Of a DNA stretch of 64,000 nucleotides, positions 1 through 64,000 are shown piece by piece; position 1 is the first letter of the stretch; each line of letters starts with the position of its first letter. Made by a program: the position numbers and the translations under genes. The DNA comes from Haloarcula marina. Lineage in GTDB: Archaea > Halobacteriota > Halobacteria > Halobacteriales > Haloarculaceae. The stretch covers positions 2,170,001-2,234,000 of the forward strand of contig NZ_CP100404.1 of assembly GCF_024218775.1 (NCBI RefSeq), read 5' to 3'. Under the pieces are notes generated by a model that was not told where the DNA came from, made no database searches, and worked only from the letters and a program-made list of their open reading frames with translations.

Positions 1-85
1 AGCATACGCCGGATTGGCCGTCCGGCGTGATAAGTCCCGCCGCGAGAGCGGAACCGACTAACCACCGACGCCCCCAGAGAGAGGT

Positions 86-838
86 ATGACTACGGTTGCA
101 GTACTCGCGGACCCGCCAGTAGACGGGTTCGTCCTCCCCGAACTCGCGGCGGGACCGCTCGACGAGTCCGAGGCGTCGGCCCTCTACGCGGCGATGCTCG
201 CGGACGTGTGTCGCGCCATCGAGGCCAGCGGCGCGGACCTCCTCGTCAACTACCGCTCGGCCGATAACGTTCCCGACGGGGTCGACCCCGAAGCGGCGGT
301 CAGCGAGGTGCTGGACGAGGCCCTCGACGCGCCCGCCGAGGCCCGCTACGAGGTGCAGGTCGGGTCGACGTTCGCCGCGCGCGTCGGCAACACGGTCACC
401 CACCTGCTCGAACGCGAGCAAGTGACCACCGCCGCGGCCGTCGAACCGACCGCCGGACTCCTCGCTCGCCAGCAGATAGACAGCGCCGCGATGAAACTCC
501 GCTCGTCGGACGTGGTCCTCGGTCCGGGAACGGACGGCCGCGTCTACTACGCCGGGTTCAGCGCCCCCATCGACTTCGAGGAGGCCTACGCGACGCCCGC
601 CGTCGAGACGCTGGTCGACCGGGCGGCCGACGCCGGGATGCGCGTCGATTTCCTCCCGACCGTCCCGACCGTCGAGACGCCCGCCGACCTGCTGACCGTC
701 GTTCCGTGGCTTCGCGCCCGCCGCCGGGCCGAACGCGTGGTCCCGCCGCGGACGACGACGCTCGTCCAAGAGTTGGGCCTGCGCGTGCGCGACGGCGACG
801 ACGGCCCCGAACTGGTCCGCCAGACCGACAACTCTTAG
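86..838 (+). CDS. DUF2064-like protein (GT-A/nucleotidyltransferase-like fold)
   Basis: A 250-residue cytoplasmic protein of unknown function. The N-terminal beta strand VAVLADPP and the central SSDVVLGPGTDGRVYYAGF segment (near residues 138-157) resemble the DUF2064 family, whose members look like small GT-A-fold nucleotidyl or glycosyl transferases. No signal peptide or membrane segment is visible. The ATG at 86 follows a purine-rich gagaggt stretch that can act as a ribosome binding site. It ends 26 bases before tRNA-Ser. The family call rests on pattern recall, and its substrate is unknown. Confidence 0.6.
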   Translation: MTTVAVLADPPVDGFVLPELAAGPLDESEASALYAAMLADVCRAIEASGADLLVNYRSADNVPDGVDPEAAVSEVLDEALDAPAEARYEVQVGSTFAARVGNTVTHLLEREQVTTAAAVEPTAGLLARQQIDSAAMKLRSSDVVLGPGTDGRVYYAGFSAPIDFEEAYATPAVETLVDRAADAGMRVDFLPTVPTVETPADLLTVVPWLRARRRAERVVPPRTTTLVQELGLRVRDGDDGPELVRQTDNS

Positions 839-864
839 AGGACCCGCCCGGTAGGCGGATTTGC

Positions 865-948
865 GGTGGGGTGGCAGAGCGGCCTATTGCGCCTGCCTTG
901 AAAGCAGGTATCCTCACGGATTCCTGGGTTCAAATCCCAGCCCCACCG
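865..948 (+). tRNA. tRNA-Ser(UGA)
   Basis: A cloverleaf can be folded by eye. The acceptor stem GGTGGGG (865-871) pairs with CCCCACC (941-947), followed by discriminator G, which is usual for archaeal tRNA-Ser. The anticodon stem CCTGC/GCAGG encloses loop CTTGAAA with anticodon TGA. A variable arm (ATCC/GGAT) makes it class II, and the T arm is CTGGG/CCCAG. No CCA is encoded. Two degenerate copies of its 3' end lie immediately downstream. Confidence 0.95.
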
Positions 949-1174
949 CTTCTCTGCGAACGACAGTGAGTAGTGAGCGGTACAACTGGATTTGACCCCT
1001 GGAAGTCGCAGCGCACGAACGGAGTGAGTGTGATCGTCTTCCTCCGGTTCAAATCCCAGCCCCACCGCTTCTGAGGGACCGAACGTGAGTGAAGAGCGGT
1101 GCCCTTGGCGATTTGAACTACGGCAGACCGAACGGAGTGATGTCTGGCATCGAGTTCGAATCCCGGCCCCACCG
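927..1174 (+). repeat. Tandem partial copies of the tRNA-Ser 3' end
   Basis: The 27 bases covering the T arm and acceptor 3' strand of tRNA-Ser (927-953) recur exactly at 1046-1072. A 22-base version with three mismatches is at 1153-1174. The segments between them also share gatttga and cgaacggagtga (1016-1027 and 1129-1140), so the region reads as two imperfect units of about 119 and 107 bases. Such tRNA-tail copies are typical of attachment-site scars left by tRNA-targeting integrative elements. No integrase gene remains nearby. The rest of 949-1374 shows no gene. Confidence 0.75.
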
Positions 1175-1341
1175 TTTTGCTCCGAATAACCGCGCGAGAG
1201 TGGCGCACTCCCAGCCCACAGGGAGTAGTCGACGACAACCGAGACGGTCGACGGTGGCTCACGACCCGCACAGACAGCCACGGTAAGCCGAGCATATCCC
1301 CGTCGAGGGAAACTACAAACCAAGTGAGAGTAATCGGGCGG

Positions 1342-1347
1342 TTTTAA
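1342..1347 (+). promoter_or_regulatory. TATA-like box upstream of the surface protein
   Basis: TTTTAA lies about 28-33 bases before the ATG at 1375, the distance expected for a haloarchaeal leaderless transcript. This supports ATG 1375 over the in-frame GTG at 1357. Confidence 0.5.
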
Positions 1348-1374
1348 GCCGTTGCTGTGGTTCAGCAACACGTG

Positions 1375-2781
1375 ATGCAGCGACTGATTCGGTCCCCCGA
1401 ACACAGCGGTACACAGATACTCGCCGTCGGGATGGTCCTCCTCTTGCTGTCGACGGCCGTCGGAACGGCGGCGGCCGCGCCCCGCCTCTTCGTAAGCGGC
1501 GGGTCCTTAGAGGACAGGACGACCCTCGTCGGCGACGATTTCGACGTGAACGTCACAGTGAAAAACACTGGCTCCGACGGCGGTGCACTCAACGTCGGTA
1601 TCCAGCGAAACGGGTCGAAGATAGCCGAACACCGCGTCGTCGTCCCGAGCGACGAGACGCGGCGGTTCACCGAGACGGTACAGTTCGACGAACCGGGGAA
1701 GTACGTCATCGATGCCGGGAACCGGGAGTTAGGGACGGTACGTGTCCTCCCGGCGGCGGCGTCGGTGGTGAACAACACCGCGACCCATCGGACCGTCGAA
1801 GCGCGCGCTGGGAGCGTGCCGACGACGGAGCCGTACACCTTCTCGTTCCCCGAGTCGAACCACTCCGTCGCGGTCGAATCGTGGACCGTCGAGGCGAACC
1901 AAGAGCAGTTCACCCAGCGGGTGACCACCTACGACGAACCCCTGGCCTCGGAGGCGCAACTCCCGAGTAAGGCGGCGAACGTCGTCGGCGTCGTCACCGT
2001 CGGGTCGACGGGCGGTATCGACGCGGCGACGATGCGCGTCGTCGTGTCCCGCGACGGACTGCGCTCTGCGGGTCTCGACCAGTCCGCGGTCGGTATCTAC
2101 CACCAGAACGGGTCGACGTGGGAGCCGTTGGAGACCACTATCGTGGACCAGCGAACCGACAGCGTCGTCTACGAGGCGCGGGCGACGGACTTCTCGACGT
2201 TCGCCGTCGGCCACATCGAACCGAGCTACGAAATCGTCGACACCTCCTTCGAGTCGCTCGACTCCGAGGCCGGTCAGCGTATCGTCCTCGACGGTGTCGT
2301 GCGGAACGACGGCGGCGTAGCGGGAGAGTACAACGCCACGATGTACGTCAACGACGGCGCGGTGAACGCGACCACAGTCCGGATTCCGGCGGACGACCAG
2401 CGCTCGGTGACGCTCACCCACGACGTTACCGAGGCGGGGACCTACGAGATTCGACTCAACGGTGAGGACGCGGGGAGCCTCGTCATCAGCAGTAGTCAGG
2501 TCGCGACGGAGACGGTGACGGCGACGCCAGCCTCCGGTGAACAGACAGAGACGGGCGGTACGGACTCCGTCGAATCGGCCACGGCGACGCCCGCACAGAA
2601 CGTCGAGGACCCGAACGGCGTGCTTCCCGCGGGCGTGCCGCCGACCGTCGCGGGTATCGACACCCGCTATCTCGCCGGGGGCGTCGGCGTCGCCCTCGTC
2701 GTGTTCTTCGGCGTCGTCCTCCTCCTGCGGCGCGGGAACGGCGGTAGCGGCGGGAACACCGGCGGGTTCGACCAACTCTGA
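1375..2781 (+). CDS. Secreted, membrane-anchored surface protein with CARDB-like domains
   Basis: About 468 residues. An N-terminal signal peptide is visible (hydrophobic LAVGMVLLLLSTAVGTAAAA). An Ig-like/CARDB-type domain follows (VNVTVKNTGSDGGALNV), then a central region reminiscent of the PGF-pre-PGF domain and a second CARDB-like repeat (VVRNDGGVAGEYNATMYVN). A Thr/Glu-rich linker leads to one C-terminal transmembrane helix (LAGGVGVALVVFFGVVLLLRR) and a Gly-rich tail. Several N-x-S/T sites suggest N-glycosylation of the extracytoplasmic part. It probably sits in the cell envelope. Ligand and role are unknown. GTG 1357 is a less likely start. Confidence 0.8.
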   Translation: MQRLIRSPEHSGTQILAVGMVLLLLSTAVGTAAAAPRLFVSGGSLEDRTTLVGDDFDVNVTVKNTGSDGGALNVGIQRNGSKIAEHRVVVPSDETRRFTETVQFDEPGKYVIDAGNRELGTVRVLPAAASVVNNTATHRTVEARAGSVPTTEPYTFSFPESNHSVAVESWTVEANQEQFTQRVTTYDEPLASEAQLPSKAANVVGVVTVGSTGGIDAATMRVVVSRDGLRSAGLDQSAVGIYHQNGSTWEPLETTIVDQRTDSVVYEARATDFSTFAVGHIEPSYEIVDTSFESLDSEAGQRIVLDGVVRNDGGVAGEYNATMYVNDGAVNATTVRIPADDQRSVTLTHDVTEAGTYEIRLNGEDAGSLVISSSQVATETVTATPASGEQTETGGTDSVESATATPAQNVEDPNGVLPAGVPPTVAGIDTRYLAGGVGVALVVFFGVVLLLRRGNGGSGGNTGGFDQL

Positions 2782-2842
2782 CGGACGCTGCGAAGGACGC
2801 CGGAGAGCAATCCTTTTTGTGTCGGTGTTCCCAGAGTCGGGT

Positions 2843-3142
2843 ATGGACTGGCCGCACGACCCAGACGGTGAAGAGGGCAGCGAAGGCCGACGGAAGTACG
2901 GGCACGCCGTCCTCGCGAAGAAGATAGACGAAGACGAGGACTTCCCGCTGACGGCCGCGGAGTACGTCGAGCAGTACGGGGACCACCCCGTCCGTATCGA
3001 CTACGAGACGGTCGTCAGCGTCGAGGAAATCTTCGAACACGTCGACCAAGACGAGTTCGAGGACTTCCCGGACTTCCACAAGGCTCTCGGCCGAGCGCTC
3101 CGCGAGGCGGACCTGTGGCCGTACCGCCTCCAACACGCCTGA
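2843..3142 (+). CDS. DUF5785-like haloarchaeal protein
   Basis: A small acidic 99-residue protein beginning MDWPHDPDGEEGSEGRRKYG. This start and length match what I recall of the haloarchaeal DUF5785 family. It has no cysteine cluster, signal peptide or membrane segment, and its function is unknown. The ATG at 2843 is preceded by a TTTTTGTG-type AT-rich element about 27 bases upstream, consistent with leaderless transcription, so the much longer upstream open frame is not used. Confidence 0.65.
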   Translation: MDWPHDPDGEEGSEGRRKYGHAVLAKKIDEDEDFPLTAAEYVEQYGDHPVRIDYETVVSVEEIFEHVDQDEFEDFPDFHKALGRALREADLWPYRLQHA

Positions 3143-3213
3143 GCGGGCGAGCAGATTCTCACGTGGTGTGTGCCCACGACACATACTTGTAGCGGTGCGT
3201 TGTATCATTTCGT

Positions 3214-3546
3214 ATGGCGACACGAAGCACCGATACGCGCCCGGACGAACTCCCGGAGTCGGTCGTCGCCGACCTCTTGGCGACCGAGAGTCGACGAGCG
3301 GCCCTCTCCGTCCTGTATGACCGCGGTTCGCCGATGGTCGTCGAGGACCTCGCGACGGCCATCGTCGCCAGAGAACGGCGGGTTCCCGAGTCGGCAGTTC
3401 CGGCGGCGGACCGCGACGCGATGCGCGAGGAACTGTACACCGAACACATCCCGAAACTGACAGCGACGGGCGTCGTCGAGTACGACTCGATGGTCGGCAC
3501 CGTCGAACTCGCTCGGCGAGATGTCGCAGAGCGAGGCCGGTCGTAA
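3214..3546 (+). CDS. Winged-helix DNA-binding protein (DUF7344-like)
   Basis: 110 residues. The segment ADLLATESRRAALSVLYDRG followed by MVVEDLATAIVARE is the helix-turn-helix start of the haloarchaeal winged-helix family (DUF7344-like), and LTATGVVEYDSMVGTVEL gives the wing. It is probably a transcription regulator or membrane-signal adaptor, with unknown targets. It stands alone between the DUF5785-like gene and GTP cyclohydrolase III. Confidence 0.65.
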   Translation: MATRSTDTRPDELPESVVADLLATESRRAALSVLYDRGSPMVVEDLATAIVARERRVPESAVPAADRDAMREELYTEHIPKLTATGVVEYDSMVGTVELARRDVAERGRS

Positions 3547-3595
3547 GCGGATTCCGACAGACCAATAGCTTTCGACCGCAAATTGCCGGTTGACA

Positions 3596-4357
3596 GTGAC
3601 GAATACGCAGGTCACCCACATCCAAATCGACAACTACGGGCCGTGGACCGTGACGCCGGAGCCACGACGCGAAGTGGACCTTCAGACCCTCCAGTCACGA
3701 CTGTACGCGGACCTCGCCCAACTCATCGGAAATCGGGACGGCTACATCTTTTTCTCTCGTTTCGATAATATGATTGCCGTCACGAACGGCCTCGACGAGG
3801 CCGACCACGCCCAGATTCAGGAATCCGTCGGCAACCGCTATCCGGTGACGATGAGTCTCTCCGTCGCCACCGGGACGACGCCCGTCTCGGCGTTGGGAAC
3901 CGCCACCGAGCAACTACAGGAGGCCGGGAGCGCACAGGACGACGGGCGGCGAGAAGTCCTCCGCGGACAGACCATCGCCGACCAGTTCCGAACCGAGACC
4001 GACCTCCAGTTCGCGCACTTCGACGTCGACGACGCCACCGGGAAGTACACCGACCAACTCAACGAGTTCGACACGTTCATCCAGATAGAACAGGGCTACG
4101 CCGCGCTGATGAAGTACATGCGCGAGGCCCACGACTCGCTCTCCTTCTTCGTCGGCGGCGACAACGTCATCGCCGTCTGTCCAGACTTGGGCGAACCGGA
4201 GTATCAGGACGCCATCGAACACGTCCGCGAATCCGTCGACGTCGAACTGAAGGTCGGCGTCGGCCGCGGCCGTATCGCCTCGGACGCGGGGATGGACGCG
4301 AAACACGCGCTGGAGACGTGCCGGGCGACAGGCGAGACGGTGACTATCGCCGACTGA
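3596..4357 (+). CDS. arfA: GTP cyclohydrolase III (archaeal type)
   Basis: Hydrolyses GTP to the 5-formylamino-pyrimidine ribonucleotide (FAPy), the first step of archaeal riboflavin and F420 synthesis. The protein starts MTNTQVTHIQIDNYGPWTVT, the conserved N terminus of the family. It contains two ferredoxin-like GGDEF-related halves: FFSRFDNMIAVTNG near residue 55 and SFFVGGDNVIAVCPDLGE near residue 185. The GTG at 3596 is preferred over the TTG at 3590 because it matches this N terminus. The next pathway enzyme of known type (reductase, 57683-58348) lies elsewhere in the window, so the pathway genes are scattered. Confidence 0.9.
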   Translation: MTNTQVTHIQIDNYGPWTVTPEPRREVDLQTLQSRLYADLAQLIGNRDGYIFFSRFDNMIAVTNGLDEADHAQIQESVGNRYPVTMSLSVATGTTPVSALGTATEQLQEAGSAQDDGRREVLRGQTIADQFRTETDLQFAHFDVDDATGKYTDQLNEFDTFIQIEQGYAALMKYMREAHDSLSFFVGGDNVIAVCPDLGEPEYQDAIEHVRESVDVELKVGVGRGRIASDAGMDAKHALETCRATGETVTIAD

Positions 4358-4404
4358 GCGGCATTGGTATTAGTCACCACACAACATAAGCGTGGTGCAG
4401 GTAG

Positions 4405-4410
4405 CTTTTA
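4405..4410 (+). promoter_or_regulatory. TATA box of the CBS-zinc ribbon gene
   Basis: CTTTTA is 26-31 bases before ATG 4436. The spacing implies a leaderless transcript starting at that ATG and argues against the GTG at 4421. Confidence 0.5.
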
Positions 4411-4435
4411 GAACGACCGTGTGATACATTCACAC

Positions 4436-5017
4436 ATGAACGAACCGGTATCCGTTCGGGAGGTGATGAATCGGGAGTACGTCGGTGCGAGTGAGTCTGA
4501 CACCCTCCACGAGACGGCGGAACTCCTCGTCCGTGAGGAGGAACGGGCCGCCGTGGTCCTCCGCGGAACGGACCCGATTGGCGTCGTCAAACAGGCGGAC
4601 ATCCTCGCACACGTCGTCGAGGGCGAGGCATTGGCGTCGTCGACGGTCGGCGACGTGATGAGCGACGCCGTGCCATCGCTCTCGCCAGACGCGGGCCTGC
4701 CGGAGGCACGCGACCAACTGGTCGCGTGGTCGACGTCGTGGGCGCTGGTGACCGAAGACGGTGACCTGTTGGGGACCCTCACCGAACACGATATTCTCGC
4801 CGCGGCACGCATGGAGGGCGATGTGACAGAAGCGACGACCCCCATCGAAGACCAGACGCAGATAGCGACGACCGGACAGGCGGCGACCACGGGCGGCGAG
4901 ACTGCCGCCGACGACTCCTTCGAGGAACAGGGCATCTGCTCGGCTTGCGGGACTTTCACGCGGAACCTCGCGTCCTTCAACGGCCAGTTGCTCTGTACCG
5001 ACTGTCGGGACGTGTAG
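4436..5017 (+). CDS. CBS-pair protein with C-terminal zinc ribbon
   Basis: About 193 residues. Two CBS motifs come first (VREVMNREYVGASESDTLHE, then TVGDVMSDAVPSLSPDAGL), ending LLGTLTEHDILAAA. A Thr/Ala-rich linker follows, then a zinc ribbon with CSACG and CTDC pairs. CBS pairs usually bind adenine nucleotides and act as energy or redox sensors. The zinc ribbon suggests a protein or nucleic-acid partner. Such CBS-ZR proteins are common in archaea, but the regulated target is not evident here. ATG 4436 is chosen on TATA spacing. Confidence 0.8.
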   Translation: MNEPVSVREVMNREYVGASESDTLHETAELLVREEERAAVVLRGTDPIGVVKQADILAHVVEGEALASSTVGDVMSDAVPSLSPDAGLPEARDQLVAWSTSWALVTEDGDLLGTLTEHDILAAARMEGDVTEATTPIEDQTQIATTGQAATTGGETAADDSFEEQGICSACGTFTRNLASFNGQLLCTDCRDV

Positions 5018-5065
5018 ACCCGCCGCGGCGGCAACTGTTTTGCGCCAGGCCGACGGAGTAGTCGT

Positions 5066-5533
5066 GTGGAGATCTCCCCCGCGACGACCGACGACGTGGA
5101 CGCTATCGTCGACCTCTGGGTCGAACTCGCCCGCGATCAGCAAGCCGTCGGGTCACACCTGCTGGCCGAGGGGAACCGTCCCGCCGTCCGCGAGGCCGTC
5201 GCCCAGCGACTCGTCACCGACGACGTCTTTCTCGCGACCGTCGACGACGCTATAGTCGGATTCGTCATGGTCACCATCGAACGCGGCCGCTACCGACAGT
5301 CGGTCACCCGCGGCCTCGTCGAGAACATCTTCGTCGAACCGGCCTATCGAGACGCGGGTATCGGCGGTGCGCTCCTCCGGCGGGCCGAACGCGCCCTCAC
5401 CGACGCCGGGGCCGATGTCGTCTCACTCGAAGTGATGGCCGACAACGACGCGGCCCGGCGCTTCTACGCCGACCACGGGTACGCGCCTCACCGCGTGACG
5501 CTGGAAAAGCCGACAGAAAACGATACCCTCTAA
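5066..5533 (+). CDS. GNAT family N-acetyltransferase
   Basis: 155 residues with a single GNAT domain. The acetyl-CoA-binding motif A is seen in NIFVEPAYRDAGIGGALLRR (Q/RxxGxG/A-type loop) and motif B in SLEVMADNDAARRFYADHGY. The start is a GTG at 5066. The acceptor substrate (protein N terminus, lysine, amine or metabolite) cannot be told from sequence. It ends about 30 bases before tRNA-Thr. Confidence 0.85.
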   Translation: MEISPATTDDVDAIVDLWVELARDQQAVGSHLLAEGNRPAVREAVAQRLVTDDVFLATVDDAIVGFVMVTIERGRYRQSVTRGLVENIFVEPAYRDAGIGGALLRRAERALTDAGADVVSLEVMADNDAARRFYADHGYAPHRVTLEKPTENDTL

Positions 5534-5563
5534 ATGGTCCCCCCACAACGAACGAATGCGAGC

Positions 5564-5637
5564 GCCAGGGGAGCTTGGGTGGTCCAAGCACTCGACTTGT
5601 AATCGAGAGTTCGTGGGTTCAAATCCCACCCCTGGCT
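5564..5637 (+). tRNA. tRNA-Thr(UGU)
   Basis: A 74-base class I tRNA. The acceptor GCCAGGG (5564-5570) pairs with CCCTGGC (5630-5636), with discriminator T. The anticodon stem CTCGA/TCGAG encloses CTTGTAA with anticodon TGT. The T arm is GTGGG/CCCAC with loop TTCAAAT. No CCA is encoded. Unlike tRNA-Ser upstream, no duplicated tail follows. Confidence 0.95.
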
Positions 5638-5716
5638 CTCTTCTCTCGAACGAACCGAACGGGTGTGTGCCGAACACTGACGTGGGCTTATACCCTTCCA
5701 GCCCCTACCGAAAAGC

Positions 5717-6124
5717 ATGAGCGAACAAGCGGGCGACCTCCCCGAAAACGACGCGGAGTGGCGCGAGATGCTGACCGACGAGGAGTACACTATCCTTCGG
5801 GAAGCCGGGACGGAACCGCGGTTCAGTAGCGACCTGCTGGACGTGAAAGACGACGGCGTATTCACCTGTGCGGGATGCGGAGCGGAACTGTTCGACAGCG
5901 ACGAGAAATTCGACTCCGAAACCGGATGGCCGAGTTTCTGGGACGTGTACGACGACGGCACCGTCGAGACGCGACTGGACGAGAGCCACGGGATGCGCCG
6001 GACCGAAGTCGTCTGTGCCAACTGCGGCGGCCACCTCGGACACGTCTTCGACGACGGACCGGAACCGACCGGGAAGCGCTACTGCATCAACGGCGCGGCG
6101 TTGGACTTCGAAGCCGACGAGTGA
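5717..6124 (+). CDS. msrB: Peptide-methionine (R)-S-oxide reductase
   Basis: Reduces the R epimer of methionine sulfoxide in oxidised proteins. The 135-residue length is normal for MsrB. Zinc-binding cysteines are at about 51/54 (CAGC) and 100/103 (CANC), the signature HLGHVFDDGP follows, and the catalytic cysteine is Cys123 in RYCIN. The enzyme is cytoplasmic and normally recharged by thioredoxin. A thioredoxin reductase lies at 56223-57275 and a glutaredoxin-like gene directly downstream on the other strand. Confidence 0.93.
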   Translation: MSEQAGDLPENDAEWREMLTDEEYTILREAGTEPRFSSDLLDVKDDGVFTCAGCGAELFDSDEKFDSETGWPSFWDVYDDGTVETRLDESHGMRRTEVVCANCGGHLGHVFDDGPEPTGKRYCINGAALDFEADE

Positions 6125-6151
6125 CGACTTCGGCGAGACCAACCGCCCCCG

Positions 6152-6391
6152 TCAGGCGTAGGTCGCGTTGGCGAACTCCAGAATCCGTTCGGACTCCGCC
6201 ATCGTGACGCCGTACTCGTCGTCGACGAGGACCGGGACGCCGCGCTGTCCGGAGACGCGCTTGACCTCGTCGCGGTCCGAATGGAGGGCGTCGACCCAGA
6301 TGCTCTCGTAGTCGACGTCGAGTTCGTCCAGTCGGTCCGCCACCTTCTCGCAGTACGGACAGCCGTCCAGTTGGTAGAGCGTGCGAGTCAC
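6152..6391 (-). CDS. Glutaredoxin-like (GST N-terminal domain) protein
   Basis: About 79 residues with a thioredoxin fold. The redox motif CPYC comes right after the first strand (RTLYQLDGCPYC), and the cis-proline loop GVPVLVDDEYGVTMAES follows. The length matches a minimal glutaredoxin/GST-N domain. GTG at 6391 is chosen because the protein then begins MTRTLYQLDG. An ATG 27 bases upstream would add an Arg-rich stretch. It is convergent with msrB, which fits a thiol-redox role, but the substrate is unknown. Confidence 0.85.
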   Translation of the reverse strand: MTRTLYQLDGCPYCEKVADRLDELDVDYESIWVDALHSDRDEVKRVSGQRGVPVLVDDEYGVTMAESERILEFANATYA

Positions 6392-6475
6392 GACCCTACG
6401 TAGGGCGTCGCGACTCAAAGGAAGTTGCGGTCAGGGGTGACGGGAAAACGGAATCGAAAAGTCCGCGACCGTGGC

Positions 6476-6940
6476 TTACTCGTACAGCCAGGTCTCGTCG
6501 ACGCTCTCCCAGTCGACGAGTTCGTCCTCGTCGAAGAAGAGGTCGATTTCGCGCTCGTTCGCGCCCTCGTCCTCGTGGTCGGAGCCGTGGATGACGTTCC
6601 GACCGAGGTCGAGACCGTAGTCGCCGCGGATGGTCCCCGGCGCGGACTCGGCGGGGTCCGTCTCGCCCATCATGTTTCGGACCTGTCGGGTCGCGTCCTG
6701 TCCTTCCCAGACCATCGCGAAGACGGGGCCGGACGTGATGAAGTCGACCAGACCGTCGAAGAACGGCTTGTCGGCGTGCTCGCCGTAGTGTTCCTCGGCG
6801 AGGTCCTGGTCGATTTGCATGAACTTCCCGCCGACCATCTTCAGACCGCGGTCCTCGAACCGGGAGACGATGTCGCCGATGAGGCCGCGCTGGACGCCGT
6901 CGGGCTTGACCATCACGAAGGTGCGCTCGTAGTCGGACAT
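6476..6940 (-). CDS. ndk: Nucleoside diphosphate kinase
   Basis: Transfers phosphate from ATP to NDPs through a phosphohistidine. 154 residues, family-typical. The catalytic NVIHGSD motif puts the active His at 118, and the N-terminal [15 protein letters not shown] is conserved. The start ATG overlaps the last base of the rpl24e stop codon, so it is the fourth gene of the rpl7ae-rps28e-rpl24e-ndk operon and is probably translationally coupled. The acidic surface ([20 protein letters not shown]) is typical of halophilic NDK. Confidence 0.95.
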
Positions 6941-7284
6941 CAGGCTTCAGCCTCCTCGGCTTCTTCCTCGTCGTCCTCCTCGGCGGCTTCCGACTCGGCG
7001 TCTTCGTCGGCTTCCTCGACTTCCTCGGACACGTCGTCGGCCTCGGGTTCCTCGGGCTCTTCGTCGACCGCGTCCTCGTCTGCGGTTTCGGTTTCCGCCA
7101 CCGGCTTGCTGGCGCGGCCAGCCTCGGTCCAGTTGAGGTTACGGGCCTCGCGGCCGAGGTCCGCGTTGTTCTCGCACTTCGAGGAGCAGAAGTGGGTGGT
7201 GGAACCGTCGTTGCGGACGAGCATCGTGCCCGTGCCGGGCTCGATGTCGGCGCCGCAGTAGTCGCATTCTCGGGTTCGCGGCAT
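6940..7284 (-). CDS. rpl24e: 50S ribosomal protein L24e with long acidic tail
   Basis: The core of about 60 residues has the zinc ribbon CDYC (Cys7/10) and CSSKC (Cys33/37) of L24e. The remaining ~52 residues (from about 62 to 114) are almost entirely Glu, Asp, Ala and Ser. From memory, L24e in related organisms is about 60-70 residues, so the tail is an unusual extension, probably disordered. The frame stays open with no frameshift up to ndk, so it is genuine coding sequence. Start ATG 7284 lies 3 bases after the rps28e stop. Confidence 0.92.
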
Positions 7285-7286
7285 CG

Positions 7287-7514
7287 TTACTGCCCCCCGA
7301 TGGAGTCGGCCTCGCGGGCCGTCTCGCGGAGCTGGAGCACGTCGCCCTCGCGGACGGGACCCAGCACGTTTCGGGTGATGATGCGCCCCTGATTCTCGCC
7401 CTCGCGGATGCGGCACTTGACCTGCATGGCCTCGCCGTGCATCCCCGTTTTGCCGACAATCTCGATGACTTCGGCGGGCGTGGAGCCGCTTCCTTCGGAT
7501 TCCTCAGCACTCAT
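7287..7514 (-). CDS. rps28e: 30S ribosomal protein S28e
   Basis: A 75-residue protein of the small subunit head and mRNA exit region. It shows the S28e signature [20 protein letters not shown] and ends [14 protein letters not shown] short Ser/Glu-rich N terminus precedes the OB-like fold. It is second in the rpl7ae operon, 11 bases after rpl7ae. Confidence 0.95.
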
Positions 7515-7525
7515 CCGTGGTCACC

Positions 7526-7888
7526 TCAGCGAAGCTCCTCGACCTTCGCGGCGATGTCCTCGACGTCGGCCTCGGCCTCGCCGGAATCGACGATGGCGGC
7601 GGCGGCGGAGCCGACTTCGAGCCCAGCGGCGTGGCCCAGGTCGTCCTGCTGCTCGACGAAGATGAAGGGGACGCCCTTCTCGTCGGCGAGTTCCGGGATG
7701 TGCATGACGATTTCCTCGGGCTGAACGTCTTCGGCGACGAAGACGAGTTCCGCGGAGCCGCGCTCGACGGCCTTGGTCGTCTCGTTGGTTCCCTTCTTTA
7801 CGCTTCCTGTATCTCGTGCGACTTCCAGCGCCTCGAGGGCGTCGTCCTCGAGGTCGGCCGGAACGTCGAAATCTACGTACACTGGCAT
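7526..7888 (-). CDS. rpl7ae: Ribosomal protein L7Ae (kink-turn binding)
   Basis: A 120-residue RNA-binding protein of the large subunit. In archaea it is also a core subunit of box C/D and H/ACA RNPs and of RNase P. The k-turn-binding motif [23 protein letters not shown] and the hydrophobic specificity loop [16 protein letters not shown] are present. Start [10 protein letters not shown] at 7888 is chosen because a strong GGAGGTGA lies about 9 bases upstream. The ATG 12 bases earlier would place the site too close. It heads the operon, and its leader region is palindromic (separate entry). Confidence 0.95.
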
Positions 7889-7933
7889 TTGTATGTTCAC
7901 CTCCTGCGCGCGGGCTCAGGCTCCCCCGCCGTT

Positions 7934-7982
7934 CGCGGGAATTCCCGCGGCACACCCCGTCGGTGTGCGCTGTCCTATAAAG
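7934..7982 (-). promoter_or_regulatory. rpl7ae promoter and palindromic leader
   Basis: On the minus strand a TATA box (complement of CTATAAAG, 7975-7982) is followed by two perfect inverted repeats. GCACACC/GGTGTGC with a 5-base loop covers 7950-7968, and the 16-base palindrome CGCGGGAATTCCCGCG covers 7934-7949. The expected transcript start near 7952 lies at the boundary between them. They could act as DNA operators or as leader RNA hairpins. The remaining bases to 8164 (upstream of tmcA) hold no recognisable gene. Confidence 0.6.
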
Positions 7983-8164
7983 GCTGGGAGCATCATCAAC
8001 CCGGCGCAGGCTGTACCCAATTCTGTGCCACCGGCCCTAAAAGCGCTTTCGAAGCCGCTATCGCGTGCCAGCCCGCCGCACGGTCGCAACCCGTCGACGG
8101 CGGCGGACCGCTCAGCCCCCTCCGTATCCGTCAGGCCCATATCCGCGGCCGCCGGACCTGCGGT

Positions 8165-10432
8165 ATGGACCTCGCACGGTCGCTTCGGACCGAGGCCCGT
8201 CGCGCGAACGAGCGTCGTTGCCTCGTCCTCGCCGGGCCTGCCGAACAGAGCCGCGACCGTGCCCGCACCGCGCTCGACGCCGCCGACGTTTCGCTCGACG
8301 AGACGACGACACTCGGGTCGATGCCGTTTCTCGACTGCGAACACTACGAACAGTCCAGAGCGAGCGAACTCCTCGGACGAACGCGGACCGCTGTCGTCCT
8401 CGACTGTCACGGCGAACTCCGACCGAACGCGCTGGGGACGGCGGTCGGGGCCGTCGACGGCGGCGGTCTGCTCGTCCTCCTGACGCCGCCGCTCGACGAG
8501 TGGCCCGAGATTCGGGACGCATTCGACGAGACGCTGGCGGTCCCGCCGTTCGCCGTCGGCGACGCGACCGGCCACTTCCGGCGACGGCTGGTCGAGACGT
8601 TGCGCGCTCACCGCGGCATCGCCGTCGTCAGCCTGTCCGAAGACGGCGAGACTGTCGAACGCGACGGGCTGACGAACCCGCCGCCCCGACGCCCGCCGAC
8701 GGAACCGACCGCCCCGACGGACGCCACCTTTCCGTTGGCGACCTACGAGGCCTGTCTCACAGACGACCAGTGCGCGGCGGTCCGGGCCTTCGAGCGACTC
8801 CGCGATCCCGACACTGCCGTCGTCGTGGAGGCCGACCGAGGGCGCGGGAAGTCGAGCGCCGCGGGTCTCTCGGCCGCCGCCCTCGTGCTAGAGGGACGCG
8901 ACGTACTCGTGACCGCACCGCAGTACCGGAGCGCCGCAGAGGTGTTCGCACGCGCCGTCGGTTTGTTCGAGACGCTCGGCGTCACCGTCGAGCGTGACCG
9001 TCCCGACGCCCCGCAGGAACTCCTCGTTCCCGAGTCAGGCGGCCGCATCCGATTCAGCAAGCCGTCGGCCGCCGTCGAACTACCCGGGGACCCGGACGTG
9101 GTTATCGTCGACGAGGCGGCCGCGCTCCCGGTTCGCCGCCTCGAAGCCCTGCTGGCCGCGCCCGCCGTCGCCTTTACCACGACGGTCCACGGCTACGAGG
9201 GCGCGGGACGGGGCTTCTCCGTCCGCTTCCGCGACCGATTGGACGAGAGCGACCACGACGTGACGGACGTGACGATGACGACGCCGATTCGGTACGCCGA
9301 CGCCGACCCCATCGAGGCGTGGGCGTTCCGGGCGCTGTTGCTCGACGCACGACCGCCGGTCGAGCAGTTGGTGACCGACGCGACGCCCGAGACCGCCTCC
9401 TACCGCCGCATCTCGACCGCCGACTTGCTCGCCGACGAACACCTGCTCCGAGAGGTGTTCGGACTGCTCGTCCTCGCGCACTACCGGACGGAACCGGCGG
9501 ACCTCGCGCGCCTACTGGATGCCCCGAATCTCACCGTTCGGGCGCTCACCTACGAAGGCCACGTCGTCGCCGTCGCACTGCTGGCCCGCGAGGGGGACCT
9601 GCCCGCCGACCTCAGAGCGACGATGTACGAAGGCGGGCGCATCCGCGGGAACATGGTCCCCGACGTGTTGACGACGCAGTTGCGCGACGAGTCGGCGGGC
9701 GTGCCGGTCGGCCAGCGAGTCCTGCGCATCGCGACCCACGCCGCCGTCCGCTCGCGGGGACTCGGGTCGAAACTGCTCGCTGCCGCCCGGAGCGAGTTCG
9801 GCGACGAGGTCGATTGGCTCGGCGTGGGCTACGGCGCGACGCCGGAACTCGTCCGATTTTGGCGGCAGAACGGCTACGCGACGGTCCACCTCTCGACGAC
9901 GCGCAACGACACCAGCGGAGAGTACTCCGCAATCATGCTGGACCCGGTTTCAGAGGAGGGGAAGGCCCTCGCAGACAGGCACGCGGACTGGTTCTGTGAC
10001 CGCATCGCCGCCGTCCTCTCGGACGCCTTGGACGACTGCGACCCCGACGTGGTCCGGGCGGCGCTGCGGGCCGTCGACTCGACGCCGCCGGTGGCCCTCT
10101 CCGAGTTGGAGTGGCGACTCGTCGCGGGCGTCCCGGGCGGCGCTGGCATCCTCGACACCGACCCCGCACCGTTCCGCACGCTCGCAGTTCGCCATCTGGT
10201 CGCGTCCGACGGGGCCGAGACATCCGGAGGCGATGTCGTCGCCCTCACCGACCGCGAGGAACGCCTGTTGGTCCGGAAAGTGTTGCAGGCCAGCGAGTGG
10301 GACGCCGTCGCCGACGAACTGGACTTCGTCTCTCGCCGCCAGTGCATGCGCGCGCTCGGCGGAGCCGTCGAAAGATTGACGCGTCGCTACGGCGATGCGT
10401 GGGTACAGGAGGAACTCGACCGCCACACATGA
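8165..10432 (+). CDS. tmcA: tRNA(Met) cytidine acetyltransferase TmcA
   Basis: ATP-dependent enzyme that makes N4-acetylcytidine in tRNA, and in some archaea in other RNAs too. About 755 residues. In order: an N-terminal DUF1726-like domain, a RecA-like helicase module with Walker A ADRGRGKSS (about 223-231) and DEAA Walker B (VVIVDEAAAL), a GNAT domain (RIATHAAVRSRGLGSKLL, then FWRQNGYATVHLS), and a C-terminal tRNA-binding tail. The ATG at 8165 starts MDLARSLRTEAR. Its stop overlaps the start of the following membrane gene (ATGA), indicating an operon. Confidence 0.93.
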   Translation: MDLARSLRTEARRANERRCLVLAGPAEQSRDRARTALDAADVSLDETTTLGSMPFLDCEHYEQSRASELLGRTRTAVVLDCHGELRPNALGTAVGAVDGGGLLVLLTPPLDEWPEIRDAFDETLAVPPFAVGDATGHFRRRLVETLRAHRGIAVVSLSEDGETVERDGLTNPPPRRPPTEPTAPTDATFPLATYEACLTDDQCAAVRAFERLRDPDTAVVVEADRGRGKSSAAGLSAAALVLEGRDVLVTAPQYRSAAEVFARAVGLFETLGVTVERDRPDAPQELLVPESGGRIRFSKPSAAVELPGDPDVVIVDEAAALPVRRLEALLAAPAVAFTTTVHGYEGAGRGFSVRFRDRLDESDHDVTDVTMTTPIRYADADPIEAWAFRALLLDARPPVEQLVTDATPETASYRRISTADLLADEHLLREVFGLLVLAHYRTEPADLARLLDAPNLTVRALTYEGHVVAVALLAREGDLPADLRATMYEGGRIRGNMVPDVLTTQLRDESAGVPVGQRVLRIATHAAVRSRGLGSKLLAAARSEFGDEVDWLGVGYGATPELVRFWRQNGYATVHLSTTRNDTSGEYSAIMLDPVSEEGKALADRHADWFCDRIAAVLSDALDDCDPDVVRAALRAVDSTPPVALSELEWRLVAGVPGGAGILDTDPAPFRTLAVRHLVASDGAETSGGDVVALTDREERLLVRKVLQASEWDAVADELDFVSRRQCMRALGGAVERLTRRYGDAWVQEELDRHT

Positions 10433-10920
10433 TCTCCGGCCTCGAACCGCTGCTCGTCGTCCTCGCGTTCGCCTTGCTCGTCGGCGGCGTCATCGGGAGT
10501 CTGATTCCCCAACTGCCCGGCGCACCGGTGTCGCTCGCTGGCGTCTATCTCTACTGGTTCGCCACCGACATGACCGAACCCGGGACCGTGCTCCTCGTCG
10601 CCCTGACGCTGGTGGGCGTACTGACGTGGCTCGTGGATTTCCTCGGCGGCGCTATCGCGGCCCGCGTCGGCGGTGCGTCGACGACGACGGCGGTCATCGC
10701 TGGCGTCGTCGGCCTGCTCCTCTTCTTCGTCACGGGACCGCTAGGCATCATCCTCGGCGTCACGGCGACGGTGTTCGCCATCGAGTTCCAGCGCCAGCAG
10801 GACGCCCGGAAGGGGCTGAAAGCGGCGCTGGTCACGACGGCGGGGATGCTCGCCTCCGGCGTCGTCCAAGTGATGCTCACCGCATCGATACTCGTGACGA
10901 TGCTGGTGGTCGCGCTGTGA
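10429..10920 (+). CDS. DUF456 integral membrane protein
   Basis: 163 residues with four or five hydrophobic helices (LLVVLAFALLVGGVIGSLIP; VLLVALTLVGVLTWLVDFLGG; AVIAGVVGLLLFFVTGPLGI; VVQVMLTASILVTMLVVAL). The PGAP and GGAIAARVGGAS loops are those of the DUF456 family of small membrane proteins with glycine-zipper-like segments. Function is unknown. It overlaps tmcA by 4 bases and the next small gene by 4 bases (GTGA). Confidence 0.8.
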   Translation: MISGLEPLLVVLAFALLVGGVIGSLIPQLPGAPVSLAGVYLYWFATDMTEPGTVLLVALTLVGVLTWLVDFLGGAIAARVGGASTTTAVIAGVVGLLLFFVTGPLGIILGVTATVFAIEFQRQQDARKGLKAALVTTAGMLASGVVQVMLTASILVTMLVVAL

Positions 10921-11081
10921 CGACGTGCGAAGAAGCGGACTGCGAGGAGCGCGCGGCGGTCGAACTCCACATTCCGTGGGCGGAAAATCGGGTCGTTTGT
11001 ACGGCACACGCTCGCGTGTGGGTACAGAGGGACGGCGTCGTCCCCGAGCCGCTGGACGACTTCGAGGGCGAGTGGCGCTGA
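10917..11081 (+). CDS. Small putative zinc-binding protein
   Basis: 54 residues. Cysteines in CEEADC near the N terminus and a later VVCTAHARVW could form a single zinc site (C-x5-C...C-x2-H). It starts with GTG at 10917, overlapping the stop of the DUF456 gene, so it is the third gene of the tmcA operon. I do not recognise a named family. Confidence 0.55.
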   Translation: MTTCEEADCEERAAVELHIPWAENRVVCTAHARVWVQRDGVVPEPLDDFEGEWR

Positions 11082-11813
11082 TTAGAGGGCTTTCGCCATC
11101 ATCACCTCGTCGGCGTACTCGTCGTCGAACTTGTAGTGCTTTTCCCGAACGGCCTCGGTCTCCCAACCGTGGGCTTCGAGGAAGTCGATGGCGTCCTGAT
11201 TCGTCGACGGAACGGAGTTGTACAGTTTCTCGTAGCCGTGGTCGGTCGCCCACTCGGTCCCGCGTTCGAGGAGGTGCGCGCCGATACCCTGTCCGCGGAA
11301 CTGGACGAGGACGCCGACCGTCAGTTCGGCGGTGTGGCTGAGTTTCTCGATTTCGGGGTGCTTGAGGTGGACCCACCCGACCACGTCGTCGTCGACGCAG
11401 GCGACGAAGAAGATGCGCGACTCCAGTTCGTTGTGTCGCAGGAGGACGCCCTCGTTGTCGATGATGTCCGCCAGCGTCTCGGCGTCGACGTAGGCCCCGC
11501 TCCCGATGGCCGCGCGAATCGCCCCGACGAGGCCCTGTAGGTCCTCCTGTTTGGCCTGCCGGATGGTGTACTCGACCTCCTCCGTCTCGAACTCCTGTGC
11601 GTCGCCCCCCTCGTAGGCGATGCGAATCGAGTCCCCGTCGCGTTCGACCATCCCGGCGCGCTGGAGTATCGCCACGTGGTGGCCGAACGGTCGCGGTTCC
11701 ATCTGGAGAGCCTTCCGCACGGTGTCGGACTTCACCTCGCCGTGGGACTCGACGTAGTCGTAGATATCGCGGCGGTCGGCGTGGTCGAACTGCAGTGGCT
11801 CTGTGATCTCCAT
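11082..11813 (-). CDS. HTH-GNAT fusion: acetyltransferase with N-terminal winged helix
   Basis: About 243 residues. The N terminus (DRRDIYDYVESHGEVKSDTVRKAL, then GHHVAILQRAGMVERDGDSI) is a winged helix-turn-helix. A Glu-rich linker follows, and residues from about 85 form a GNAT acetyltransferase (AELTVGVLVQFRGQGIGAHL, then NQDAIDFLEAHGWETEAV). The fusion suggests an acetyltransferase recruited to DNA or a regulator sensing acetyl-CoA. ATG 11813 is preferred over upstream in-frame codons because the TATA box at 11836-11843 sits 23-30 bases before it. The gene is convergent with the tmcA operon (1 base apart). Confidence 0.8.
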   Translation of the reverse strand: MEITEPLQFDHADRRDIYDYVESHGEVKSDTVRKALQMEPRPFGHHVAILQRAGMVERDGDSIRIAYEGGDAQEFETEEVEYTIRQAKQEDLQGLVGAIRAAIGSGAYVDAETLADIIDNEGVLLRHNELESRIFFVACVDDDVVGWVHLKHPEIEKLSHTAELTVGVLVQFRGQGIGAHLLERGTEWATDHGYEKLYNSVPSTNQDAIDFLEAHGWETEAVREKHYKFDDEYADEVMMAKAL

Positions 11814-11835
11814 GATTATTGTTACCACAACCCAG

Positions 11836-11843
11836 TATTTAAT
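11836..11843 (-). promoter_or_regulatory. TATA box of the HTH-GNAT gene
   Basis: The minus strand reads ATTAAATA here, a near-consensus haloarchaeal TATA element about 26 bases before ATG 11813, implying a leaderless transcript. Confidence 0.6.
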
Positions 11844-11890
11844 TGTTTGTCATCTTTTCAGGAAGCGACTGCGTCGGTGGAAGTCGCCGC

Positions 11891-12250
11891 CTACCGTTCC
11901 GGAACGCCGGTCAGCACCGTCGCCACGTCGCGGATGTCGTGCGTGTCGACGAGAAGTTCCGCGGCGGTCCGAATCGAGTAGTCGCCGTCGAGGGCCACGC
12001 CGTAGCACGCGGCGTACATCTCTAGCCACCGGTTGAACGTCCGTTCGAGGCGGTCGAACTCCTGTTGGCCGAACCGGACCCACGCGTCACCGGTCCGGGC
12101 CTCGCAGTACACCGCCACTGTCGGCCCGACGCCCTCCCGGAGGAGTTCGAGGGCGCGCGCCTCGTCCGGCGGCGTCGGGTCGAACCCCTCGGCGGCCGCC
12201 TCGGCCCGGCGTTCGAGCGCACGGATGCGGTCGTGTGACTGATGGCTCAT
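11891..12250 (-). CDS. Uncharacterised protein of the fix operon
   Basis: 119 residues beginning [20 protein letters not shown]. An N-terminal helix is followed by a mixed alpha/beta region with two isolated cysteines (AVYCEARTG, YAACYG) and the ending IRDVATVLTGVPER. I do not recognise the family. Its ATG overlaps the fixC stop (ATGA), so it is the last gene of the fer-fixABC operon and may serve that complex. No metal-binding cluster or membrane segment is visible. Confidence 0.7.
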   Translation of the reverse strand: MSHQSHDRIRALERRAEAAAEGFDPTPPDEARALELLREGVGPTVAVYCEARTGDAWVRFGQQEFDRLERTFNRWLEMYAACYGVALDGDYSIRTAAELLVDTHDIRDVATVLTGVPER

Positions 12251-13905
12251 CCTTGCTCGTACTCGACACCTTTCCCACCGGCGGGGTGTCGCCACTCGGT
12301 GTCGGCGACGACGGCGCAGGTCCCGCACTCGACGCAGGGTTGCGTGTCGAGGCTCACGAGGTGTTCCTCGTCCCCGTTCGTCCGGACCATCTCGTCGCGG
12401 TAACAGCCACCGCCGAAGTCCTTCGCGCTCACGGGACAGGCCGTCACGGCCGTCCCCGACGCCTCGAAGGACTTGTCCAAGAGGGTGATGTGGGGGTCGC
12501 CCACGTCGTAGGTCAGGGCACCGATTCGGTCGTCCAGTTCCGGCGGTTCGATCGTATTCACGTCCGTCACCACCTCACCCAGTTCCTCCCCGATGACCGT
12601 CGGGAGGGTGACGTAGGGCAGTTTCGTGTCGGGAATCATCGAGACGAGCGTCGGCGAGTTGTACGCCCGTTCGATGAGGCCCGACGCGGCCCGGACGCCG
12701 AAGCGGCCGAGCGACGACTCCACGACGGCGTTGGCGACGCCGTCGAGCGGCCCGATTTCTCCGGTCTTGCCGACCACGTCGTAGGCAGTGGGCCGGAGTT
12801 TGTCCATCACGCCCTCCTCGTTCAGTTTCCGCTCGTACAGTTGGCCCGCCCGGTGCGGGTCCCCGCGAGCGCGGGCGTCGGCGAACGCCTCGGCGGCGAG
12901 CGCCCCCGCAGTGACGGCGTGGTTCATCCCCTTGATGATGGGGCCCTGGGCCTGCATCTGCCCCGCCGCGTCGCCCACGAGGACGAGGCGGTCCTTGTGC
13001 GGCGACGTGTGCGCGACTTTCTTCGAGTCGGGGACGAGTTTCGCGCTGTACTCCAGTTCGGTGTACTCGTCACCCAGCCATTGGGCCATGAGGGGGTGGG
13101 TCAGCAGGCCGTCGAGCAGTTCCTGTGGTTCGGCGCGTTCCTCCGCCAGCGAGTCGAGGTGGAACACCGTCCCGATTGACAGCGACGCGTCGTTCGTGTA
13201 GAGGAACCCGCCGCCCCGCACGCCGTCGAACAGGTCGCCCGAGAACAGGTGGGCCTCGCCTTCGTCGTCGTCGATGTCGAACCGGTCGTCGATAACGTCC
13301 GGGTCCATCTCGGCGACGGCCTTCACGCCTTGGAACCACTCGTCGGGGTCGTCCCAGTCCATCAGGCCAGCGTCGCGGGCCAACTCCGAGTTGACGCCGT
13401 CGGCCGCCACGACGATGTCGGCCTCGATGGGGTCCAGTTCCTCGGTGAGGACGCCGACGATTTCGCCCTTCTCGCGCAGGAGACCGGTGACGTGAACCTC
13501 CGTCAGCAGGCCGCCGCCCGTCTCGCGCGTGAGTTCGTGGACCCGGTCGCCGAGCCACGAGTCCATCTTCCGGCGGAGGACGCTATCGGCCCACGCCGTG
13601 TCGTGGTGGTGTAAGTCCCCGAGGTCGAACGTCTTCACCCGGTCGCCCGCGACGTTGTGGATGAAGTTATCGGTGACGGGCCGTTCGGTGGCTTCCTCGC
13701 GGAAGTCGGGGAACAGGCCGTCGATGGTGTACGGCGCGGACTCCTCGGCGTAGATGAGGCCGCCCGAGACGTTCTTCGACCCGGCGTCGACGCCGCGTTC
13801 GAGGACCAGCGTCTCGACGCCGTTGCGCGCGAGGTTCGCCGCCGCCGCGGCCCCGCCGGGACCGCACCCGACGACGACGGCCTCGTAGTGTTCGTGGTCA
13901 GTCAT
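12247..13905 (-). CDS. fixC: ETF:quinone oxidoreductase FixC with C-terminal FixX-like ferredoxin domain
   Basis: 552-residue flavoprotein that passes electrons from the FixAB electron-transfer flavoprotein toward the quinone pool. The N-terminal FAD-binding [20 protein letters not shown] (about 9-28) and the [20 protein letters not shown] motif are typical. The last ~75 residues carry cysteines in [13 protein letters not shown] and PCVECGTC, resembling the small FixX [4Fe-4S] protein, so this looks like a FixC-FixX fusion. It overlaps fixB by 8 bases and the next gene by 4. FixABCX complexes elsewhere bifurcate electrons, but that activity is inferred here. Confidence 0.88.
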
Positions 13906-15556
13906 CGCTCGCCTCCACGGCCGCGGCGAGTTCGCCCCTCTCGACGGCCTCGGTCAGCCGTGGCAGGACTTCGAACAGGTCGCCCTCGATGACGTAGTCC
14001 GAGAAGTCGGCGATGTCCGCCTCTGGGTCGGTGTTGATGGCGATGATGGTGTCCGATTCGTCACAGCCGACCTTGTGCTGGATGGCGCCCGAGATACCGG
14101 CGGCGATGTAGACGGCCGGTTCGACGACCTGTCCGGACTCCCCGATCTGGCGCTCCTCCGTGACGTACTGCTCGACGTGGCTGTCGAAGGCGTACGAGGA
14201 GGTGATGACGCCCCGCGAGAGGCCGAGGTCGGCCTCGTCGAAGGCGTCCACCAAATCGAGAGCCAGTTCGATTCCCGTCGTGGGGTCGTCGCCGATACCG
14301 CGGCCCACGGCGACGACGACTTCGTTGCCGGTGAGGTCGACACCGCCCGAGAGGCGGTCGAACTCCGTCACGTCCACCTCGAACCACGCGTCGTCTAACT
14401 CCATCTCGTAGTCGACGACTTCGGCCTCGCGCTCGTAGTCGGGGTCGGGAACGTCGAAACTGCCCGGAATCACCGACGCGCCCTGGGGGTGGAAGTCCCG
14501 GTTCGGCTTGTCGATACACAGGATGGTCGAGTACTCGAACCCGGAGAAGTCCGGCCGCTTCATGTGGAGGACGCGCCCGAACTCCTTCTTGTCGCCCGCC
14601 GTGCCGACCTTCGCGGGGTTGGAAATCATCGCGTTCTCGATGTACAGCCCCGAGCAGTCCGACGCGAGGCCGGAGTCGAGCGCTCCCTGTACCAGCGCCG
14701 AGAGGTCCCGGCCGTTGTTGGTCGCCGGGAAAATCGTGTACCGTGGCTCGTGGTACTCCTTCCAGTCGACCGCCTCGTGGCCCTCGCTGGCGAGTTCGCC
14801 ACCGGCCCGCGCCATGTCGCAGAATATCTCCGTGTAGGAGGTGTGTCGGAACCGTTCCAACCTGCTGTCCTCGTAGTAGACGACGAGGTCCGCGCCGTAG
14901 GCGGTTACGTCCTCGACGTGGTCGCTGGCGTCCGCACCGATGAGGACGGCCACCACCCGTTCGTCCTCGCCGTAGTCGGCGTTGTACTGGTCCATCAGTC
15001 CGCGGGCCTTCCCCAGCATCTCCTTCGAAACGTCGACGAGTTCACCGGCCTGCGTCTCGCAGTAGACCCACATGTCGCGGTAGTCGCCGCCGACGGTCCC
15101 CTCGACCCACTGCTTCTCGTTGGTCGGGTGGTCGAGTTCGGGGTACTTCTCCTCGGGCGGGACGTACTCGACTTCGACCTCCCCTCCGTCCTCGTCGCTC
15201 CCTTCGATGGACTCGATTCGGCTCTCGATTTGCGAGATAGCGCTGGAACGGTCATTCCCGTCGCGTTCGCGTTCGAGGATGTCCCGAAGCACGTCGGCGT
15301 CGTCTACGTCCCGAACCATGTTCGCGATGTCCGCGACGGTCATCGCCGAGAGGTCCGCCGTCGCCGGGTCCGTCTCCTCGTCGTCCTCGCCTTCGAGTTT
15401 CTCGATGCGGCTCTCGATGAGTGTCTTGACCGGCGTGCGGTCCTCGCCGTCTTCCTCCAGGGCCAGCATCTCGCGCAGTTCGTCGGCGTCCTCGATGTCC
15501 TTGATTTTCGGTCCGAGGTCGGCGATTTCGTGCTCTGTAGGGTCGATTTCGGGCAT
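13898..15556 (-). CDS. fixB: Electron transfer flavoprotein alpha subunit FixB with duplicated N-terminal module
   Basis: 552 residues against roughly 320 for a plain ETF alpha subunit. The ETF domain starts near residue 145 ([20 protein letters not shown]), and the C-terminal FAD-binding part contains [32 protein letters not shown] and [15 protein letters not shown]. Residues 11-57 and 75-119 are two similar acidic helical repeats ([21 protein letters not shown] and [21 protein letters not shown], each ending in IESRIE-type helices). The repeat may bind a partner or self-associate. It lies between fixA (2-base gap) and fixC (8-base overlap). Confidence 0.88.
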
Positions 15557-15558
15557 CG

Positions 15559-16413
15559 TCAGTCACCTCCCGCGAACGGCGTCAGTTCGTCGAGTACCGG
15601 TTCCATCGCCGCCGCGTCGTCGCCGTCGACCACCGTCGCTTCGCGTTCCGAGGGCGCTTTCGGAATCGGGTCGACGCCAGCGACGATGGTCGGCGACCCG
15701 TCGAGTCCGATATAATCGGGGTCGAGATTCAGGTCCTCGTGGTCCCAGACGGTGACCAGTTCCTCGTACCGTTCGGCCCGCTCTTGGGTCTCCTCACGCA
15801 GGTCCTTGTGTTCGAGGCGGTGGGCGGCCTTCCGGTAGGTCGGTTCGAACTCGGGGTCGGCGACGACGAAACACGGGAGCGGCGTGTCGACCGTCTCGAT
15901 TTCGGACACGTCACCGTCGACCAGTCGCTTCGCTCGTAGTCGGCCCGCCTCCTCGTCGATGTCCAGGGAGACGACGTGGGTCACCATCGGCCATCCGAGG
16001 CAGTACGCCGTCTGCGGGCCGGTGTGGCCCGTCTCCCCGTCGGCCGTCTTGAAGCCCGCGAACGCGATGTCCGGTTCCGTCTCCAAGTTCTGGATGCCCG
16101 TCGCGACGGTCATCGCCGTCGCCCACGTGTCGGCGGCCCCCATCTCGCGGTCCGAGAGAAGATACAGGTCGTCGGCGTACACGTCGCGCATCCCCTCTTG
16201 GAGCACTTCCTGATACCCCGGCGGCCCCATGCTCATCAGCGAGACGTGGCCGCCGTTGCGGACGCGCGTCTGGAGCGCCGCACGGAGCGCGTGCTTGTCG
16301 TTGGGGTTCATCACCGTCGGGGTCTTTCCCCGTTCGAGGTGGCCGTCCTCGTCGAAGGAGACCTTTCCCTCGCGGAAGTCGGGGACGCCCTTCGTCAAAA
16401 CTACTGTGTGCAT
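15559..16413 (-). CDS. fixA: Electron transfer flavoprotein beta subunit FixA
   Basis: 284 residues, starting MHTVVLTKGVPDFREGKVSF. It forms a heterodimer with FixB and carries the nucleotide-binding features of ETF beta (TWATAMTVATGIQ, AFAGFKTADGETGHTGPQTAYCLGW). It probably accepts electrons from fatty acyl or other dehydrogenases. ATG 16413 is chosen because the upstream codons add only a non-conserved MTRFVTN. The promoter at 16456-16462 would give a leader of about 20 bases. Confidence 0.9.
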   Translation of the reverse strand: MHTVVLTKGVPDFREGKVSFDEDGHLERGKTPTVMNPNDKHALRAALQTRVRNGGHVSLMSMGPPGYQEVLQEGMRDVYADDLYLLSDREMGAADTWATAMTVATGIQNLETEPDIAFAGFKTADGETGHTGPQTAYCLGWPMVTHVVSLDIDEEAGRLRAKRLVDGDVSEIETVDTPLPCFVVADPEFEPTYRKAAHRLEHKDLREETQERAERYEELVTVWDHEDLNLDPDYIGLDGSPTIVAGVDPIPKAPSEREATVVDGDDAAAMEPVLDELTPFAGGD

Positions 16414-16442
16414 ATTTGTCACGAACCTCGTCAACGTACCTC

Positions 16443-16470
16443 ATGTTGGCTGGAACATAAATGTATGTTC
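16443..16470 (-). promoter_or_regulatory. fix operon promoter with phased AACAT/ATGTT half-sites
   Basis: The minus-strand TATA-like ATTTATG (complement of 16456-16462) lies about 45 bases before the fixA start. It is embedded in the inverted repeat GAACAT-6-ATGTTC (16453-16470). A third half-site ATGTT at 16443-16447 makes three alternating half-sites at 16443, 16454 and 16465, each exactly 11 bases apart (about one helical turn). This layout suggests a regulator site covering the promoter. Confidence 0.5.
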
Positions 16471-16546
16471 ACAATAACCGTTGACAACTGGTGACCGCGA
16501 CGGCCGTCACTCACGGCGCGGCGTCAGCGACAGAACGGAACCTCGC

Positions 16547-16882
<336 letters not shown>

Positions 16883-16927
16883 CTAACACCACTCGTCGGT
16901 GATACTTAAGCTTTCGACCGAAGAGCC

Positions 16928-17848
16928 TCAGCGACGGCGGTTGCCGGGGCCCTCGAACCGGTCGCCCGCCCGCGGTTCCGGGCCGCCCTGTGGCCCCCCA
17001 TTCGGGCCGCTCTGCGGCGGTGCATCGGCGTCGTCGACCACGCCGACGTGCCGTCGGAAGAACTCTGCGGTGCGGTCGTATACGTCGTCGTAAAACGCGC
17101 CGTGGAACGGGAACCCGTGGCCGCCGGGGACGCGGTCGTACTCGACGGTGCTCACGGCGTCCAGCGTGTCGGCGAGCAGTGCCGACTGGTTCGGCGGGAC
17201 CACCTCGTCGTCCTCGCCGTGGAGCAACAGCGTCGGCGGCATCGCCACGTCAGCCTGTACCACCGGCGAGGCGAGGTCGTAGGCCTCCGGTATCTCGTCG
17301 GGAGTCCCGCCGAGGTACTTCGTGTTGATATCTTCGTGTTCGGGTCCTGCGCCGGTCATCGCCCGGAAGTCGTAGACGCCCGCGTATCCGACGACCGCCG
17401 AGAGTGACGATGACGCCCCCGGATACAGGTCCGGTTCGAAGGCGGGGTCGTCGCCGGTGGCCGCCGCCAAGCAGACGAGGTTCGCGCCCGCCGAGTGACC
17501 GAGGGCGACGACACGGTCCGAGTCCGCGCCGAACCGGTCGGCCTCCGTGCGACACCACTCGATGGCGGCTTTCACGTCGACGAGGGCCGCCGGGAACGTG
17601 TGCTCGGGCGCGAGTCGGTACTGCGGTTCGACGACCAGATACCCCTCGCTGGCCAGGTCGATGGCGTGGCGGGCGAACTTGCCCTTGTCGCCGACCGTGA
17701 AGGCACCACCGCGGACGAGGACCGCGACCGGTTTCGGACCGGACGCGTCCGGGTCGTCGTACACGTCCAAAGCGAGCGTCACGCCGTCGGCCTCGTGGAA
17801 CGGGATGTCCCGCTGGACCGTGACCGTCGAGGCGGCGCGTTCTGTCAT
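16928..17848 (-). CDS. Alpha/beta hydrolase (HSL-type esterase/lipase-like)
   Basis: 306 residues. The oxyanion-hole region AVLVRGGAFTVGDKG replaces the usual HGGG. The nucleophile elbow is GHSAG, the acid is probably in LLLHGEDDEVVPP, and the catalytic His is in PGGHGFPFHG. The C terminus is a Gly/Pro/Arg-rich tail. No signal peptide is visible, so the enzyme is likely cytoplasmic. The carboxylester substrate is unknown. ATG 17848 gives MTERAASTVTVQRD. It sits upstream of the ferredoxin on the same strand but with a promoter between them. Confidence 0.8.
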   Translation of the reverse strand: MTERAASTVTVQRDIPFHEADGVTLALDVYDDPDASGPKPVAVLVRGGAFTVGDKGKFARHAIDLASEGYLVVEPQYRLAPEHTFPAALVDVKAAIEWCRTEADRFGADSDRVVALGHSAGANLVCLAAATGDDPAFEPDLYPGASSSLSAVVGYAGVYDFRAMTGAGPEHEDINTKYLGGTPDEIPEAYDLASPVVQADVAMPPTLLLHGEDDEVVPPNQSALLADTLDAVSTVEYDRVPGGHGFPFHGAFYDDVYDRTAEFFRRHVGVVDDADAPPQSGPNGGPQGGPEPRAGDRFEGPGNRRR

Positions 17849-18020
17849 ACCTCGGCCTGTGACCCCGCGGCACAAAAGCGCGTCGGGGTGCGTCCTGACA
17901 CCGCCGAGGGCCGGTATCCGCACACGATAGCGACGGCCACTCACGACGGGTCTACAGGTAGTATCATCCGCGGAAATTGGCCGTAAAACAATGACCGGTC
18001 TTCGCGTAGTAGATTGACAG

Positions 18021-18483
18021 ATGTACGAGCGGTTCGTCGGCCTGTTGTACGCCACGGCTGGGCTATCGGGTGCTGTTCGCGGGCGTGGCGTGGCGAAAAC
18101 GAACCGACTCCGGTGGGACGCCGCTCGTCCTCTGTCACGTCGCTATCGCCGTCGGGTCGCTGGCGTACGCCCGCGACGTCCTCGCCACGACGCTCGCCGT
18201 CCAGATTCTCTGGGCGCGTGTGGCTGGTCGCACAGTCTCGGTCACCGTCACCGTCGGCGAAACGACGGACGGGTTCTCCGTCGCCGACGACGGGCCGGGC
18301 ATCGGCCCGGCGAACCGCGACGCCGTCTTCGACAATGGATTCACCACAGCAGGCGACGGGACGGGCTACGGCCTCGCCATCGTCGAGACAATTGCCGAGG
18401 CCCACCGCTGAGACGTATCGGTGGCCGAGAGCCACGACGGCGGCGCACGGTTCGAGTTCGGCGGCGTCGAACGCGCCGAGTGA
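18021..18483 (+). pseudogene. Decayed sensor histidine kinase
   Basis: Reading across frames gives MYERFVGLLYATAG, then after a frameshift near 18060 GYRVLFAGVAWRKRTDSGG and a membrane-like segment. The sequence then jumps straight to a kinase ATPase C-terminal end (VADDGPGIGPANRDAVFDNGF, GTGYGLAIVETIAEAH). A TGA at 18409-18411 interrupts it where family members usually have Trp, and the natural ending VAESHDGGARFEFGG continues to 18483. The dimerisation domain and most of the ATPase domain are missing. Frameshift, internal deletion and stop codon together indicate a dead gene. Confidence 0.75.
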
Positions 18484-18489
18484 CGAATC

Positions 18490-20223
18490 TCAGGGGTGGG
18501 CGAAGTACGTGACCGACTCGCCGTCGGCATCGACCGAATCGACGCGGACGAAACCGATGCGCTCGAACTGGAGCAGGTCGTCCGCGCCATAATCGAGGAA
18601 TCCGGGTTCGGTGACCCCGGTCACGTCGCCGTCCATCGTCCGCAGTCGGAGTTCGGGACCGTCGGCGGGCGCCCAGTGGACAACGTCGACGCCCTCCTCG
18701 CGCACCGCCGAGATGTCGTCGCCGACGTACTCGAAGGCGTCGCGGGTGTGGCGGACACAGCCGTAGCCCTTCAACCAGACGCGCTCGCCATGTCCGGGGA
18801 GGTCGTCGCCCTCGACGACGACGCCCGCCGCGACGGGTATCTCGCGTCGGCCGCGCTCTTCGAAGTCCGGGTGGTACGGCGGTTCGCCCGCGTCGGGCCC
18901 GCCGACGATTTGGCGCTCGACGAGGCCGCCGTGTGCGTCGTCGTCCCGGACGAAAAAGGCGCGGTCCGTCTCGTCGTCTATCAGGTCGCGGTTGTTCGAG
19001 TACACGGACGACATGGCGAGGTCGACGTTCGAGGTGGAGGTGCCGAGTTCGACCATCGCGTCCACGAGGGCTTGCCCGCGGATGCCGCGGCGCTTGAGAC
19101 TCGCCACAGTCGGCGCACGCGGGTCGTCCCACCCGTCGAGTTCGCCGTCGGCGATGAGTTCGGCGATAGTCGAGGTGGACATCTTCACGTCGTACTCGTC
19201 GACCTGCACGTGACCCCAGTGGACGACCTCGGGATACTCCCACCCGAAGTAGTCGTAGACGAACTGCTGGCGCTTCGCCGAATCTTGGAGGTCGATACCG
19301 CGGATGATGTGCGTAATGCCGAGCAGGTGGTCGTCGACGCCGCTCTGGAAGTCGAGCATCGGCCAGCATCGATAGTCCGCGGCCGTCTCGCGCGGGTGCG
19401 GCGTGTCTATCATGCGGAAGGCCACGAAGTCTCGGAGCGCCGGGTTCTTGTGCGTGATATCCGTCCGAACGCGCAGGACCATCTCGCCGCTCTCGTACTC
19501 GCCGTCGACCATCGCCGCGAACTCCTCGCGGACCGTCTCGGCGTCTTTCTCGCGGTGCGGACACGCCTTCCCGCTGTTCTTCAAGTCGGAGAACTCGCCC
19601 TGCGGACACGAACAGGTGTACGCGCCGCCCTTCTCGATGAGTTCGCGGGCGTACTCGTAGTACGTCTCCACCCGGTCGCTCGCCTTGAACACGTCGTCGG
19701 GTTCGAAGCCGAGATAGTCGATAGCGTCGAGGATGGCGTCGTAGGCCTCTATGTCCGGCCGTTTCGTCTCGGGGTCGGTGTCGTCGAACCGGCAGACGAA
19801 CTCGCCGTCGTAGCGGTCTTTGTACGTCCCGATGACGGCGGCCATCCGCGCGTGGCCGATGTGCCAGGGGCCGTTGGGGTTCGGGGCGACGCGCATCCGG
19901 ACGGTGTCGTACTCGTCGGCGTTGGGCAGGTCCGGTAGCGGGTGGTCCTCGCCCTCGTCTTCGGCTTCGAGTTCCGCGAGTTTCTCCGGCGCGAGTTCCT
20001 CTAACCGGTCGCGGCGTTCCTCGGCGTCCATCCCGTTCACTCGGTCGACGACGGGTGCGATGACGCCCGGAATCTGGTCACCGTACTCCCGGAACTCCGG
20101 GTTCTCGCCCATGAGCGGGCCCATGATGGCCCCGACCTGTGCCTCGCTGTCGTGTTTGACAGCGTTGAGGAGGGCGTTCGTCTCCGCGGCCTCCTCGATG
20201 CGCTGTCGTACGGCGTCGTCCAT
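18490..20223 (-). CDS. gltX: Glutamyl-tRNA synthetase (archaeal GlxRS type)
   Basis: Charges tRNA-Glu. Archaeal enzymes of this class also make Glu-tRNA-Gln for later amidation. 577 residues from MDDAVRQRIEEAAETNAL. An N-terminal helical domain precedes the class I catalytic fold, with PNPNGPWHIGHARM holding HIGH at 121-124. The second signature is DVKMSTSTI (KMSKS counterpart), and an all-beta anticodon-binding region follows. GGAYTCSCPQGEF and KACPH may bind zinc. The ATG at 20223 matches the conserved N terminus. It is the last gene of the isoprenoid-linked block, 45 bases after the ArsA/Get3 gene. Confidence 0.94.
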   Translation of the reverse strand: MDDAVRQRIEEAAETNALLNAVKHDSEAQVGAIMGPLMGENPEFREYGDQIPGVIAPVVDRVNGMDAEERRDRLEELAPEKLAELEAEDEGEDHPLPDLPNADEYDTVRMRVAPNPNGPWHIGHARMAAVIGTYKDRYDGEFVCRFDDTDPETKRPDIEAYDAILDAIDYLGFEPDDVFKASDRVETYYEYARELIEKGGAYTCSCPQGEFSDLKNSGKACPHREKDAETVREEFAAMVDGEYESGEMVLRVRTDITHKNPALRDFVAFRMIDTPHPRETAADYRCWPMLDFQSGVDDHLLGITHIIRGIDLQDSAKRQQFVYDYFGWEYPEVVHWGHVQVDEYDVKMSTSTIAELIADGELDGWDDPRAPTVASLKRRGIRGQALVDAMVELGTSTSNVDLAMSSVYSNNRDLIDDETDRAFFVRDDDAHGGLVERQIVGGPDAGEPPYHPDFEERGRREIPVAAGVVVEGDDLPGHGERVWLKGYGCVRHTRDAFEYVGDDISAVREEGVDVVHWAPADGPELRLRTMDGDVTGVTEPGFLDYGADDLLQFERIGFVRVDSVDADGESVTYFAHP

Positions 20224-20268
20224 GTCCGGGAGTGGCACCGCCGCCGTCAAAACGCCGTCGGGTTCGAG

Positions 20269-21198
20269 TCAGACACCGAGATGCTCGCCGACCCGTTCCA
20301 GCGCCGTCAGTCCCGTAACCTCGCCGGACTCGTCGGGGACCGTCCACAGTTCGAGGTCCGGCATCGACTCACGGAGGGCCGCCAGCGCGTCCTCTTGGAC
20401 CGCCCGTTTCCCGCGACACCGCTCGCAGTCGCCGGGGTCCTCGATACACTTGTTCACCACGAGCGTCGTCACCGGCACCTCGAACTCCCGCAACTGCGTG
20501 ACCAGTCGCTCGCTCTCTCTGACCGCCATCGTCTCGGGAATCGTGACGACGCGAAACGCCGTCTGCTCCGGGTCGCGCAGAACCTCGCCCACCCGGGCCA
20601 TCCGCTCGCGCATCTCGGTGAAGTCCGTCGCTTCGTCCGTTCGGCGTCGGCCCATCGGCCCGAACAGCATGGTTCGGGTGGCGTTGACCTTCCGGCGTAT
20701 CTGGTCGGAGAGGTCCAGCGCCGTGGCCATCCCTCGGTCCATCACCTCCGGTAAGTCGAGAAGGCGGAGCGTGTGCCCCGTCGGCGCGGTGTCGAACACC
20801 ACGCGGTCCCAGCGGTCGCTGTCGACGTACGTCGCGAACCCCTCCAGCGCGGCGAGTTCGTCACTGCCGGGCATCACCCCGGCGGTGAACAGCTCGGTTA
20901 TCTCGTCTTCGTCCAGCGAGATGCCCGCCTCGGAAAATTCGGCCGCCAGCGCTTCGAACAGCGACCGGTACCTGTCGACACCCGCCTGCGGGTCGACTTC
21001 GACGCCCCAGAGGCGGTCGCGTATCTCGACCGGGTCACCGCCGATAGGCGTCTCGACGGCGTCGGCCAGCGAGTGGGCCGGGTCCGTCGAGACGACCAGC
21101 GTCCGGTGTCCCCGCTTCGCGAGCGCCAGTCCCGTCGCCGTCGCGACGGTCGTCTTCCCGACGCCGCCTTTGCCGCCGTAGAGGACGAACCGTGTCAC
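20269..21198 (-). CDS. ArsA/Get3 family ATPase
   Basis: 309 residues, start GTG 21198. The deviant Walker A GGKGGVGKT is at residues 8-16. DTAPTGHTLRLLDLPE is the A-loop signature, and the switch II-type STDPAHSLADAV is present. A Cys cluster in NKCIEDPGDCERCRGKR resembles the zinc-binding CxxC of Get3-type proteins, so membrane-protein targeting is more likely than arsenite pumping. No arsB or arsenical regulator is nearby. It lies 70 bases after the prenyl synthase and 45 before gltX. Confidence 0.87.
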   Translation of the reverse strand: MTRFVLYGGKGGVGKTTVATATGLALAKRGHRTLVVSTDPAHSLADAVETPIGGDPVEIRDRLWGVEVDPQAGVDRYRSLFEALAAEFSEAGISLDEDEITELFTAGVMPGSDELAALEGFATYVDSDRWDRVVFDTAPTGHTLRLLDLPEVMDRGMATALDLSDQIRRKVNATRTMLFGPMGRRRTDEATDFTEMRERMARVGEVLRDPEQTAFRVVTIPETMAVRESERLVTQLREFEVPVTTLVVNKCIEDPGDCERCRGKRAVQEDALAALRESMPDLELWTVPDESGEVTGLTALERVGEHLGV

Positions 21199-21268
21199 GA
21201 CGAGACGTTCGTCTCGGGGACACTTAGTTCCGCGCGCCGGGGGAAAAGGCGGGATTCGGCGCGGCGAG

Positions 21269-22309
21269 TCAGTACTCGCGCTCGACGAGGTAGTTCGCGA
21301 TGCCGTCCAAGAGGTCGCGGGCCTCGTTGTCCGGCAGCACTTCGAGGTTCTGCTTCCCGCTTTCGACGAGTTCTTGCGCCTTTTCGCGGGCAAACTCTAT
21401 CGAGCCAGCCTCGCGGAGGGTCGCGACGGCGTCGTCGATTTCGGCTTCCGACACCTCGGCGACGGAGTCGGTGTCGACGAGATTGTCCACGTCGACGCCC
21501 TGTTGGCGCGCGTGGAGCGTGACGAGCGTCTGTTTGTTCTCGACGAGGTCCGAGCCGCGCTGTTTGCCCAGTTTCTCCGAGGGCGTCGTCAGGTCCAGCA
21601 GGTCGTCCTGAATCTGGAACGCGCGGCCAACGTCGAGGCCGTGGTTGTACAGCGCTTCGACCGTCTCGTCGTCCGCGCCGAGGAGCGTGGCCGGGATGGC
21701 CGCCGCCGCGCCGTAGAGGACGGCGGTCTTCAGTTCGACCATCTCCAGGTACTCGTCGGGCGTGACCGCGTCGCGCTGTTCGAACTCGATGTCGAGGGAC
21801 TGGCCCTCGCAGATGCGGGTACACGTCGTCGCCAGTCGCTTGTTCGCGGCGACGGTCCGGCCGTCGGCCGCACCCGTCGAGAGCAGGAACTCGAACGCCT
21901 TCGAGTACAGCGTGTCTCCGGCGAGAATGGCCGTCGAGAGGTCGTACTCCTTGTGGACGGCCGGGACCCCGCGCCGGAGGTCGTCGTCGTCCATGATGTC
22001 GTCGTGGATGAGCGTGAACGTCTGGATGACCTCGATAGCCAGCGCCGCCGACAGCACGTCGGCGTGCCCGCCGTCCAGCCTCGGGAACTCGCGGTAGTCG
22101 GTCGAGAGCGGGTCCACGTCCAAGAGCGACTCCGCGACGAGTAACAGCACCGTCGGGCGAAGTCGCTTGCCGCCAGCGTCCAGCAGGTAGCGGGTCGCCT
22201 CGTAGAGGTGGTCCGGCCGCGTGACCGGCAGTTCCTCCGGCAACGCCTCGTTGACCCGCTCTCGCCGGGCGAGGATGGCGTCTTCGACCTGCTGATGGCG
22301 TTCGGACAT
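21269..22309 (-). CDS. idsA3: Geranylgeranyl/polyprenyl diphosphate synthase
   Basis: Condenses IPP with allylic diphosphates to make the C20 or longer chains of archaeal ether lipids. 346 residues. The first aspartate-rich motif DDIMDDDD is at about 103-110 with LRRG following. GGKRLRP near residue 46 binds diphosphate, and the second Asp-rich motif is QIQDDLLD. Four bases separate it from rnj, and mvk and ipk lie upstream on the same strand, linking it to the alternative mevalonate route. The chain length produced cannot be read with certainty. Confidence 0.92.
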   Translation of the reverse strand: MSERHQQVEDAILARRERVNEALPEELPVTRPDHLYEATRYLLDAGGKRLRPTVLLLVAESLLDVDPLSTDYREFPRLDGGHADVLSAALAIEVIQTFTLIHDDIMDDDDLRRGVPAVHKEYDLSTAILAGDTLYSKAFEFLLSTGAADGRTVAANKRLATTCTRICEGQSLDIEFEQRDAVTPDEYLEMVELKTAVLYGAAAAIPATLLGADDETVEALYNHGLDVGRAFQIQDDLLDLTTPSEKLGKQRGSDLVENKQTLVTLHARQQGVDVDNLVDTDSVAEVSEAEIDDAVATLREAGSIEFAREKAQELVESGKQNLEVLPDNEARDLLDGIANYLVEREY

Positions 22310-22313
22310 AGGC

Positions 22314-23660
22314 TTATTCCGTGAGTTGGATCATGTTGCCGTTACGCGTCACGTGCAGGTCGCGACCGACCTTGTAGCCCTGGTTCTCGGCGAGGTCCAC
22401 GTAGGGCGCGAACCCTTTGAGGCTCTGGTGGGCCGGAATGACGTGCTGGGGCTGGAGCGCTTCCAGCATCTCGTAGTGCCCCTCCTCGCGGAGGTGGCCC
22501 GAGACGTGGATGTCGTCGTAGATGCGCGCGCCCTGCATCCCGAGCAGTTTCTCGGACTGGTAGCGTTGGCCCTCGTTGGTCGGTTCCGGGATGACCCGGG
22601 CCGAGAACAGGACCTTGTCGCCGTTGTCCAGTTCGTACGGCGTCTCGCCGCGGCCCATGCGGGTGAGCATCGCGCGCGGTTCGCCCTGGTGACCCGTGAC
22701 GATGGGCAGGAAGTTCTCCTTACCCTCGTTCATGATGCGCTTGAACGTGCGGTCGACGGACTTGCGGTGGCCGTACATCCCGAGGTCCTCCGGGAAGTCC
22801 ACGAAGTCAAGTCGTTCTGCGGTGCCGGAGTACTTCTCCATCGAGCGACCCAGCAGAACCGGCTGTCGGCCGATGTCGTCGGCGAACTCGACGAGGCTCT
22901 TCACGCGTGCGATGTGGCTGGAGAACGTCGTGGCCACGATGCCGCCGTCGTAGTCCTGAATGCTGTACATCACGTCTTTGAGGTGGCGGCGAGCGACGGA
23001 CTCCGAGGGCGTGCGGCCCTTCCGACCGGCGTTCGTACAGTCCTCGATGTAACAGAGGACGCCGTTACCCTCGCGGCCGATTTCTCGGAATCGGTCCATG
23101 TCGATGGGGTCGCCGATGACCGGCGTGTGGTCCATCCGCTTGTCGAGGCCGTAGACGACCGCGCCCTCGGGTGTGTGGAGGACGGGGTTGATGGCGTCGA
23201 TGATGGAGTGTGTGACGTTGACGAACTCCAGTTCGTTGCGCTCGCCGATAGACATCGTCTCGCCCGCTTCCATCTTCACGAGGTCGTTCTGGACGCCGAA
23301 CTTCTCCTCGCCCTTGATCTGCTGTTTGACGAGTTCGATAGTGAAGGGCGTCGCGACGATGGGAGCGTCGTAGCGATGCGCGAGTTTCGAAATCGCGCCG
23401 ATGTGGTCGAGGTGACCGTGGGTCGGCACGATGGCCTTCACGTCGCCTTCGAGGTCGGACATGACGCGGTCGTCCGGAATCGCGCCCATGTCGATGAGGT
23501 CGAGCGAGTGCATGCGCTCCGTCTCGACGTTGTCGTGAATCAGTACCTTCGAGAGATTGAGGCCCATGTCGAAGATGACGACGTCGTCACCTGCACGGAC
23601 GGCCGTCATCTGACGACCGACAGCCTCGTAACCGCCGATAGTTGCAATTTCGACTTCCAT
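22314..23660 (-). CDS. rnj: Ribonuclease J (archaeal RNase J, beta-CASP metallo-beta-lactamase)
   Basis: A 448-residue metallo-beta-lactamase/beta-CASP RNase. HGHLDHIG (from residue 81) is the zinc motif, and the beta-CASP features [32 protein letters not shown] and [12 protein letters not shown] follow. Archaeal members are 5'-3' exoribonucleases in RNA decay. Start ATG 23660 ([18 protein letters not shown]) is family-typical. The apparent promoter is over 200 bases upstream (see 23885-23910), giving an unusually long leader for a haloarchaeon. Confidence 0.92.
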
Positions 23661-23884
23661 AGTTGTAGCTCCGAGTAGGAGCCGTCCGCGAGCCCGCGGT
23701 CGGAGGTGGCAACGACGGTGTCTGCTGAAACGGCGTCTCTGTTCCGGTGTCGGCGTCGAGGCCATCCGGGTACGCCCGTAGCCTCGCAGCCTGTAGTGGA
23801 AGGGACTCGCGTCCCGACGACTATTCCCCGTCGTCTGCCGGCCGCCGAACCGCGAGTCGCGGGCGGCCGTGCGCTCGGTTATCC

Positions 23885-23910
23885 GACGTTACAACGTCAC
23901 TTCTTAAAAC
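23885..23910 (-). promoter_or_regulatory. rnj promoter with adjacent palindrome
   Basis: Minus-strand TATA-like GTTTTAAG (complement of 23903-23910) is followed by the inverted repeat GACGTT-2-AACGTC (23885-23898). That puts the repeat between TATA and the expected start near 23880. This would leave a leader of about 220 bases before ATG 23660. The leader (23661-23880) has no open reading frame I would call a gene. Confidence 0.5.
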
Positions 23911-23931
23911 GGTGTGGGTTCGACCCCGGCG

Positions 23932-25563
23932 CTACTCGTCGTCGAGCGCGTCCGACAGCGGGTCCGAATCCGTCTTCACGTCGAACGACTCGACGCCCTC
24001 GTCGGCGAGCGATTCGTCGTCCTCGGATTGGGCGTCGGTCGCTTCCTTCGACTCTCCGCCCTCGCTCGTCGCCGGGTCGTCGAAGATGTCGTCGGCCGTC
24101 CTCGGCTCGTCGTTCTCGCCGAAGAGGTCCGCCGTCGTCCGCGGTTCACTCGTTTCCGTCTCGCTCGATTCCGCCGGGTCGCTGTCGACCGGCGTGTCCC
24201 ACGCCGACTGTGGTGACGAGTCCGTCCCGGTCGCTGTCGTCGTCTCCGTCGCCGCCGTATCGGCAGATTTCGTCGTTTCCGCGCCCTCGTCGTCCCCGGA
24301 ATTCGTCTCGAACTCCGCCGGGTCAGGGGGCGACCACTCCTGCGGTTCGGCCTCTGGCGCGGGGGTCTGCTCCGCCGGGTCCTCTGCGGCGGCGTCGGCA
24401 TCGACAGTCTCCTCGGACGTATCTCCCGTCTCACCGGTCTGCCCGCCGAAGATGTCGTCGACCGTCCGGGCCGTCTCCGCCTCCCCGGCCGCTTCGGCCG
24501 CGTCTGCCTCCGCGGTCGTCTCCGGCGCCGAATCGCCCCACGTATCCGCCGTCACAGATTGGTCGGCGGGTTCGTCCGCAAACTCGTCGCCCGCCTGTTC
24601 GACAGGCCCGTCGTCGGTCTCCGTCGTCTCGGCCGCCGATTCCGTCGGTTCGTCCTCCAGCGGCGCGGCGTCGGTCGATTCGGCGTTCGTCGGTCCGCCG
24701 AAGATACCGCTGGTTTCGGCGGACTCGTCTTCGCCGCCGTCGTCCGCGGATTCCTCGGGCGCATCGGTGGAGACGACCGTCTGCCGGTCGGCAACGGCGT
24801 CGGCTTCCGAGTCGGTCGCGGTGTCGGCGGGACTCTCGGCCGTCGCGGTCGGTTGCGTCTCCGCCGCCGCTGGCTCCGACTCGGTGTCGGCCGCCGGTGT
24901 CGGGTCCGCGCTGTCCGTGCCGTCGTCGGCATCTGTCGGGACGGTCGACGCCTCGGACCTGGCCGGGTCGGGTTCCGCGTCGGATTCGACTGTCTCGCTC
25001 TGCTCGTCGGCTGTCTCGGTGTCCGCGGCCGACGCGGCGAGCGGGTCCGGGGACGCTGGTTCGTCAGTTGTCGGGTCCTCTTCGGACGCGGATTCGGGCG
25101 CGGAGTCCTCGTGCGTCGGGTCCTCCTCTGCCGGTTCGTCGCTCGACTGCTCAGACGCCGGTTCGGGGGCGGATTCGGCTTCGTCGGTGCGCTCGGTCGC
25201 CGCGGCGACACCGGCAGCGGTTCCGGCAGCGGCGGCCGCGGCCGATTCAGACGCACCAGCCGTTTCGGCGGCCGGGGGCGCCGGTCGACTCGCGACGGCC
25301 GCAGTCGTGCCGACCATCGTCGCGTCGGCGACGAGTTTGTGGAGGAGTCCGAACAGGCCGGACAGCGAGAGGAGGACGCCGATGGCGGTGACGGCGATAC
25401 CCAGCAGGGCACGGTTCGTCTCGACGGCGGCCGACGGACCCGGCGACCCGGCGAGGACGAACCCGATACCGACGAACGCGCCGCCGACGACGGCGACGAC
25501 GAGTACGTACCCCACGAAGCGAGCGCCGTAGCGGTAGACATCGGGCAGGCTAACAGCGGACAT
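23932..25563 (-). CDS. Membrane-anchored acidic disordered protein with repeated DDIF motifs
   Basis: 543 residues, family not recognised with confidence. Two transmembrane helices lie at about 16-39 and 52-74, then about 460 residues very rich in Ala, Glu, Asp, Thr, Ser and Pro, predicted disordered and probably cytoplasmic. Short motifs recur in the tail: SGIFGG (285-290), RTVDDIFGG (366-374), RTTADLFGE (475-483) and RTADDIFDD (488-496). Scattered Trp-Pro/Asp motifs (EWSPPDPAEF, SAWDTPVDSD) also occur. It lies between ipk and rnj in a conserved isoprenoid/RNA block. It might be a membrane tether or scaffold, which is inference only. Confidence 0.8.
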   Translation of the reverse strand: MSAVSLPDVYRYGARFVGYVLVVAVVGGAFVGIGFVLAGSPGPSAAVETNRALLGIAVTAIGVLLSLSGLFGLLHKLVADATMVGTTAAVASRPAPPAAETAGASESAAAAAAGTAAGVAAATERTDEAESAPEPASEQSSDEPAEEDPTHEDSAPESASEEDPTTDEPASPDPLAASAADTETADEQSETVESDAEPDPARSEASTVPTDADDGTDSADPTPAADTESEPAAAETQPTATAESPADTATDSEADAVADRQTVVSTDAPEESADDGGEDESAETSGIFGGPTNAESTDAAPLEDEPTESAAETTETDDGPVEQAGDEFADEPADQSVTADTWGDSAPETTAEADAAEAAGEAETARTVDDIFGGQTGETGDTSEETVDADAAAEDPAEQTPAPEAEPQEWSPPDPAEFETNSGDDEGAETTKSADTAATETTTATGTDSSPQSAWDTPVDSDPAESSETETSEPRTTADLFGENDEPRTADDIFDDPATSEGGESKEATDAQSEDDESLADEGVESFDVKTDSDPLSDALDDE

Positions 25564-25637
25564 GGTTCGACAATTGACAACGCCGGTGAAATAGGTTACG
25601 CCGACCGTACCCGCCGCCCCCGCCGATTGGGGTCGGC

Positions 25638-26390
25638 TTACCGCGGTTCCGCGCCGGTCGAATCGATGGTGGTCCCGGGCGACTCGCCCGCGAGGAACGC
25701 CGCCAGCGCCTCGGGACCGAAGACCGACGACGGGCTATCGAGCGCCAGCAACGCTCGCACTTTCCCGGCCATTCCGCCGGACACGTCCGTCGCGTCGCTC
25801 CCGCCGAGCGCGGCCGCCACGTCCGCGAACGCTTCGATTCGGTCGACGACGTCCCCGTCTTCGTCGAGGACGCCCGGAACCGTCGAACAGACGCCGACGC
25901 GAGTCGCGCCGACCGCCGTGGCGAGTTCGACCACGAGTTCGTCGCCGCTGACCACCGTCGCGCCCTCGCCCTCGTGGGCGACGAGGTCACCGTGGAGGAC
26001 CGGGACGAACCCCTCGCCCAAGAGCGTCCGGACCTGTCCGGTCGGGAGCGTGAGCGCCCCGTCGGCGTCCCGCGACGCCGCGGAGAACGGGTGGACCGGG
26101 ACGGCGGGGACGCCCCGTTCTTGCAGGGCGTCGACCACCGCGGCGTTCAGCCGCTTCATCGCGCCGTGAATGGCGGCGACCCCCGCCACGTCGTGTGTGC
26201 CCTGCGTCGTACTCACGCCGTAGTCGGCGGCGTGATGGTGACCGAAACTCCCGCCGCCGTGGACCACCACGAGGTCGTCGGTTCCCGCGGCGACGGCGTC
26301 CGCGGCGGCCGCCAGGGCGTCTTCGTCGACCGTCTCCGGTTCCGCTTTCTCGGTGACGACGCTCCCGCCGAGTTTCAGGACGGTCGTCAT
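25638..26390 (-). CDS. ipk: Isopentenyl phosphate kinase
   Basis: Phosphorylates isopentenyl phosphate to IPP in the alternative mevalonate pathway. 250 residues of the amino acid kinase fold. The N-terminal KLGGSVVTEK binds phosphate, VVVHGGGSFGHHHA contains the catalytic His region, and DVSGGMAGKVRAL lies in the nucleotide-binding end. It overlaps mvk by 4 bases (ATGA), so the two enzymes are co-translated. Confidence 0.93.
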   Translation of the reverse strand: MTTVLKLGGSVVTEKAEPETVDEDALAAAADAVAAGTDDLVVVHGGGSFGHHHAADYGVSTTQGTHDVAGVAAIHGAMKRLNAAVVDALQERGVPAVPVHPFSAASRDADGALTLPTGQVRTLLGEGFVPVLHGDLVAHEGEGATVVSGDELVVELATAVGATRVGVCSTVPGVLDEDGDVVDRIEAFADVAAALGGSDATDVSGGMAGKVRALLALDSPSSVFGPEALAAFLAGESPGTTIDSTGAEPR

Positions 26391-27370
26391 TCGCGCCGGA
26401 CCCCGTCGGTGTCGAGTTCGGCCCGGAACGCCTCGGCGCACCCCGGCGTGTACTTCAGCGCCGTCAGCGAGTCGTCCGTGTCGTCCAGCGCGACGATACA
26501 TCCGCCGCCGCCCGCGCCGGTGAGTTTCGCGCCCATCGCCCCGGCGTCCCGGGCCGCCCACACCATCGAGTCGAGCGACCGCGAGGAGACGCCGAGCGCC
26601 GCCAGCAGGCCGTGATTGAAGTCCATCAACTCGCCGAGCGTCTCGTGGTCGCCAGCGGCCAGTACCGACTCGCCTTCGCGGACCACGTCGCCGATAGCGC
26701 CGACGGTGTCCGCGGCGAAGTCGTACTCCTCGCGGAGACTCCGGACGCCCGCGACGAGTGCGCCCGTGTCGCCCGCACCGCCGTCGAACCCGATGACGAA
26801 CGGCAAGTTACCGACGCCGTCGAGGCGGCGGCAGTCGTCGCCCTCGACGCGGACCACGCCGCCCATCGCCGAGCAGAACGTATCGGCGCGCGAGGCCTGT
26901 CCGTCTTGGACCGCCGATTCGACCCGATAGGCGCGCTCGGCGATTTCCTCGGGCGAAAGTTCGACCCCCAACTCCCGCGTGGCGGCGTCGATAGCCGCGA
27001 CGACGACGGCGGCCGACGACCCGAGTCCCGCGCCGAGTGGGATGTCGCTCTCTATCTCTATCTCGAACCCCGCGTCCGGAGCGTCGGCGGCGTCGCGGAC
27101 CTGCGCGACGGCCTCGTTGACGTACCCCATCGCCGCTTCGAGCAGGGGTTCCGCGGCGTCGACGTCCGGCCGCCCGTCGCCGTCGCCGGTGTACTCGACC
27201 GTGAAGCCGTCGAGTTTCAGGTCATCGGAGTGGATTCGCAACCCCTCGTCTATCTCCGTCGCCGTGACCCGTGCGCGGCGCTCTATCGCGCAGGGGACCG
27301 CTGGCTCACCGTAGACGACCGCATGCTCCCCGAACAGATACACCTTGCCGGGAGCGCTCGACGTAACCAT
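26387..27370 (-). CDS. mvk: Mevalonate kinase
   Basis: Makes 5-phosphomevalonate from mevalonate and ATP. 327-residue GHMP kinase. Motif 1 is SAPGKVYLFGEHAVVYG, motif 2 the ATP loop PLGAGLGSSAAVVVA, and motif 3 MGAKLTGAGGGGCIVAL. The start ATG 27370 is typical (MVTSSAPGKVYLFGEH). It is followed by ipk with a 4-base overlap. A cytochrome P450 lies 63 bases upstream on the same strand. Confidence 0.94.
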   Translation of the reverse strand: MVTSSAPGKVYLFGEHAVVYGEPAVPCAIERRARVTATEIDEGLRIHSDDLKLDGFTVEYTGDGDGRPDVDAAEPLLEAAMGYVNEAVAQVRDAADAPDAGFEIEIESDIPLGAGLGSSAAVVVAAIDAATRELGVELSPEEIAERAYRVESAVQDGQASRADTFCSAMGGVVRVEGDDCRRLDGVGNLPFVIGFDGGAGDTGALVAGVRSLREEYDFAADTVGAIGDVVREGESVLAAGDHETLGELMDFNHGLLAALGVSSRSLDSMVWAARDAGAMGAKLTGAGGGGCIVALDDTDDSLTALKYTPGCAEAFRAELDTDGVRRE

Positions 27371-27433
27371 ACCCGCTCCTGTGGCCGCAGGGGGTTAGGC
27401 GTTTTCGGACTCCCGAGGCCGAAACTATGGCCG

Positions 27434-28771
27434 TCAGCGTTCGGCCACGCGCATCGACATCTCCTGTCGCGGGTGCGCGGTCAGCGACGGCAGCAACTCC
27501 AGGGGTGTCTCGCCGAGGAACTCCAGTCGGTACCGCTGGGCGACGGTGGCGACGATGAGTTGTGCCTCCAGCATCGCGAGGTGCTTGCCGATGCAGTGTC
27601 GCGGCCCGCCGCCGAACGGGAAGTACGCGAACCGCGGGCGCTCACTGGCCCGCTCAGGCCGCCACCGCTCGGGGTCGAACGCCTCGGGGTCGTCGTAGAA
27701 CCGCGCCGAGCGGTGGACGCCCCACTGCGGGAGCATCAGCGTCGTTCCCGCGTCGACGGGGTAGCCGGACAGTTCGACGGCCTCGGTGGATTCCCTGAAA
27801 ATCGTGTACACCGGCGGGTAGAGCCGCATCGACTCCTGAATCACCCACTCCAGATAGTCGAGTTCCCGGACGTGTTCCATCCCGGGTCGCTCGTCGCCGA
27901 CCACGTCGTCCAGTTCCTCGTGGACGCGGCGTTCGGCTTCCGGATGCTCCGACAGCAGGAACCACGTGTACGTGAGCGTCAGCGCCGTCGTGTCGTGGCC
28001 CGCCAACAGCATCGTCATCATCTCGTCGCGCAACTGGTCGGGCGACTGCTTCCCGTCGTCGCGCGCCCGCAGGAGGACCGAGAGGAAGTCCATCGGGCCG
28101 TCCTCGTCAGTCCCGAGGGCGTCTTCGCGGACGGCGATGATGTCGTCCAACACCTCGTCCAGCGTCTCGACGGCGGTGTCGAACGCGGCGTCGTCCGGCA
28201 TCGGCATCCACTCCGGCGCGGCGAACCGGAGCGGGTTCGGTTCGAACCGCTGGCCAAGCGGCATCAGTTGCTCCTCGATGGTCCGGACCCGCTCCTCCGA
28301 GAGTTCGACGCCCATCATCAAATCGAGGATGACGTCGAGCGTCGTTCGCGTCATCGCCTGTTCGGCGTTGACTACGTCGCCCGCGCTCCAGTCGGCGATT
28401 CGGTCCTCGGCGTGGCCGGTGATGCGTCCCGCCATCCCCGAGAGGCGCGCCATCGAGAACGCCGGATTGGCGAGGCGGCGCTGTCGCTCCCACGTCTCGC
28501 CCTCGCTCAGCAGGAGGCCGTCTCCCAGCAGGTCGCCGAGCGCGTCCCCCTGAAAGTCCGGCTTCCGGAACCGGTCGGACTCCGACACCAACACCCGCTC
28601 GATGGCCGTCGGGTCACACAGCATCACCGTGTCCATCGGCCCCATGTCGAACCGGGCCACGTCGCCGTAGGCCCGTTCCAGCGCCGAGATGAACCGGAAC
28701 GGGTTCTTCGCGTACGTCCGACTGCTCCCGAACAGCGGTTCCCCCTTCGGCCCGGGTGGTGTTCGCGACAT
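27434..28771 (-). CDS. Cytochrome P450 (CYP174-like)
   Basis: A 445-residue soluble P450 without an N-terminal membrane anchor. The I-helix oxygen-binding motif is AGHDTTA, the K-helix ExxR is in ESMRLYPP, and the haem-binding loop FGGGPRHCIG puts the thiolate Cys at 393. From memory it resembles haloarchaeal CYP174 enzymes. The substrate is unknown. It needs ferredoxin-type electron donors not encoded beside it. It lies between rps2/DUF5518 genes and mvk, so a terpenoid or carotenoid substrate is possible but unproven. Confidence 0.9.
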   Translation of the reverse strand: MSRTPPGPKGEPLFGSSRTYAKNPFRFISALERAYGDVARFDMGPMDTVMLCDPTAIERVLVSESDRFRKPDFQGDALGDLLGDGLLLSEGETWERQRRLANPAFSMARLSGMAGRITGHAEDRIADWSAGDVVNAEQAMTRTTLDVILDLMMGVELSEERVRTIEEQLMPLGQRFEPNPLRFAAPEWMPMPDDAAFDTAVETLDEVLDDIIAVREDALGTDEDGPMDFLSVLLRARDDGKQSPDQLRDEMMTMLLAGHDTTALTLTYTWFLLSEHPEAERRVHEELDDVVGDERPGMEHVRELDYLEWVIQESMRLYPPVYTIFRESTEAVELSGYPVDAGTTLMLPQWGVHRSARFYDDPEAFDPERWRPERASERPRFAYFPFGGGPRHCIGKHLAMLEAQLIVATVAQRYRLEFLGETPLELLPSLTAHPRQEMSMRVAER

Positions 28772-28838
28772 TGGCGGGGGTTAGGACTACGCACGTTTGA
28801 ATCGTGTGCCAAATCGCGCCGTTCGGCCCCGCTCGCGC

Positions 28839-29219
28839 TTACAGCCACCGGCCGGGGTCGAGGTTCCAGTCCCTGTTCGCCGCGACCCACGCGCCGACGA
28901 GGCCACCGACGGCGCTCAGGCCGACGGTGTAACACAGGAAAAATCCGACGACGAGGGCGAGAAACAGGGCGTACGCGGGCGACGACGGCGGAATACCGAA
29001 TCCCAGCAACCCCGCGATGTACACGGCCGGGAGGAACATGGTGAGTAGCGGGACCATCGCGCCGACGCCCGCGAGCGTCCCCAGCCACATCCCACGCGCG
29101 TATCCCCCACCGCGACGGTTCGCCGCGACGGCACCGCCGACGACTGAGGAGAACGGAATCACCGAGAGGACGAGCGTCACGAGCGCGCCCCACCCGGCGT
29201 CTCGAAGCGTCTCACGCAT
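28839..29219 (-). CDS. DUF5518-like small membrane protein (copy 1)
   Basis: About 126 residues with four hydrophobic helices (GALVTLVLSVIPFSSVVGGAVA; MWLGTLAGVGAMVPLLTMF; YALFLALVVGFFLCYTVG; LSAVGGLVGAWVAAN). Gly-rich GG-A packing motifs match the haloarchaeal DUF5518 family. The initial Met could be at 29222 or 29219. A related gene lies directly upstream (29271-29645), sharing the SAVGG helix ending. Function unknown. Confidence 0.72.
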   Translation of the reverse strand: MRETLRDAGWGALVTLVLSVIPFSSVVGGAVAANRRGGGYARGMWLGTLAGVGAMVPLLTMFLPAVYIAGLLGFGIPPSSPAYALFLALVVGFFLCYTVGLSAVGGLVGAWVAANRDWNLDPGRWL

Positions 29220-29270
29220 CACGTGGCGCTGTCGACGGCTGTCAGTAAATAGGTGTCTCCCGAAGACCGT

Positions 29271-29645
29271 TCAGTTGCCGATGTCGGTGTCGTACTTCAC
29301 GTAGTTGCCGAGCCACCCACCGACGGCGCTCAGACCCACGACGTAGACGGCCGCGAACAGGACGCCGACCACGAAGAACAGGAAGCCGAGCGCACCGACG
29401 GCCCGCGGCGCGCCCGCGAGGACGAACGCGAACACCACGAACACGAGCGCGAACAGGACGGCGGCGAACACCAGCCCGATGACGCCGGAGATAATGCCGA
29501 CGCGGAGGCCGTCGTTTCGGTCGCCGCCTTCGAGGTACCCAGCGAGCGCACCGCCGAAGACGGGGGCAAACGGGACGAAACCGCTCAGAAGTGCCGTCGC
29601 GACGGCACCGATAACTGCGTTGAGGAGGGTATCTTGCTCTGCCAT
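29271..29645 (-). CDS. DUF5518-like small membrane protein (copy 2)
   Basis: 124 residues with four hydrophobic segments. It shares with its neighbour the pattern PF-P/S-VFGGALAGYLEGG, then AAVLFALVFVVFAFVLAG, and the closing YVVGLSAVGGWLGNYV. The two genes are 51 bases apart on the same strand and probably arose by tandem duplication. It follows rps2 by about 100 bases. No catalytic motif is visible. Confidence 0.72.
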   Translation of the reverse strand: MAEQDTLLNAVIGAVATALLSGFVPFAPVFGGALAGYLEGGDRNDGLRVGIISGVIGLVFAAVLFALVFVVFAFVLAGAPRAVGALGFLFFVVGVLFAAVYVVGLSAVGGWLGNYVKYDTDIGN

Positions 29646-29746
29646 CGCCGCGGGCTACTCGCGGGTCTGTGGTAGCTCTTGTGCCCGGCGTCGCCACTCG
29701 GCGGGGGTTCGGGAAAGCGAAGTGATAGCGAGAATTCGAGCGTCGG

Positions 29747-30541
29747 TTACAGGTCGGACTCGAAGTCGTCGAGTCCGTAGGCGGGTTCGGCCCCGCGGCG
29801 GTCGAGCGTCTCGTTGGCCAGCAGCCAGTAGACGACCGACAGCGCTTTTCGCCCCTTGTTGTTCGTCGGGACGACGAGGTCGACGTTCGAGGTGGTGTTG
29901 TTGGAGTCGCACATCGCGATGACCGGGATGCCGACCGTGATGGCCTCCTTGACCGCCTGGGAGTCACCGATGGGGTCGGTGACGACCACGACGTCCGGTT
30001 CGATGTAGCCGTCGTAGTCCGGGTTGGTCAGCGTTCCCGGGATGAACCGACCGGTGCGGGCGCGAGCGCCGACCGCTTCGGCGAACTTCTCGGCCGGGAA
30101 CCGACCGTACTGGCGCGACGAGGCCACGAGAATCTGCTCGGGGTCGTAGTTCGCCAGGAAGTCCGCGGCGGTGCGGATGCGCTGGTCGGTCATCGAGACG
30201 TCCAGCACGTACAGACCGTCGTTACGGACGCGGTGGATGAACCGCTCCATGTCCTGGGTCTTCTGCTGGGTCCCGATGTGGACACCCGCGCCGAGGTAGT
30301 CCTCGACGGGGATGAGGAGGTCGGCCTCGGACTGCTCGTCGGGCATGACGTCCTCGTCGAGCTGGGGTCCGGCGTCTTCCGCCTCGTCTTCGACTGTCTC
30401 TGCGTCGGCCGCCTCTTCGGCGACTTCAGCGGACTGTTCGGCTTCCGTCTGGCCCTCGGCGTCGGCGACTTCCTCGTCCTCGTCGGACGGGTCGAAGTCG
30501 GATTCGGACGCGTCGAGACCCTCTTTTTCGTTGCCGCTCAT
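29747..30541 (-). CDS. rps2: 30S ribosomal protein S2 with acidic N-terminal extension
   Basis: 264 residues. The S2 core begins near residue 73 ([20 protein letters not shown]) and contains [34 protein letters not shown] and [11 protein letters not shown]-like segments. The first ~72 residues are nearly all acidic or Ala/Ser. It overlaps eno by 4 bases (ATGA), ending the rpl18e-rpl13-rps9-rpoN-rpoK-eno-rps2 operon. Confidence 0.95.
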
Positions 30542-31743
30542 ACTGCGTTGTCTTCGATACGGATGAGTTCGTTCAGTTTGGCTGTGCGCTCGCCCCCGAC
30601 CGCGCCCGTCTTGATGAACGGGGCCGCGGTCGCCACGGCGAGGTGTGCGATGGTGGTGTCCTCTGTCTCGCCGCTCCGGTGGGAGACGACGGACTCGTAG
30701 CCGTTCTCGGTCGCCAGTTCGATGGCGTCCACCGCGTCGGTGAGCGTCCCGATCTGGTTGGGCTTGATGAGGATGGAGTTGCCCGCACCGGCCGAGATAC
30801 CGGCCTGCAGTCGCTCGACGTTGGTGACGAACAGGTCGTCCCCGCAGATGAGCGTCTGGTCGCCGACCCGGTCGGTCAGCGTCGCGAAGGCCTCGTAGTC
30901 GTTCTCGTCGAGGGGGTCCTCGACGTAGACGAGGTCGTACTCCTCGACCTTCTCGGCGATGTAGTCTATCTGCTCTTCGGTCGTCTTGACGCCGTCGTCG
31001 TAGACGTAGCCGTCCTCGCCGTCGTCGTACAGTTCCGCACCGGCGACGTCGAGGCCGAAGGCGATGGCGAAGCCGAAGTCGTCCGCGACGGTTTCGACGG
31101 CTTCGTCCATGATTTCGAACGCTTCGTCGTCCGAAACCGATGGGGCCCACGCGCCTTCGTCTCCCTTGCCCGAGGGCAGGTCGCGGTCCTGCAGGATGTC
31201 GTGGACTTCCTGGTGGACCGCGGCGTTGGCGAACACCGCTTCCTCGACGCTCGGCGCGCCGACGGGGGCCGCGAGGAACTCCTGAATGTTCGTCGCGTCC
31301 GCGGCGTGTTCGCCGCCACCGATGATGTTACCCAGCGGCGTCGGGAACTCGTTGCCCCGGAACGTGCCGCCGAGGTGCTGGAACAGCGGTGCGCCCAGCA
31401 CGTCGGCACCGGCTTTCGCGGCCGCCATCGAGATGGCGACGGCGCTGTTCGCGCCGATACCCGAGAAGTCGTCCGTGCCGTCGGCGGCGTGTAGCGCCGC
31501 GTCGACGTCACGCTGGTTGCCAGCGTGGACCTCACCGATGAGGCGCGGGAACGCTTCCTCGCGGGCGTTCGCGATGGCTTCCTGTGCCGGGAGTTCGATG
31601 GCCTCGTACTCGCCGGTGCTTGCGCCGCTCGGTGCCTTGCCGCGGCCGAAGCCCCCACTCTCGGTGAGGACGTCGGCCTCGACGGTCGCGTTCCCACGCG
31701 AGTCGAGGACGCGGCGGAGTCGTACGTCAGTGATGAGCGTCAT
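30538..31743 (-). CDS. eno: Enolase
   Basis: Interconverts 2-phosphoglycerate and phosphoenolpyruvate, with Mg2+. 401 residues. N-terminal [14 protein letters not shown] and [12 protein letters not shown], metal ligands in [24 protein letters not shown] and [10 protein letters not shown], catalytic Lys in [15 protein letters not shown], and [18 protein letters not shown] at the C-terminal end. Placement inside the ribosomal/RNA polymerase operon is conserved in archaea. It overlaps rpoK and rps2 by 4 bases each. Confidence 0.96.
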
Positions 31744-31919
31744 TTGTGGTCACCTCGTTTGACTGTGAACGGAAGCACACCGGCGTCGTACTCCTCGGCC
31801 GCGATGAGGATTGGCTGGGTGTGTTCCGTCTCGATGAGGACCGGGGCGCCGTGCGCCAACTGCAGCGCTCGCGCGCCGAGTTTGCGGGCCTTCTCGTAGC
31901 GGCTTTCCTGTGCGTTCAT
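31740..31919 (-). CDS. rpoK: RNA polymerase subunit K (Rpo6, omega homologue)
   Basis: A 59-residue subunit read from the sequence as [20 protein letters not shown] and onward, ending in TVKRGDHK. It contains the conserved [17 protein letters not shown] and [16 protein letters not shown]-type segments of RpoK/omega, which clamp the largest subunit. It is shorter than 60 codons, so it is easy to miss. Four-base ATGA overlaps join it to rpoN upstream and eno downstream. Confidence 0.95.
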
Positions 31920-32116
31920 TGGTAGGGTGCGACGATGTCGACGAGGTCCTTGTGTGAGACGAGCATACGGCGACAGCAGTGTCGCTCGACGCCGAGTTCG
32001 TCGAGGACCTTCTCCGGGTCCTCCGGGTCTTCGGCTTCGCGCGTGCGTGCCTTGAACTCTTCCCAGTGCTCGCCGACGACGTTACCACAGGTGAAACACC
32101 GGACCGGTACCATCAT
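31916..32116 (-). CDS. rpoN: RNA polymerase subunit N (Rpo10)
   Basis: A 66-residue zinc-bundle subunit. CFTCG near the N terminus and CCRR near residue 47 are the four zinc ligands, as in eukaryotic RPB10. Two consecutive ATG codons (32116 and 32113) are possible starts. It overlaps rpoK by 4 bases and follows rps9 by 12 bases. Confidence 0.95.
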
Positions 32117-32128
32117 ACTTGAATCACC

Positions 32129-32527
32129 TCAGCGGTAGGATTTCTGGTAGCGGGCCCGAGCGCCGGGACCGCCCCACTTCTTGGATTCGGACTGGCGAAC
32201 GTCGTTGACCAGCAGCGAGCGGTCGAATTCCATGAACGCGTCGCGGAGTTCCGCGTCGTTCGTGAAGTCGACGAGACCGCGGGCGATGGCGGTTCGGGCG
32301 GCGTCGGCCTGCCCCATGACACCGCCACCTTCGACGGTGACGTCGACGTCGACGTCGTCGCGGAGTTCGTCCTCCGCGATGCGGAACGGCTCCAGCATCT
32401 TCAGCTGGGCCAGCTCCGGGTCGACCAGTTCGACCGGCTGGGAGTCGATACGCACGCGGCCCTCGCCCTCACGGATAGTCGCGCGGGCGACGGCGGTCTT
32501 CTTCTTTCCAGACGTGTTCGTTACCAT
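32129..32527 (-). CDS. rps9: 30S ribosomal protein S9
   Basis: 132 residues with the S9 core ([38 protein letters not shown]) and the C-terminal [14 protein letters not shown] tail, whose terminal Arg reaches the decoding centre. It overlaps rpl13 by 7 bases. Confidence 0.96.
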
Positions 32528-32958
32528 GTCTTGTTCGCTCCGAGTGTCTCGCTCACTTCGCCGAGCGAGACGAACTTGATGTTCGACAGTCGGTCCAGCG
32601 AGGTGCCTTCGAGGACATCACTGTCCTTGTCGTGGGGGTTGCCCACGTAGACACGGACGTTCTCGAACGCCTCGCGGCCGCGCTGCTTCTTGTGGGGCAG
32701 CATGCCGCGAATCGAGCGCTTGAGGATGCCGTCCGGTCGCTTCGGGTAGAAGTACCCGTTGTCGTTGCCGATGTCGACGCGCTTCTTGTACTTCTCGGTA
32801 ATCTGGTCTTCACGACCGGTGATGACCGCGCGTTCGGCGTTGACGACGGCGACGGACTGTCCGTCGAGGGCTTTCTCGGCGACTTGCGATGCCACGCGGC
32901 CCATGATACAATCACGGGCGTCGACGACCACGTCGGCGTCGAACTCTGCGAGGCTCAT
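32521..32958 (-). CDS. rpl13: 50S ribosomal protein L13
   Basis: 145 residues. [19 protein letters not shown] and [20 protein letters not shown] are L13 signatures. It overlaps rpl18e by 4 bases and rps9 by 7, indicating coupled translation. Confidence 0.96.
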
Positions 32959-33305
32959 CGAATCACCCGCACGTGAGAGCCCTCTGGGTTGTTTTCGATT
33001 GCCTGTTCGAGTGATACAGCCTCTCCGACCTGGTCGATTTTCTTCTCGGCGGTTCCAGAGAAGTCGACTGCGGCGACGGTGACGTCCTTCTGCAGGACAC
33101 CGGAGCCGAGCACCTTACCGGGCACGACGACGGTTTCGTCGTCCTGGGCGTACCGTTCGATACGACCGAGGTTGACTTCCGCGTGCGTGCGCCGTGGTTT
33201 TTCGAGGCGCTCGGCGACGTCGCCCCAGACGTTGCCACCCGCGGAGCGGGCGGCCGACTTCAGGTCGGCGATGAGACTACTGAGTCTCGGGTTCGTCTTG
33301 CTCAT
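32955..33305 (-). CDS. rpl18e: 50S ribosomal protein L18e
   Basis: 116 residues of the L15/L18e family, with [20 protein letters not shown] and [21 protein letters not shown] clear AAAGGAGGA ribosome binding site lies a few bases before the ATG, in the spacer between tRNA-Leu and this gene. It starts the rpl18e-to-rps2 operon and is probably co-transcribed with the tRNA. Confidence 0.96.
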
Positions 33306-33329
33306 AGAGTTCCTCCTTTGTAGGAAAAG

Positions 33330-33414
33330 TGCAGGGAGCAGGATTTGAACCTGCGGACCCCTACGGGACAGCGCCCTGAACGCTGCGCCGTTGGCCAGAC
33401 TTGGCTATCCCTGC
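33330..33414 (-). tRNA. tRNA-Leu(CAG)
   Basis: On the minus strand the acceptor GCAGGGA (33414-33408) pairs with TCCCTGC, discriminator A. The anticodon stem CAGCG/CGCTG encloses TTCAGGG with anticodon CAG. A long variable arm makes it class II, and the T arm contains GGTTCAAATCC. It directly precedes rpl18e, so processing of a tRNA-mRNA precursor is likely. Confidence 0.95.
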
Positions 33415-33517
33415 TCGCATTGTTGCGTATTGCGTGCCCCGTAAAACCCCTTTCGGTCCTCGCGCTCGGGGAGCGGGCGGTCATCGGCGTCGAATGGGTG
33501 TTTCGGGGCATGTGTCG

Positions 33518-34300
33518 TTACAGTTGGACTGCGTCTTTCAGTTCGGTCGCGCGGTCACGCAGCGTGTCGACCGCGCGCAGGACCAGTTCGTCCGTGGTGA
33601 ACGAGCCGTCGGTCTCGACGTGGAACACGAAGGCGTTCTCGACGTCGGTCACTTCGACCTCTTTTCCGGGGTAGCGCTTGCTGAGGTCGTTGTCGAACGC
33701 CTCGGTCGGGACGAGGTCCCCGTCCGTCGCGTCGGGGTCGGCGGCGTGTTCGGCCGCGCCCTCCTCGATGACGCCACGGAGGATGTTCGGCTCGTCGTCT
33801 TCGAACTCGCCTTTGTCCCCGACGACCTCGACACGCTGAAGGTGTCGGTAACCGACGGCCACGCCGCCCTGATGTTTGGCGTGTTCCTTGCCGGTGTCGA
33901 GGACGGCCTCGGCCTCGAATTCGAGGCGCTGGCCGTCTTTCAGGTCGATGATGGGGACGTTGTCGTCGGCGGGTTCGACCAGCGGGTCGCTGGAGACGAT
34001 GTCGCTTGAGTAGGCCGTGTTCGGGCCGTCGACAGACAGCGACAGCGTCACTTCGTCGCCGACCTCGAAGTCGTCGAGGTCGGTCGTGAGCGGGACCAGC
34101 CCCAGTCGGAGGCCGATCTGCTCGTTGAACATGACGCTGGTGTTCTCGATGACCCGAACCGTGTCGATGCTGAACGTGGGCACGTCGGCGATCATCGCCC
34201 GGCGGATGCCGTTGGCGAACGCCGGGGTGATGCCCCGAATCAGCACGAGCGACTCTCGGTCGCCGCGTTCGACGAACTCAACCTCGTAGTCCTGTGTCAT
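33518..34300 (-). CDS. rpoD: RNA polymerase subunit D (Rpo3)
   Basis: 260-residue homologue of bacterial alpha and eukaryotic RPB3, which dimerises with Rpo11 during assembly. The alpha motif [20 protein letters not shown] is present. The protein contains no cysteine at all, so the ferredoxin-like domain cannot hold the Fe-S clusters seen in some archaeal Rpo3. It follows rps11 by 3 bases and ends the rps13-rps4-rps11-rpoD operon. Confidence 0.95.
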
Positions 34301-34303
34301 GGA

Positions 34304-34696
34304 TTAGAATCCGGAGTTTTTGGGTGCGCGAGTGCCGTCGTGCGGCGTCGGCGTGACGTCCTCGATGCGACCGATTTCGAGGCCGGCACGGGCCAGCGCT
34401 CGGATGGTCGCCTGCGCGCCCGGCCCGGGGGAGGTCTGCTGGTTCCCACCGGGTCCGCGGACGCGGACGTCGACGCCCTCGACGCCGCGGTCGAGGGCCT
34501 TCTCGGCGACGACTTCTGCCATCTGCATGGCGGCGTAGGGGGACGCCTCGTCGCGGTTCTGCTTCACGACCGTCCCGCCGGAGCTCTTTGCGAGCGTCTC
34601 CGCGCCGGTCTGGTCCGTGATGGTGATGATGGTGTTGTTGAACGATGCGTAGACGTGGGCGACGCCCCAGATGCCGTCGTTCTGTGATTCGCTCAT
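34304..34696 (-). CDS. rps11: 30S ribosomal protein S11
   Basis: 130 residues with [20 protein letters not shown], the [20 protein letters not shown] loop and C-terminal [19 protein letters not shown] platform protein near the 3' end of 16S rRNA. It overlaps rps4 by 4 bases. Confidence 0.96.
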
Positions 34697-35205
34697 TCTT
34701 GGGCCTCCGCGCGCTCAGGATGCAGTTCGTCCGAAAGGGAGCTGTTCTCGTCGAAGCCGACCGTGTCCTCGACGGCGACGTCGACTTTCATCGACGGGCG
34801 CGTGACGCGCTGGCCGTCCAGCACGATGTGGCCGTGGACGATGAACTGTCGCGCCTGCTCGGGCGTGTTCGCGTAGCCCTTGCGGTAGGCGACGGTCTGG
34901 AGTCGGCGTTCGAGCACGTCGGTCACGTCGAGCGACAGCACGTCGTCGAGCGTGTCCTGTTCGCTCAGGATGCCGTAGCGCTTGAGGCGGGCGAGGAACT
35001 CGTCGGCCTCGTCCGTGTCGGCGGTCTGGCCGAGCAGTTTCCGGGCCTCGCGGCGGTAGCCACGAAGCTCGGACTGGGCGCGCCAGAGCTCCTCCTTGTT
35101 CTTCAGGCCGTAGCGGCCGAGGAGATTGCTCTCGTCGGCGATTCGCTCGCCCTGGAACGGGTGGTTCGGCGTCTCGTAGAACTTCGTGTTGGAGCCGAGC
35201 GCCAT
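34693..35205 (-). CDS. rps4: 30S ribosomal protein S4
   Basis: 170 residues. The S4 RNA-binding domain is seen in [20 protein letters not shown] and [19 protein letters not shown]. The N terminus [20 protein letters not shown] is typical of archaea. It overlaps the rps13 stop by one base and rps11 by four. Confidence 0.96.
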
Positions 35206-35732
35206 TATTCGTCACCCTCCTCGGCAGCTTCGGCCTGCTCTTCTTTGATCGCCTCGACGTTGACGCCGATGGTCCCCTCGGTACGACCGGTGGACTTCGT
35301 GCGCTGACCGCGGACCTTCTGCCCGCGCTTGTGGCGGACGCCGCGGTACGAGTCGATCATCTTCATGCGGTTGATGTCCTGCCGACGGGTGAGCTGGAGG
35401 TCGTTGCCCGTCTCGTGGGAGGACTCACCGGTGAAGTAGTCCTTCTGGTGATTGGTCATCCACTCGGGAACCTCGTCGGCGAAGCTCTCGACGTGTTCGA
35501 CGACGGTGTCGATGACGTCGTCGTCGAGTTTCCCGAAGACCGCGCGGCGGTCCACACCAGCCTGCTGGGCGATGATGCGGGCGGCGCGGTGGCCGATGCC
35601 GTTCAGTTCTGTCAGTGCTCGTTCGACGGACTTCGTCCCGTCGAGGTCTGTCTGTCCGATACGGACGAAATAGCGGATGTCCTCCTCCTCTGCATCCGCG
35701 TCCTCGCCCGCGTTGGGGTCTTCTGCACTCAT
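35205..35732 (-). CDS. rps13: 30S ribosomal protein S13
   Basis: 175 residues. Helix-two-turn-helix region RALTELNGIGHRAARIIAQQ and the C-terminal SYRGVRHKRGQKVRGQRT tail, plus an acidic extension at each end. Lies 25 bases after tRNA-Ser(GCU) and starts the rps13-rps4-rps11-rpoD operon. Confidence 0.96.
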   Translation of the reverse strand: MSAEDPNAGEDADAEEEDIRYFVRIGQTDLDGTKSVERALTELNGIGHRAARIIAQQAGVDRRAVFGKLDDDVIDTVVEHVESFADEVPEWMTNHQKDYFTGESSHETGNDLQLTRRQDINRMKMIDSYRGVRHKRGQKVRGQRTKSTGRTEGTIGVNVEAIKEEQAEAAEEGDE

Positions 35733-35757
35733 ATATGGGTAATCGGTTAGGGGTGAG

Positions 35758-35842
35758 CGTCGTGGCTGGGATTCGAACCCAGGAGGCTGTACGCCACAGA
35801 GTTAGCAACCCTGCGCCTTGGGCCAGGCTTGGCTACCACGAC
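35758..35842 (-). tRNA. tRNA-Ser(GCU)
   Basis: Minus-strand acceptor GTCGTGG pairs with CCACGAC, discriminator G. The anticodon stem CAGGG/CTCTG (one G-U) encloses TTGCTAA with anticodon GCT. It has a class II variable arm, and the T arm contains GGTTCGAATCCC. It sits between a strong TATA box and rps13, so it is probably transcribed with the ribosomal genes. Confidence 0.95.
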
Positions 35843-35931
35843 ACACGCTGTCTCTGAAACTCGCGCCCGCGTCGCACGGACTCGGGGGCCGGTCCCCCTA
35901 CACGAGTGTGAGATGACCTATTCTGGGATTG

Positions 35932-35939
35932 TATTTAAA
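35932..35939 (-). promoter_or_regulatory. TATA box of the tRNA-Ser/rps13 operon
   Basis: TATTTAAA (nearly self-complementary) with an AC-rich upstream element on the minus strand. The expected transcript start near 35908 gives a leader of about 65 bases before tRNA-Ser. The leader contains a GGGGG/CCCCC stem. Confidence 0.6.
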
Positions 35940-36033
35940 CGCAACGAACCGGCTCGGGCGCGTGATTCCGTTGCACGGGCGCGGTATGGCACCGATACAC
36001 AACCGATTTGCGGTCGGCGACCGACGCACCGCT

Positions 36034-36336
36034 ATGGACGAGCACGCACCCGACGAAGACACCACGACCGTCGACCCGGCGGACCGCCAAGCCCTCCGCG
36101 AACACCTCGGACGGTTCGCCGGGAGTACGGCGGTGAGCGAAGCCGACGACGGCACGCTGACCGTCGAATTTAGCCGGTCGACGTTCGTCGCCGTCGGTCC
36201 GAACGGGGCCGTCTCGACTGGGATGCCGCTCCACGGATTCGACGGGACCGCCCAGAGACTCGTCTTCGACCACCGGGCTGGCGAACTCCACGTCGAGGCC
36301 GACGGCGGGGTTTCCTACACGTTCCGGCGGCCGTGA
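36034..36336 (+). CDS. Uncharacterised small acidic protein
   Basis: 100 residues beginning MDEHAPDEDTTTVDPADRQA. The second half alternates short strands (TLTVEFSRSTFVAVGPNG, RLVFDHRAGELHVEADGG) and looks like a small beta sheet. I do not recognise the family. It is divergent from the tRNA-Ser/rps13 promoter and 52 bases before the Mrp-type ATPase. The earlier in-frame ATGs would read through the promoter region and are unlikely. Confidence 0.6.
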   Translation: MDEHAPDEDTTTVDPADRQALREHLGRFAGSTAVSEADDGTLTVEFSRSTFVAVGPNGAVSTGMPLHGFDGTAQRLVFDHRAGELHVEADGGVSYTFRRP

Positions 36337-36387
36337 CCCACAGGCCTGTCACAATCCTTATCGCACCTCCGTGGCCTAACCGAAGGC

Positions 36388-37449
36388 ATGAACGAGGACG
36401 ACGTTCGTGAGCGACTCCGGACCGTCGAGGACCCGGACCTCGGGGACGACATCGTGTCGCTGGGGCTGGTAAACAGCATCGAGATGGCGGACGGCGAGAT
36501 TCACGTCGACCTCGCCCTCGGTGCCCCCTACTCGCCGACAGAAACAGACATCGCCAACGAGGTGCGCGAGGCGCTCTCGGACCTCGACCGCGAGATAGCG
36601 CTCTCGGCCAGCGTCGACCGCGGCGTCTCCGAGGAAGAGGACCCGCTCCCGAACGTCAAGAACGTCATCGCCGTCGCCTCGGGGAAGGGCGGCGTCGGGA
36701 AGTCGACCATCGCCGTCAACCTCGCCGCTGGACTATCTCGTCTGGGCGCACGCGTGGGACTGTTCGACGCCGACGTGTACGGCCCGAACGTCCCGCGGAT
36801 GCTGGACGCCGACGAGTCTCCGCAGGCCACCGAGGACGAGCAGATAATCCCCGTCGAGAAGTACGGGATGAAACTGATGAGCATGGACTTCCTCGTCGGC
36901 AAGGACGACCCGGTCATCTTCCGCGGCCCGATGGTCGACAACGTCCTCACGCAGTTGTGGAACGACGTTCGCTGGGGCACCCTCGATTACATGGTGGTCG
37001 ACCTGCCGCCGGGGACCGGCGACACGCAATTGACGATGCTCCAACGCGTGCCCGTTTCGGGGGCCGTCATCGTCACGACACCGCAGGAAGTCGCGCTGGA
37101 CGACGCCCGGAAGGGCCTGCGGATGTTCGGTCGTCACGAGACGCCCGTGCTGGGCATCGTCGAGAACATGTCGACGTTCGTCTGCCCGGACTGCGGCGGG
37201 GACCACGACATCTTCGGGAGCGGCGGCGGCCGCGAGTTCGCCGACGAGACGGACATGCCGTTCCTCGGCGAGGTTCCGCTGGACCCCGGCGTGCGCGAGG
37301 GCGGCGACAGCGGGCAGCCACTCGTCTTGGACGAGGACGACGAGACGGGCGACGCGTTCCGGAACATCGCCGGACGAGCGGCCAACATGCAGGGCATCGT
37401 CCACCGGCGGCGACAGTCCGAACGGCAGTCGGGGCAGGCCGAGCAGTAG
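36388..37449 (+). CDS. Mrp/NBP35 family Fe-S cluster carrier ATPase
   Basis: 353 residues. Residues 1-80 form a MIP18/DUF59 domain (VRERLRTVEDPDLGDDIVSL). A SIMIBI P-loop ATPase follows, with Walker A GKGGVGKS at 99-106, DADVYGPNVP, and DLPPGTGDTQLT. The Fe-S-binding CPDC pair is at Cys266/Cys269. The fold and motifs fit an ApbC/Mrp scaffold that delivers [4Fe-4S] clusters to apoproteins. The C-terminal tail is Arg/Gln-rich. It is a single gene, convergent with rps17e. Confidence 0.92.
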   Translation: MNEDDVRERLRTVEDPDLGDDIVSLGLVNSIEMADGEIHVDLALGAPYSPTETDIANEVREALSDLDREIALSASVDRGVSEEEDPLPNVKNVIAVASGKGGVGKSTIAVNLAAGLSRLGARVGLFDADVYGPNVPRMLDADESPQATEDEQIIPVEKYGMKLMSMDFLVGKDDPVIFRGPMVDNVLTQLWNDVRWGTLDYMVVDLPPGTGDTQLTMLQRVPVSGAVIVTTPQEVALDDARKGLRMFGRHETPVLGIVENMSTFVCPDCGGDHDIFGSGGGREFADETDMPFLGEVPLDPGVREGGDSGQPLVLDEDDETGDAFRNIAGRAANMQGIVHRRRQSERQSGQAEQ

Positions 37450-37498
37450 CAGGAGCCGTCGCTATCGCTCGGCGGCAAGAGCAGAGAGAAAGACCGGA

Positions 37499-37690
37499 TT
37501 ACGCTTCGACGGGGTTGTTGTACTTGCGCGTGACGTAGCCGGCGATGCGGTTGCGCACGCCCTTTGACTCGATGTTGGTGACTTCCTCGACGACGTCCTT
37601 GTTGTGTTCGAAGTCGGCACCGAAGGCGTTCGGGTATCGCTCCATCAGCAGTGTCCCAGTCTTCTTGACGTAGGCGGGCTTGATTGCCAT
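37499..37690 (-). CDS. rps17e: 30S ribosomal protein S17e
   Basis: 63 residues with IKPAYVKKTGTLLMERYPNA and SKGVRNRIAGYVTRKYN, the archaeal/eukaryotic S17e core. It stands alone with an AT-rich promoter upstream (CCTTTTTGAAC on the minus strand). Short for the track of typical genes but unmistakable. Confidence 0.95.
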   Translation of the reverse strand: MAIKPAYVKKTGTLLMERYPNAFGADFEHNKDVVEEVTNIESKGVRNRIAGYVTRKYNNPVEA

Positions 37691-37799
37691 GCGCGTTTGT
37701 TGCTAGGTTGCGTTCAAAAAGGGTTCGACTTCGGGTTCTGTCAGCGTGTGAGTCCCTGTCGGTGTCGTCGCCCCCCGACCGATGCCGAACACGCAGCGG

Positions 37800-38384
37800 T
37801 CACCACTCCGCGTCGACGAGTTCGCGAATCCGCTCGAAGGCCGTCCGTTCGCGGTCGCTCCCGGCCGTGTCGACGACCGACTCGAAGTACGCGAGTCGGT
37901 CCAGTAGCGTCTCGCGGTCGTAAGCGTCCACGTCTAGCCGCGAGGCCGCGACGGTGGCTTCGACCACGGCGGCGTGACCCCGGTTCGTCGTCGGGACGAC
38001 GCGTCGCTCGACGCCGACACTCTCCGGGTAGAGACCCCACTCGACCCACTGCGTCTCGCTCTCCCTGCCGTCGGCGAGTCGGTCGGCGCGGACTTCGACC
38101 CACGCGTCGACGCTGTGGAGAACGGGGTCGTCCACCTCCCACACCGACAGGGCCGCGTTCGCGAAGTCCACCGGGTCTCGCGTGAACTGGACGTACGCCT
38201 CGCGACCCGCGTCGAAATTGCGCCACGTCCGGGTGCGGCCCCACGTCGTCGCCGTGGCAGGACCACCGCCCTCCGGTTCGTGTAGACCGAGCGCCGCGAC
38301 GTTCCAGCGGTCGTTCGGCCCGTGCGTCGTCACTACCGACTCGGTGACGCCCGCGAGTTCGACCGGCCATCCGACCTCGCTCAT
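37800..38384 (-). CDS. DUF447 family protein (flavin-reductase-like fold)
   Basis: 194 residues. GVTESVVTTHGPNDRWNVAALGL is the family N terminus, and the pattern resembles split-barrel FMN-binding proteins (NFDAGREAYVQFTRDPVDFA). Its ATG overlaps the last base of the CitG-like gene, so it is the fourth gene of the cofD-dus-citG-DUF447 operon. In methanogens and methylotrophs DUF447 genes are associated with C1-carrier clusters (recalled). Its reaction is not known. Confidence 0.82.
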   Translation of the reverse strand: MSEVGWPVELAGVTESVVTTHGPNDRWNVAALGLHEPEGGGPATATTWGRTRTWRNFDAGREAYVQFTRDPVDFANAALSVWEVDDPVLHSVDAWVEVRADRLADGRESETQWVEWGLYPESVGVERRVVPTTNRGHAAVVEATVAASRLDVDAYDRETLLDRLAYFESVVDTAGSDRERTAFERIRELVDAEW

Positions 38385-39223
38385 CAGACGACCAGCCCCC
38401 GTTCGAGGGCGACGAACAGCGCCCCGGCGACGAGGTCGGCCGTCGTGCCGGGGTTGATGTCACGCGCGACCAGTTCCTCGGCCAGTTCCGTCGCGTCCTC
38501 CTCGCCGTCCAAGACGGCGCGTGCGCGTCGTTTGACTTCAGCGGCGGCGTCGGGGCCGTTTCGCGTGAGTACGAACGTGTCCACCTCCTCGGCCAGCAGT
38601 TCGATGAACGCGCGGGCGGCGCGGTCCGAGACAGGGCCGTCGTCGTCGAGAATCCCGTCGGCGGCGTCGAAGACCCGACGGAACCCCGTGGTCCACTCGA
38701 CGGCGAGTCCGTCGGCGTCCGTGCTCCCGTCCATCACGTCGTACAGCGTCAGCCCGCGGTCTTCGAGCGTCGGTACCGCGTCTGCCCCGCGGCGCACGTC
38801 AAGGGGTTCCATCCCCGCGGGCGGGTCGTCGACGGCCACCTCGACGTGTTCGAACGCGCGATAGAAGTCCGCGGCGTCGTCGACGGTGGTCGCTCGGGCC
38901 ACCTCGGCGGCCCCCTCCGGCGTCAGGTCGCCGCCGCTGGCCGCGGCGACCAACGGCGTCAGCACCAGCAGCGCCCCGAACTGGGTGTTGCCCGCCGACT
39001 GGTCGGCCATCCCGGCGACCGCTCGCTCGAAGGCGTGGCCCACTGGCTCTCCGGCCTCGGCGAGTTCGAAGCCCGGTCGCGCACCGACCGCGCCAGCCAT
39101 GAAGTGCTCGAATCGCAGGTCGTCGAAGTCTCGCTCGCGGTCGACGTTGCCCGGTTTCGGCGTCCCGGTCACCTCCAACAGGAGGGCGAGTTCGGCGTTC
39201 TGCGCGATAGAGCGACGGCTCAC
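38384..39223 (-). CDS. CitG-like triphosphoribosyl-dephospho-CoA synthase family protein
   Basis: 279 residues, start GTG 39223 overlapping the dus stop (GTGA). Family motifs: ALLLEVTGTPKPGNVDRERDF near the N terminus, AGNTQFGALLVLTPLVAAA, and INPGTTADLVAGALFVAL at the C terminus. No citrate lyase genes are present. The archaeal branch of this family occurs without citrate lyase, so its product is probably a different nucleotide-linked ribosyl cofactor. The context (CofD, DUF447) points to cofactor metabolism. Confidence 0.82.
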   Translation of the reverse strand: MSRRSIAQNAELALLLEVTGTPKPGNVDRERDFDDLRFEHFMAGAVGARPGFELAEAGEPVGHAFERAVAGMADQSAGNTQFGALLVLTPLVAAASGGDLTPEGAAEVARATTVDDAADFYRAFEHVEVAVDDPPAGMEPLDVRRGADAVPTLEDRGLTLYDVMDGSTDADGLAVEWTTGFRRVFDAADGILDDDGPVSDRAARAFIELLAEEVDTFVLTRNGPDAAAEVKRRARAVLDGEEDATELAEELVARDINPGTTADLVAGALFVALERGLVV

Positions 39224-39969
39224 TGGGCCACCTCTCGTCCGAACCACTCGTCGGCGGCCGTCCGAACCGTCCGGAGAATTGTGGGGTCGTCGCTCGGCCG
39301 CCCGACGCTCACGGCGTCGGCCCCGTACTCGAAGTACTCGGTCGCAGTCTGCCGGTCACGGACGCCGTTGTTGGCGACGACTAAGCAGTCGGTCGCGTCG
39401 GCCACCGCACCGACCACGGCCTCGGAGTCCATCGCGTCGACGTGTATGACCGCGGCCCCCGCGTCTTCGATACGTCGGGCGACGGCCGAGAGGTCGACGC
39501 CGTCGAGTTCGGCCCGGACCTTCACCGAAACGTCAGCACCGGTGTCGGCGGCCGTACGAACCTGTTCGGCCAGTCTGTCGGGATGCCGGAGCAGCGACTC
39601 GCCCGCGCCCGCCGCGCACATCTCCGCCTGTCGACAGTGGGCATTGACTTCGATAATCGCGTCGTGTCGCTCGCAGACCGTTGCCGCCCGTTCGAGAGGG
39701 CCGAGCGTGGCGCTCCGGACGTTGAACGCCGGGCGGAGCGGTGCGTCCGCGAGCGCCGCCAACTGGGCGTCGACGAACGCGACGGGGTCCTCTGGGAGGA
39801 ACTCCGAGCGGTCCCGCCCGGTGACCATCTCGCGTGCGGCCGCCCGCGTAGCGTCGTCGAGGGCGATGCCGCCGAGGAAGGCACATCCGGCGTGGTCGGC
39901 CGCAGCGCGCGCCCAGTCGGCGTCTGCCTCGCCGCTGAGACTCGCCAGCGCGAGGCGCGGTTCGAACAT
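39220..39969 (-). CDS. tRNA-dihydrouridine synthase-like flavoprotein
   Basis: 249 residues of the Dus/FMN TIM-barrel type. The catalytic Cys region is IIEVNAHCRQAEMCAAGAG, FMN-contacting strands are VSVKVRAELDGVDL and VVANNGVRDRQTATEYFEYG, and GADAVSVGRPS ends the barrel. Position between cofD and the CitG-like gene, with 1- and 4-base overlaps, suggests it may act on a cofactor pathway instead of tRNA, or simply be co-expressed. Confidence 0.78.
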   Translation of the reverse strand: MFEPRLALASLSGEADADWARAAADHAGCAFLGGIALDDATRAAAREMVTGRDRSEFLPEDPVAFVDAQLAALADAPLRPAFNVRSATLGPLERAATVCERHDAIIEVNAHCRQAEMCAAGAGESLLRHPDRLAEQVRTAADTGADVSVKVRAELDGVDLSAVARRIEDAGAAVIHVDAMDSEAVVGAVADATDCLVVANNGVRDRQTATEYFEYGADAVSVGRPSDDPTILRTVRTAADEWFGREVAQ

Positions 39970-40961
39970 CAGGCCACCTCGTCGAGGGCGTCCGCGACGG
40001 CGCGGGCCACGCGGTCCGCGTCCGCCTCGTCGTCCAGCGTCGTGTCGGTTCGGACGACTGGGCGGTCCAGTTCGGTCCCGTCCTCGGTATCGAGGACGAA
40101 CGCGTCTGCGAACGGGTAGCCCTCGGCCATACCCGCCGTACTCGGCTCACGGCCGACGCCATCCATCAGGTCCGCGGCCGGGCCGGAGAACACCTCGTCC
40201 TCGACGAACGGCGAGACGGCGACGACGGGCGTGTTCTCGAGTGCGTCTCGGATGCCCTCGACGGCGAGCATCGGCCCGAGCGACGTGACGGGGTTCGAGG
40301 GGCCGAGGACGACGGGGGCGTCGAGCGCGTCGCGGACGGCCTCCGTCGTCGTCGCCAACTCGCTCCCGCGGAACTCCACGTCTTCGACGTCGGGGTCGCC
40401 GTTTCGCCCGACCCACCACTCCTGAAAGTGCATCTGTCCCTGCGGCGTGTGGACGATAGTGGCGACGGGGTCGTCGCTCATCGGCAACAGCGTCCGGTCG
40501 AGGCCGAACGCGTCGGCGAGGGTCCGAGTCACCTCGGTCAGCGTGTGCCCCTCGTCCAACAGCGAGGTCCGCGTGACGTGGACCGCGCGGTCGCGGTCGC
40601 CGATGTGCATGAACTCCGCGACGCCCGAGAAGCGCCGCCACCGAGCGATGTCTCGGCCGGTCGTCTGGCGGTTGGCGGGGAGGTATCGCGGGCCGGGTTC
40701 GAGGGCCGCCGCGTCTGCGAGGCGGTGGAGTTCGTCGTGGGTCGCCGCCGTGTCGTCGGCGATGCCCCACCACGTCTCCCGGTCGAGTTCGCCGCCGTCG
40801 AGAAACAGCACCGTATCGAGGTCCGGGCAGACGAGGTGGCCGCCCAGTTCCACGTCGTCGCCGGTGTTGGCGACCACCGTCGTCGCCGCGGGGTCGAACA
40901 CGTCGTCGGCACCGGCGAGGAGTTTCGGCGTCCCCGTCCCGCCGGCAAGGAACGTCACCAT
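39969..40961 (-). CDS. cofD: 2-phospho-L-lactate transferase (F420 synthesis)
   Basis: Joins the lactyl-phosphate-type group to the deazaflavin FO to give F420-0. 330 residues. [13 protein letters not shown] at the N terminus binds the nucleotide, [20 protein letters not shown] is the family signature, and [20 protein letters not shown] lies later. A TATA element (CTTATACTG) about 27 bases before ATG 40961 implies a leaderless transcript driving the four-gene operon. Haloarchaea make F420 although they are not methanogens. Confidence 0.93.
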
Positions 40962-41092
40962 ACGCCGACGTACGGTGGACTGACAGTATAAGCGTGGTCC
41001 CTCACGGCGACGAGCGCCGCCGTCCTGTCAACCGTCGAAGAATCAGTCCTGAGAACTGCGGGGGGACACTCAAGACGGTGGACGGTGAGAAC

Positions 41093-41098
41093 TATTTA
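41093..41098 (+). promoter_or_regulatory. TATA box of the phosphatase-HD-amidohydrolase run
   Basis: TATTTA is only 11-16 bases before ATG 41109 but 20-25 bases before the in-frame GTG at 41118. Leaderless transcription would favour the GTG, so the true start is uncertain by three codons. Confidence 0.5.
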
Positions 41099-41108
41099 GA
41101 TAGGTGAC

Positions 41109-41648
41109 ATGCGCACCGTGAACGCACACCGGTTTGCACCGGCCGCACCAGACGAGGAGTACGTCTATGGTGCCTGTACGCCGGGCTGGCACACCGCTGC
41201 CGACCACGAGACGGCTATCGACGACTGGATAGCCGCGATGTGCGAGGCGAGTATCGAACGCGTTTGCTGTCTCCTGCCGGGTCGGCAACTGGACCGGAGC
41301 GGCGCGAACCTCGACCGCTACCGAACCGCGTTCGGCGAATCGAACGTTCGCCACGCCCCGGTTCCCGACCACCACCTCGTCCCCGAGTCCCGCCTCCACG
41401 GCGAGATACTGCCGTTCCTCGCCGACGCGCGAGACGCGGAAGAACCGGTCGTCGTCCACTGTCTGGCCGGAATCGGTCGAACCGGACAGGTGCTCGCGGC
41501 GTGGCTCATCTACAACCGCGACTACGGCCCGGACGAGGCTATCGAGACAGTCCGGGACGTGGGCCGCGCCCCGGCGGACCCCGTCGACTGTGGGAACGCC
41601 ACGGAGCAAGAGCTATTCGACCTGCTCAGTTCGGTCGCTCGACTGTGA
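41109..41648 (+). CDS. Dual-specificity protein phosphatase-like protein
   Basis: 179 residues (176 if GTG 41118 is used). The P-loop HCLAGIGRTG (from residue 117) is the Cys-based phosphatase signature HCxxGxxRT, with nucleophile Cys118 and Arg124. An Asp in the upstream RHAPVPDHHLVPES loop may be the general acid. No N-terminal sensor domain. The substrate could be phosphotyrosine, phosphoinositol or RNA 5' phosphate. It begins a plus-strand run with the HD protein, an amidohydrolase and UspA. Confidence 0.87.
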   Translation: MRTVNAHRFAPAAPDEEYVYGACTPGWHTAADHETAIDDWIAAMCEASIERVCCLLPGRQLDRSGANLDRYRTAFGESNVRHAPVPDHHLVPESRLHGEILPFLADARDAEEPVVVHCLAGIGRTGQVLAAWLIYNRDYGPDEAIETVRDVGRAPADPVDCGNATEQELFDLLSSVARL

Positions 41649-41696
41649 AGCGGGCGGCAGTACCGTTTTGCCGGTGGCCCGCCAATTTCGTCTCAG

Positions 41697-42920
41697 ATGA
41701 CCACGATAAAGGACAGCGTCCACGACCACATCGCGGTCGAAGGCGTGGCCGAGGCGCTGTTGGAGACGCCCCCCGTCCAGCGTCTCCGTCACGTGAAGCA
41801 GTTGGGGACGGTGACGATGGTGTATCCCTCCGCCAACCACACCCGCTTCGAGCACTCGCTGGGCGTCTACCACCTCGCCAACCGGGCGCTGTCCCACCTC
41901 GGTATCGAGGGTCAGCAAGCCGAACGCGTCCGCGCCGCGGCCCTCCTCCACGACGTGGGCCACTCCCCGTATAGCCACAACGTCGAGGAAGTCGTCTACC
42001 GCGAGACGGGGAAGTACCACGACGACGTACACGAACTGCTCGACACCGGCGAGGTGGCCCGCGTCCTGACCGACCACGGCCTCAACACCGACAGGGTCGC
42101 CGACATGGTCGCGGGCGACGGCGAACTCGGCCAACTCGTCTCCGGCGAACTCGACGTGGACCGGATGGACTATCTGGTGCGCGACGCCCACCACACCGGC
42201 GTTCCGTACGGCACTATCGACACCGAACGACTGGTCCGGGAACTGCGCTTCGTCGACGGCGAACTCGTCCTGGACGAGGGCAACGTCCAGACCGCCGAGT
42301 CTCTCCTCCTCGCACGCGCGCTGATGAATCCGACCGTCTATCAGCACCACGTCGCCCGCATCGCGAAGTCCATGCTCCGGCGCGGGACCGAGCGATTGCT
42401 GGCGGCGACGAACTTCACCGCATCGGACCTGCGGCGCTGGGACGACAGCGACCTCCTCGTTCGGTTGCGCCAGTGCGACGAGACCGACCAGTTCGCGCGG
42501 CGACTCACCCGACGCGACCTGTTCAAGCGGGCCGTCTGGGCCGAGTGGACCGCCGTCCCCGACGAGTTGCTGGAAGCGGACCACCGCGACGTGCGGGCGA
42601 TGGAGTACAGCATCGCCGATGCCGCGGGCGTCGACGCCGACGCCATCATCCTCGACATCCCCTCGGAACCGAGCATGACCGAATCGAGCAGTCGCGTCCT
42701 CGTCAACGGCGAGGTGCGCCGCCTCGGCGAGCAGTCGACCCTCGTCAACGCCATCCGCGCCGCCCAACGGGACCAGTGGCGTCTCGGTGTCTACGCTCCC
42801 GAATCGAAGCGCGAGCAAGTCGGCGACGCCGCCATCCGCGAACTCGGTCTCGACCTCGACGGCGCTCGGGTGCGCGAGGTACGCCCCGGCGTCCACGCGA
42901 CCCTCGATGAATTTAACTGA
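41697..42920 (+). CDS. HD-domain phosphohydrolase (SAMHD1/dGTPase-like)
   Basis: 407 residues. NHTRFEHSLGVYHLANRAL and ALLHDVGHSPYSHNVEEVV give the metal ligands (His53, His85, Asp86), and SGELDVDRMDYLVRDAHHTG carries the last Asp. This arrangement matches SAMHD1-type dNTP triphosphohydrolases. The C-terminal half is all-helical then beta, as in that family. It likely controls nucleotide pools, or acts on another nucleotide. It lies 48 bases after the phosphatase and 21 before the amidohydrolase. Confidence 0.88.
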   Translation: MTTIKDSVHDHIAVEGVAEALLETPPVQRLRHVKQLGTVTMVYPSANHTRFEHSLGVYHLANRALSHLGIEGQQAERVRAAALLHDVGHSPYSHNVEEVVYRETGKYHDDVHELLDTGEVARVLTDHGLNTDRVADMVAGDGELGQLVSGELDVDRMDYLVRDAHHTGVPYGTIDTERLVRELRFVDGELVLDEGNVQTAESLLLARALMNPTVYQHHVARIAKSMLRRGTERLLAATNFTASDLRRWDDSDLLVRLRQCDETDQFARRLTRRDLFKRAVWAEWTAVPDELLEADHRDVRAMEYSIADAAGVDADAIILDIPSEPSMTESSSRVLVNGEVRRLGEQSTLVNAIRAAQRDQWRLGVYAPESKREQVGDAAIRELGLDLDGARVREVRPGVHATLDEFN

Positions 42921-42941
42921 GCGTCGCGTCGACCTGAGTGC

Positions 42942-43958
42942 ATGATTGTCGAGGGCACGATTCTGCGCGGACGCGCGTTCGAACCCATCGAAGGCCGGGT
43001 CGTCGTCGAGAACGGCGAGATTGCCGCCGTCGAGGAAGACAGCGTCGACAGCGACGCCATCGTCTGTCCCGCGTTCGTCAACGCCCACACCCACATCGGC
43101 GACTCCATCGCCAAAGAGGCCGGAGAGGGCCTCACGCTCGAAGAACTGGTCGCACCGCCGGACGGCTTGAAACATCGCCTCCTCCGCGAAGCGGACCGCG
43201 AGGAACTCGTCGCGGCGATGGTGCGGTCGCTGTCGTTCATGAAGCGCTCGGGCACCGGGACGTTCGTCGAGTTCCGCGAAGGCGGCGTCGAAGGCGTGCG
43301 CGCCATCCGCGCGGCCCTCGCCGATTCCCCGCTTCAGAGCGTCGTCCTGGGCCGCGAGACGACCGACGCGATGGAGATAGCCGACGGCTTCGGCGCGAGC
43401 GGAGCCAACGACGCCGAGTTCCAGCAGGAGCGACGGGCCACCCGCGACGCCCGCAAACTGTTCGGCATCCACGCCGGGGAAGTCGACAGTTCCGACATCA
43501 ACCCCGCCTTGGACCTCGACCCCGACTTTCTGGTCCACATGGTCCACGCCGAATCGCTCCACTTCGAACGCGTCGAGGACAGCGAGATACCGGTCGCCGT
43601 GTGCCCCCGTTCGAACCTCGTCACCGGCGTCGGCCGCCCTCCCGTCGAGGAACTGATGAAACGTACCACGGTCGCTCTCGGCACGGACAACGTCTTCCTG
43701 AACAGCCCCTCCATGTTCCGCGAGATGGAGTTCACCGCGAAACTGTACGACATCTCGGCCCGCGACGTGCTCCGGATGGCGACGGTCAACGGGGCCGAAC
43801 TCGCCGGTCTCGACTGCGGCCTCGTCGAAGAAGGTCGCCCCGCCCGACTCCTCGTCCTCGACGGCGACTCCGACAACCTCGCGGGCGCGAAAAACGCCAT
43901 CCGGGCCGTCGTCCGCCGGGCGGGGACTGACGACGTGGAACAGGTCATCCTCCCCTGA
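42942..43958 (+). CDS. Amidohydrolase of the ATZ/TRZ deaminase type
   Basis: 338 residues. NAHTHIGDS gives the HxH metal ligands, GIHAGEVD the third His, AVCPRSNLVTG is the sequence characteristic of cytosine-deaminase/chlorohydrolase relatives, and ALGTDNVFLNSP the catalytic Asp. A short composite beta-sandwich surrounds the barrel. It probably deaminates or dechlorinates a purine, pyrimidine or pterin-like ring. Neighbouring the HD dNTPase hints at nucleotide salvage. Confidence 0.85.
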   Translation: MIVEGTILRGRAFEPIEGRVVVENGEIAAVEEDSVDSDAIVCPAFVNAHTHIGDSIAKEAGEGLTLEELVAPPDGLKHRLLREADREELVAAMVRSLSFMKRSGTGTFVEFREGGVEGVRAIRAALADSPLQSVVLGRETTDAMEIADGFGASGANDAEFQQERRATRDARKLFGIHAGEVDSSDINPALDLDPDFLVHMVHAESLHFERVEDSEIPVAVCPRSNLVTGVGRPPVEELMKRTTVALGTDNVFLNSPSMFREMEFTAKLYDISARDVLRMATVNGAELAGLDCGLVEEGRPARLLVLDGDSDNLAGAKNAIRAVVRRAGTDDVEQVILP

Positions 43959-44031
43959 CCCGCCGTGGCTAATTTTGTCGCGTGTTATCACGCCACAAAC
44001 AACTAAGCTATCGGCCATCCAAGGTGATGGC

Positions 44032-44514
44032 ATGTACCACCGGATACTGGTACCCACAGACGGGTCCGAGAGCATGCGTGGCGTCGTGGCTCACGCCATC
44101 GAACTCGCGACGGTCCACGGGGCCGAGATACACGGCCTCTACGTCGTCGATACCGGACGGTACGCCACGCTCCCCGTCGAGACGACGTGGGACGGCGTCA
44201 CCGAGATGCTCCGCGAGGAGGGCGAACAGTCGCTGGAGAGCATCGAACGGATGGCCGCGGACGCGGACATCCCCGTCGAGACGGCCATCGTCGAAGGGGG
44301 ACCGAGCAACGAGATAGTCGAGTACGCTCGCGAGCACGACTGCGACACCATCGTCATGGGCACCCACGGCCGGGGCGGCATCGACCGTCTGTTGCTCGGG
44401 AGCGTCGCCGAACGCGTCGTCAGAACGTCGCCCGTTCCCGTCGTGACGATGCCCGTCAGCGACGTGCCCCTCGAACCACCCGAGGGCGAACCGCAGACCC
44501 GCCTGCCGAACTAG
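44032..44514 (+). CDS. Universal stress protein UspA family
   Basis: 160 residues from MYHRILVPTDGSESM. The ATP-binding motif MGTHGRGGIDRLLLGSVAER (G-2x-G-9x-G-S/T) is complete, so it belongs to the ATP-binding class. A short Pro/Glu C-terminal tail follows. ATG 44032 is chosen because AGGTGATGG directly precedes it and the upstream extension is not conserved. It overlaps the 3' end of birA by 4 bases (convergent). Confidence 0.92.
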   Translation: MYHRILVPTDGSESMRGVVAHAIELATVHGAEIHGLYVVDTGRYATLPVETTWDGVTEMLREEGEQSLESIERMAADADIPVETAIVEGGPSNEIVEYAREHDCDTIVMGTHGRGGIDRLLLGSVAERVVRTSPVPVVTMPVSDVPLEPPEGEPQTRLPN

Positions 44515-45518
44515 TCGTCAGCGACCGGGCGGAGGTGTTCGCAGTCCCCCGCCGAGACGGTCACCTGTCCGTCGCCGGTATCCACGACGAGACTCCCCGG
44601 GAACTGGACGTCGACGGCCGTTCCCTCCACGACGCCGCCGGGCGTCTCGACTCGCACCTCTTTGCCGAGCGTCGTCGCGTACTCGCGCCACGCGTCGAGC
44701 ACCGAGTCGACGTCCTGGGATAACTCATCGAACGTCTCGACGAGACGCTGTACGAACACTCGCCGGTCGACAGGGGCCCCCCGCACGGCCTCCAGACTCG
44801 TCGGATTTGCCGCCGACGGCAGCGAGGCGAGGTCGACGTTCGCGTTGACGCCGATGCCCACGACGACCCACGAGACGCGGTCCGCCTCGCCCTCCATCTC
44901 GGTCAAGATGCCGACGAGTTTCCGCTCCTCGCCCTCGTCCCCGGCGGTCACCACCACGTCGTCATCTTCCCCGGACGACGTGCCCTCGCTCGCAACGCTC
45001 ACGAGGACGTCGTTGGGCCACTTGATGGTCGCTTCGACCCCCGCCTCGCGGGCGGCCCGCGCCACGGCGACGGCGGCCGCCAGCGTGAACACCGGCGCGT
45101 GGGCCATCGGCACGTCGGGGCGGAACAGCAGCGAGAGCCAGATACCGCCGCTGGGCGAGGCCCACTCGCGGTCCAGTCGGCCGCGCCCGCCGGTCTGCTC
45201 GTCGGCGAGGACGACCACGTTCTCTGCCCCTTCGGCCGCGAGTTCCCGGGCGCGAGCGTTCGTGCTCGGGATGCTGTCGTGGTACTCCACGGTGTAGGGC
45301 GCGTCGAGGCCGTACTCGACGGCCGGGCCGCCGAACTCGGGGACGGCCGAAAGCGTATAGCCGTCGTCGCCGCTGGTGACTTCGAACCCCGCGTCGCGCA
45401 GGGCCTCGACGTGCTTCCAGACCGCCGACCGGGAGATGCCCAACTCGTCGGCCAGCGTCGGCCCCGAGACGGGGCCGTCGGCGAGCGCATCCAGGACTCG
45501 ATGGCGTGTCTCGTTCAT
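44511..45518 (-). CDS. birA: Biotin-protein ligase / biotin operon repressor-like
   Basis: 335 residues. N-terminal winged helix (GPTLADELGISRSAVWKHVEA), then the ligase core with STNARARELA, ADEQTGGRGRLDREW and IKWPNDVLV, and a C-terminal SH3-like domain (GTAVDVQFPGSLVVD). It activates biotin and attaches it to the carboxylase lysine, and may repress transcription. The acceptor is probably the PccA protein encoded 44 bases upstream on the same strand. Confidence 0.93.
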   Translation of the reverse strand: MNETRHRVLDALADGPVSGPTLADELGISRSAVWKHVEALRDAGFEVTSGDDGYTLSAVPEFGGPAVEYGLDAPYTVEYHDSIPSTNARARELAAEGAENVVVLADEQTGGRGRLDREWASPSGGIWLSLLFRPDVPMAHAPVFTLAAAVAVARAAREAGVEATIKWPNDVLVSVASEGTSSGEDDDVVVTAGDEGEERKLVGILTEMEGEADRVSWVVVGIGVNANVDLASLPSAANPTSLEAVRGAPVDRRVFVQRLVETFDELSQDVDSVLDAWREYATTLGKEVRVETPGGVVEGTAVDVQFPGSLVVDTGDGQVTVSAGDCEHLRPVADD

Positions 45519-45561
45519 GAACAGCGGTTCGACGGCGACGGTGAAAAAGGCGTCAGTCGCG

Positions 45562-47409
45562 TCAGGCAGAGCCGATGACGAACAGCAAGTCGCCCATGTC
45601 CACGGAGTCGCCCTCGCCGATGGCTATCTCGTTGATGACGCCGCCGCGTTCGGCGACGATGTCGTTCTCCATCTTCATCGCTTCCAGCACGCAGAGCACG
45701 TCGCCGGACTCGATTTCGTCGCCTTCGTCGACGTTCACTTCGAGGATGGTTCCCTGCATCTCGGCGGTGACCTCCTGCCCTTCGGCGCTGGACCCGCCAC
45801 CACCGCCGCCGGAGTCGCCGCTCGTGGGTCGCTGGGGACGGTCACCCCCGCCGCTGGCGTCCACGTCGCCGACGTTGATGGGCGGTGCGCCGCGCTCTTC
45901 GAGTTCCACGTCGAAGCGCTTGCCGTTGACCTCGACGGTGAACTCGCGTTCGGTGACTTCCTCGTCGTCCGCCTCGTCGCTCTCGGTGACGCTCCCCCAC
46001 TTCTCTTGGGCCTCCTCGATACGGGACTTCTCCAGCGTCTCGTCGAGGTACTTCGTGGTGTGTGTCGAGGCGACGAACTCCTCGTCGGTGAGCATCAGCC
46101 TGTGGAACGGGATGACCGTCGGGAAGCCCTCGACTTCGAACTCCGCGAGGGCGCGCTGACCGCGCTTGATGACCTCGTCGCGGTCCGACCCGTGAACGAT
46201 GAGTTTCGCTATCATGGAGTCGTAGTCGGTCACCAGGTCGTCGCCCTGCCGCAGGGCGTCGTCCATCCGGACGCCGATACCGCCCGGCGGGTCGTACGTC
46301 TCCAAGGACCCGCTGTTGGCCGGGGCGAAGTCCTTGGCCGCGTTCTCGGCGTTGATGCGGAACTCCATCGCGTGGCCGTCGATTTCCACGTCGTCCTGTT
46401 CGAAGGTGAGTTCCTCGTCCTGTGCGACCCGCAGTTGCCACTTCACGATGTCGATGCCCGTAATCTCCTCCGTGACGCAGTGTTCGACCTGAATCCGGGT
46501 GTTCACTTCGAGGAAGTAGAAGTTCGCGTCCGGCCCCAGCACCTCACCGGCCTCGCGGTCCGGGTCCTCCTCGACGAGGAACTCGACGGTCCCGGCGTTG
46601 TAGTAGTCGGCCTCTCGCACACCGCGGCGCGCGGCTTCGCCGATTTTCTCGCGAAGTTCGTCCGAAAGCGCCGCCGATGGCCCCTCCTCGATGACCTTCT
46701 GGTGGCGGCGCTGGAGCGAACAGTCGCGTTCGCCGAGGTGGCGGACGTTCCCCTGATGGTCGGCGATAATCTGGATTTCGATGTGGCGCGGGTTCTCGAG
46801 ATAGCGTTCGAGGTAGACCGAGTCGTTGGAGAAGTACGCCTCGCCCTCTCGTTTGGCGGATTCGAGTTGCTCCTCGGCCTCGTCGGGGCCGTGGACGATT
46901 TTCATCCCGCGGCCGCCGCCGCCACCCTCGGCCTTGATAGCGACCGGGAAGCCGTTCTCGTCGCCGAAGTCGATGACCTCTTGTGGGTCCTCGACGGGGT
47001 CCGTCGTCCCGGGGACGATGGGCACGTCGGCCGACTGCATGATTTTGCGGGCCTTCGTCTTCTCGCCGAGTTTCTCCATGGCGTCGCCCTCCGGGCCGAC
47101 CCACGTCACGCCCTCCGTATTCTCGACTTTCCGGGCGAAATCCGCGTTCTCAGCGAGGAACCCGTAGCCGGGGTGGATAGCGTCGGCGTCGGCCTGCTTG
47201 GCGGCGTCGACAATCGCGTCCTGGTCCAGATAGGAGTCCGCCGCTCTCGCCGGTCCCACGTTGTACGCCTCGTCGGCGTAGCGAACGTGCCCCCCGTGTT
47301 TGTCGGCCTCAGAATAGACTGCCACCGTGTCGATTCCCAACTCCTCGCACGCGCGCATGACGCGCACCGCGATTTCTCCACGGTTGGCGACGAGCACCTT
47401 ATCGAACAT
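45562..47409 (-). CDS. pccA: Acyl-CoA carboxylase biotin carboxylase/biotin carrier subunit
   Basis: A 615-residue fusion. Residues 1-450 are the biotin carboxylase ([23 protein letters not shown]-grasp [44 protein letters not shown]). A linker of acidic and Gly/Ser residues leads to the biotinyl domain, with EAMKM placing the biotin Lys at 579. It acts with PccB and PccX on propionyl- and/or acetyl-CoA. A TATA box (47434-47440) 25 bases before ATG 47409 gives it its own leaderless transcript in addition to any read-through from pccBX. Confidence 0.94.
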
Positions 47410-47433
47410 ATCCCCTCATACCGAGAGTTGCCC

Positions 47434-47440
47434 TATAAAA
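47434..47440 (-). promoter_or_regulatory. TATA box of pccA
   Basis: TATAAAA (plus-strand reading) about 25-31 bases upstream of the pccA ATG, inside the 105-base spacer after pccX. It indicates an internal promoter so the two large subunits can be tuned separately. Confidence 0.6.
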
Positions 47441-47514
47441 CTATGCGGAATGTCGCATCGATGGAACGAACGACGACGCCGTCGGTGACCCACGACGGAA
47501 TCGAGCGTGGGCGG

Positions 47515-47817
47515 TCACATCCAGTCGGTTCGTCCGGCCGCGCTCCACGGGTCCGTCGGCGCGTCTTTGTGGACGCGGACGTGGCGTTTCTGCGTCTCGT
47601 CGACCCGGCCCGAGAAGGACCACTCTTTGCCGTCCCACGTCGCCTCATCGGCGGCCGCGGCAACGGCGGCCGCTGCCGCCGCGCGCTCTCGGTCCGTGAG
47701 GTGTGCGCCGATGGCGACGGCGATGGCCGCCGCCTCCGACGCGGAGGCGTTGGGGAGTTGGTCGAGTACCTCGGCGAGCAACGCGTCGTCGACTGTCGCT
47801 GCGGTGTCTGCGGCCAT
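47515..47817 (-). CDS. pccX: PccX-like small carboxylase subunit
   Basis: 100 residues. An Ala-rich helical N terminus ([40 protein letters not shown]) is followed by [19 protein letters not shown], rich in Trp and charges. A similar small protein, PccX, is described as needed for propionyl-CoA carboxylase in Haloferax mediterranei (recalled). The position between pccB (2-base gap) and pccA supports this. It resembles the small epsilon subunits of actinobacterial carboxylases in role. Confidence 0.8.
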
Positions 47818-47819
47818 CG

Positions 47820-49370
47820 TTACAGTGGGATGTTTCCGTGTTTGCGGTCGGGTTGGTCTTTTCGCTTCCCGCGCAGGAGGTCCAAGTCCTCGATGAGACG
47901 GGGGCGCGTGTCCTGCGGTTCGATCACGTCGTCGACGAAGCCGCGTTCGGCCGCCGTATAGGGGTTGGCGAAGGCGTCGCGGTACTCGTCGATGAGTTGC
48001 TGGCGGCGCGCTTCCACGTCCTCGGCCGTCGTCAGTTCGTCGTCGTAGAGGACGTTCACCGCGCCCTGTGGTCCCATCACGGCGATTTCGGCGGTGGGCC
48101 ACGCGTAGTTCACGTCCGCGCCGATGTGCTTCGACGCCATCACGTCGTAGGCCCCGCCGTAGGCCTTACGCGTGATGACGGTCAGGAGCGGAACCGTGGC
48201 TTCGGAGTAGGCATAGAGGAGTTTCGCGCCGTGGTTGATGATGGCGTTGCGCTCCTGGTCTTTCCCGGGCATGAACCCGGGCACGTCGACGAACGTGACG
48301 ATGGGGATGTTGAACGCGTCACAGAAGCGGACGAAGCGCGCGCCCTTCCGCGAGGCGTCGATGTCCAGCGTCCCGGCGTTCACTCGCGGTTGATTGCCGA
48401 CGACGCCCACCGAGTGCCCGTCGAGTCGGGCGAACCCGGTGACGATGTTGCGGGCGAACCCCTCGGCCACCTCGAAGAAGGAGTCCCTGTCGAGGACGCC
48501 GTCGATGACGTCCAGCATGTCGTACGGTTTCTGTGGCTGGTCGGGCACCGTCTCGATGAGGCCCTCGTCGCGCCGGTCGGGGTCGTCCCACGAGTCGACG
48601 CTCGGTGGGTCTTGGACGTTGTTCTGCGGCAGGAACGAGAGGAGATAGCGGATGTCGTCCATCGCGTCCTTCTCGTCGGCGGCGGTGAAGTGCGCGACGC
48701 CGGATTCGGTGGCGTGGGTCTGTGCCCCGCCCAACTCGTCGAACCCGACTTCCTCGCCCGTGACCGTCTCGATGACGTCCGGGCCGGTGATGAACATGTG
48801 GCTCGTCTCCTCGACCATGTAGACGAAGTCCGTGATGGCGGGCGAGTACACCGCGCCGCCAGCACACGGCCCCATGATGGCCGAAATCTGCGGGACGACG
48901 CCGCTGGCCTGTTGGTTGCGGTGGAAGATGTCCGCGTATCCGGCGAGCGAGTCGATGCCCTCCTGGATACGCGCGCCCGCCGAGTCGTTCAGGCCGATGA
49001 TGGGCGCGCCGTTCTCGATGGCCTTGTCCATCACCTTACACACCTTCTGGGCGAACGCCTCGCCGAGCGACCCGCCGAAGACGGTGAAGTCGTGGGCGAA
49101 GACGTAGACGCGTTCGCCGTTGACCTCCCCGTAGCCGACGACGACGCCGTCCCCGGGGACGTGCTTCTCGTCCATGTCGAAGTTGGTCGAGCGGTGTTCC
49201 CGCAGGGCGTCGATTTCGACGAACGTGTCGTCGTCGAGGAAGTAATCGATTCGCTCGCGGGCGGTGAGTTTTCCCTTCTCGTGTTGGGACTCGATGCGGT
49301 CTTCGCCCCCGCCGCGTTCGGCTTCCGCCTTCCGCTCACGGAGGTCGTCGACGCGGTCCTCGTGGTTCAC
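47820..49370 (-). CDS. pccB: Acyl-CoA (propionyl-CoA) carboxylase carboxyltransferase subunit
   Basis: 516-residue carboxyltransferase of two crotonase-like domains. Oxyanion-hole segments are [19 protein letters not shown] (N half) and [20 protein letters not shown] (C half), and [16 protein letters not shown] and [18 protein letters not shown] bind CoA and biotin. Transfers CO2 from carboxybiotin to propionyl- or acetyl-CoA. Substrate preference cannot be read reliably. The residue usually used to separate acetyl from propionyl specificity lies in the second segment. Confidence 0.94.
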
Positions 49371-49515
49371 GCGACATCACGGCTCCCGGACCAGAGCATA
49401 TCCGAGTCGTTGCGTGCATCCGAGAAAAGCGTTGCCCGACGGCCGGACCGGGCGCGGCGTCGACCGCGCGTCACAGACCGTCGGAGTTTTGCCACCCCTC
49501 TGCCTTGAGACGCCC

Positions 49516-50139
49516 GTGAAAAACATCACGGCTACGCAGCACAACCCGTTTGGCTTCGACCCGCCGTGTGAGCCGTTCGTTCCGGGGTACGGTGACGCCA
49601 ACGCAGACTTCCACGTCATCGGCGACAACCCCACCGTCCACGGAGGCAGCGAGTCGGGCATCCCCTTCACGGGGACCCCTGCCGCCGAACGACTCCAGCG
49701 AGCGCTCGTCGCGGGCGGCCTCCTCGAAGAGGCGGGGACGCCACCGACCGTCGACAAGACGTACCTCTCGTACCTGTTCATGTGCGGCGGCCAGACACCG
49801 ACCGAGGATGACTACCGGGACCACGAACCCATGTTCGACACCGAGGTTCGGGCCATCACGTCTCACGTCCTGTTCCCCGTCGGCGAGCGAGCGACGAAGC
49901 ACGTCTTCGCCAACATGACGCCCGAACACCCCGACACGGTCGACATGGCGGCACTCCACGCGACAGAGGTCCGGGGGAGCGGGTGGCTGGTCTACCCCGT
50001 CAAAGACCCCGCGGAGTGGACCGACGACGACGAGGACACACTCGTCGCGGCGCTGACGGCACTGCTCCAAACGGACTACCGACAAGAGGCGGAACTGGGG
50101 CGATTCCTGCCCGGCGACGCGCTCTGGCGGGTCCGGTAA
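49516..50139 (+). CDS. Uracil-DNA glycosylase superfamily protein
   Basis: 207 residues, start GTG 49516. DANADFHVIGDNPTVHGGSE followed by GIPFTGTPAAERLQRAL resembles the active-site loop and helix of family 4 uracil-DNA glycosylases. Only a few cysteines are visible (PPCEPF, FMCGGQ), so the four-Cys Fe-S ligand set is incomplete and enzymatic activity on uracil is uncertain. Stands alone between pccB and the HTH regulator. Confidence 0.72.
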   Translation: MKNITATQHNPFGFDPPCEPFVPGYGDANADFHVIGDNPTVHGGSESGIPFTGTPAAERLQRALVAGGLLEEAGTPPTVDKTYLSYLFMCGGQTPTEDDYRDHEPMFDTEVRAITSHVLFPVGERATKHVFANMTPEHPDTVDMAALHATEVRGSGWLVYPVKDPAEWTDDDEDTLVAALTALLQTDYRQEAELGRFLPGDALWRVR

Positions 50140-50925
50140 TCAGGCCAGCGAGTCGCGGTCCAGCGGCGTCGACGCGTCCCAGTAGGCGTCGAAGCGCGCC
50201 ATCGCCCACGACCTGACCGCGGGGCTGTCGGTGTCGACCGACGCCTGCAACACCCCGCGGTCGTCGCGGACGAGGAGGTTCACCACGTCGTCGACGACAG
50301 TCACCGCCAGCGGGATGTCGTCGTCGTACACCCGGATTGCCGCGCTCTCGGCGTCGACCAGCGACCGGAGACGATTCTTGAGCGGCGCTTCCGCGGCGAG
50401 TGCGTCGACTGCGGTCCGAGACAGCACGGCCCGGAACCGCTGGTCGTCCGTTCGGTCGGCGGCCACCGAGAGGCTCTGGTCGTTGAACGCGTGCGAGAAC
50501 GCCGTCACTTCGTCCGCATCGCGCATGAGCGCCAACAGTCGCTGGAGCGGCGCGTTCGGATGGGTCTGGGAGGGCGTCGTGATGGTCGCATCGGCGAGAT
50601 GTCGGAGGTCGAAGTCCATCGCCTCGGTCGGCAGAAACGGGACGATATCGCGGAGTTCGCGTTCCGTCTCCAGAATCGAGAGGAGGTCACCGAACCCCTC
50701 GGCGACGAGTTCCCCCGTCGCCGTCGCGACGTAGCCCCCTTCGGCCCGTCGGACCCACCGCCGGTCCTCGAAGTCGCTCAGGATGCGTCCGAGCGTGGCC
50801 TGCGAGGCCCCCGTCACGTCGGCGAGTTCCCGCCGCGTGTGTCGGCCCGCCGCCAGTCGTTTCAGCACCGTCACGCGGTTTGGCGAGAGCGCGAGGAACT
50901 CGATGTCGGCCAGTGCTGACTCCAT
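50140..50925 (-). CDS. Winged-helix transcriptional regulator (DUF1724-type ligand domain)
   Basis: 261 residues from MESALADIEFLALSPNRVTV. The N-terminal HTH is RHTRRELADVTGASQATLGR with wing WVRRAEGGYVATATG. The C-terminal ~170 residues form an alpha/beta sensor domain like those of haloarchaeal HTH_bact/DUF1724 regulators (AIRVYDDDIPLAVTVVDDVV). The gene ends right where the UDG-like gene ends (adjacent, convergent). Just upstream is a perfect inverted repeat over its own TATA-like sequence, suggesting autoregulation. Confidence 0.82.
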   Translation of the reverse strand: MESALADIEFLALSPNRVTVLKRLAAGRHTRRELADVTGASQATLGRILSDFEDRRWVRRAEGGYVATATGELVAEGFGDLLSILETERELRDIVPFLPTEAMDFDLRHLADATITTPSQTHPNAPLQRLLALMRDADEVTAFSHAFNDQSLSVAADRTDDQRFRAVLSRTAVDALAAEAPLKNRLRSLVDAESAAIRVYDDDIPLAVTVVDDVVNLLVRDDRGVLQASVDTDSPAVRSWAMARFDAYWDASTPLDRDSLA

Positions 50926-50965
50926 ACTCGCCGTTGGGCGACCCCACACAAACCGGTTTCGGGTC

Positions 50966-50989
50966 GTGAAACTATTTCACGCCGTGAAA
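50966..50989 (-). promoter_or_regulatory. GTGAAA inverted-repeat operator over the HTH promoter
   Basis: GTGAAA-CTA-TTTCAC (50966-50980) is a perfect inverted repeat, with a third GTGAAA at 50984-50989. On the minus strand the sequence contains AAATAG, TATA-like, about 45 bases before ATG 50925. A regulator bound here would block this promoter. Confidence 0.6.
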
Positions 50990-51040
50990 GGCGCCGCCAA
51001 CGTGTCGCGGTTTTCCCGTCGTGTAAGGATTTCTGAACGA

Positions 51041-51074
51041 GATTATACCCGTCTGTCTCGTACTCCGAAGTACG
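51041..51074 (+). promoter_or_regulatory. Putative EamA-gene promoter with inverted repeat
   Basis: A TATA-like GATTATAC (51041-51048) is followed by CGTACT-CCGA-AGTACG (51059-51074), a perfect inverted repeat near the expected transcript start at about 51070. The EamA gene would then have an 80-base leader. No repressor with a matching site is known to me. Confidence 0.4.
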
Positions 51075-51151
51075 ATGATACGGTATCTCTCTCCGCTTCT
51101 TCGCGGATTCCTCGCACCGCCGATATCGGTACGTGAGGTGTTCCGCTACTG

Positions 51152-52129
51152 ATGGTGTCACGACGAGAACTCGTGTTCGGCGTCGCCGCCAGTCTGCTGT
51201 TCGGCGGCACGTTCGTCGCGGCGAAGGCCGGACTCGACTACATCCCGCCGCTCCTGTTCGTCGCGTTGCGCTTCGACGTGGCGGCGATTGTGCTGTTCGG
51301 CTACGTGGTCCTCACCCGCTCGCGCGAGGAGTTACTCCCGCGGAGTCGCGGTGACGTGGTCGGCATCCTCGCGACCGGTCTGCTGGCGCTCGGGCTGACG
51401 AACGCGCTGTTGTTCGTCGGTCAGCAGGACGCGTCGAGCGCCGTCGGCGCTATCGTGTTCAGCCTCAACCCCGTGCTGACCCCCGTCTTCGCGGCGCTCC
51501 TCCTGGCCGACGAGCGCCTGTCCGCTCGCGGAGCGACGGGCCTGCTCGTCGCCCTCCTCGGCGTCGCACTGGTGGTCGACCCCGACCCGTCTATGCTGTC
51601 GGCTGGCGGCGGGAAGGCGCTCCTCTTCGCCGGTGCCGTCACCGGTGCCCTCGGAAGCGTGCTCGTCCGCTGGAGTTCGGGGACGCTGTCGAGTACCGTC
51701 CGGACCGCGTGGGGACTTCCGTTCGGCGCGGCGCTGACCCACGCGCTCAGTTGGACCGCCGGGGAATCGCCCGCCGCTGTGGCGTGGACCCCCGTTGCGC
51801 TCGCGGCGCTCCTCTACGTCGGCGTCTTCGCCGGGGCAATCGCCTACGTGGCGTACTTCGGCCTCCTGGACGACGTGGGCGCGACCAACGCGAACCTCGT
51901 GTTCTACGTCGTCCCCGTCGTCTCGACGGTGGCCGGGTGGGCACTGCTGAACGAAGCCATCTCGGAGCTGACCGTCCTCGGCTTCCTGACCGTATTCGTC
52001 GGTTTCGTGATACTGGGCGGCGAGTCCCTCCCGCGCCCGGACTGGGCGTCTCTACCCAGCGAATCGCCGTCGATTTCGACGGACAGGCTCGGCGTCGGCG
52101 AGGAAGCGACCGGCTTTGAGTCTGATTGA
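51152..52129 (+). CDS. EamA/DMT superfamily transporter
   Basis: 325 residues with about ten transmembrane helices in two homologous EamA halves (first LVFGVAASLLFGGTFVAAKAG, second AGAVTGALGSVLVRWSSGTL). Helix ends show the G-A-FVA-K and LNPVLTPVFAALLLADERL signature of drug/metabolite exporters. The last ~35 residues are a hydrophilic cytoplasmic tail. The exported compound (amino acid, sugar derivative or toxin) is unknown. It is divergent from the HTH regulator, which could control it. Confidence 0.85.
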   Translation: MVSRRELVFGVAASLLFGGTFVAAKAGLDYIPPLLFVALRFDVAAIVLFGYVVLTRSREELLPRSRGDVVGILATGLLALGLTNALLFVGQQDASSAVGAIVFSLNPVLTPVFAALLLADERLSARGATGLLVALLGVALVVDPDPSMLSAGGGKALLFAGAVTGALGSVLVRWSSGTLSSTVRTAWGLPFGAALTHALSWTAGESPAAVAWTPVALAALLYVGVFAGAIAYVAYFGLLDDVGATNANLVFYVVPVVSTVAGWALLNEAISELTVLGFLTVFVGFVILGGESLPRPDWASLPSESPSISTDRLGVGEEATGFESD

Positions 52130-52148
52130 ACCTTCAGGCCAACCTTCA

Positions 52149-52155
52149 TTATATA
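52149..52155 (+). promoter_or_regulatory. TATA box of the UPF0212 gene
   Basis: TTATATA is 20-26 bases before ATG 52175, implying leaderless transcription. It lies just past the EamA stop. Confidence 0.6.
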
Positions 52156-52174
52156 GGCTCACAAACACTCTCGT

Positions 52175-52621
52175 ATGGACTGCAGAGTTGTCGTCGAGGC
52201 AGCCGTCCCCGTCTACGACGTGGGCACGGCGGACGAGGCCGTACGGATTGCCATCTCGAAGACGGGCGAGATGCTCAATCCCGACCTCAACTACGTCGAG
52301 ATAAACATGGGCGAGCGGAGTTGCCCTCACTGCGGCGAAGAACTCGAACCGGCGTTCATCGCCGCCGACGAGAGCCTCGTGGCACTCGAACTCGAAATGA
52401 CGGTGTTCAACGTCGAGCGAAACGAGCACGCGGCCCGCATCGCCCGCAAGGAAATCGGTCAGCGACTGACGAACATCCCGCTCGAAGTGCTCGAAATCGA
52501 ACGCCTCGAAGACGAAGACGAGGACGAGGACGACGAGGCAGAGACGACGGCGGCCGACGCGGATAGCGAGGAATCGGACGACGACATCTTACCGGAGTTC
52601 GAGGAGCTCATCGACGAGTAG
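52175..52621 (+). CDS. UPF0212/DUF555 family protein
   Basis: 148 residues. MDCRVVVEAAVPVYDVGTAD and GEMLNPDLNYVEINMGERSC with a CPHC pair are the conserved core of the archaeal UPF0212 family. The C-terminal ~40 residues are an acidic tail. The single CxxC pair suggests a metal or redox site completed by dimerisation. Function unknown. Confidence 0.85.
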   Translation: MDCRVVVEAAVPVYDVGTADEAVRIAISKTGEMLNPDLNYVEINMGERSCPHCGEELEPAFIAADESLVALELEMTVFNVERNEHAARIARKEIGQRLTNIPLEVLEIERLEDEDEDEDDEAETTAADADSEESDDDILPEFEELIDE

Positions 52622-52692
52622 CGGGCGCGGCCGTCCAACGAATGCGAGCGCTGTGGCTCGTGGTCGTCACTTATGGAGGAGTGGGGAAGGAT

Positions 52693-52929
52693 TCAGTCCG
52701 CGGCGGCAGAAACAGGTTCTTTCTCGTCAGCAGTCATCTCCGAGGTGATTCCGTCGGCGATGGCGAAGACAGCGGCCTTGTGGTCCGTCTTCGACTTGTG
52801 GATGGATGTCGGCTTGACACCGAGTTCGGCGTACTCGTCGTGTTCGACGGTGGAGCCGGATTCTTGTTCGTAGTGATCCTGTACCTGTGCAAGCAGGCCG
52901 TGAAGATGGATGAGCTCCTGCTTCTTCAT
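52693..52929 (-). CDS. UPF0058 family protein
   Basis: 78 residues from MKKQELIHLHGLLAQVQDHY. The remainder (GVKPTSIHKSKTDHKAAVFA) matches the small archaeal UPF0058 family, rich in His and predicted helical. ATG 52929 is taken since the codons before it (MT) are non-conserved and GGGTGACC precedes it. Promoter TACTATAACC on the minus strand. The function is not established. Confidence 0.82.
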   Translation of the reverse strand: MKKQELIHLHGLLAQVQDHYEQESGSTVEHDEYAELGVKPTSIHKSKTDHKAAVFAIADGITSEMTADEKEPVSAAAD

Positions 52930-53113
52930 GGTCACCCGAGTCTAGTAGGTAGAGGGTTATAGTATTACTCTGAAAGTGGTTAACACACGACCCGGGGATG
53001 ATAAAACGTGTACGACAGCCCCCGTCCGGCCCGAATAGCCATCGAGACGTGCCAGCAGTGACCACGGCCGTCGGCCTGAAAGATTTTTGCCGTCGGACCG
53101 ACCACACCGTGAT

Positions 53114-53518
53114 ATGGACTACGACGATATGCTCGATCGGGCCGACGAGCAGACCCCGGAGATTTCGGGAACCTCCGAGCGGTTCGAGGTCCCGGACCCG
53201 GAGACGCGGACGGAGGGGAACGCGACGGTCGTCGAGAACTTTCAGGCGATCTGCGACCGGCTCAACCGCGACCCCGACCACGTCCTCCAGTTCATCCAGA
53301 CGGAAGTCGGGACGAGCGCCCACATCGACGAGCGCGGCCGCGCCCGCCTCAAGGGGTCGTTCGGCGCGGACCGACTCGCCGACGTGCTGGACGCGTATCT
53401 CGACGAGTTCGTGCTGTGTCCGGAGTGTGGCCTCCCCGACACCCGTCTCGAACGCGAGGGAGACGCCGTGCTCCTCCGCTGTGAGGCCTGTGGTGCCCGG
53501 TCGCCGACCGGGGAGTAG
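53114..53518 (+). CDS. Translation initiation factor aIF2 beta subunit
   Basis: 134 residues. The N-terminal helix binds the gamma subunit (MDYDDMLDRADEQTPEISG), the central alpha/beta domain contains NFQAICDRLNRDPDHVLQFI, and the C-terminal zinc ribbon has Cys102/105 and Cys123/126 (CPECG, CEACG). It is the small subunit of the heterotrimer that brings initiator tRNA to the ribosome. ATG 53114 is supported by a GATTTTTG element about 27-35 bases upstream. Confidence 0.93.
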   Translation: MDYDDMLDRADEQTPEISGTSERFEVPDPETRTEGNATVVENFQAICDRLNRDPDHVLQFIQTEVGTSAHIDERGRARLKGSFGADRLADVLDAYLDEFVLCPECGLPDTRLEREGDAVLLRCEACGARSPTGE

Positions 53519-53527
53519 GACGAGTCC

Positions 53528-53707
53528 TTACTGTAACCCCTTCAGGGTCTGCAAGTCGCGGTCCGTGCGCGTGAACTCCGCGAGCCGTCTGCTCGCGTGG
53601 CAGTTCGGACAGTGAAATAGCGTATCGTGTGTCGGTAGGTCGCTCGGCGTCGACTCCCAATCTTTCGTGCATTCAGGACAGAGTAACCGAACGTACGCTT
53701 CTTCCAT
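53528..53707 (-). CDS. Small zinc-ribbon protein
   Basis: 59 residues from MEEAYVRLLCPECTKDWEST. Two CxxC pairs (CPEC, CPNC) spaced by about 24 residues form a zinc ribbon, followed by a basic helix (RRLAEFTRTDRDLQTL). It resembles haloarchaeal DUF7836-type zinc-binding proteins (recalled, moderately sure). It is convergent with aIF2 beta (9 bases apart). Confidence 0.75.
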   Translation of the reverse strand: MEEAYVRLLCPECTKDWESTPSDLPTHDTLFHCPNCHASRRLAEFTRTDRDLQTLKGLQ

Positions 53708-53799
53708 GTGTGGTATTGACACACAGCGACACCAGAAAAAGATTGCCTTCGCCCCAGTCTACTGCCTCTGCTTTCGGCGCACGGGCTTCCTGACCGCGC

Positions 53800-54771
53800 T
53801 CAGGCCGGTACGTCCTCGGCTTCGAGGAGTTCCTTGTACCGGTTGCGGATAGTGACCTCCGAGATATTGGCGACTTCGCCGACTTCGCTCTGGGTCACCT
53901 TCTCGTTGGTGAGGAGGGCCGCCGCGTACACCGCGGCCGCCGCGAGACCGACCGGCGACTTCCCGGAGAGGAGTCCGGCCCGACGCGCCTTGTCGATGAG
54001 TTCGCGGGCCTGTCGTTCCGTCTCGTCGGACAGTTCGAGGTCCGAAACGAATCGCGGGACGTACTGCTCGGGGTCCGCGGGTTGGACTTCGAGGTTCAGT
54101 TCCCGGACGATGTAGCGGTAGGTCCGCGTGAGTTCCATCTTGTCGACCCGTGAGACGACGGCCATCTCGTCGAGCGACCGGGGACTCCCGGCCATCCGGG
54201 CGGAGGCGTACAGCGCCGACGTGGCGACGCCCTCGATGGACCGTCCGGGGAGGAGGTCCTCGTCCAGCGCACGGCGATAGATGACGCTGGCCGTCTCGCG
54301 GACGTTCTGCGGGAGGCCGAGCGCAGACGCCATGCGGTCGATTTCGCCGAGCGCCTGCTTCAGGTTGCGCTCTTTGGAGTCGCGAGTGCGGAAGCGCTCG
54401 TTCCACGTGCGCAGGCGTTGCATCTTCTGGCGCTGGCGCGACGACAGCGACCGCCCGTAGGCGTCCTTGTTCTGCCACCCGATGTTGGTCGAGAGGCCGC
54501 GGTCGTGCATCATGTTCGTCGTCGGCGCGCCGACGCGGGACTTCTGGTCACGCTCCGAGGAATCGAAGGCGCGCCACTCCGGCCCGCGGTCGATGCTGTC
54601 TTCCTCGATGACGAGACCGCAGTCTCGACAGACCGTCTCGCCGTGCTCCGTGTCTGTGGTGACGTCGCCGCCACACTCCGGACAGACGTCTTCTCGTTCC
54701 GTCGTCTGCTCTTCGATTTCGCTCTCCTGCGTTCGTTCTCTGGTACTTTCGTGGACTGGTGATTCACTCAT
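53800..54771 (-). CDS. tfb: Transcription initiation factor IIB (TFB)
   Basis: 323 residues. N-terminal zinc ribbon with Cys30/33 and Cys48/51 recruits RNA polymerase, the B-reader region is RAFDSSERDQKSRVGAPTT, and two cyclin repeats follow (ETASVIYRRALDEDLLPGR, ARELIDKARRAGLLSGKSP) for TBP-DNA contact. The C terminus TIRNRYKELLEA is the BRE-recognition helix. Haloarchaea carry several TFB paralogues with different promoter preferences, and this one cannot be numbered. It has two TATA elements upstream. Confidence 0.95.
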   Translation of the reverse strand: MSESPVHESTRERTQESEIEEQTTEREDVCPECGGDVTTDTEHGETVCRDCGLVIEEDSIDRGPEWRAFDSSERDQKSRVGAPTTNMMHDRGLSTNIGWQNKDAYGRSLSSRQRQKMQRLRTWNERFRTRDSKERNLKQALGEIDRMASALGLPQNVRETASVIYRRALDEDLLPGRSIEGVATSALYASARMAGSPRSLDEMAVVSRVDKMELTRTYRYIVRELNLEVQPADPEQYVPRFVSDLELSDETERQARELIDKARRAGLLSGKSPVGLAAAAVYAAALLTNEKVTQSEVGEVANISEVTIRNRYKELLEAEDVPA

Positions 54772-54804
54772 GATGGGGATGGTCCCGGGTTGCCGGGTGC
54801 GTAA

Positions 54805-54864
54805 TTTATAAACGCCCTTGCCGAAGCGCTCGTTACCAATAGTAAGTCCGACAACTATTTAAAT
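54805..54864 (-). promoter_or_regulatory. Two tandem TATA boxes of tfb
   Basis: TTTATAAA (54805-54812) lies about 35 bases before the tfb ATG 54771, and a second element ATTTAAAT (54857-54864, self-complementary) lies about 87 bases upstream. Two promoters, one nearly leaderless and one with a longer leader, would permit differential control of a general factor. Confidence 0.6.
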
Positions 54865-54943
54865 GTTTCCCCAACTCTAGCCCAAAATCGACAGACAACG
54901 ACAGGACACGTGGTATCATGTCGCAAAAGAGAGATACTTATAG

Positions 54944-55102
54944 CTACCGGCGGCTGGCGATGAACGCGACAGCGAGTAGCGCGAGCAGTGCCACCACCGC
55001 GGTGAATCCGGGCCCCGACCCACCGGTCGTCACCTCCGTCTCGCCGTCCGCGGCCGGTATCGCGATGGTCACGTCCGCGACGGCTGACGAGATGAAGTCC
55101 GG
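54944..55102 (-). pseudogene. C-terminal remnant of a PGF-CTERM surface protein
   Basis: Minus-strand reading from 55102 gives a 52-codon segment, with an in-frame TGA just upstream (55105-55103) and no start codon. It ends in TTGGSGPGFTAVVALLALLA followed by VAFIASRR and a stop. That is the PGF-CTERM sorting signal (PGF, hydrophobic helix, Arg pair) recognised by an archaeosortase. The preceding residues (VADVTIAIPAADGETEV) look extracytoplasmic. The rest of the gene is gone, so this is a fragment, not a functional gene. Confidence 0.7.
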
Positions 55103-55140
55103 TCACCGAAGAGACTCAAAACGTACATTTCAGTCGCTCG

Positions 55141-55446
55141 TCAGTCCCACGTTACCCACGCCAGCACCGCCAGCCCCACCGTTTCGAGGACGTGCAGGAC
55201 GACCATCGCCTGCCACGCCGGGTCGGGGACCGCGGTGCTGAACCAGTCCGCGAGAAGCGGGTCCAGCAGGTAGAAGTACAGGGCGAACGCGTTCTCGCCG
55301 AACAGGAACACCCCGAACAGCAGGAGACCCAGCGTGTGTTTCGACCGTATCTGCACGTAGTTCCGCCCCCAAACAGCGACCAACACGACCAGTAAGGCCA
55401 TGTTGAGGGCGACGGCGACACGGGCGACGTCAATCCAACCGACCAT
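55141..55446 (-). CDS. Small integral membrane protein paired with an HTH gene
   Basis: 101 residues with three to four hydrophobic helices (VAVALNMALLVVLVAVWGRN; LGLLLFGVFLFGENAFALYF; AMVVLHVLETVGLAVLAWVT). A family with this pattern (KHTLGLLLFGVFLFGENAFA) is frequent in haloarchaea beside ArsR-type HTH genes, but I know no function. It lies 54 bases downstream of the HTH gene on the same strand, so the two likely form an operon. Confidence 0.72.
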   Translation of the reverse strand: MVGWIDVARVAVALNMALLVVLVAVWGRNYVQIRSKHTLGLLLFGVFLFGENAFALYFYLLDPLLADWFSTAVPDPAWQAMVVLHVLETVGLAVLAWVTWD

Positions 55447-55500
55447 TGTTCACTCCTTCCAGACTCCGGCGGATATACTCTTTCCCAAATTCAACCAGAC

Positions 55501-55776
55501 TCACTCTGCGGCCTCCATTATCTCCTCGACTGTGTCCCAGTAGTTCCGGACGCGGTCGGAGGGGAGGTAGACGGCCCCGTAGTCGTCGCCGCTGTCGACG
55601 ACGATGTCGTTGTCGGCGAGCACGTCCAGATGATGCCGGACCGTCTTGTAGTCCAAATCGAGGTTCTCGGACAGTTTGTTGGCGTTTCGAGGCCGCTCGT
55701 CCAACGCCTTGAGGATGCGGATGCGGTTCGCTCCGCCCCGCGTACTCGTCAAGACGTACCACAGCACGGCCTCCAT
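55501..55776 (-). CDS. ArsR-like winged-helix regulator
   Basis: 91 residues from MEAVLWYVLTSTRGGANRIR. The recognition helix is in SENLDLDYKTVRHHLDVLAD and the wing in DIVVDSGDDYGAVYLPSD. A C-terminal helix probably mediates dimerisation. No metal-binding cysteines are present. ATG 55776 is preferred because homologues start with the same M-x-x-VLWYL pattern. The 12 upstream codons are not conserved. Confidence 0.8.
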   Translation of the reverse strand: MEAVLWYVLTSTRGGANRIRILKALDERPRNANKLSENLDLDYKTVRHHLDVLADNDIVVDSGDDYGAVYLPSDRVRNYWDTVEEIMEAAE

Positions 55777-55834
55777 CGTCGGGGTAGACTCGGGGCCGAT
55801 ACGTAAGCCCACCGCAAGGTTGCGTACACGACCG

Positions 55835-56119
55835 TCACTGCGTGAAGAGATGCCCCTCTGTGGGCACGTCGAACAGGCCGATTCGCGCGCCCGCGTCCAG
55901 CCACGCGTGCCCGTAGGAGAACGACGCCAGCGCGTTCACGAGGTCGTCGTCGTCGCGGAAGTGTCGCCCGTCGTCCAGATACGCCGATGCCATCTCCTCG
56001 CAGTCGAGAGCGGCGTCGTGCATCGGCGTTCCCTCTGGCGGGGCGATTTCGGCGGCGTCCAGCGCCTCGGCCAGCAGTCCCTCGTAGCGGTCGGTCTTCT
56101 CGTGGATGTCGGCGGCCAT
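55835..56119 (-). CDS. DUF357 family protein
   Basis: 94 residues from MAADIHEKTDRYEGLLAEAL. An all-helical acidic protein with SAYLDDGRHFRDDDDLVNAL and SFSYGHAWLDAGARIGLFDV, typical of archaeal DUF357. It may be a nucleic-acid-associated or TPR-like hairpin protein. Function unknown. It lies 58 bases after the HTH gene's end on the same strand and is divergent from trxB. Confidence 0.82.
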   Translation of the reverse strand: MAADIHEKTDRYEGLLAEALDAAEIAPPEGTPMHDAALDCEEMASAYLDDGRHFRDDDDLVNALASFSYGHAWLDAGARIGLFDVPTEGHLFTQ

Positions 56120-56222
56120 ACCCGACCGGAGCGACGGCGGCGGCGTAAACGTGTCGGGGGCCACTGCACGCGCTCGACACGACAGCGCAAGGTAAATACG
56201 CCACTGCGGAGTAACACGAGTA

Positions 56223-57275
56223 ATGACAGACGCCGAGGAACACCGCCGACTCATCGTCGCGGGAACGGGTATCGCCGGACTGACGGCGGCCATCTACGCC
56301 GCCCGGTCGAACAACGACCCCCTCGTCCTCGAAGGGGACGAACCGGGCGGGCAGTTGACGCTGACCAGCGAAGTCGAGAACTACCCCGGGTTCCCCGAGG
56401 GAATCTCCGGCCCGGACCTCATCAACAAGATGAAAGAGCAGGCCGAGCAGTTCGGCTCCGACCTGAAACACGGCATCGTGGAGTCCGTAGACGACAGCGA
56501 GCGCCCGTTCCGGGTCGAACTCTCGAACGGCGACGTGTACACGACCGACGCCTTCGTCGCCGCCTCGGGGGCCAGCGCTCGGACGCTGGGCGTCCCCGGC
56601 GAGGACGAACTGATGGGCTACGGCATCTCGACGTGTGCGACCTGTGACGGCGCGTTCTTCCGCGGCGAGGACATGCTGGTCGTCGGCGGCGGTGATGCCG
56701 CGATGGAGGAGGCACACTTCCTCACGAAGTTCGCCGACACGGTGTACATCGCCCACCGCCGCGAGGAGTTCCGCGCCGAGGACTACTGGATAGACAAGGT
56801 CCAGAAGAAGGTCGACGCGGGCGAAATCGAAATCATGCGCAACACCGAGGTGCTGGAGATGCACGGCTCTCCCGAGGAGGGCGTCGACCACGTCACCCTC
56901 GCACGGAACGAGTCGGGCTACCCCAGCGAGAACCTCGACGACGAGGGGACGGAGGTGTTCGACTTCGACGTGGGCGCGGTGTTCGTCGCCATCGGCCACA
57001 CGCCGAACACGGACTACCTCGAAGACACCGGCGTCGAACTCGACGAGACGGGCTACATCGTGACGAAAGGCGGGAAGGGCGCGAACCAGACGGCCACCGA
57101 CGTCGACGGTCTGTTCGGCGCTGGCGACGTGGTGGACTACCACTACCAGCAGGCGGTCACCGCCGCCGGGATGGGCTGTCAGGCCGCCATCGACGCCGAC
57201 GACTACCTCGAAGACCTCGCCGAAGCGGAGAGCGAGGCCGAATCCGAGGCCGCCCCCGAAGCCGCGGACGACTGA
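56223..57275 (+). CDS. trxB: Thioredoxin-disulfide reductase (TrxB-like flavoprotein)
   Basis: 350 residues. An N-terminal FAD-binding GTGIAGL (about 14-20), the redox CATC pair (Cys138/Cys141), the NAD(P)-binding region VVGGGDAAMEEAHFL, and the C-terminal FAD motif VDGLFGAGDVVD. The last ~20 residues are an Ala/Glu tail. Uses NAD(P)H to reduce thioredoxin, which can supply MsrB. A TATA-like GTAAATAC about 30 bases upstream supports ATG 56223. Confidence 0.92.
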   Translation: MTDAEEHRRLIVAGTGIAGLTAAIYAARSNNDPLVLEGDEPGGQLTLTSEVENYPGFPEGISGPDLINKMKEQAEQFGSDLKHGIVESVDDSERPFRVELSNGDVYTTDAFVAASGASARTLGVPGEDELMGYGISTCATCDGAFFRGEDMLVVGGGDAAMEEAHFLTKFADTVYIAHRREEFRAEDYWIDKVQKKVDAGEIEIMRNTEVLEMHGSPEEGVDHVTLARNESGYPSENLDDEGTEVFDFDVGAVFVAIGHTPNTDYLEDTGVELDETGYIVTKGGKGANQTATDVDGLFGAGDVVDYHYQQAVTAAGMGCQAAIDADDYLEDLAEAESEAESEAAPEAADD

Positions 57276-57382
57276 GGACGAAACTCACAGAGCGGCCCGC
57301 GAACCGATAGCCGACCGACGCAGCCAGTTTTCTCACGCACGAACCCGATAGACCCTTCCGTCGGGTCGACGAAAGGGGTGCT

Positions 57383-57670
57383 ATGGCTGACGACACCGTC
57401 ACCCTGACCATCGAGAGCGACGACGCGAGCGACGAACTCACCGTGCCGACGGAACTGCTGGACATGCTCCGCGAGGAGGCCGACGAGTCGGACCCTCAAG
57501 TCGTCGGCGACATCGCCATGTTCGGACTGGCCCAGCGCATCCACGGCGCGGTCCACCACAGTCAGGGCGAACCCGCCGAGGAAATCGCCGACCTCGAATC
57601 GCTCACGCTCGACCTCTTCGAGGAGCGGTTCGGCGCTTCCTTCGGCGAACTGACCGGCCACGACCACTAA
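57383..57670 (+). CDS. Small acidic haloarchaeal protein (DUF7545-like)
   Basis: 95 residues. A beta N-terminal segment (TVTLTIESDDASDELTVPTE) is followed by helices (DIAMFGLAQRIHGAVHHSQG, DLESLTLDLFEERFGASFGE) and a His-rich C terminus. I recall a haloarchaeal family of this shape (DUF7545) but not its function. Convergent with the riboflavin reductase gene (12 bases apart). Confidence 0.65.
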   Translation: MADDTVTLTIESDDASDELTVPTELLDMLREEADESDPQVVGDIAMFGLAQRIHGAVHHSQGEPAEEIADLESLTLDLFEERFGASFGELTGHDH

Positions 57671-57682
57671 ACGAACCGCGCG

Positions 57683-58348
57683 CTATTCTTCGACCGACCA
57701 CGTCAACAGGACGCCGTCGTCCAGACGCTCGACATCTCGGAGTTCGAGCGCCGGGAAGTCCTCGACGAACCCCTCGCCGTCGGCGAGCGTCGGCGCGTCC
57801 CTCCCGCCCAGTATCTTCGGCCCGACGAACACAGAGAGTTCGTCGACCAGGCCCTCCTCGAACAGGCCGAAGATGAGTTCGCCGCCGCCTTCGACCATCA
57901 ACTGGTCGATGCCCTCGCCTTCGAGTTTCGCCAGCACCGTCCGCAGGTCGACCCGGTCCTCCCCGGCGGCGATGACGTACGCGCCCGTCTCCTCCATCTG
58001 TTCGATGAAGTCCGGCGGCGCGGCCTCGCTGACCAACAGATACGTCTCCGCCGAGTCGTCGAGAATCCGGGCGTCCGGCGGCGTCCGGACCCGGGAATCG
58101 GCGACGACGCGGGCCGGGTTCGGGGAGTCGCCGCGTTCGCGCCGGGCGGCCCGTCGTTCGGGGTCGTCGACGGTCAGCGACGGGTCGTCGGCCAACACCG
58201 TGCCGACGCCGACCATGACCGCGTCGCTGTCGGCCCGCAACTGGTCGACCCGGTCGAAGTCCTCCGGGCCGGAGATAGCGATTTGTTCGCGCCGCCGCGA
58301 GGAGAGTTTGCCGTCGGCGCTCATCGCGGCGTTGACAACCACGTGCAT
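57683..58348 (-). CDS. arfC: 2,5-diamino-6-(ribosylamino)pyrimidinone 5'-phosphate reductase
   Basis: 221 residues from MHVVVNAAMSADGKLSSRRR. RibD C-terminal/DHFR-like fold: VMVGVGTVLADDPSLTVDDP binds NADPH, GIDQLMVEGGGELIFGLFEE is the signature of this reductase, and VGPKILGGRDAPTLADGEG is conserved. It reduces the ribosyl side chain in riboflavin (and hence F420/FO) synthesis. It belongs to the pathway opened by arfA at 3596, but not to the same operon. Confidence 0.9.
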   Translation of the reverse strand: MHVVVNAAMSADGKLSSRRREQIAISGPEDFDRVDQLRADSDAVMVGVGTVLADDPSLTVDDPERRAARRERGDSPNPARVVADSRVRTPPDARILDDSAETYLLVSEAAPPDFIEQMEETGAYVIAAGEDRVDLRTVLAKLEGEGIDQLMVEGGGELIFGLFEEGLVDELSVFVGPKILGGRDAPTLADGEGFVEDFPALELRDVERLDDGVLLTWSVEE

Positions 58349-58395
58349 ACCACGGGCCAAGCGAGTGGGGGAAAAACGGGTTTCGGTTCACCCCG

Positions 58396-58854
58396 TCACG
58401 AGGAGTCCGAGTCCGGCTTGCGCGCGAGTTTGTTGACGTCGAGCGACTTCGTCTGCCCGGCCGCCGTCCGGAGTTTGAGCGTCGTCCCGTCGATGAGCAG
58501 TTCGTCCACGTCGAGCGTCGTCTCGCTGGTCCAACCGCGCAACCGGACCATCCCGGCCTCGTCTATCTCGATGAACGTCCGCGGTTTCTTCGATGCCCCC
58601 ATCGTCCAGGTTTCGCCCCCGATAGAGAGTTCCTGCCCGCCGCGTTTCGCCCAGCGGAACACGCAGGCGTGCTGCTGTCGCGGTTCGTCGCCCCTGTCGT
58701 GGTCGACGCGAGACCACGTCTCGTAGTCGACACCGAACTGCGCCGCCCACAGTTCCAGATACTCGAAGTCGAACCGCTTCTTGCCGTCGTCGTCGCGGCC
58801 GCTCCGCCAGATGACGTGCGAGTTCGACGGCTTGGAGCCGAAGATACCGGCCAC
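58396..58854 (-). CDS. Uncharacterised haloarchaeal protein
   Basis: 152 residues, start GTG 58854, beginning MAGIFGSKPSNSHVIWRSG. Beta-rich central part (VFRWAKRGGQELSIGGETWT, TFIEIDEAGMVRLRGW) and a short charged C terminus. No cysteine cluster, signal peptide or membrane segment. I do not recognise the family. Convergent-free and divergent from rpa (225-base gap, no clear second gene). Confidence 0.6.
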   Translation of the reverse strand: MAGIFGSKPSNSHVIWRSGRDDDGKKRFDFEYLELWAAQFGVDYETWSRVDHDRGDEPRQQHACVFRWAKRGGQELSIGGETWTMGASKKPRTFIEIDEAGMVRLRGWTSETTLDVDELLIDGTTLKLRTAAGQTKSLDVNKLARKPDSDSS

Positions 58855-59079
58855 GCTATCGCACGACCCCCGTAGCGGCCGCAGTCGGCGCCACTCGCGT
58901 CGGTCGCGACCCCGCGAACCACACGCTCGGTCCGTCGACTCTGGTTCCGAAGTGGCCCACCACGTCCTGAATCATTCGGGCTGTCGCAATTAAGCGTACC
59001 GCGACTTGTGTCCCGAGTGACGGATAGACTCAGAGCGCCCCACAAACCCTTTTCTCCACCCCCCTCGAACGACTCCCTG

Positions 59080-60366
59080 ATGTCTCTCGAAGACCATGCC
59101 GAGGAGCTCGCCTCCGACCTCGGCGTCGACAAAGCGGAGGTCAAACGCGACCTAGAGAACCTCGTCAACTACTCCGTGCCGATGGACGAGGCCAAGCAGA
59201 GCCTCAGACGGAAGTACGGCGACGGCAGTTCCGGCGGCGGTGGTGACGGCACGCCGTCGAGTAAGGCCATCAGCGAGGTGTCGACCGACGACTCGAACGT
59301 GACGGTCACCGCCGTCGTCCGCACGTCTGGTCGCCGGTCCATCCAGTACAACGGCGAGGAACACGTCATCCGCGAGGGCGAACTCGCCGACGAATCGGGC
59401 ACCATCTCTTACACCGCGTGGGACGGCTTCGACGCCGACCTCGAACCCGGACAGACGGTGCAGTTCGGGAACGCCGGTGTCCGCGAGTGGGACGGCAAGC
59501 CCGAACTCAACCTCGGACAGAGCACCCAGGCCACCGTCGTGGACGAGACGCTCGATATCGACGTGGCCGTGGGCGGCGAGTCCCGCCTCGCGGACCTCGA
59601 ACCCGGCGACCGGGGCATCACCGTCGAGGTGCAGATACTCGAGTGCGAGGAGAAGGTCATCGACGGCCGCAACGGCGAGACGACCATCCTGAGCGGCGTC
59701 ATCGGCGACGACTCGGGCCGCCTCCCCTTCACCGACTGGGAGCCACACGACGGCATCGAACCCGGCGCGTCCGTCCGCATCGAGGAGACGTTCGTCCGCG
59801 AGTTCCGCGGCGCGCCGTCGGTCAACGTCTCGGAGTTCTCGACGGTGACGCCGCTGTCCGAGTCGGTCGCCGTGACCGAGGACGCTCCGCGGCTGTCGAT
59901 TCGGGAGGCCGTCGAGAGCGGCGGCCAGTTCGACGTGGAACTGGTCGGCAACGTCATCCAGATTCGTGACGGCTCCGGCCTCATCGAACGCTGTCCCGAG
60001 TGCAGTCGGGTCGTCCAGAACGGCCAGTGTCGCTCTCACGGGGCCGTCGAGGGCGAAGACGACCTGCGGACGAAGGCCATCTTGGACGACGGGACGGCGA
60101 CGGTCACCGCCATCCTCGGCGCGGACCTCACCGCCGAAATCTACGGCGGCGACTTGGACGACGCCCGCGAACACGCTCGCGACGCGATGGACAAGGAAGT
60201 CGTCGCCGACCGCATCGCCGAGCGAGTGGTCGGCCGCGAGTACGTCGTCCGCGGGTCGCTGTCGGTCGACGAGTACGGCGCGAACCTCAACGCCAGCGAG
60301 TTCGACGAGGCCGACGACGACCCCGCCGACCGCGCCGCCGCCCTCATCGAGGAGGTCGAGGCATGA
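59080..60366 (+). CDS. rpa: Replication protein A (single-stranded DNA-binding)
   Basis: 428 residues from MSLEDHAEELASDLGVDKAE. After a helical N-terminal region come three OB folds (starting near TAVVRTSGRRSIQYNGEEHV, VEVQILECEEKVIDGRNGET, and VELVGNVIQIRDGSGLIERC). A C-terminal zinc finger CPECSRVVQNGQCRSHG is embedded in the third. Coats single-stranded DNA in replication and repair. It overlaps rpap by 4 bases (ATGA) and heads the rpa-rpap-rpe operon known in haloarchaea. Confidence 0.93.
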   Translation: MSLEDHAEELASDLGVDKAEVKRDLENLVNYSVPMDEAKQSLRRKYGDGSSGGGGDGTPSSKAISEVSTDDSNVTVTAVVRTSGRRSIQYNGEEHVIREGELADESGTISYTAWDGFDADLEPGQTVQFGNAGVREWDGKPELNLGQSTQATVVDETLDIDVAVGGESRLADLEPGDRGITVEVQILECEEKVIDGRNGETTILSGVIGDDSGRLPFTDWEPHDGIEPGASVRIEETFVREFRGAPSVNVSEFSTVTPLSESVAVTEDAPRLSIREAVESGGQFDVELVGNVIQIRDGSGLIERCPECSRVVQNGQCRSHGAVEGEDDLRTKAILDDGTATVTAILGADLTAEIYGGDLDDAREHARDAMDKEVVADRIAERVVGREYVVRGSLSVDEYGANLNASEFDEADDDPADRAAALIEEVEA

Positions 60367-62057
60367 GCGAGTCCGAGGACAGCGGACCGGGACGCCGCGA
60401 GGTGGCCCACCGCCTGTTCGCCGCGGAGTTCGACGACTCGGACTTCTCGTACTCCGAATCCGACGAGGAGCGTGCCCCGAACTACGTCGTGACGCCGACC
60501 GGCGCGCGCGTCAACCGGATGTTCGTCGTCGGTGTCCTCACCGAAATCGAGAACGTGAACGAGGAGGTCCTGCGGGCGCGCATCGTCGACCCGACCGGCC
60601 CCTTCGTCGTCTACGCCGGGCAGTACCAACCCGACGCGTTGGCGTTCCTCGAAGCCGCGACGCCGCCGCTGTTCGTCGCGGTCACCGGGAAGGCCCGAAC
60701 CTTCGAACCGGAAGACGGCGACCGGGTGTTCACCTCTATCCGGCCGGAGTCCATCAGTGAGGTCGACGCCGAGACGCGCGACCGCTGGGTGGTCCAGGCC
60801 GCAGAGCAGACCGTCGCCCGCGTCGGCGCGATGGCGGGCGCGAAACAGTCGGCCCTCACCGGCGACGAACTCCACGCCTCGCTGGTCGAGTCGGGCGTCG
60901 AGGAGAGTCTCGCCGCCGGAATCACGCTCGCGTTGGACCACTACGGGACGACGGGTGACTACTTACAGGCGGTTCGCGACCTGTCGCTCGACGCCGCCCG
61001 CGTCGTCTCCGGTGACCTCGACGAAGCGGGGTCGCTGTCGCTGTCGCCCGGCGAGGGCGGCGACGACCCGCTGGCGCTGCTGGCGGACCGCGACGTGAGC
61101 GCCGCCGACGCCGCCTCAGCCGCGGACACCGAACAATCGGAGACCGAGGCGGACGCCGAGTCACCGTCCACGGCAGAGACGGCGACCGAACCCGCCGCTG
61201 AGTCGACGACTGAACCGGAATCAGCGCCGGTGCCAGAGTCAGAACCCGAACCGTCGTCCGAACCGGAAACGGAGACCGAATCGACGACGGCCGAGCAGAC
61301 CGCGACAGAGACGGAGAGCGTCGGGACGGCCGACGCCACCGCCGACGCGGGCGAGACGGTCGCGCCGACCGAGACACAGACCGAGACGGCCTCGGCGTCG
61401 AGCGAGAACCTCACCGCGGACGACGAACTCGGCGACTTCGACGCTGGCGGCGTCGGCGACGAGGACGGAGACGAGGGCGGCGCGGACGACGGGGACGAGG
61501 TGGACGACTTCGACGGCGAGTTCGAACTCGACGACGACGAGCGCGAGGAGATAGAACAGGAGTACGGGACCGACTTCCAGACCGGTACCGAAGTCGACGA
61601 CCCCGGCGAGGCCGACATCGAGACGCCGGACCCCGACGAGTTGGCCGAGGCGACCGACGCTGGCGCGCCCGCGGGGGCCGCCGACGCGGACACGGCCACC
61701 GACGCGGGCGGTGCGCCCGTCGGCGACGAGTCGGTCGAACCCGACGCCGCGGCGGCCACCAGCGACGCGCCCGTCGAGACGCCGGAGACGGCAACCGAGG
61801 AAGCCGCCGACGAGACGACGCCCGAAGCCGGGGCCGACGAGGCCGCCGAACCCGCCGAGGACGTGGACCTCGAAGACGCGGTCATGGAGGCCATGAAAGA
61901 ACTCAACGACGGCGGCGGCGCGGACCGCGAGGCTGTCCGCGAGACGGTCGTCGAACGGTACGGGGCCGATTCGGACGCCGTCGAGGACGCGATTCAGGAC
62001 GCGCTGATGGGCGGGCGCTGTTACGAACCCGACGACGGCAAACTCACGCCCATCTGA
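60363..62057 (+). CDS. rpap: RPA-associated protein with OB domain and long acidic region
   Basis: 564 residues. The N-terminal ~170 residues hold an OB fold (NYVVTPTGARVNRMFVVGVL and VVQAAEQTVARVGAM). Residues ~240-500 are an acidic, Thr/Ala/Glu-rich disordered segment. The last ~60 (DLEDAVMEAMKELNDGGGAD, AVEDAIQDALMGGRCYEPDD) form a winged-helix-like domain. In Haloferax the corresponding protein interacts with its cognate RPA (recalled). The unusual length comes from the linker. Confidence 0.85.
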   Translation: MSESEDSGPGRREVAHRLFAAEFDDSDFSYSESDEERAPNYVVTPTGARVNRMFVVGVLTEIENVNEEVLRARIVDPTGPFVVYAGQYQPDALAFLEAATPPLFVAVTGKARTFEPEDGDRVFTSIRPESISEVDAETRDRWVVQAAEQTVARVGAMAGAKQSALTGDELHASLVESGVEESLAAGITLALDHYGTTGDYLQAVRDLSLDAARVVSGDLDEAGSLSLSPGEGGDDPLALLADRDVSAADAASAADTEQSETEADAESPSTAETATEPAAESTTEPESAPVPESEPEPSSEPETETESTTAEQTATETESVGTADATADAGETVAPTETQTETASASSENLTADDELGDFDAGGVGDEDGDEGGADDGDEVDDFDGEFELDDDEREEIEQEYGTDFQTGTEVDDPGEADIETPDPDELAEATDAGAPAGAADADTATDAGGAPVGDESVEPDAAAATSDAPVETPETATEEAADETTPEAGADEAAEPAEDVDLEDAVMEAMKELNDGGGADREAVRETVVERYGADSDAVEDAIQDALMGGRCYEPDDGKLTPI

Positions 62058-62097
62058 GGCGGGCCGCTTTTCTCCCGTCGTCGCCAACCCGACAGCG

Positions 62098-62847
62098 ATG
62101 CGTGTCGAACCGGTCCCGGGCGAACCCGCCGCCACCGTCCGCGCCGACGGGAACCGTCTGTTAGTCCTCGCAGACTACCACGCGGGCCTCGAAGCAGGCC
62201 TGCGCTACGAGGGCGTAGAGCTCCAGTCGGCCGCCGAGCGCCGCCGCGAGCGAGTGCTGGCCCTACTGAACCGGACCGGCGCGGACCGCCTCGTCGTCCT
62301 CGGTGACCTCGGCCACGCCATCGGCGACCCGTTCGACGACGAGCGCGAGGAGTTGGCGGCCCTGTTCGACGCCGTCGACGTGCCCGTGACGCTCGTGAAG
62401 GGCAACCACGACGGCGACTTGGAGAGCGTGTTCGAGGCCTTTGGCGTCGACGTGACGATGACGCCGGGCCACGGGGTCCGCCTCGGCGAAGTGGGATTCG
62501 TCCACGGCCACACGTGGCCGTCGCCGGACGTGCTGACGGCGGAGGTAGTCTGTATGGGCCACGAGCACCCCGTGGTCCGTCTGGAGGACGAGGTGGGCGG
62601 GACGCGAAAGGAGCGGACGTGGCTCCGCGGGTCGCTCGTCGCCGACCCTTTTACCGACCACTACGGGCACGACGTGGCGCCGACGGCCGACCTCGTCGTC
62701 TTCCCGGCGTTCAACGACCGCTCGGGCGGAACGTGGGTCAACGTCGACGGGCAGGACTTTCTCGCACCGTTCCTCCCCGACGGGATGACCGGAACGGAGG
62801 CGTTCTTACTCGATGGAACGCGCCTCGGGCAGTACCGCCGAGTCTGA
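62098..62847 (+). CDS. rpe: Metallophosphoesterase of the rpa operon (Rpe)
   Basis: 249 residues of the calcineurin-like fold. Metal motifs are VLADYHAG, VVLGDLGHAIGD, VKGNHD, VHGHTW and MGHEHPVVRL. The family is COG1407-like, and it is the third gene of the haloarchaeal RPA operon. It is 40 bases after rpap. Substrate (nuclease or phosphatase) is not defined by sequence. It is convergent with fbp (5 bases). Confidence 0.9.
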   Translation: MRVEPVPGEPAATVRADGNRLLVLADYHAGLEAGLRYEGVELQSAAERRRERVLALLNRTGADRLVVLGDLGHAIGDPFDDEREELAALFDAVDVPVTLVKGNHDGDLESVFEAFGVDVTMTPGHGVRLGEVGFVHGHTWPSPDVLTAEVVCMGHEHPVVRLEDEVGGTRKERTWLRGSLVADPFTDHYGHDVAPTADLVVFPAFNDRSGGTWVNVDGQDFLAPFLPDGMTGTEAFLLDGTRLGQYRRV

Positions 62848-62852
62848 GAGAA

Positions 62853-63698
62853 CTACTCCGCCAGCGCGGCTTCGAGTCTGTCGACGAGTTCCGTGTTGCC
62901 GAGATACGTCGGCGTCCGGCCGTGGAGGCCGTCCGGGTCCACGTCGAGTAGCGACTGCTGGCCGTCCGACGAGCCACCACCGGCCGCCTCGACGAGGTAC
63001 GCCAGCGGCGCGGCCTCGAAGTGGACGCGCAGTTTCCCGCCGGGATACGTCTCCGTGGCCGGGTAGCCAAAGAGGCCGCCGTACTCCAAGACCTGCGCGA
63101 GGTCCGCGACGGTCGCACCGCCGTACCGGAGTTTCAGTTCACGGGCGAGTTGCTGGGCGAACTCGTTGACCCGGTCGGTGCGCTCGCCCGTCTTGCCCGC
63201 GATGCCGACGACGGTGGCTTCCTCGGGGAGCGTGAACGTCCCCCAGCGCTCGCTGTAGCCGTCCCGGAGGAGGTACTCTTGGACCACGTCGCGGTCCTCG
63301 CGAGCGACGGTCATCGTGGTGTACGGGCCGTACAGCACCATCATCGAGGCGACCATGTCACGGCCCGTCGCCGGGAGGTCCGAGTCGTAGACGCCGACGA
63401 TAGTGCCGACGGAGTTGTTCGAGGCGAGATTGGCCGACCCGTCCAGCGGGTCGATGGCGACGGTGTACCCCTCGCCGCAGTCGACCACGTCCTCTCGCTC
63501 CTCGCTCGCGTAGCCGCCGACGCCGTCGACGTAGCTGAGCGCGTCCCAGAACAGGTCGTCCGCCCACACGTCGCCGCCGACCTGTTGCTCGCCGCTGGGG
63601 TTCTCTGTTCCCGACCGGTTGGCGTAGTTGGCGAGGTTGCTCCGGAGGTAATGGGCGGTGTCTTTCACCGCGCGTTCGATGTCGTCCAGCGTGTTCAT
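62853..63698 (-). CDS. fbp: Fructose-1,6-bisphosphatase class I
   Basis: 281 residues. [11 protein letters not shown] (residues 81-91) holds the metal ligands of the inositol-monophosphatase/FBPase fold, and [20 protein letters not shown] plus [20 protein letters not shown] are the sugar and C-terminal motifs. The gluconeogenic enzyme hydrolyses fructose-1,6-bisphosphate. It lacks the longer N-terminal regulatory segment of eukaryotic enzymes. Confidence 0.9.
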
Positions 63699-63767
63699 CG
63701 CTCGGCCCTCGCTCGGTCCGCGCTCGTGTGCATGTCACCGAGAGGTCGAACGCCCACCGACATAAGG

Positions 63768-64000
63768 TTAGACGTGTCCCTTCGGTAGCAGGTCGTCGAA
63801 CCGCTGGTCGTCCAGCCAGTCACAGAGCCGACAGAGATGGTCGAGCGCTGCCGCGAACAGTTCCGCGCCCGCGTCGGCGGAGGCGTCGGTCTGGTCGCCG
63901 AAGACGCCGTTGTCCGTGGTGTCGATTGCATCGTAGAAGGTGCGAGCGCCGTGGACGCGGCCGGTCGTTTCGTCGAACTCGGCCAGTCCCCCGTCGCGAG
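63768..64000 (-). CDS. Creatininase family protein, truncated by window edge (possible ArfB)
   Basis: Only the C-terminal 77 codons are in the window. The reading frame gives GRVHGARTFYDAIDTTDNGV, then GVFGDQTDASADAGAELFAA and a stop after LLPKGHV. The GVFGD-x-T-DA segment is the usual end of creatininase-family proteins. One archaeal member, ArfB, deformylates FAPy between ArfA and ArfC, so this may complete the pathway, but the family has other roles. The N terminus lies beyond 64000. Confidence 0.6.
   Translation of the reverse strand, partial: RDGGLAEFDETTGRVHGARTFYDAIDTTDNGVFGDQTDASADAGAELFAAALDHLCRLCDWLDDQRFDDLLPKGHV

Follow-up and report, generated by a model that had tools for sequence, protein, structure and literature searches.

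A predicted membrane-tethered disordered protein with conserved motifs, encoded beside RNase J in Haloarcula marina, as a possible adaptor

Much is known, from eukaryotes and from certain bacteria, about adaptors that are tethered to the membrane, disordered and equipped with conserved motifs. A bacterial example is the C-terminal scaffold of RNase E in the RNA degradosome, which is attached to the membrane, is disordered and contains short conserved binding motifs. In the haloarchaea, CdpA is a known disordered cell-division protein; a limited search of the open-access literature found no haloarchaeal membrane-tethered disordered adaptor with conserved motifs. RNase J is an essential RNA-cutting enzyme. 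Haloarchaea encode no RNA exosome, and their aRNase J, which is without the partner-binding N- and C-terminal extensions of the bacterial enzymes, has RecJ3/RecJ4 as its known binding partner (PMC10470531). The protein described here compares with RecJ4 of the Haloferax RecJ3/4–aRNase J complex in that RecJ4 has likewise been proposed to act via a disordered region; RecJ4, however, has a nuclease-like fold, no membrane anchor and an experimentally demonstrated binding to aRNase J (PMC10470531). Neither a sequence relation nor a common motif was found between the two proteins.

The window analysed is a stretch of 64,000 nucleotides from H. marina (contig NZ_CP100404.1, positions 2,170,001 to 2,234,000 of the forward strand). 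It holds an open reading frame (hereafter the ORF) within the following run of genes and promoter elements:

26387–27370, minus strand: mvk, on the same strand as the ORF
25638–26390, minus strand: ipk, isopentenyl phosphate kinase, the upstream neighbour (NF040647, E = 2e-50)
25589–25599, minus strand: the ORF's own TATA-like promoter element, GTAACCTATTT, of the leaderless type and ending 26 nt before the ATG
23932–25563, minus strand: the ORF, ATG start, 543 aa, a two-helix anchor with an acidic disordered tail
23900–23909, minus strand: the separate promoter (TATA element) of rnj, TTTTAAGAAG
22314–23660, minus strand: rnj, RNase J, 448 aa, a neighbour of the ORF (TIGR00649, E = 4e-125)
21269–22309, minus strand: idsA, the geranylfarnesyl diphosphate synthase gene, on the same strand as the ORF

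The gene order on this one strand is mvk, ipk, ORF, rnj, idsA. A sequence-only reading of this DNA had placed the ORF directly upstream of RNase J, and indeed rnj is the next downstream gene on the same strand, after a gap of 271 nt. Within this gap lie the promoter of rnj itself and a structured leader. The promoter of the ORF has a counterpart in its relatives: GTAAC[AC]TATTT is kept upstream of orthologues from nearly all genera shown, and its end lies about 26 nt from the ATG. Since the ORF and rnj each have a promoter of their own, shared transcription is not needed, which weakens any argument from adjacency. Orthologues with the same layout as the 543-residue protein occur in 12 genera. 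Profile searches of Pfam, NCBIfam and PDB found no domain above noise in the ORF or in its two-helix domain, and no paralogue was found in its own genome (next best match E 0.07). Tetraspanin and DUF5671 were considered as relatives and set aside, the matches being scattered and sub-threshold.

The protein divides into two parts, the second of which bears four copies of a short hydrophobic motif:

25288–25563, minus strand: two-helix membrane domain, residues 1–92 (alignment of 21 divergent members and AlphaFold2)
23935–25287, minus strand: acidic disordered tail, residues 93–543 (composition and AlphaFold2)
24694–24711, minus strand: motif copy 1, SGIFGG, residues 285–290
24442–24468, minus strand: motif copy 2, RTVDDIFGG, residues 366–374
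24115–24144, minus strand: conserved island PRTTADLFGE, residues 474–483, which includes motif copy 3, RTTADLFGE, residues 475–483
24076–24102, minus strand: motif copy 4, RTADDIFDD, residues 488–496

The two membrane helices of the earlier reading are recovered both as two hydropathy membrane segments and as AlphaFold2 helices at residues 7–39 and 45–91, with a pLDDT of about 75–86 over most of their length (seven orthologues modelled). The two-helix domain is alignable over the 12 genera and has a signature of Y12, G34, G62 and a 'KLVAD' stretch (D80) after helix 2, the four numbered residues being invariant. A wider haloarchaeal two-helix family is defined by Y12, G34, G62 and K-[LIV]-[IV]-A-D after helix 2, all of which are present in the ORF protein; in profile A1 the ORF protein, itself a profile member, scores 3e-28, and tail-less proteins of other families score down to 3e-18. 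The mean number of lysines plus arginines is 2.3 ahead of helix 1, compared with 0.8 in the loop, and this charge pattern suggests that both termini of the protein, and hence the tail, are cytosolic.

The tail was described from the sequence as some 460 acidic disordered residues; it comprises 451, of which 30% are D or E and 2% K or R (7 R, 3 K), and AlphaFold2 places 386 residues of the protein below a pLDDT of 50. All four motif copies are present, at a frequency far above chance: RTxxD[IL]F is found three times in the tail (0.0001 expected from shuffled tails), as is [ILV]FG (0.02 expected). Copy 1 corresponds to DEIFGGP or DADIFGGP in the relatives L002 and L003. These two relatives share extra DIFGG copies with H. 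marina, and the multi-copy DDIF layout is confined to H. marina and its nearest relatives; most Haloarcula have a single PR[TA]xDDLFG copy. In a genome-wide search, with arginine codons AGA and AGG outside its coverage, RTxDDxFG and EW[ST]PPDPxEF gave one match each, both in the ORF.

Across species the tail is unalignable except for three islands under protein-level constraint, with the patterns P-x-E-W-[ST]-P-P-D-P-x-E-F, P-R-[TS]-x-[DA]-D-[LI]-F and, at the C-terminus, F-[DE]-x3-D-x-D-P-L-S-D-A-L. The second is the island around motif copy 3 given above; the other two are:

24310–24345, minus strand: conserved island PQEWSPPDPAEF, residues 407–418, the sole genome match to its pattern
23935–23985, minus strand: C-terminal island FDVKTDSDPLSDALDDE, residues 527–543

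Among 14 species, 9/12 columns of the 407–418 island are invariant (seven of them with codon changes), as are 5/10 columns of PRTTADLFGE (four with codon changes) and 9/25 of the C-terminal island, compared with none of the 153 scored columns in residues 93–400. As the invariant residues have mostly undergone synonymous codon changes, selection acts on the protein. The tail motifs are thus conserved, and kept as protein sequence; had they not been, the earlier reading would have lost one of its supports. Conservation of the four-copy motif singled out in that reading is equalled or exceeded by that of EWSPPDPAEF (within 407–418) and of DPLSDALDDE at the C-terminus. Small rises in AlphaFold2 local confidence fall mainly at 401–420, 471–480 and 531–543, which are the islands and well-aligned stretches. 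Over a larger set of 56 orthologues, 27 contain [DE][DE][ILV]A?F[GSDAT], where shuffling predicts 0.67. The motifs vary by genus: EWxPPDPxEF is found only in Haloarcula-type genomes and g21, a [RP]-[TS]-x-E-E-I-A-F-G form (EEIAFG) occurs in g3, g14 and g18, a DDLFA form in part of g13 and of g21, and most genera have the DPL[SA] core close to the C-terminus. The g7 orthologues yielded no recognisable scored motif, and much of g2 yielded only DPL.

The reading that we favour, at a probability of roughly 55%, is that the ORF encodes a membrane-tethered adaptor, a member of the two-helix family that has gained a cytosolic disordered tail. According to this proposal, the helical hairpin would anchor the protein in the membrane with both ends in the cytosol, and the Haloarculaceae member of a widespread haloarchaeal family would have acquired the long acidic chain. 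EW[ST]PPDPxEF, PR[TS]xDDLF and DxDPLSDAL would be held at strictly conserved spots whilst the rest of the chain drifts freely; each motif would most likely bind a folded cytosolic partner, the chain would concentrate one or more proteins at the membrane, and the extra DDIF copies in H. marina may raise avidity. Acidic low-complexity tails evolve easily in halophiles, and the tail could be partly passive.

The distribution of the gene was surveyed in a genome panel that is a sample, absence being judged by six-frame profile searches and a reading of the rnj loci. Within the Haloarculaceae (family f1), 51/82 genomes have the gene between ipk and rnj, a count that leaves out three contig-edge cases; it is present in 46 of the 58 in which ipk and rnj are close and in 5 of the 24 in which they are not. 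The gene keeps its position beside rnj in many genera, and the synteny on which the earlier reading depended is upheld. Conversely, rnj occurs without the gene in 31/82 Haloarculaceae and in all sampled genomes of other families, except for five tail-less cases in family f5. The core cluster mvk-ipk-rnj-idsA mostly exists without the gene: in many families it is contiguous with an ipk-rnj gap of 160 to 430 nt, and in other families rnj lies apart from mvk-ipk. On an RNase J tree the presence of the gene is clustered and needs about nine changes, a few of which are contig-edge misses. Genus g4 keeps the gene with rnj, away from mvk-ipk; g18 and g20 retain it with ipk, and CheF-arch, SDR or other genes are inserted between it and rnj. 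Unrelated genes (for a GIDE-domain membrane protein, CheF-arch and SDR) recur in the ipk-rnj gap, which is thus a frequent insertion site.

Several other features of these loci were recorded. A different membrane protein precedes rnj in some g8, g9 and g19 genomes (L186, L187, L190, L197, L198, L201), at loci that are without the disordered-protein gene; both of the examples tested carry a GIDE domain (PF12483). In family f9 (L115, L117, L118, L127) the ipk-rnj gap is filled by a gene of 314–359 aa, a candidate type 2 isopentenyl-diphosphate isomerase by its appearance. Extra copies of RNase J occur in several Haloarculaceae genomes: a second copy, at another locus and about 83–88% identical to the query, was seen in G013, G048, G056, G064, G076, G085, G089 and others, and G076 has a third.

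The alternative that survives best, although we consider it unlikely, is that the two-helix domain is the working part, a small membrane protein, with the tail secondary and the adjacency to rnj incidental. Tail-less two-helix homologues of about 78–120 aa, ending in ...YK[LI]IADGVxRG, are found in several other families; they share the homologous domain and its conserved residues with the ORF protein, but are without the disordered tail of its own family. Most lie at many unrelated loci, and inspection of these loci revealed no shared neighbour. In five genomes of f5 a tail-less homologue of about 100–112 aa occupies the ipk-rnj interval or adjoins ipk, and the site is thus not defined by a scaffold tail. 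The f5 copies beside rnj group with the other tail-less forms in a tree of the short, 90-residue domain, and the presence of the gene at the ipk-rnj site in f1 and f5 may reflect one ancestral arrival or two. The tail is also variable in length, from about 95 to 565 residues across orthologues, as might be expected if it were secondary. Set against this, the strict protein-level conservation of the islands would be unexpected for a dispensable tail.

A second alternative, which we regard as doubtful, is that the motifs in the tail capture aRNase J, or the RecJ3/RecJ4–aRNase J complex, and so bring RNA decay to the membrane; by analogy this would be a platform like that of the bacterial degradosome, made as a separate polypeptide. 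The earlier reading had likened the layout to a degradosome scaffold, and the general part of that likeness stands, in that the ORF protein is predicted to be membrane-attached and has a disordered chain with short conserved motifs and so might work as the RNase E scaffold does; a specific tie to RNA decay is not supported. The ORF protein differs from the RNase E scaffold in being a separate polypeptide with no nuclease domain (profile searches found none, so that it is neither an RNase nor fused to one), in its helical hairpin in place of an amphipathic membrane helix, and in its tail, whose 7 R and 3 K among 451 residues provide no counterpart to the arginine-rich RNA-binding segments and whose partner binding is putative. 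Consistent with a link to RNase J are the placement of the gene just ahead of rnj, in the same orientation, across many genera, its retention with rnj in g4 although mvk-ipk are gone, the two-helix protein at the same site in f5, and the lack of bacterial-type partner-binding extensions in the haloarchaeal enzyme (PMC10470531). These points are countered by the failure of the gene to accompany rnj in 31 of the 82 Haloarculaceae and nearly all other families, by the separate promoters, by the genes intervening in g18 and g20, by the tail-less state of the f5 form and by the recurrent use of the ipk-rnj gap as an insertion site. In addition, the tail motifs are absent from the six RecJ-type (DHH) proteins found in the genome, among which the true RecJ4 is perhaps not included. 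RNase J is therefore a possible partner that is not favoured by the distribution, the promoter layout or the composition of the tail. It is improbable that aRNase J, with or without RecJ3/4, is held by the motifs on a membrane platform for RNA decay that answers the loss of the exosome in the Haloarculaceae and that arose separately from the bacterial scaffolds. Binding of exosome subunits, which had been suggested as a check, is moot and an exosome scaffold is unlikely, because haloarchaea have no exosome (PMC10470531).

Very doubtful, finally, is a scaffold that gathers mevalonate kinase, IPK and geranylfarnesyl diphosphate synthase at the lipid-making membrane: within the mvk-ipk-rnj-idsA cluster the gene falls between ipk and idsA, g18 and g20 keep it with ipk when it is apart from rnj, and a membrane site would suit prenyl products, but the linkage to mvk, ipk and idsA is not constant, the cluster being complete without the gene in many families and the gene lying away from mvk-ipk in g4, the gene has its own promoter, and there is no motif evidence for MVK, IPK or IdsA.

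The rnj gene has a conserved element of its own, which is independent of the ORF:

23661–23880, minus strand: structured rnj 5' leader, z −4.96, conserved independently of the ORF
23834–23880, minus strand: 8-bp hairpin of the rnj leader, supported by covariation

The leader directly follows the rnj promoter and folds far better than shuffled sequences, as its z score indicates. It begins with AACCGAGC, followed by the hairpin, which is likely to lie at the start of the rnj transcript, as judged from the position of the TATA element. In 54 distinct sequences every position of the hairpin pairs in every case and the loop is variable in length. Changes on both sides of a pair number 24 compared with 6.6 in shuffles (0/500 as high), and pair 4, for instance, is C-G in 34 sequences, U-A in 16 and U-G in 4; the number of pairs with such a change, a less telling measure, is 3 compared with 1.6 (45/500 shuffles). 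No Rfam family matched the leader. A covariance model found the hairpin once in the H. marina genome, and those strong matches that could be placed (in f1, f10 and f8) were all directly upstream of rnj; the hairpin occurs both at loci that have the disordered-protein gene and at those that do not. Furthermore, CCGAG at the leader start (23874–23878) can pair with a CTCGG that precedes the rnj start codon (ATG at 23660) by about 10 nt, which makes a closing helix between the 5' end of the leader and the region beside the start codon possible. Both are invariant in 17 aligned leaders, and in raw counts that include relatedness, 99 rnj loci have both, 22 have neither and 21 have only one. RNase J attacks 5' ends, and structure at the 5' end of the rnj mRNA therefore suggests autoregulation, with the leader as the candidate element.

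If the ORF protein is an adaptor as favoured here, the absence of the tail from homologues in other families implies that this role is lineage-specific. We know of no archaeal membrane platform for RNA decay so far; the ORF protein would be the first if RNase J proved to be its partner. The protein family itself offers candidate bait peptides, namely EWTPPDPAEF, PRTTDDLFGG and DDDPLSDALDDE, and Haloarcula hispanica is genetically tractable. Independently of it, the rnj leader offers a directly testable clue to the way in which an essential RNase of archaea may regulate its own production.
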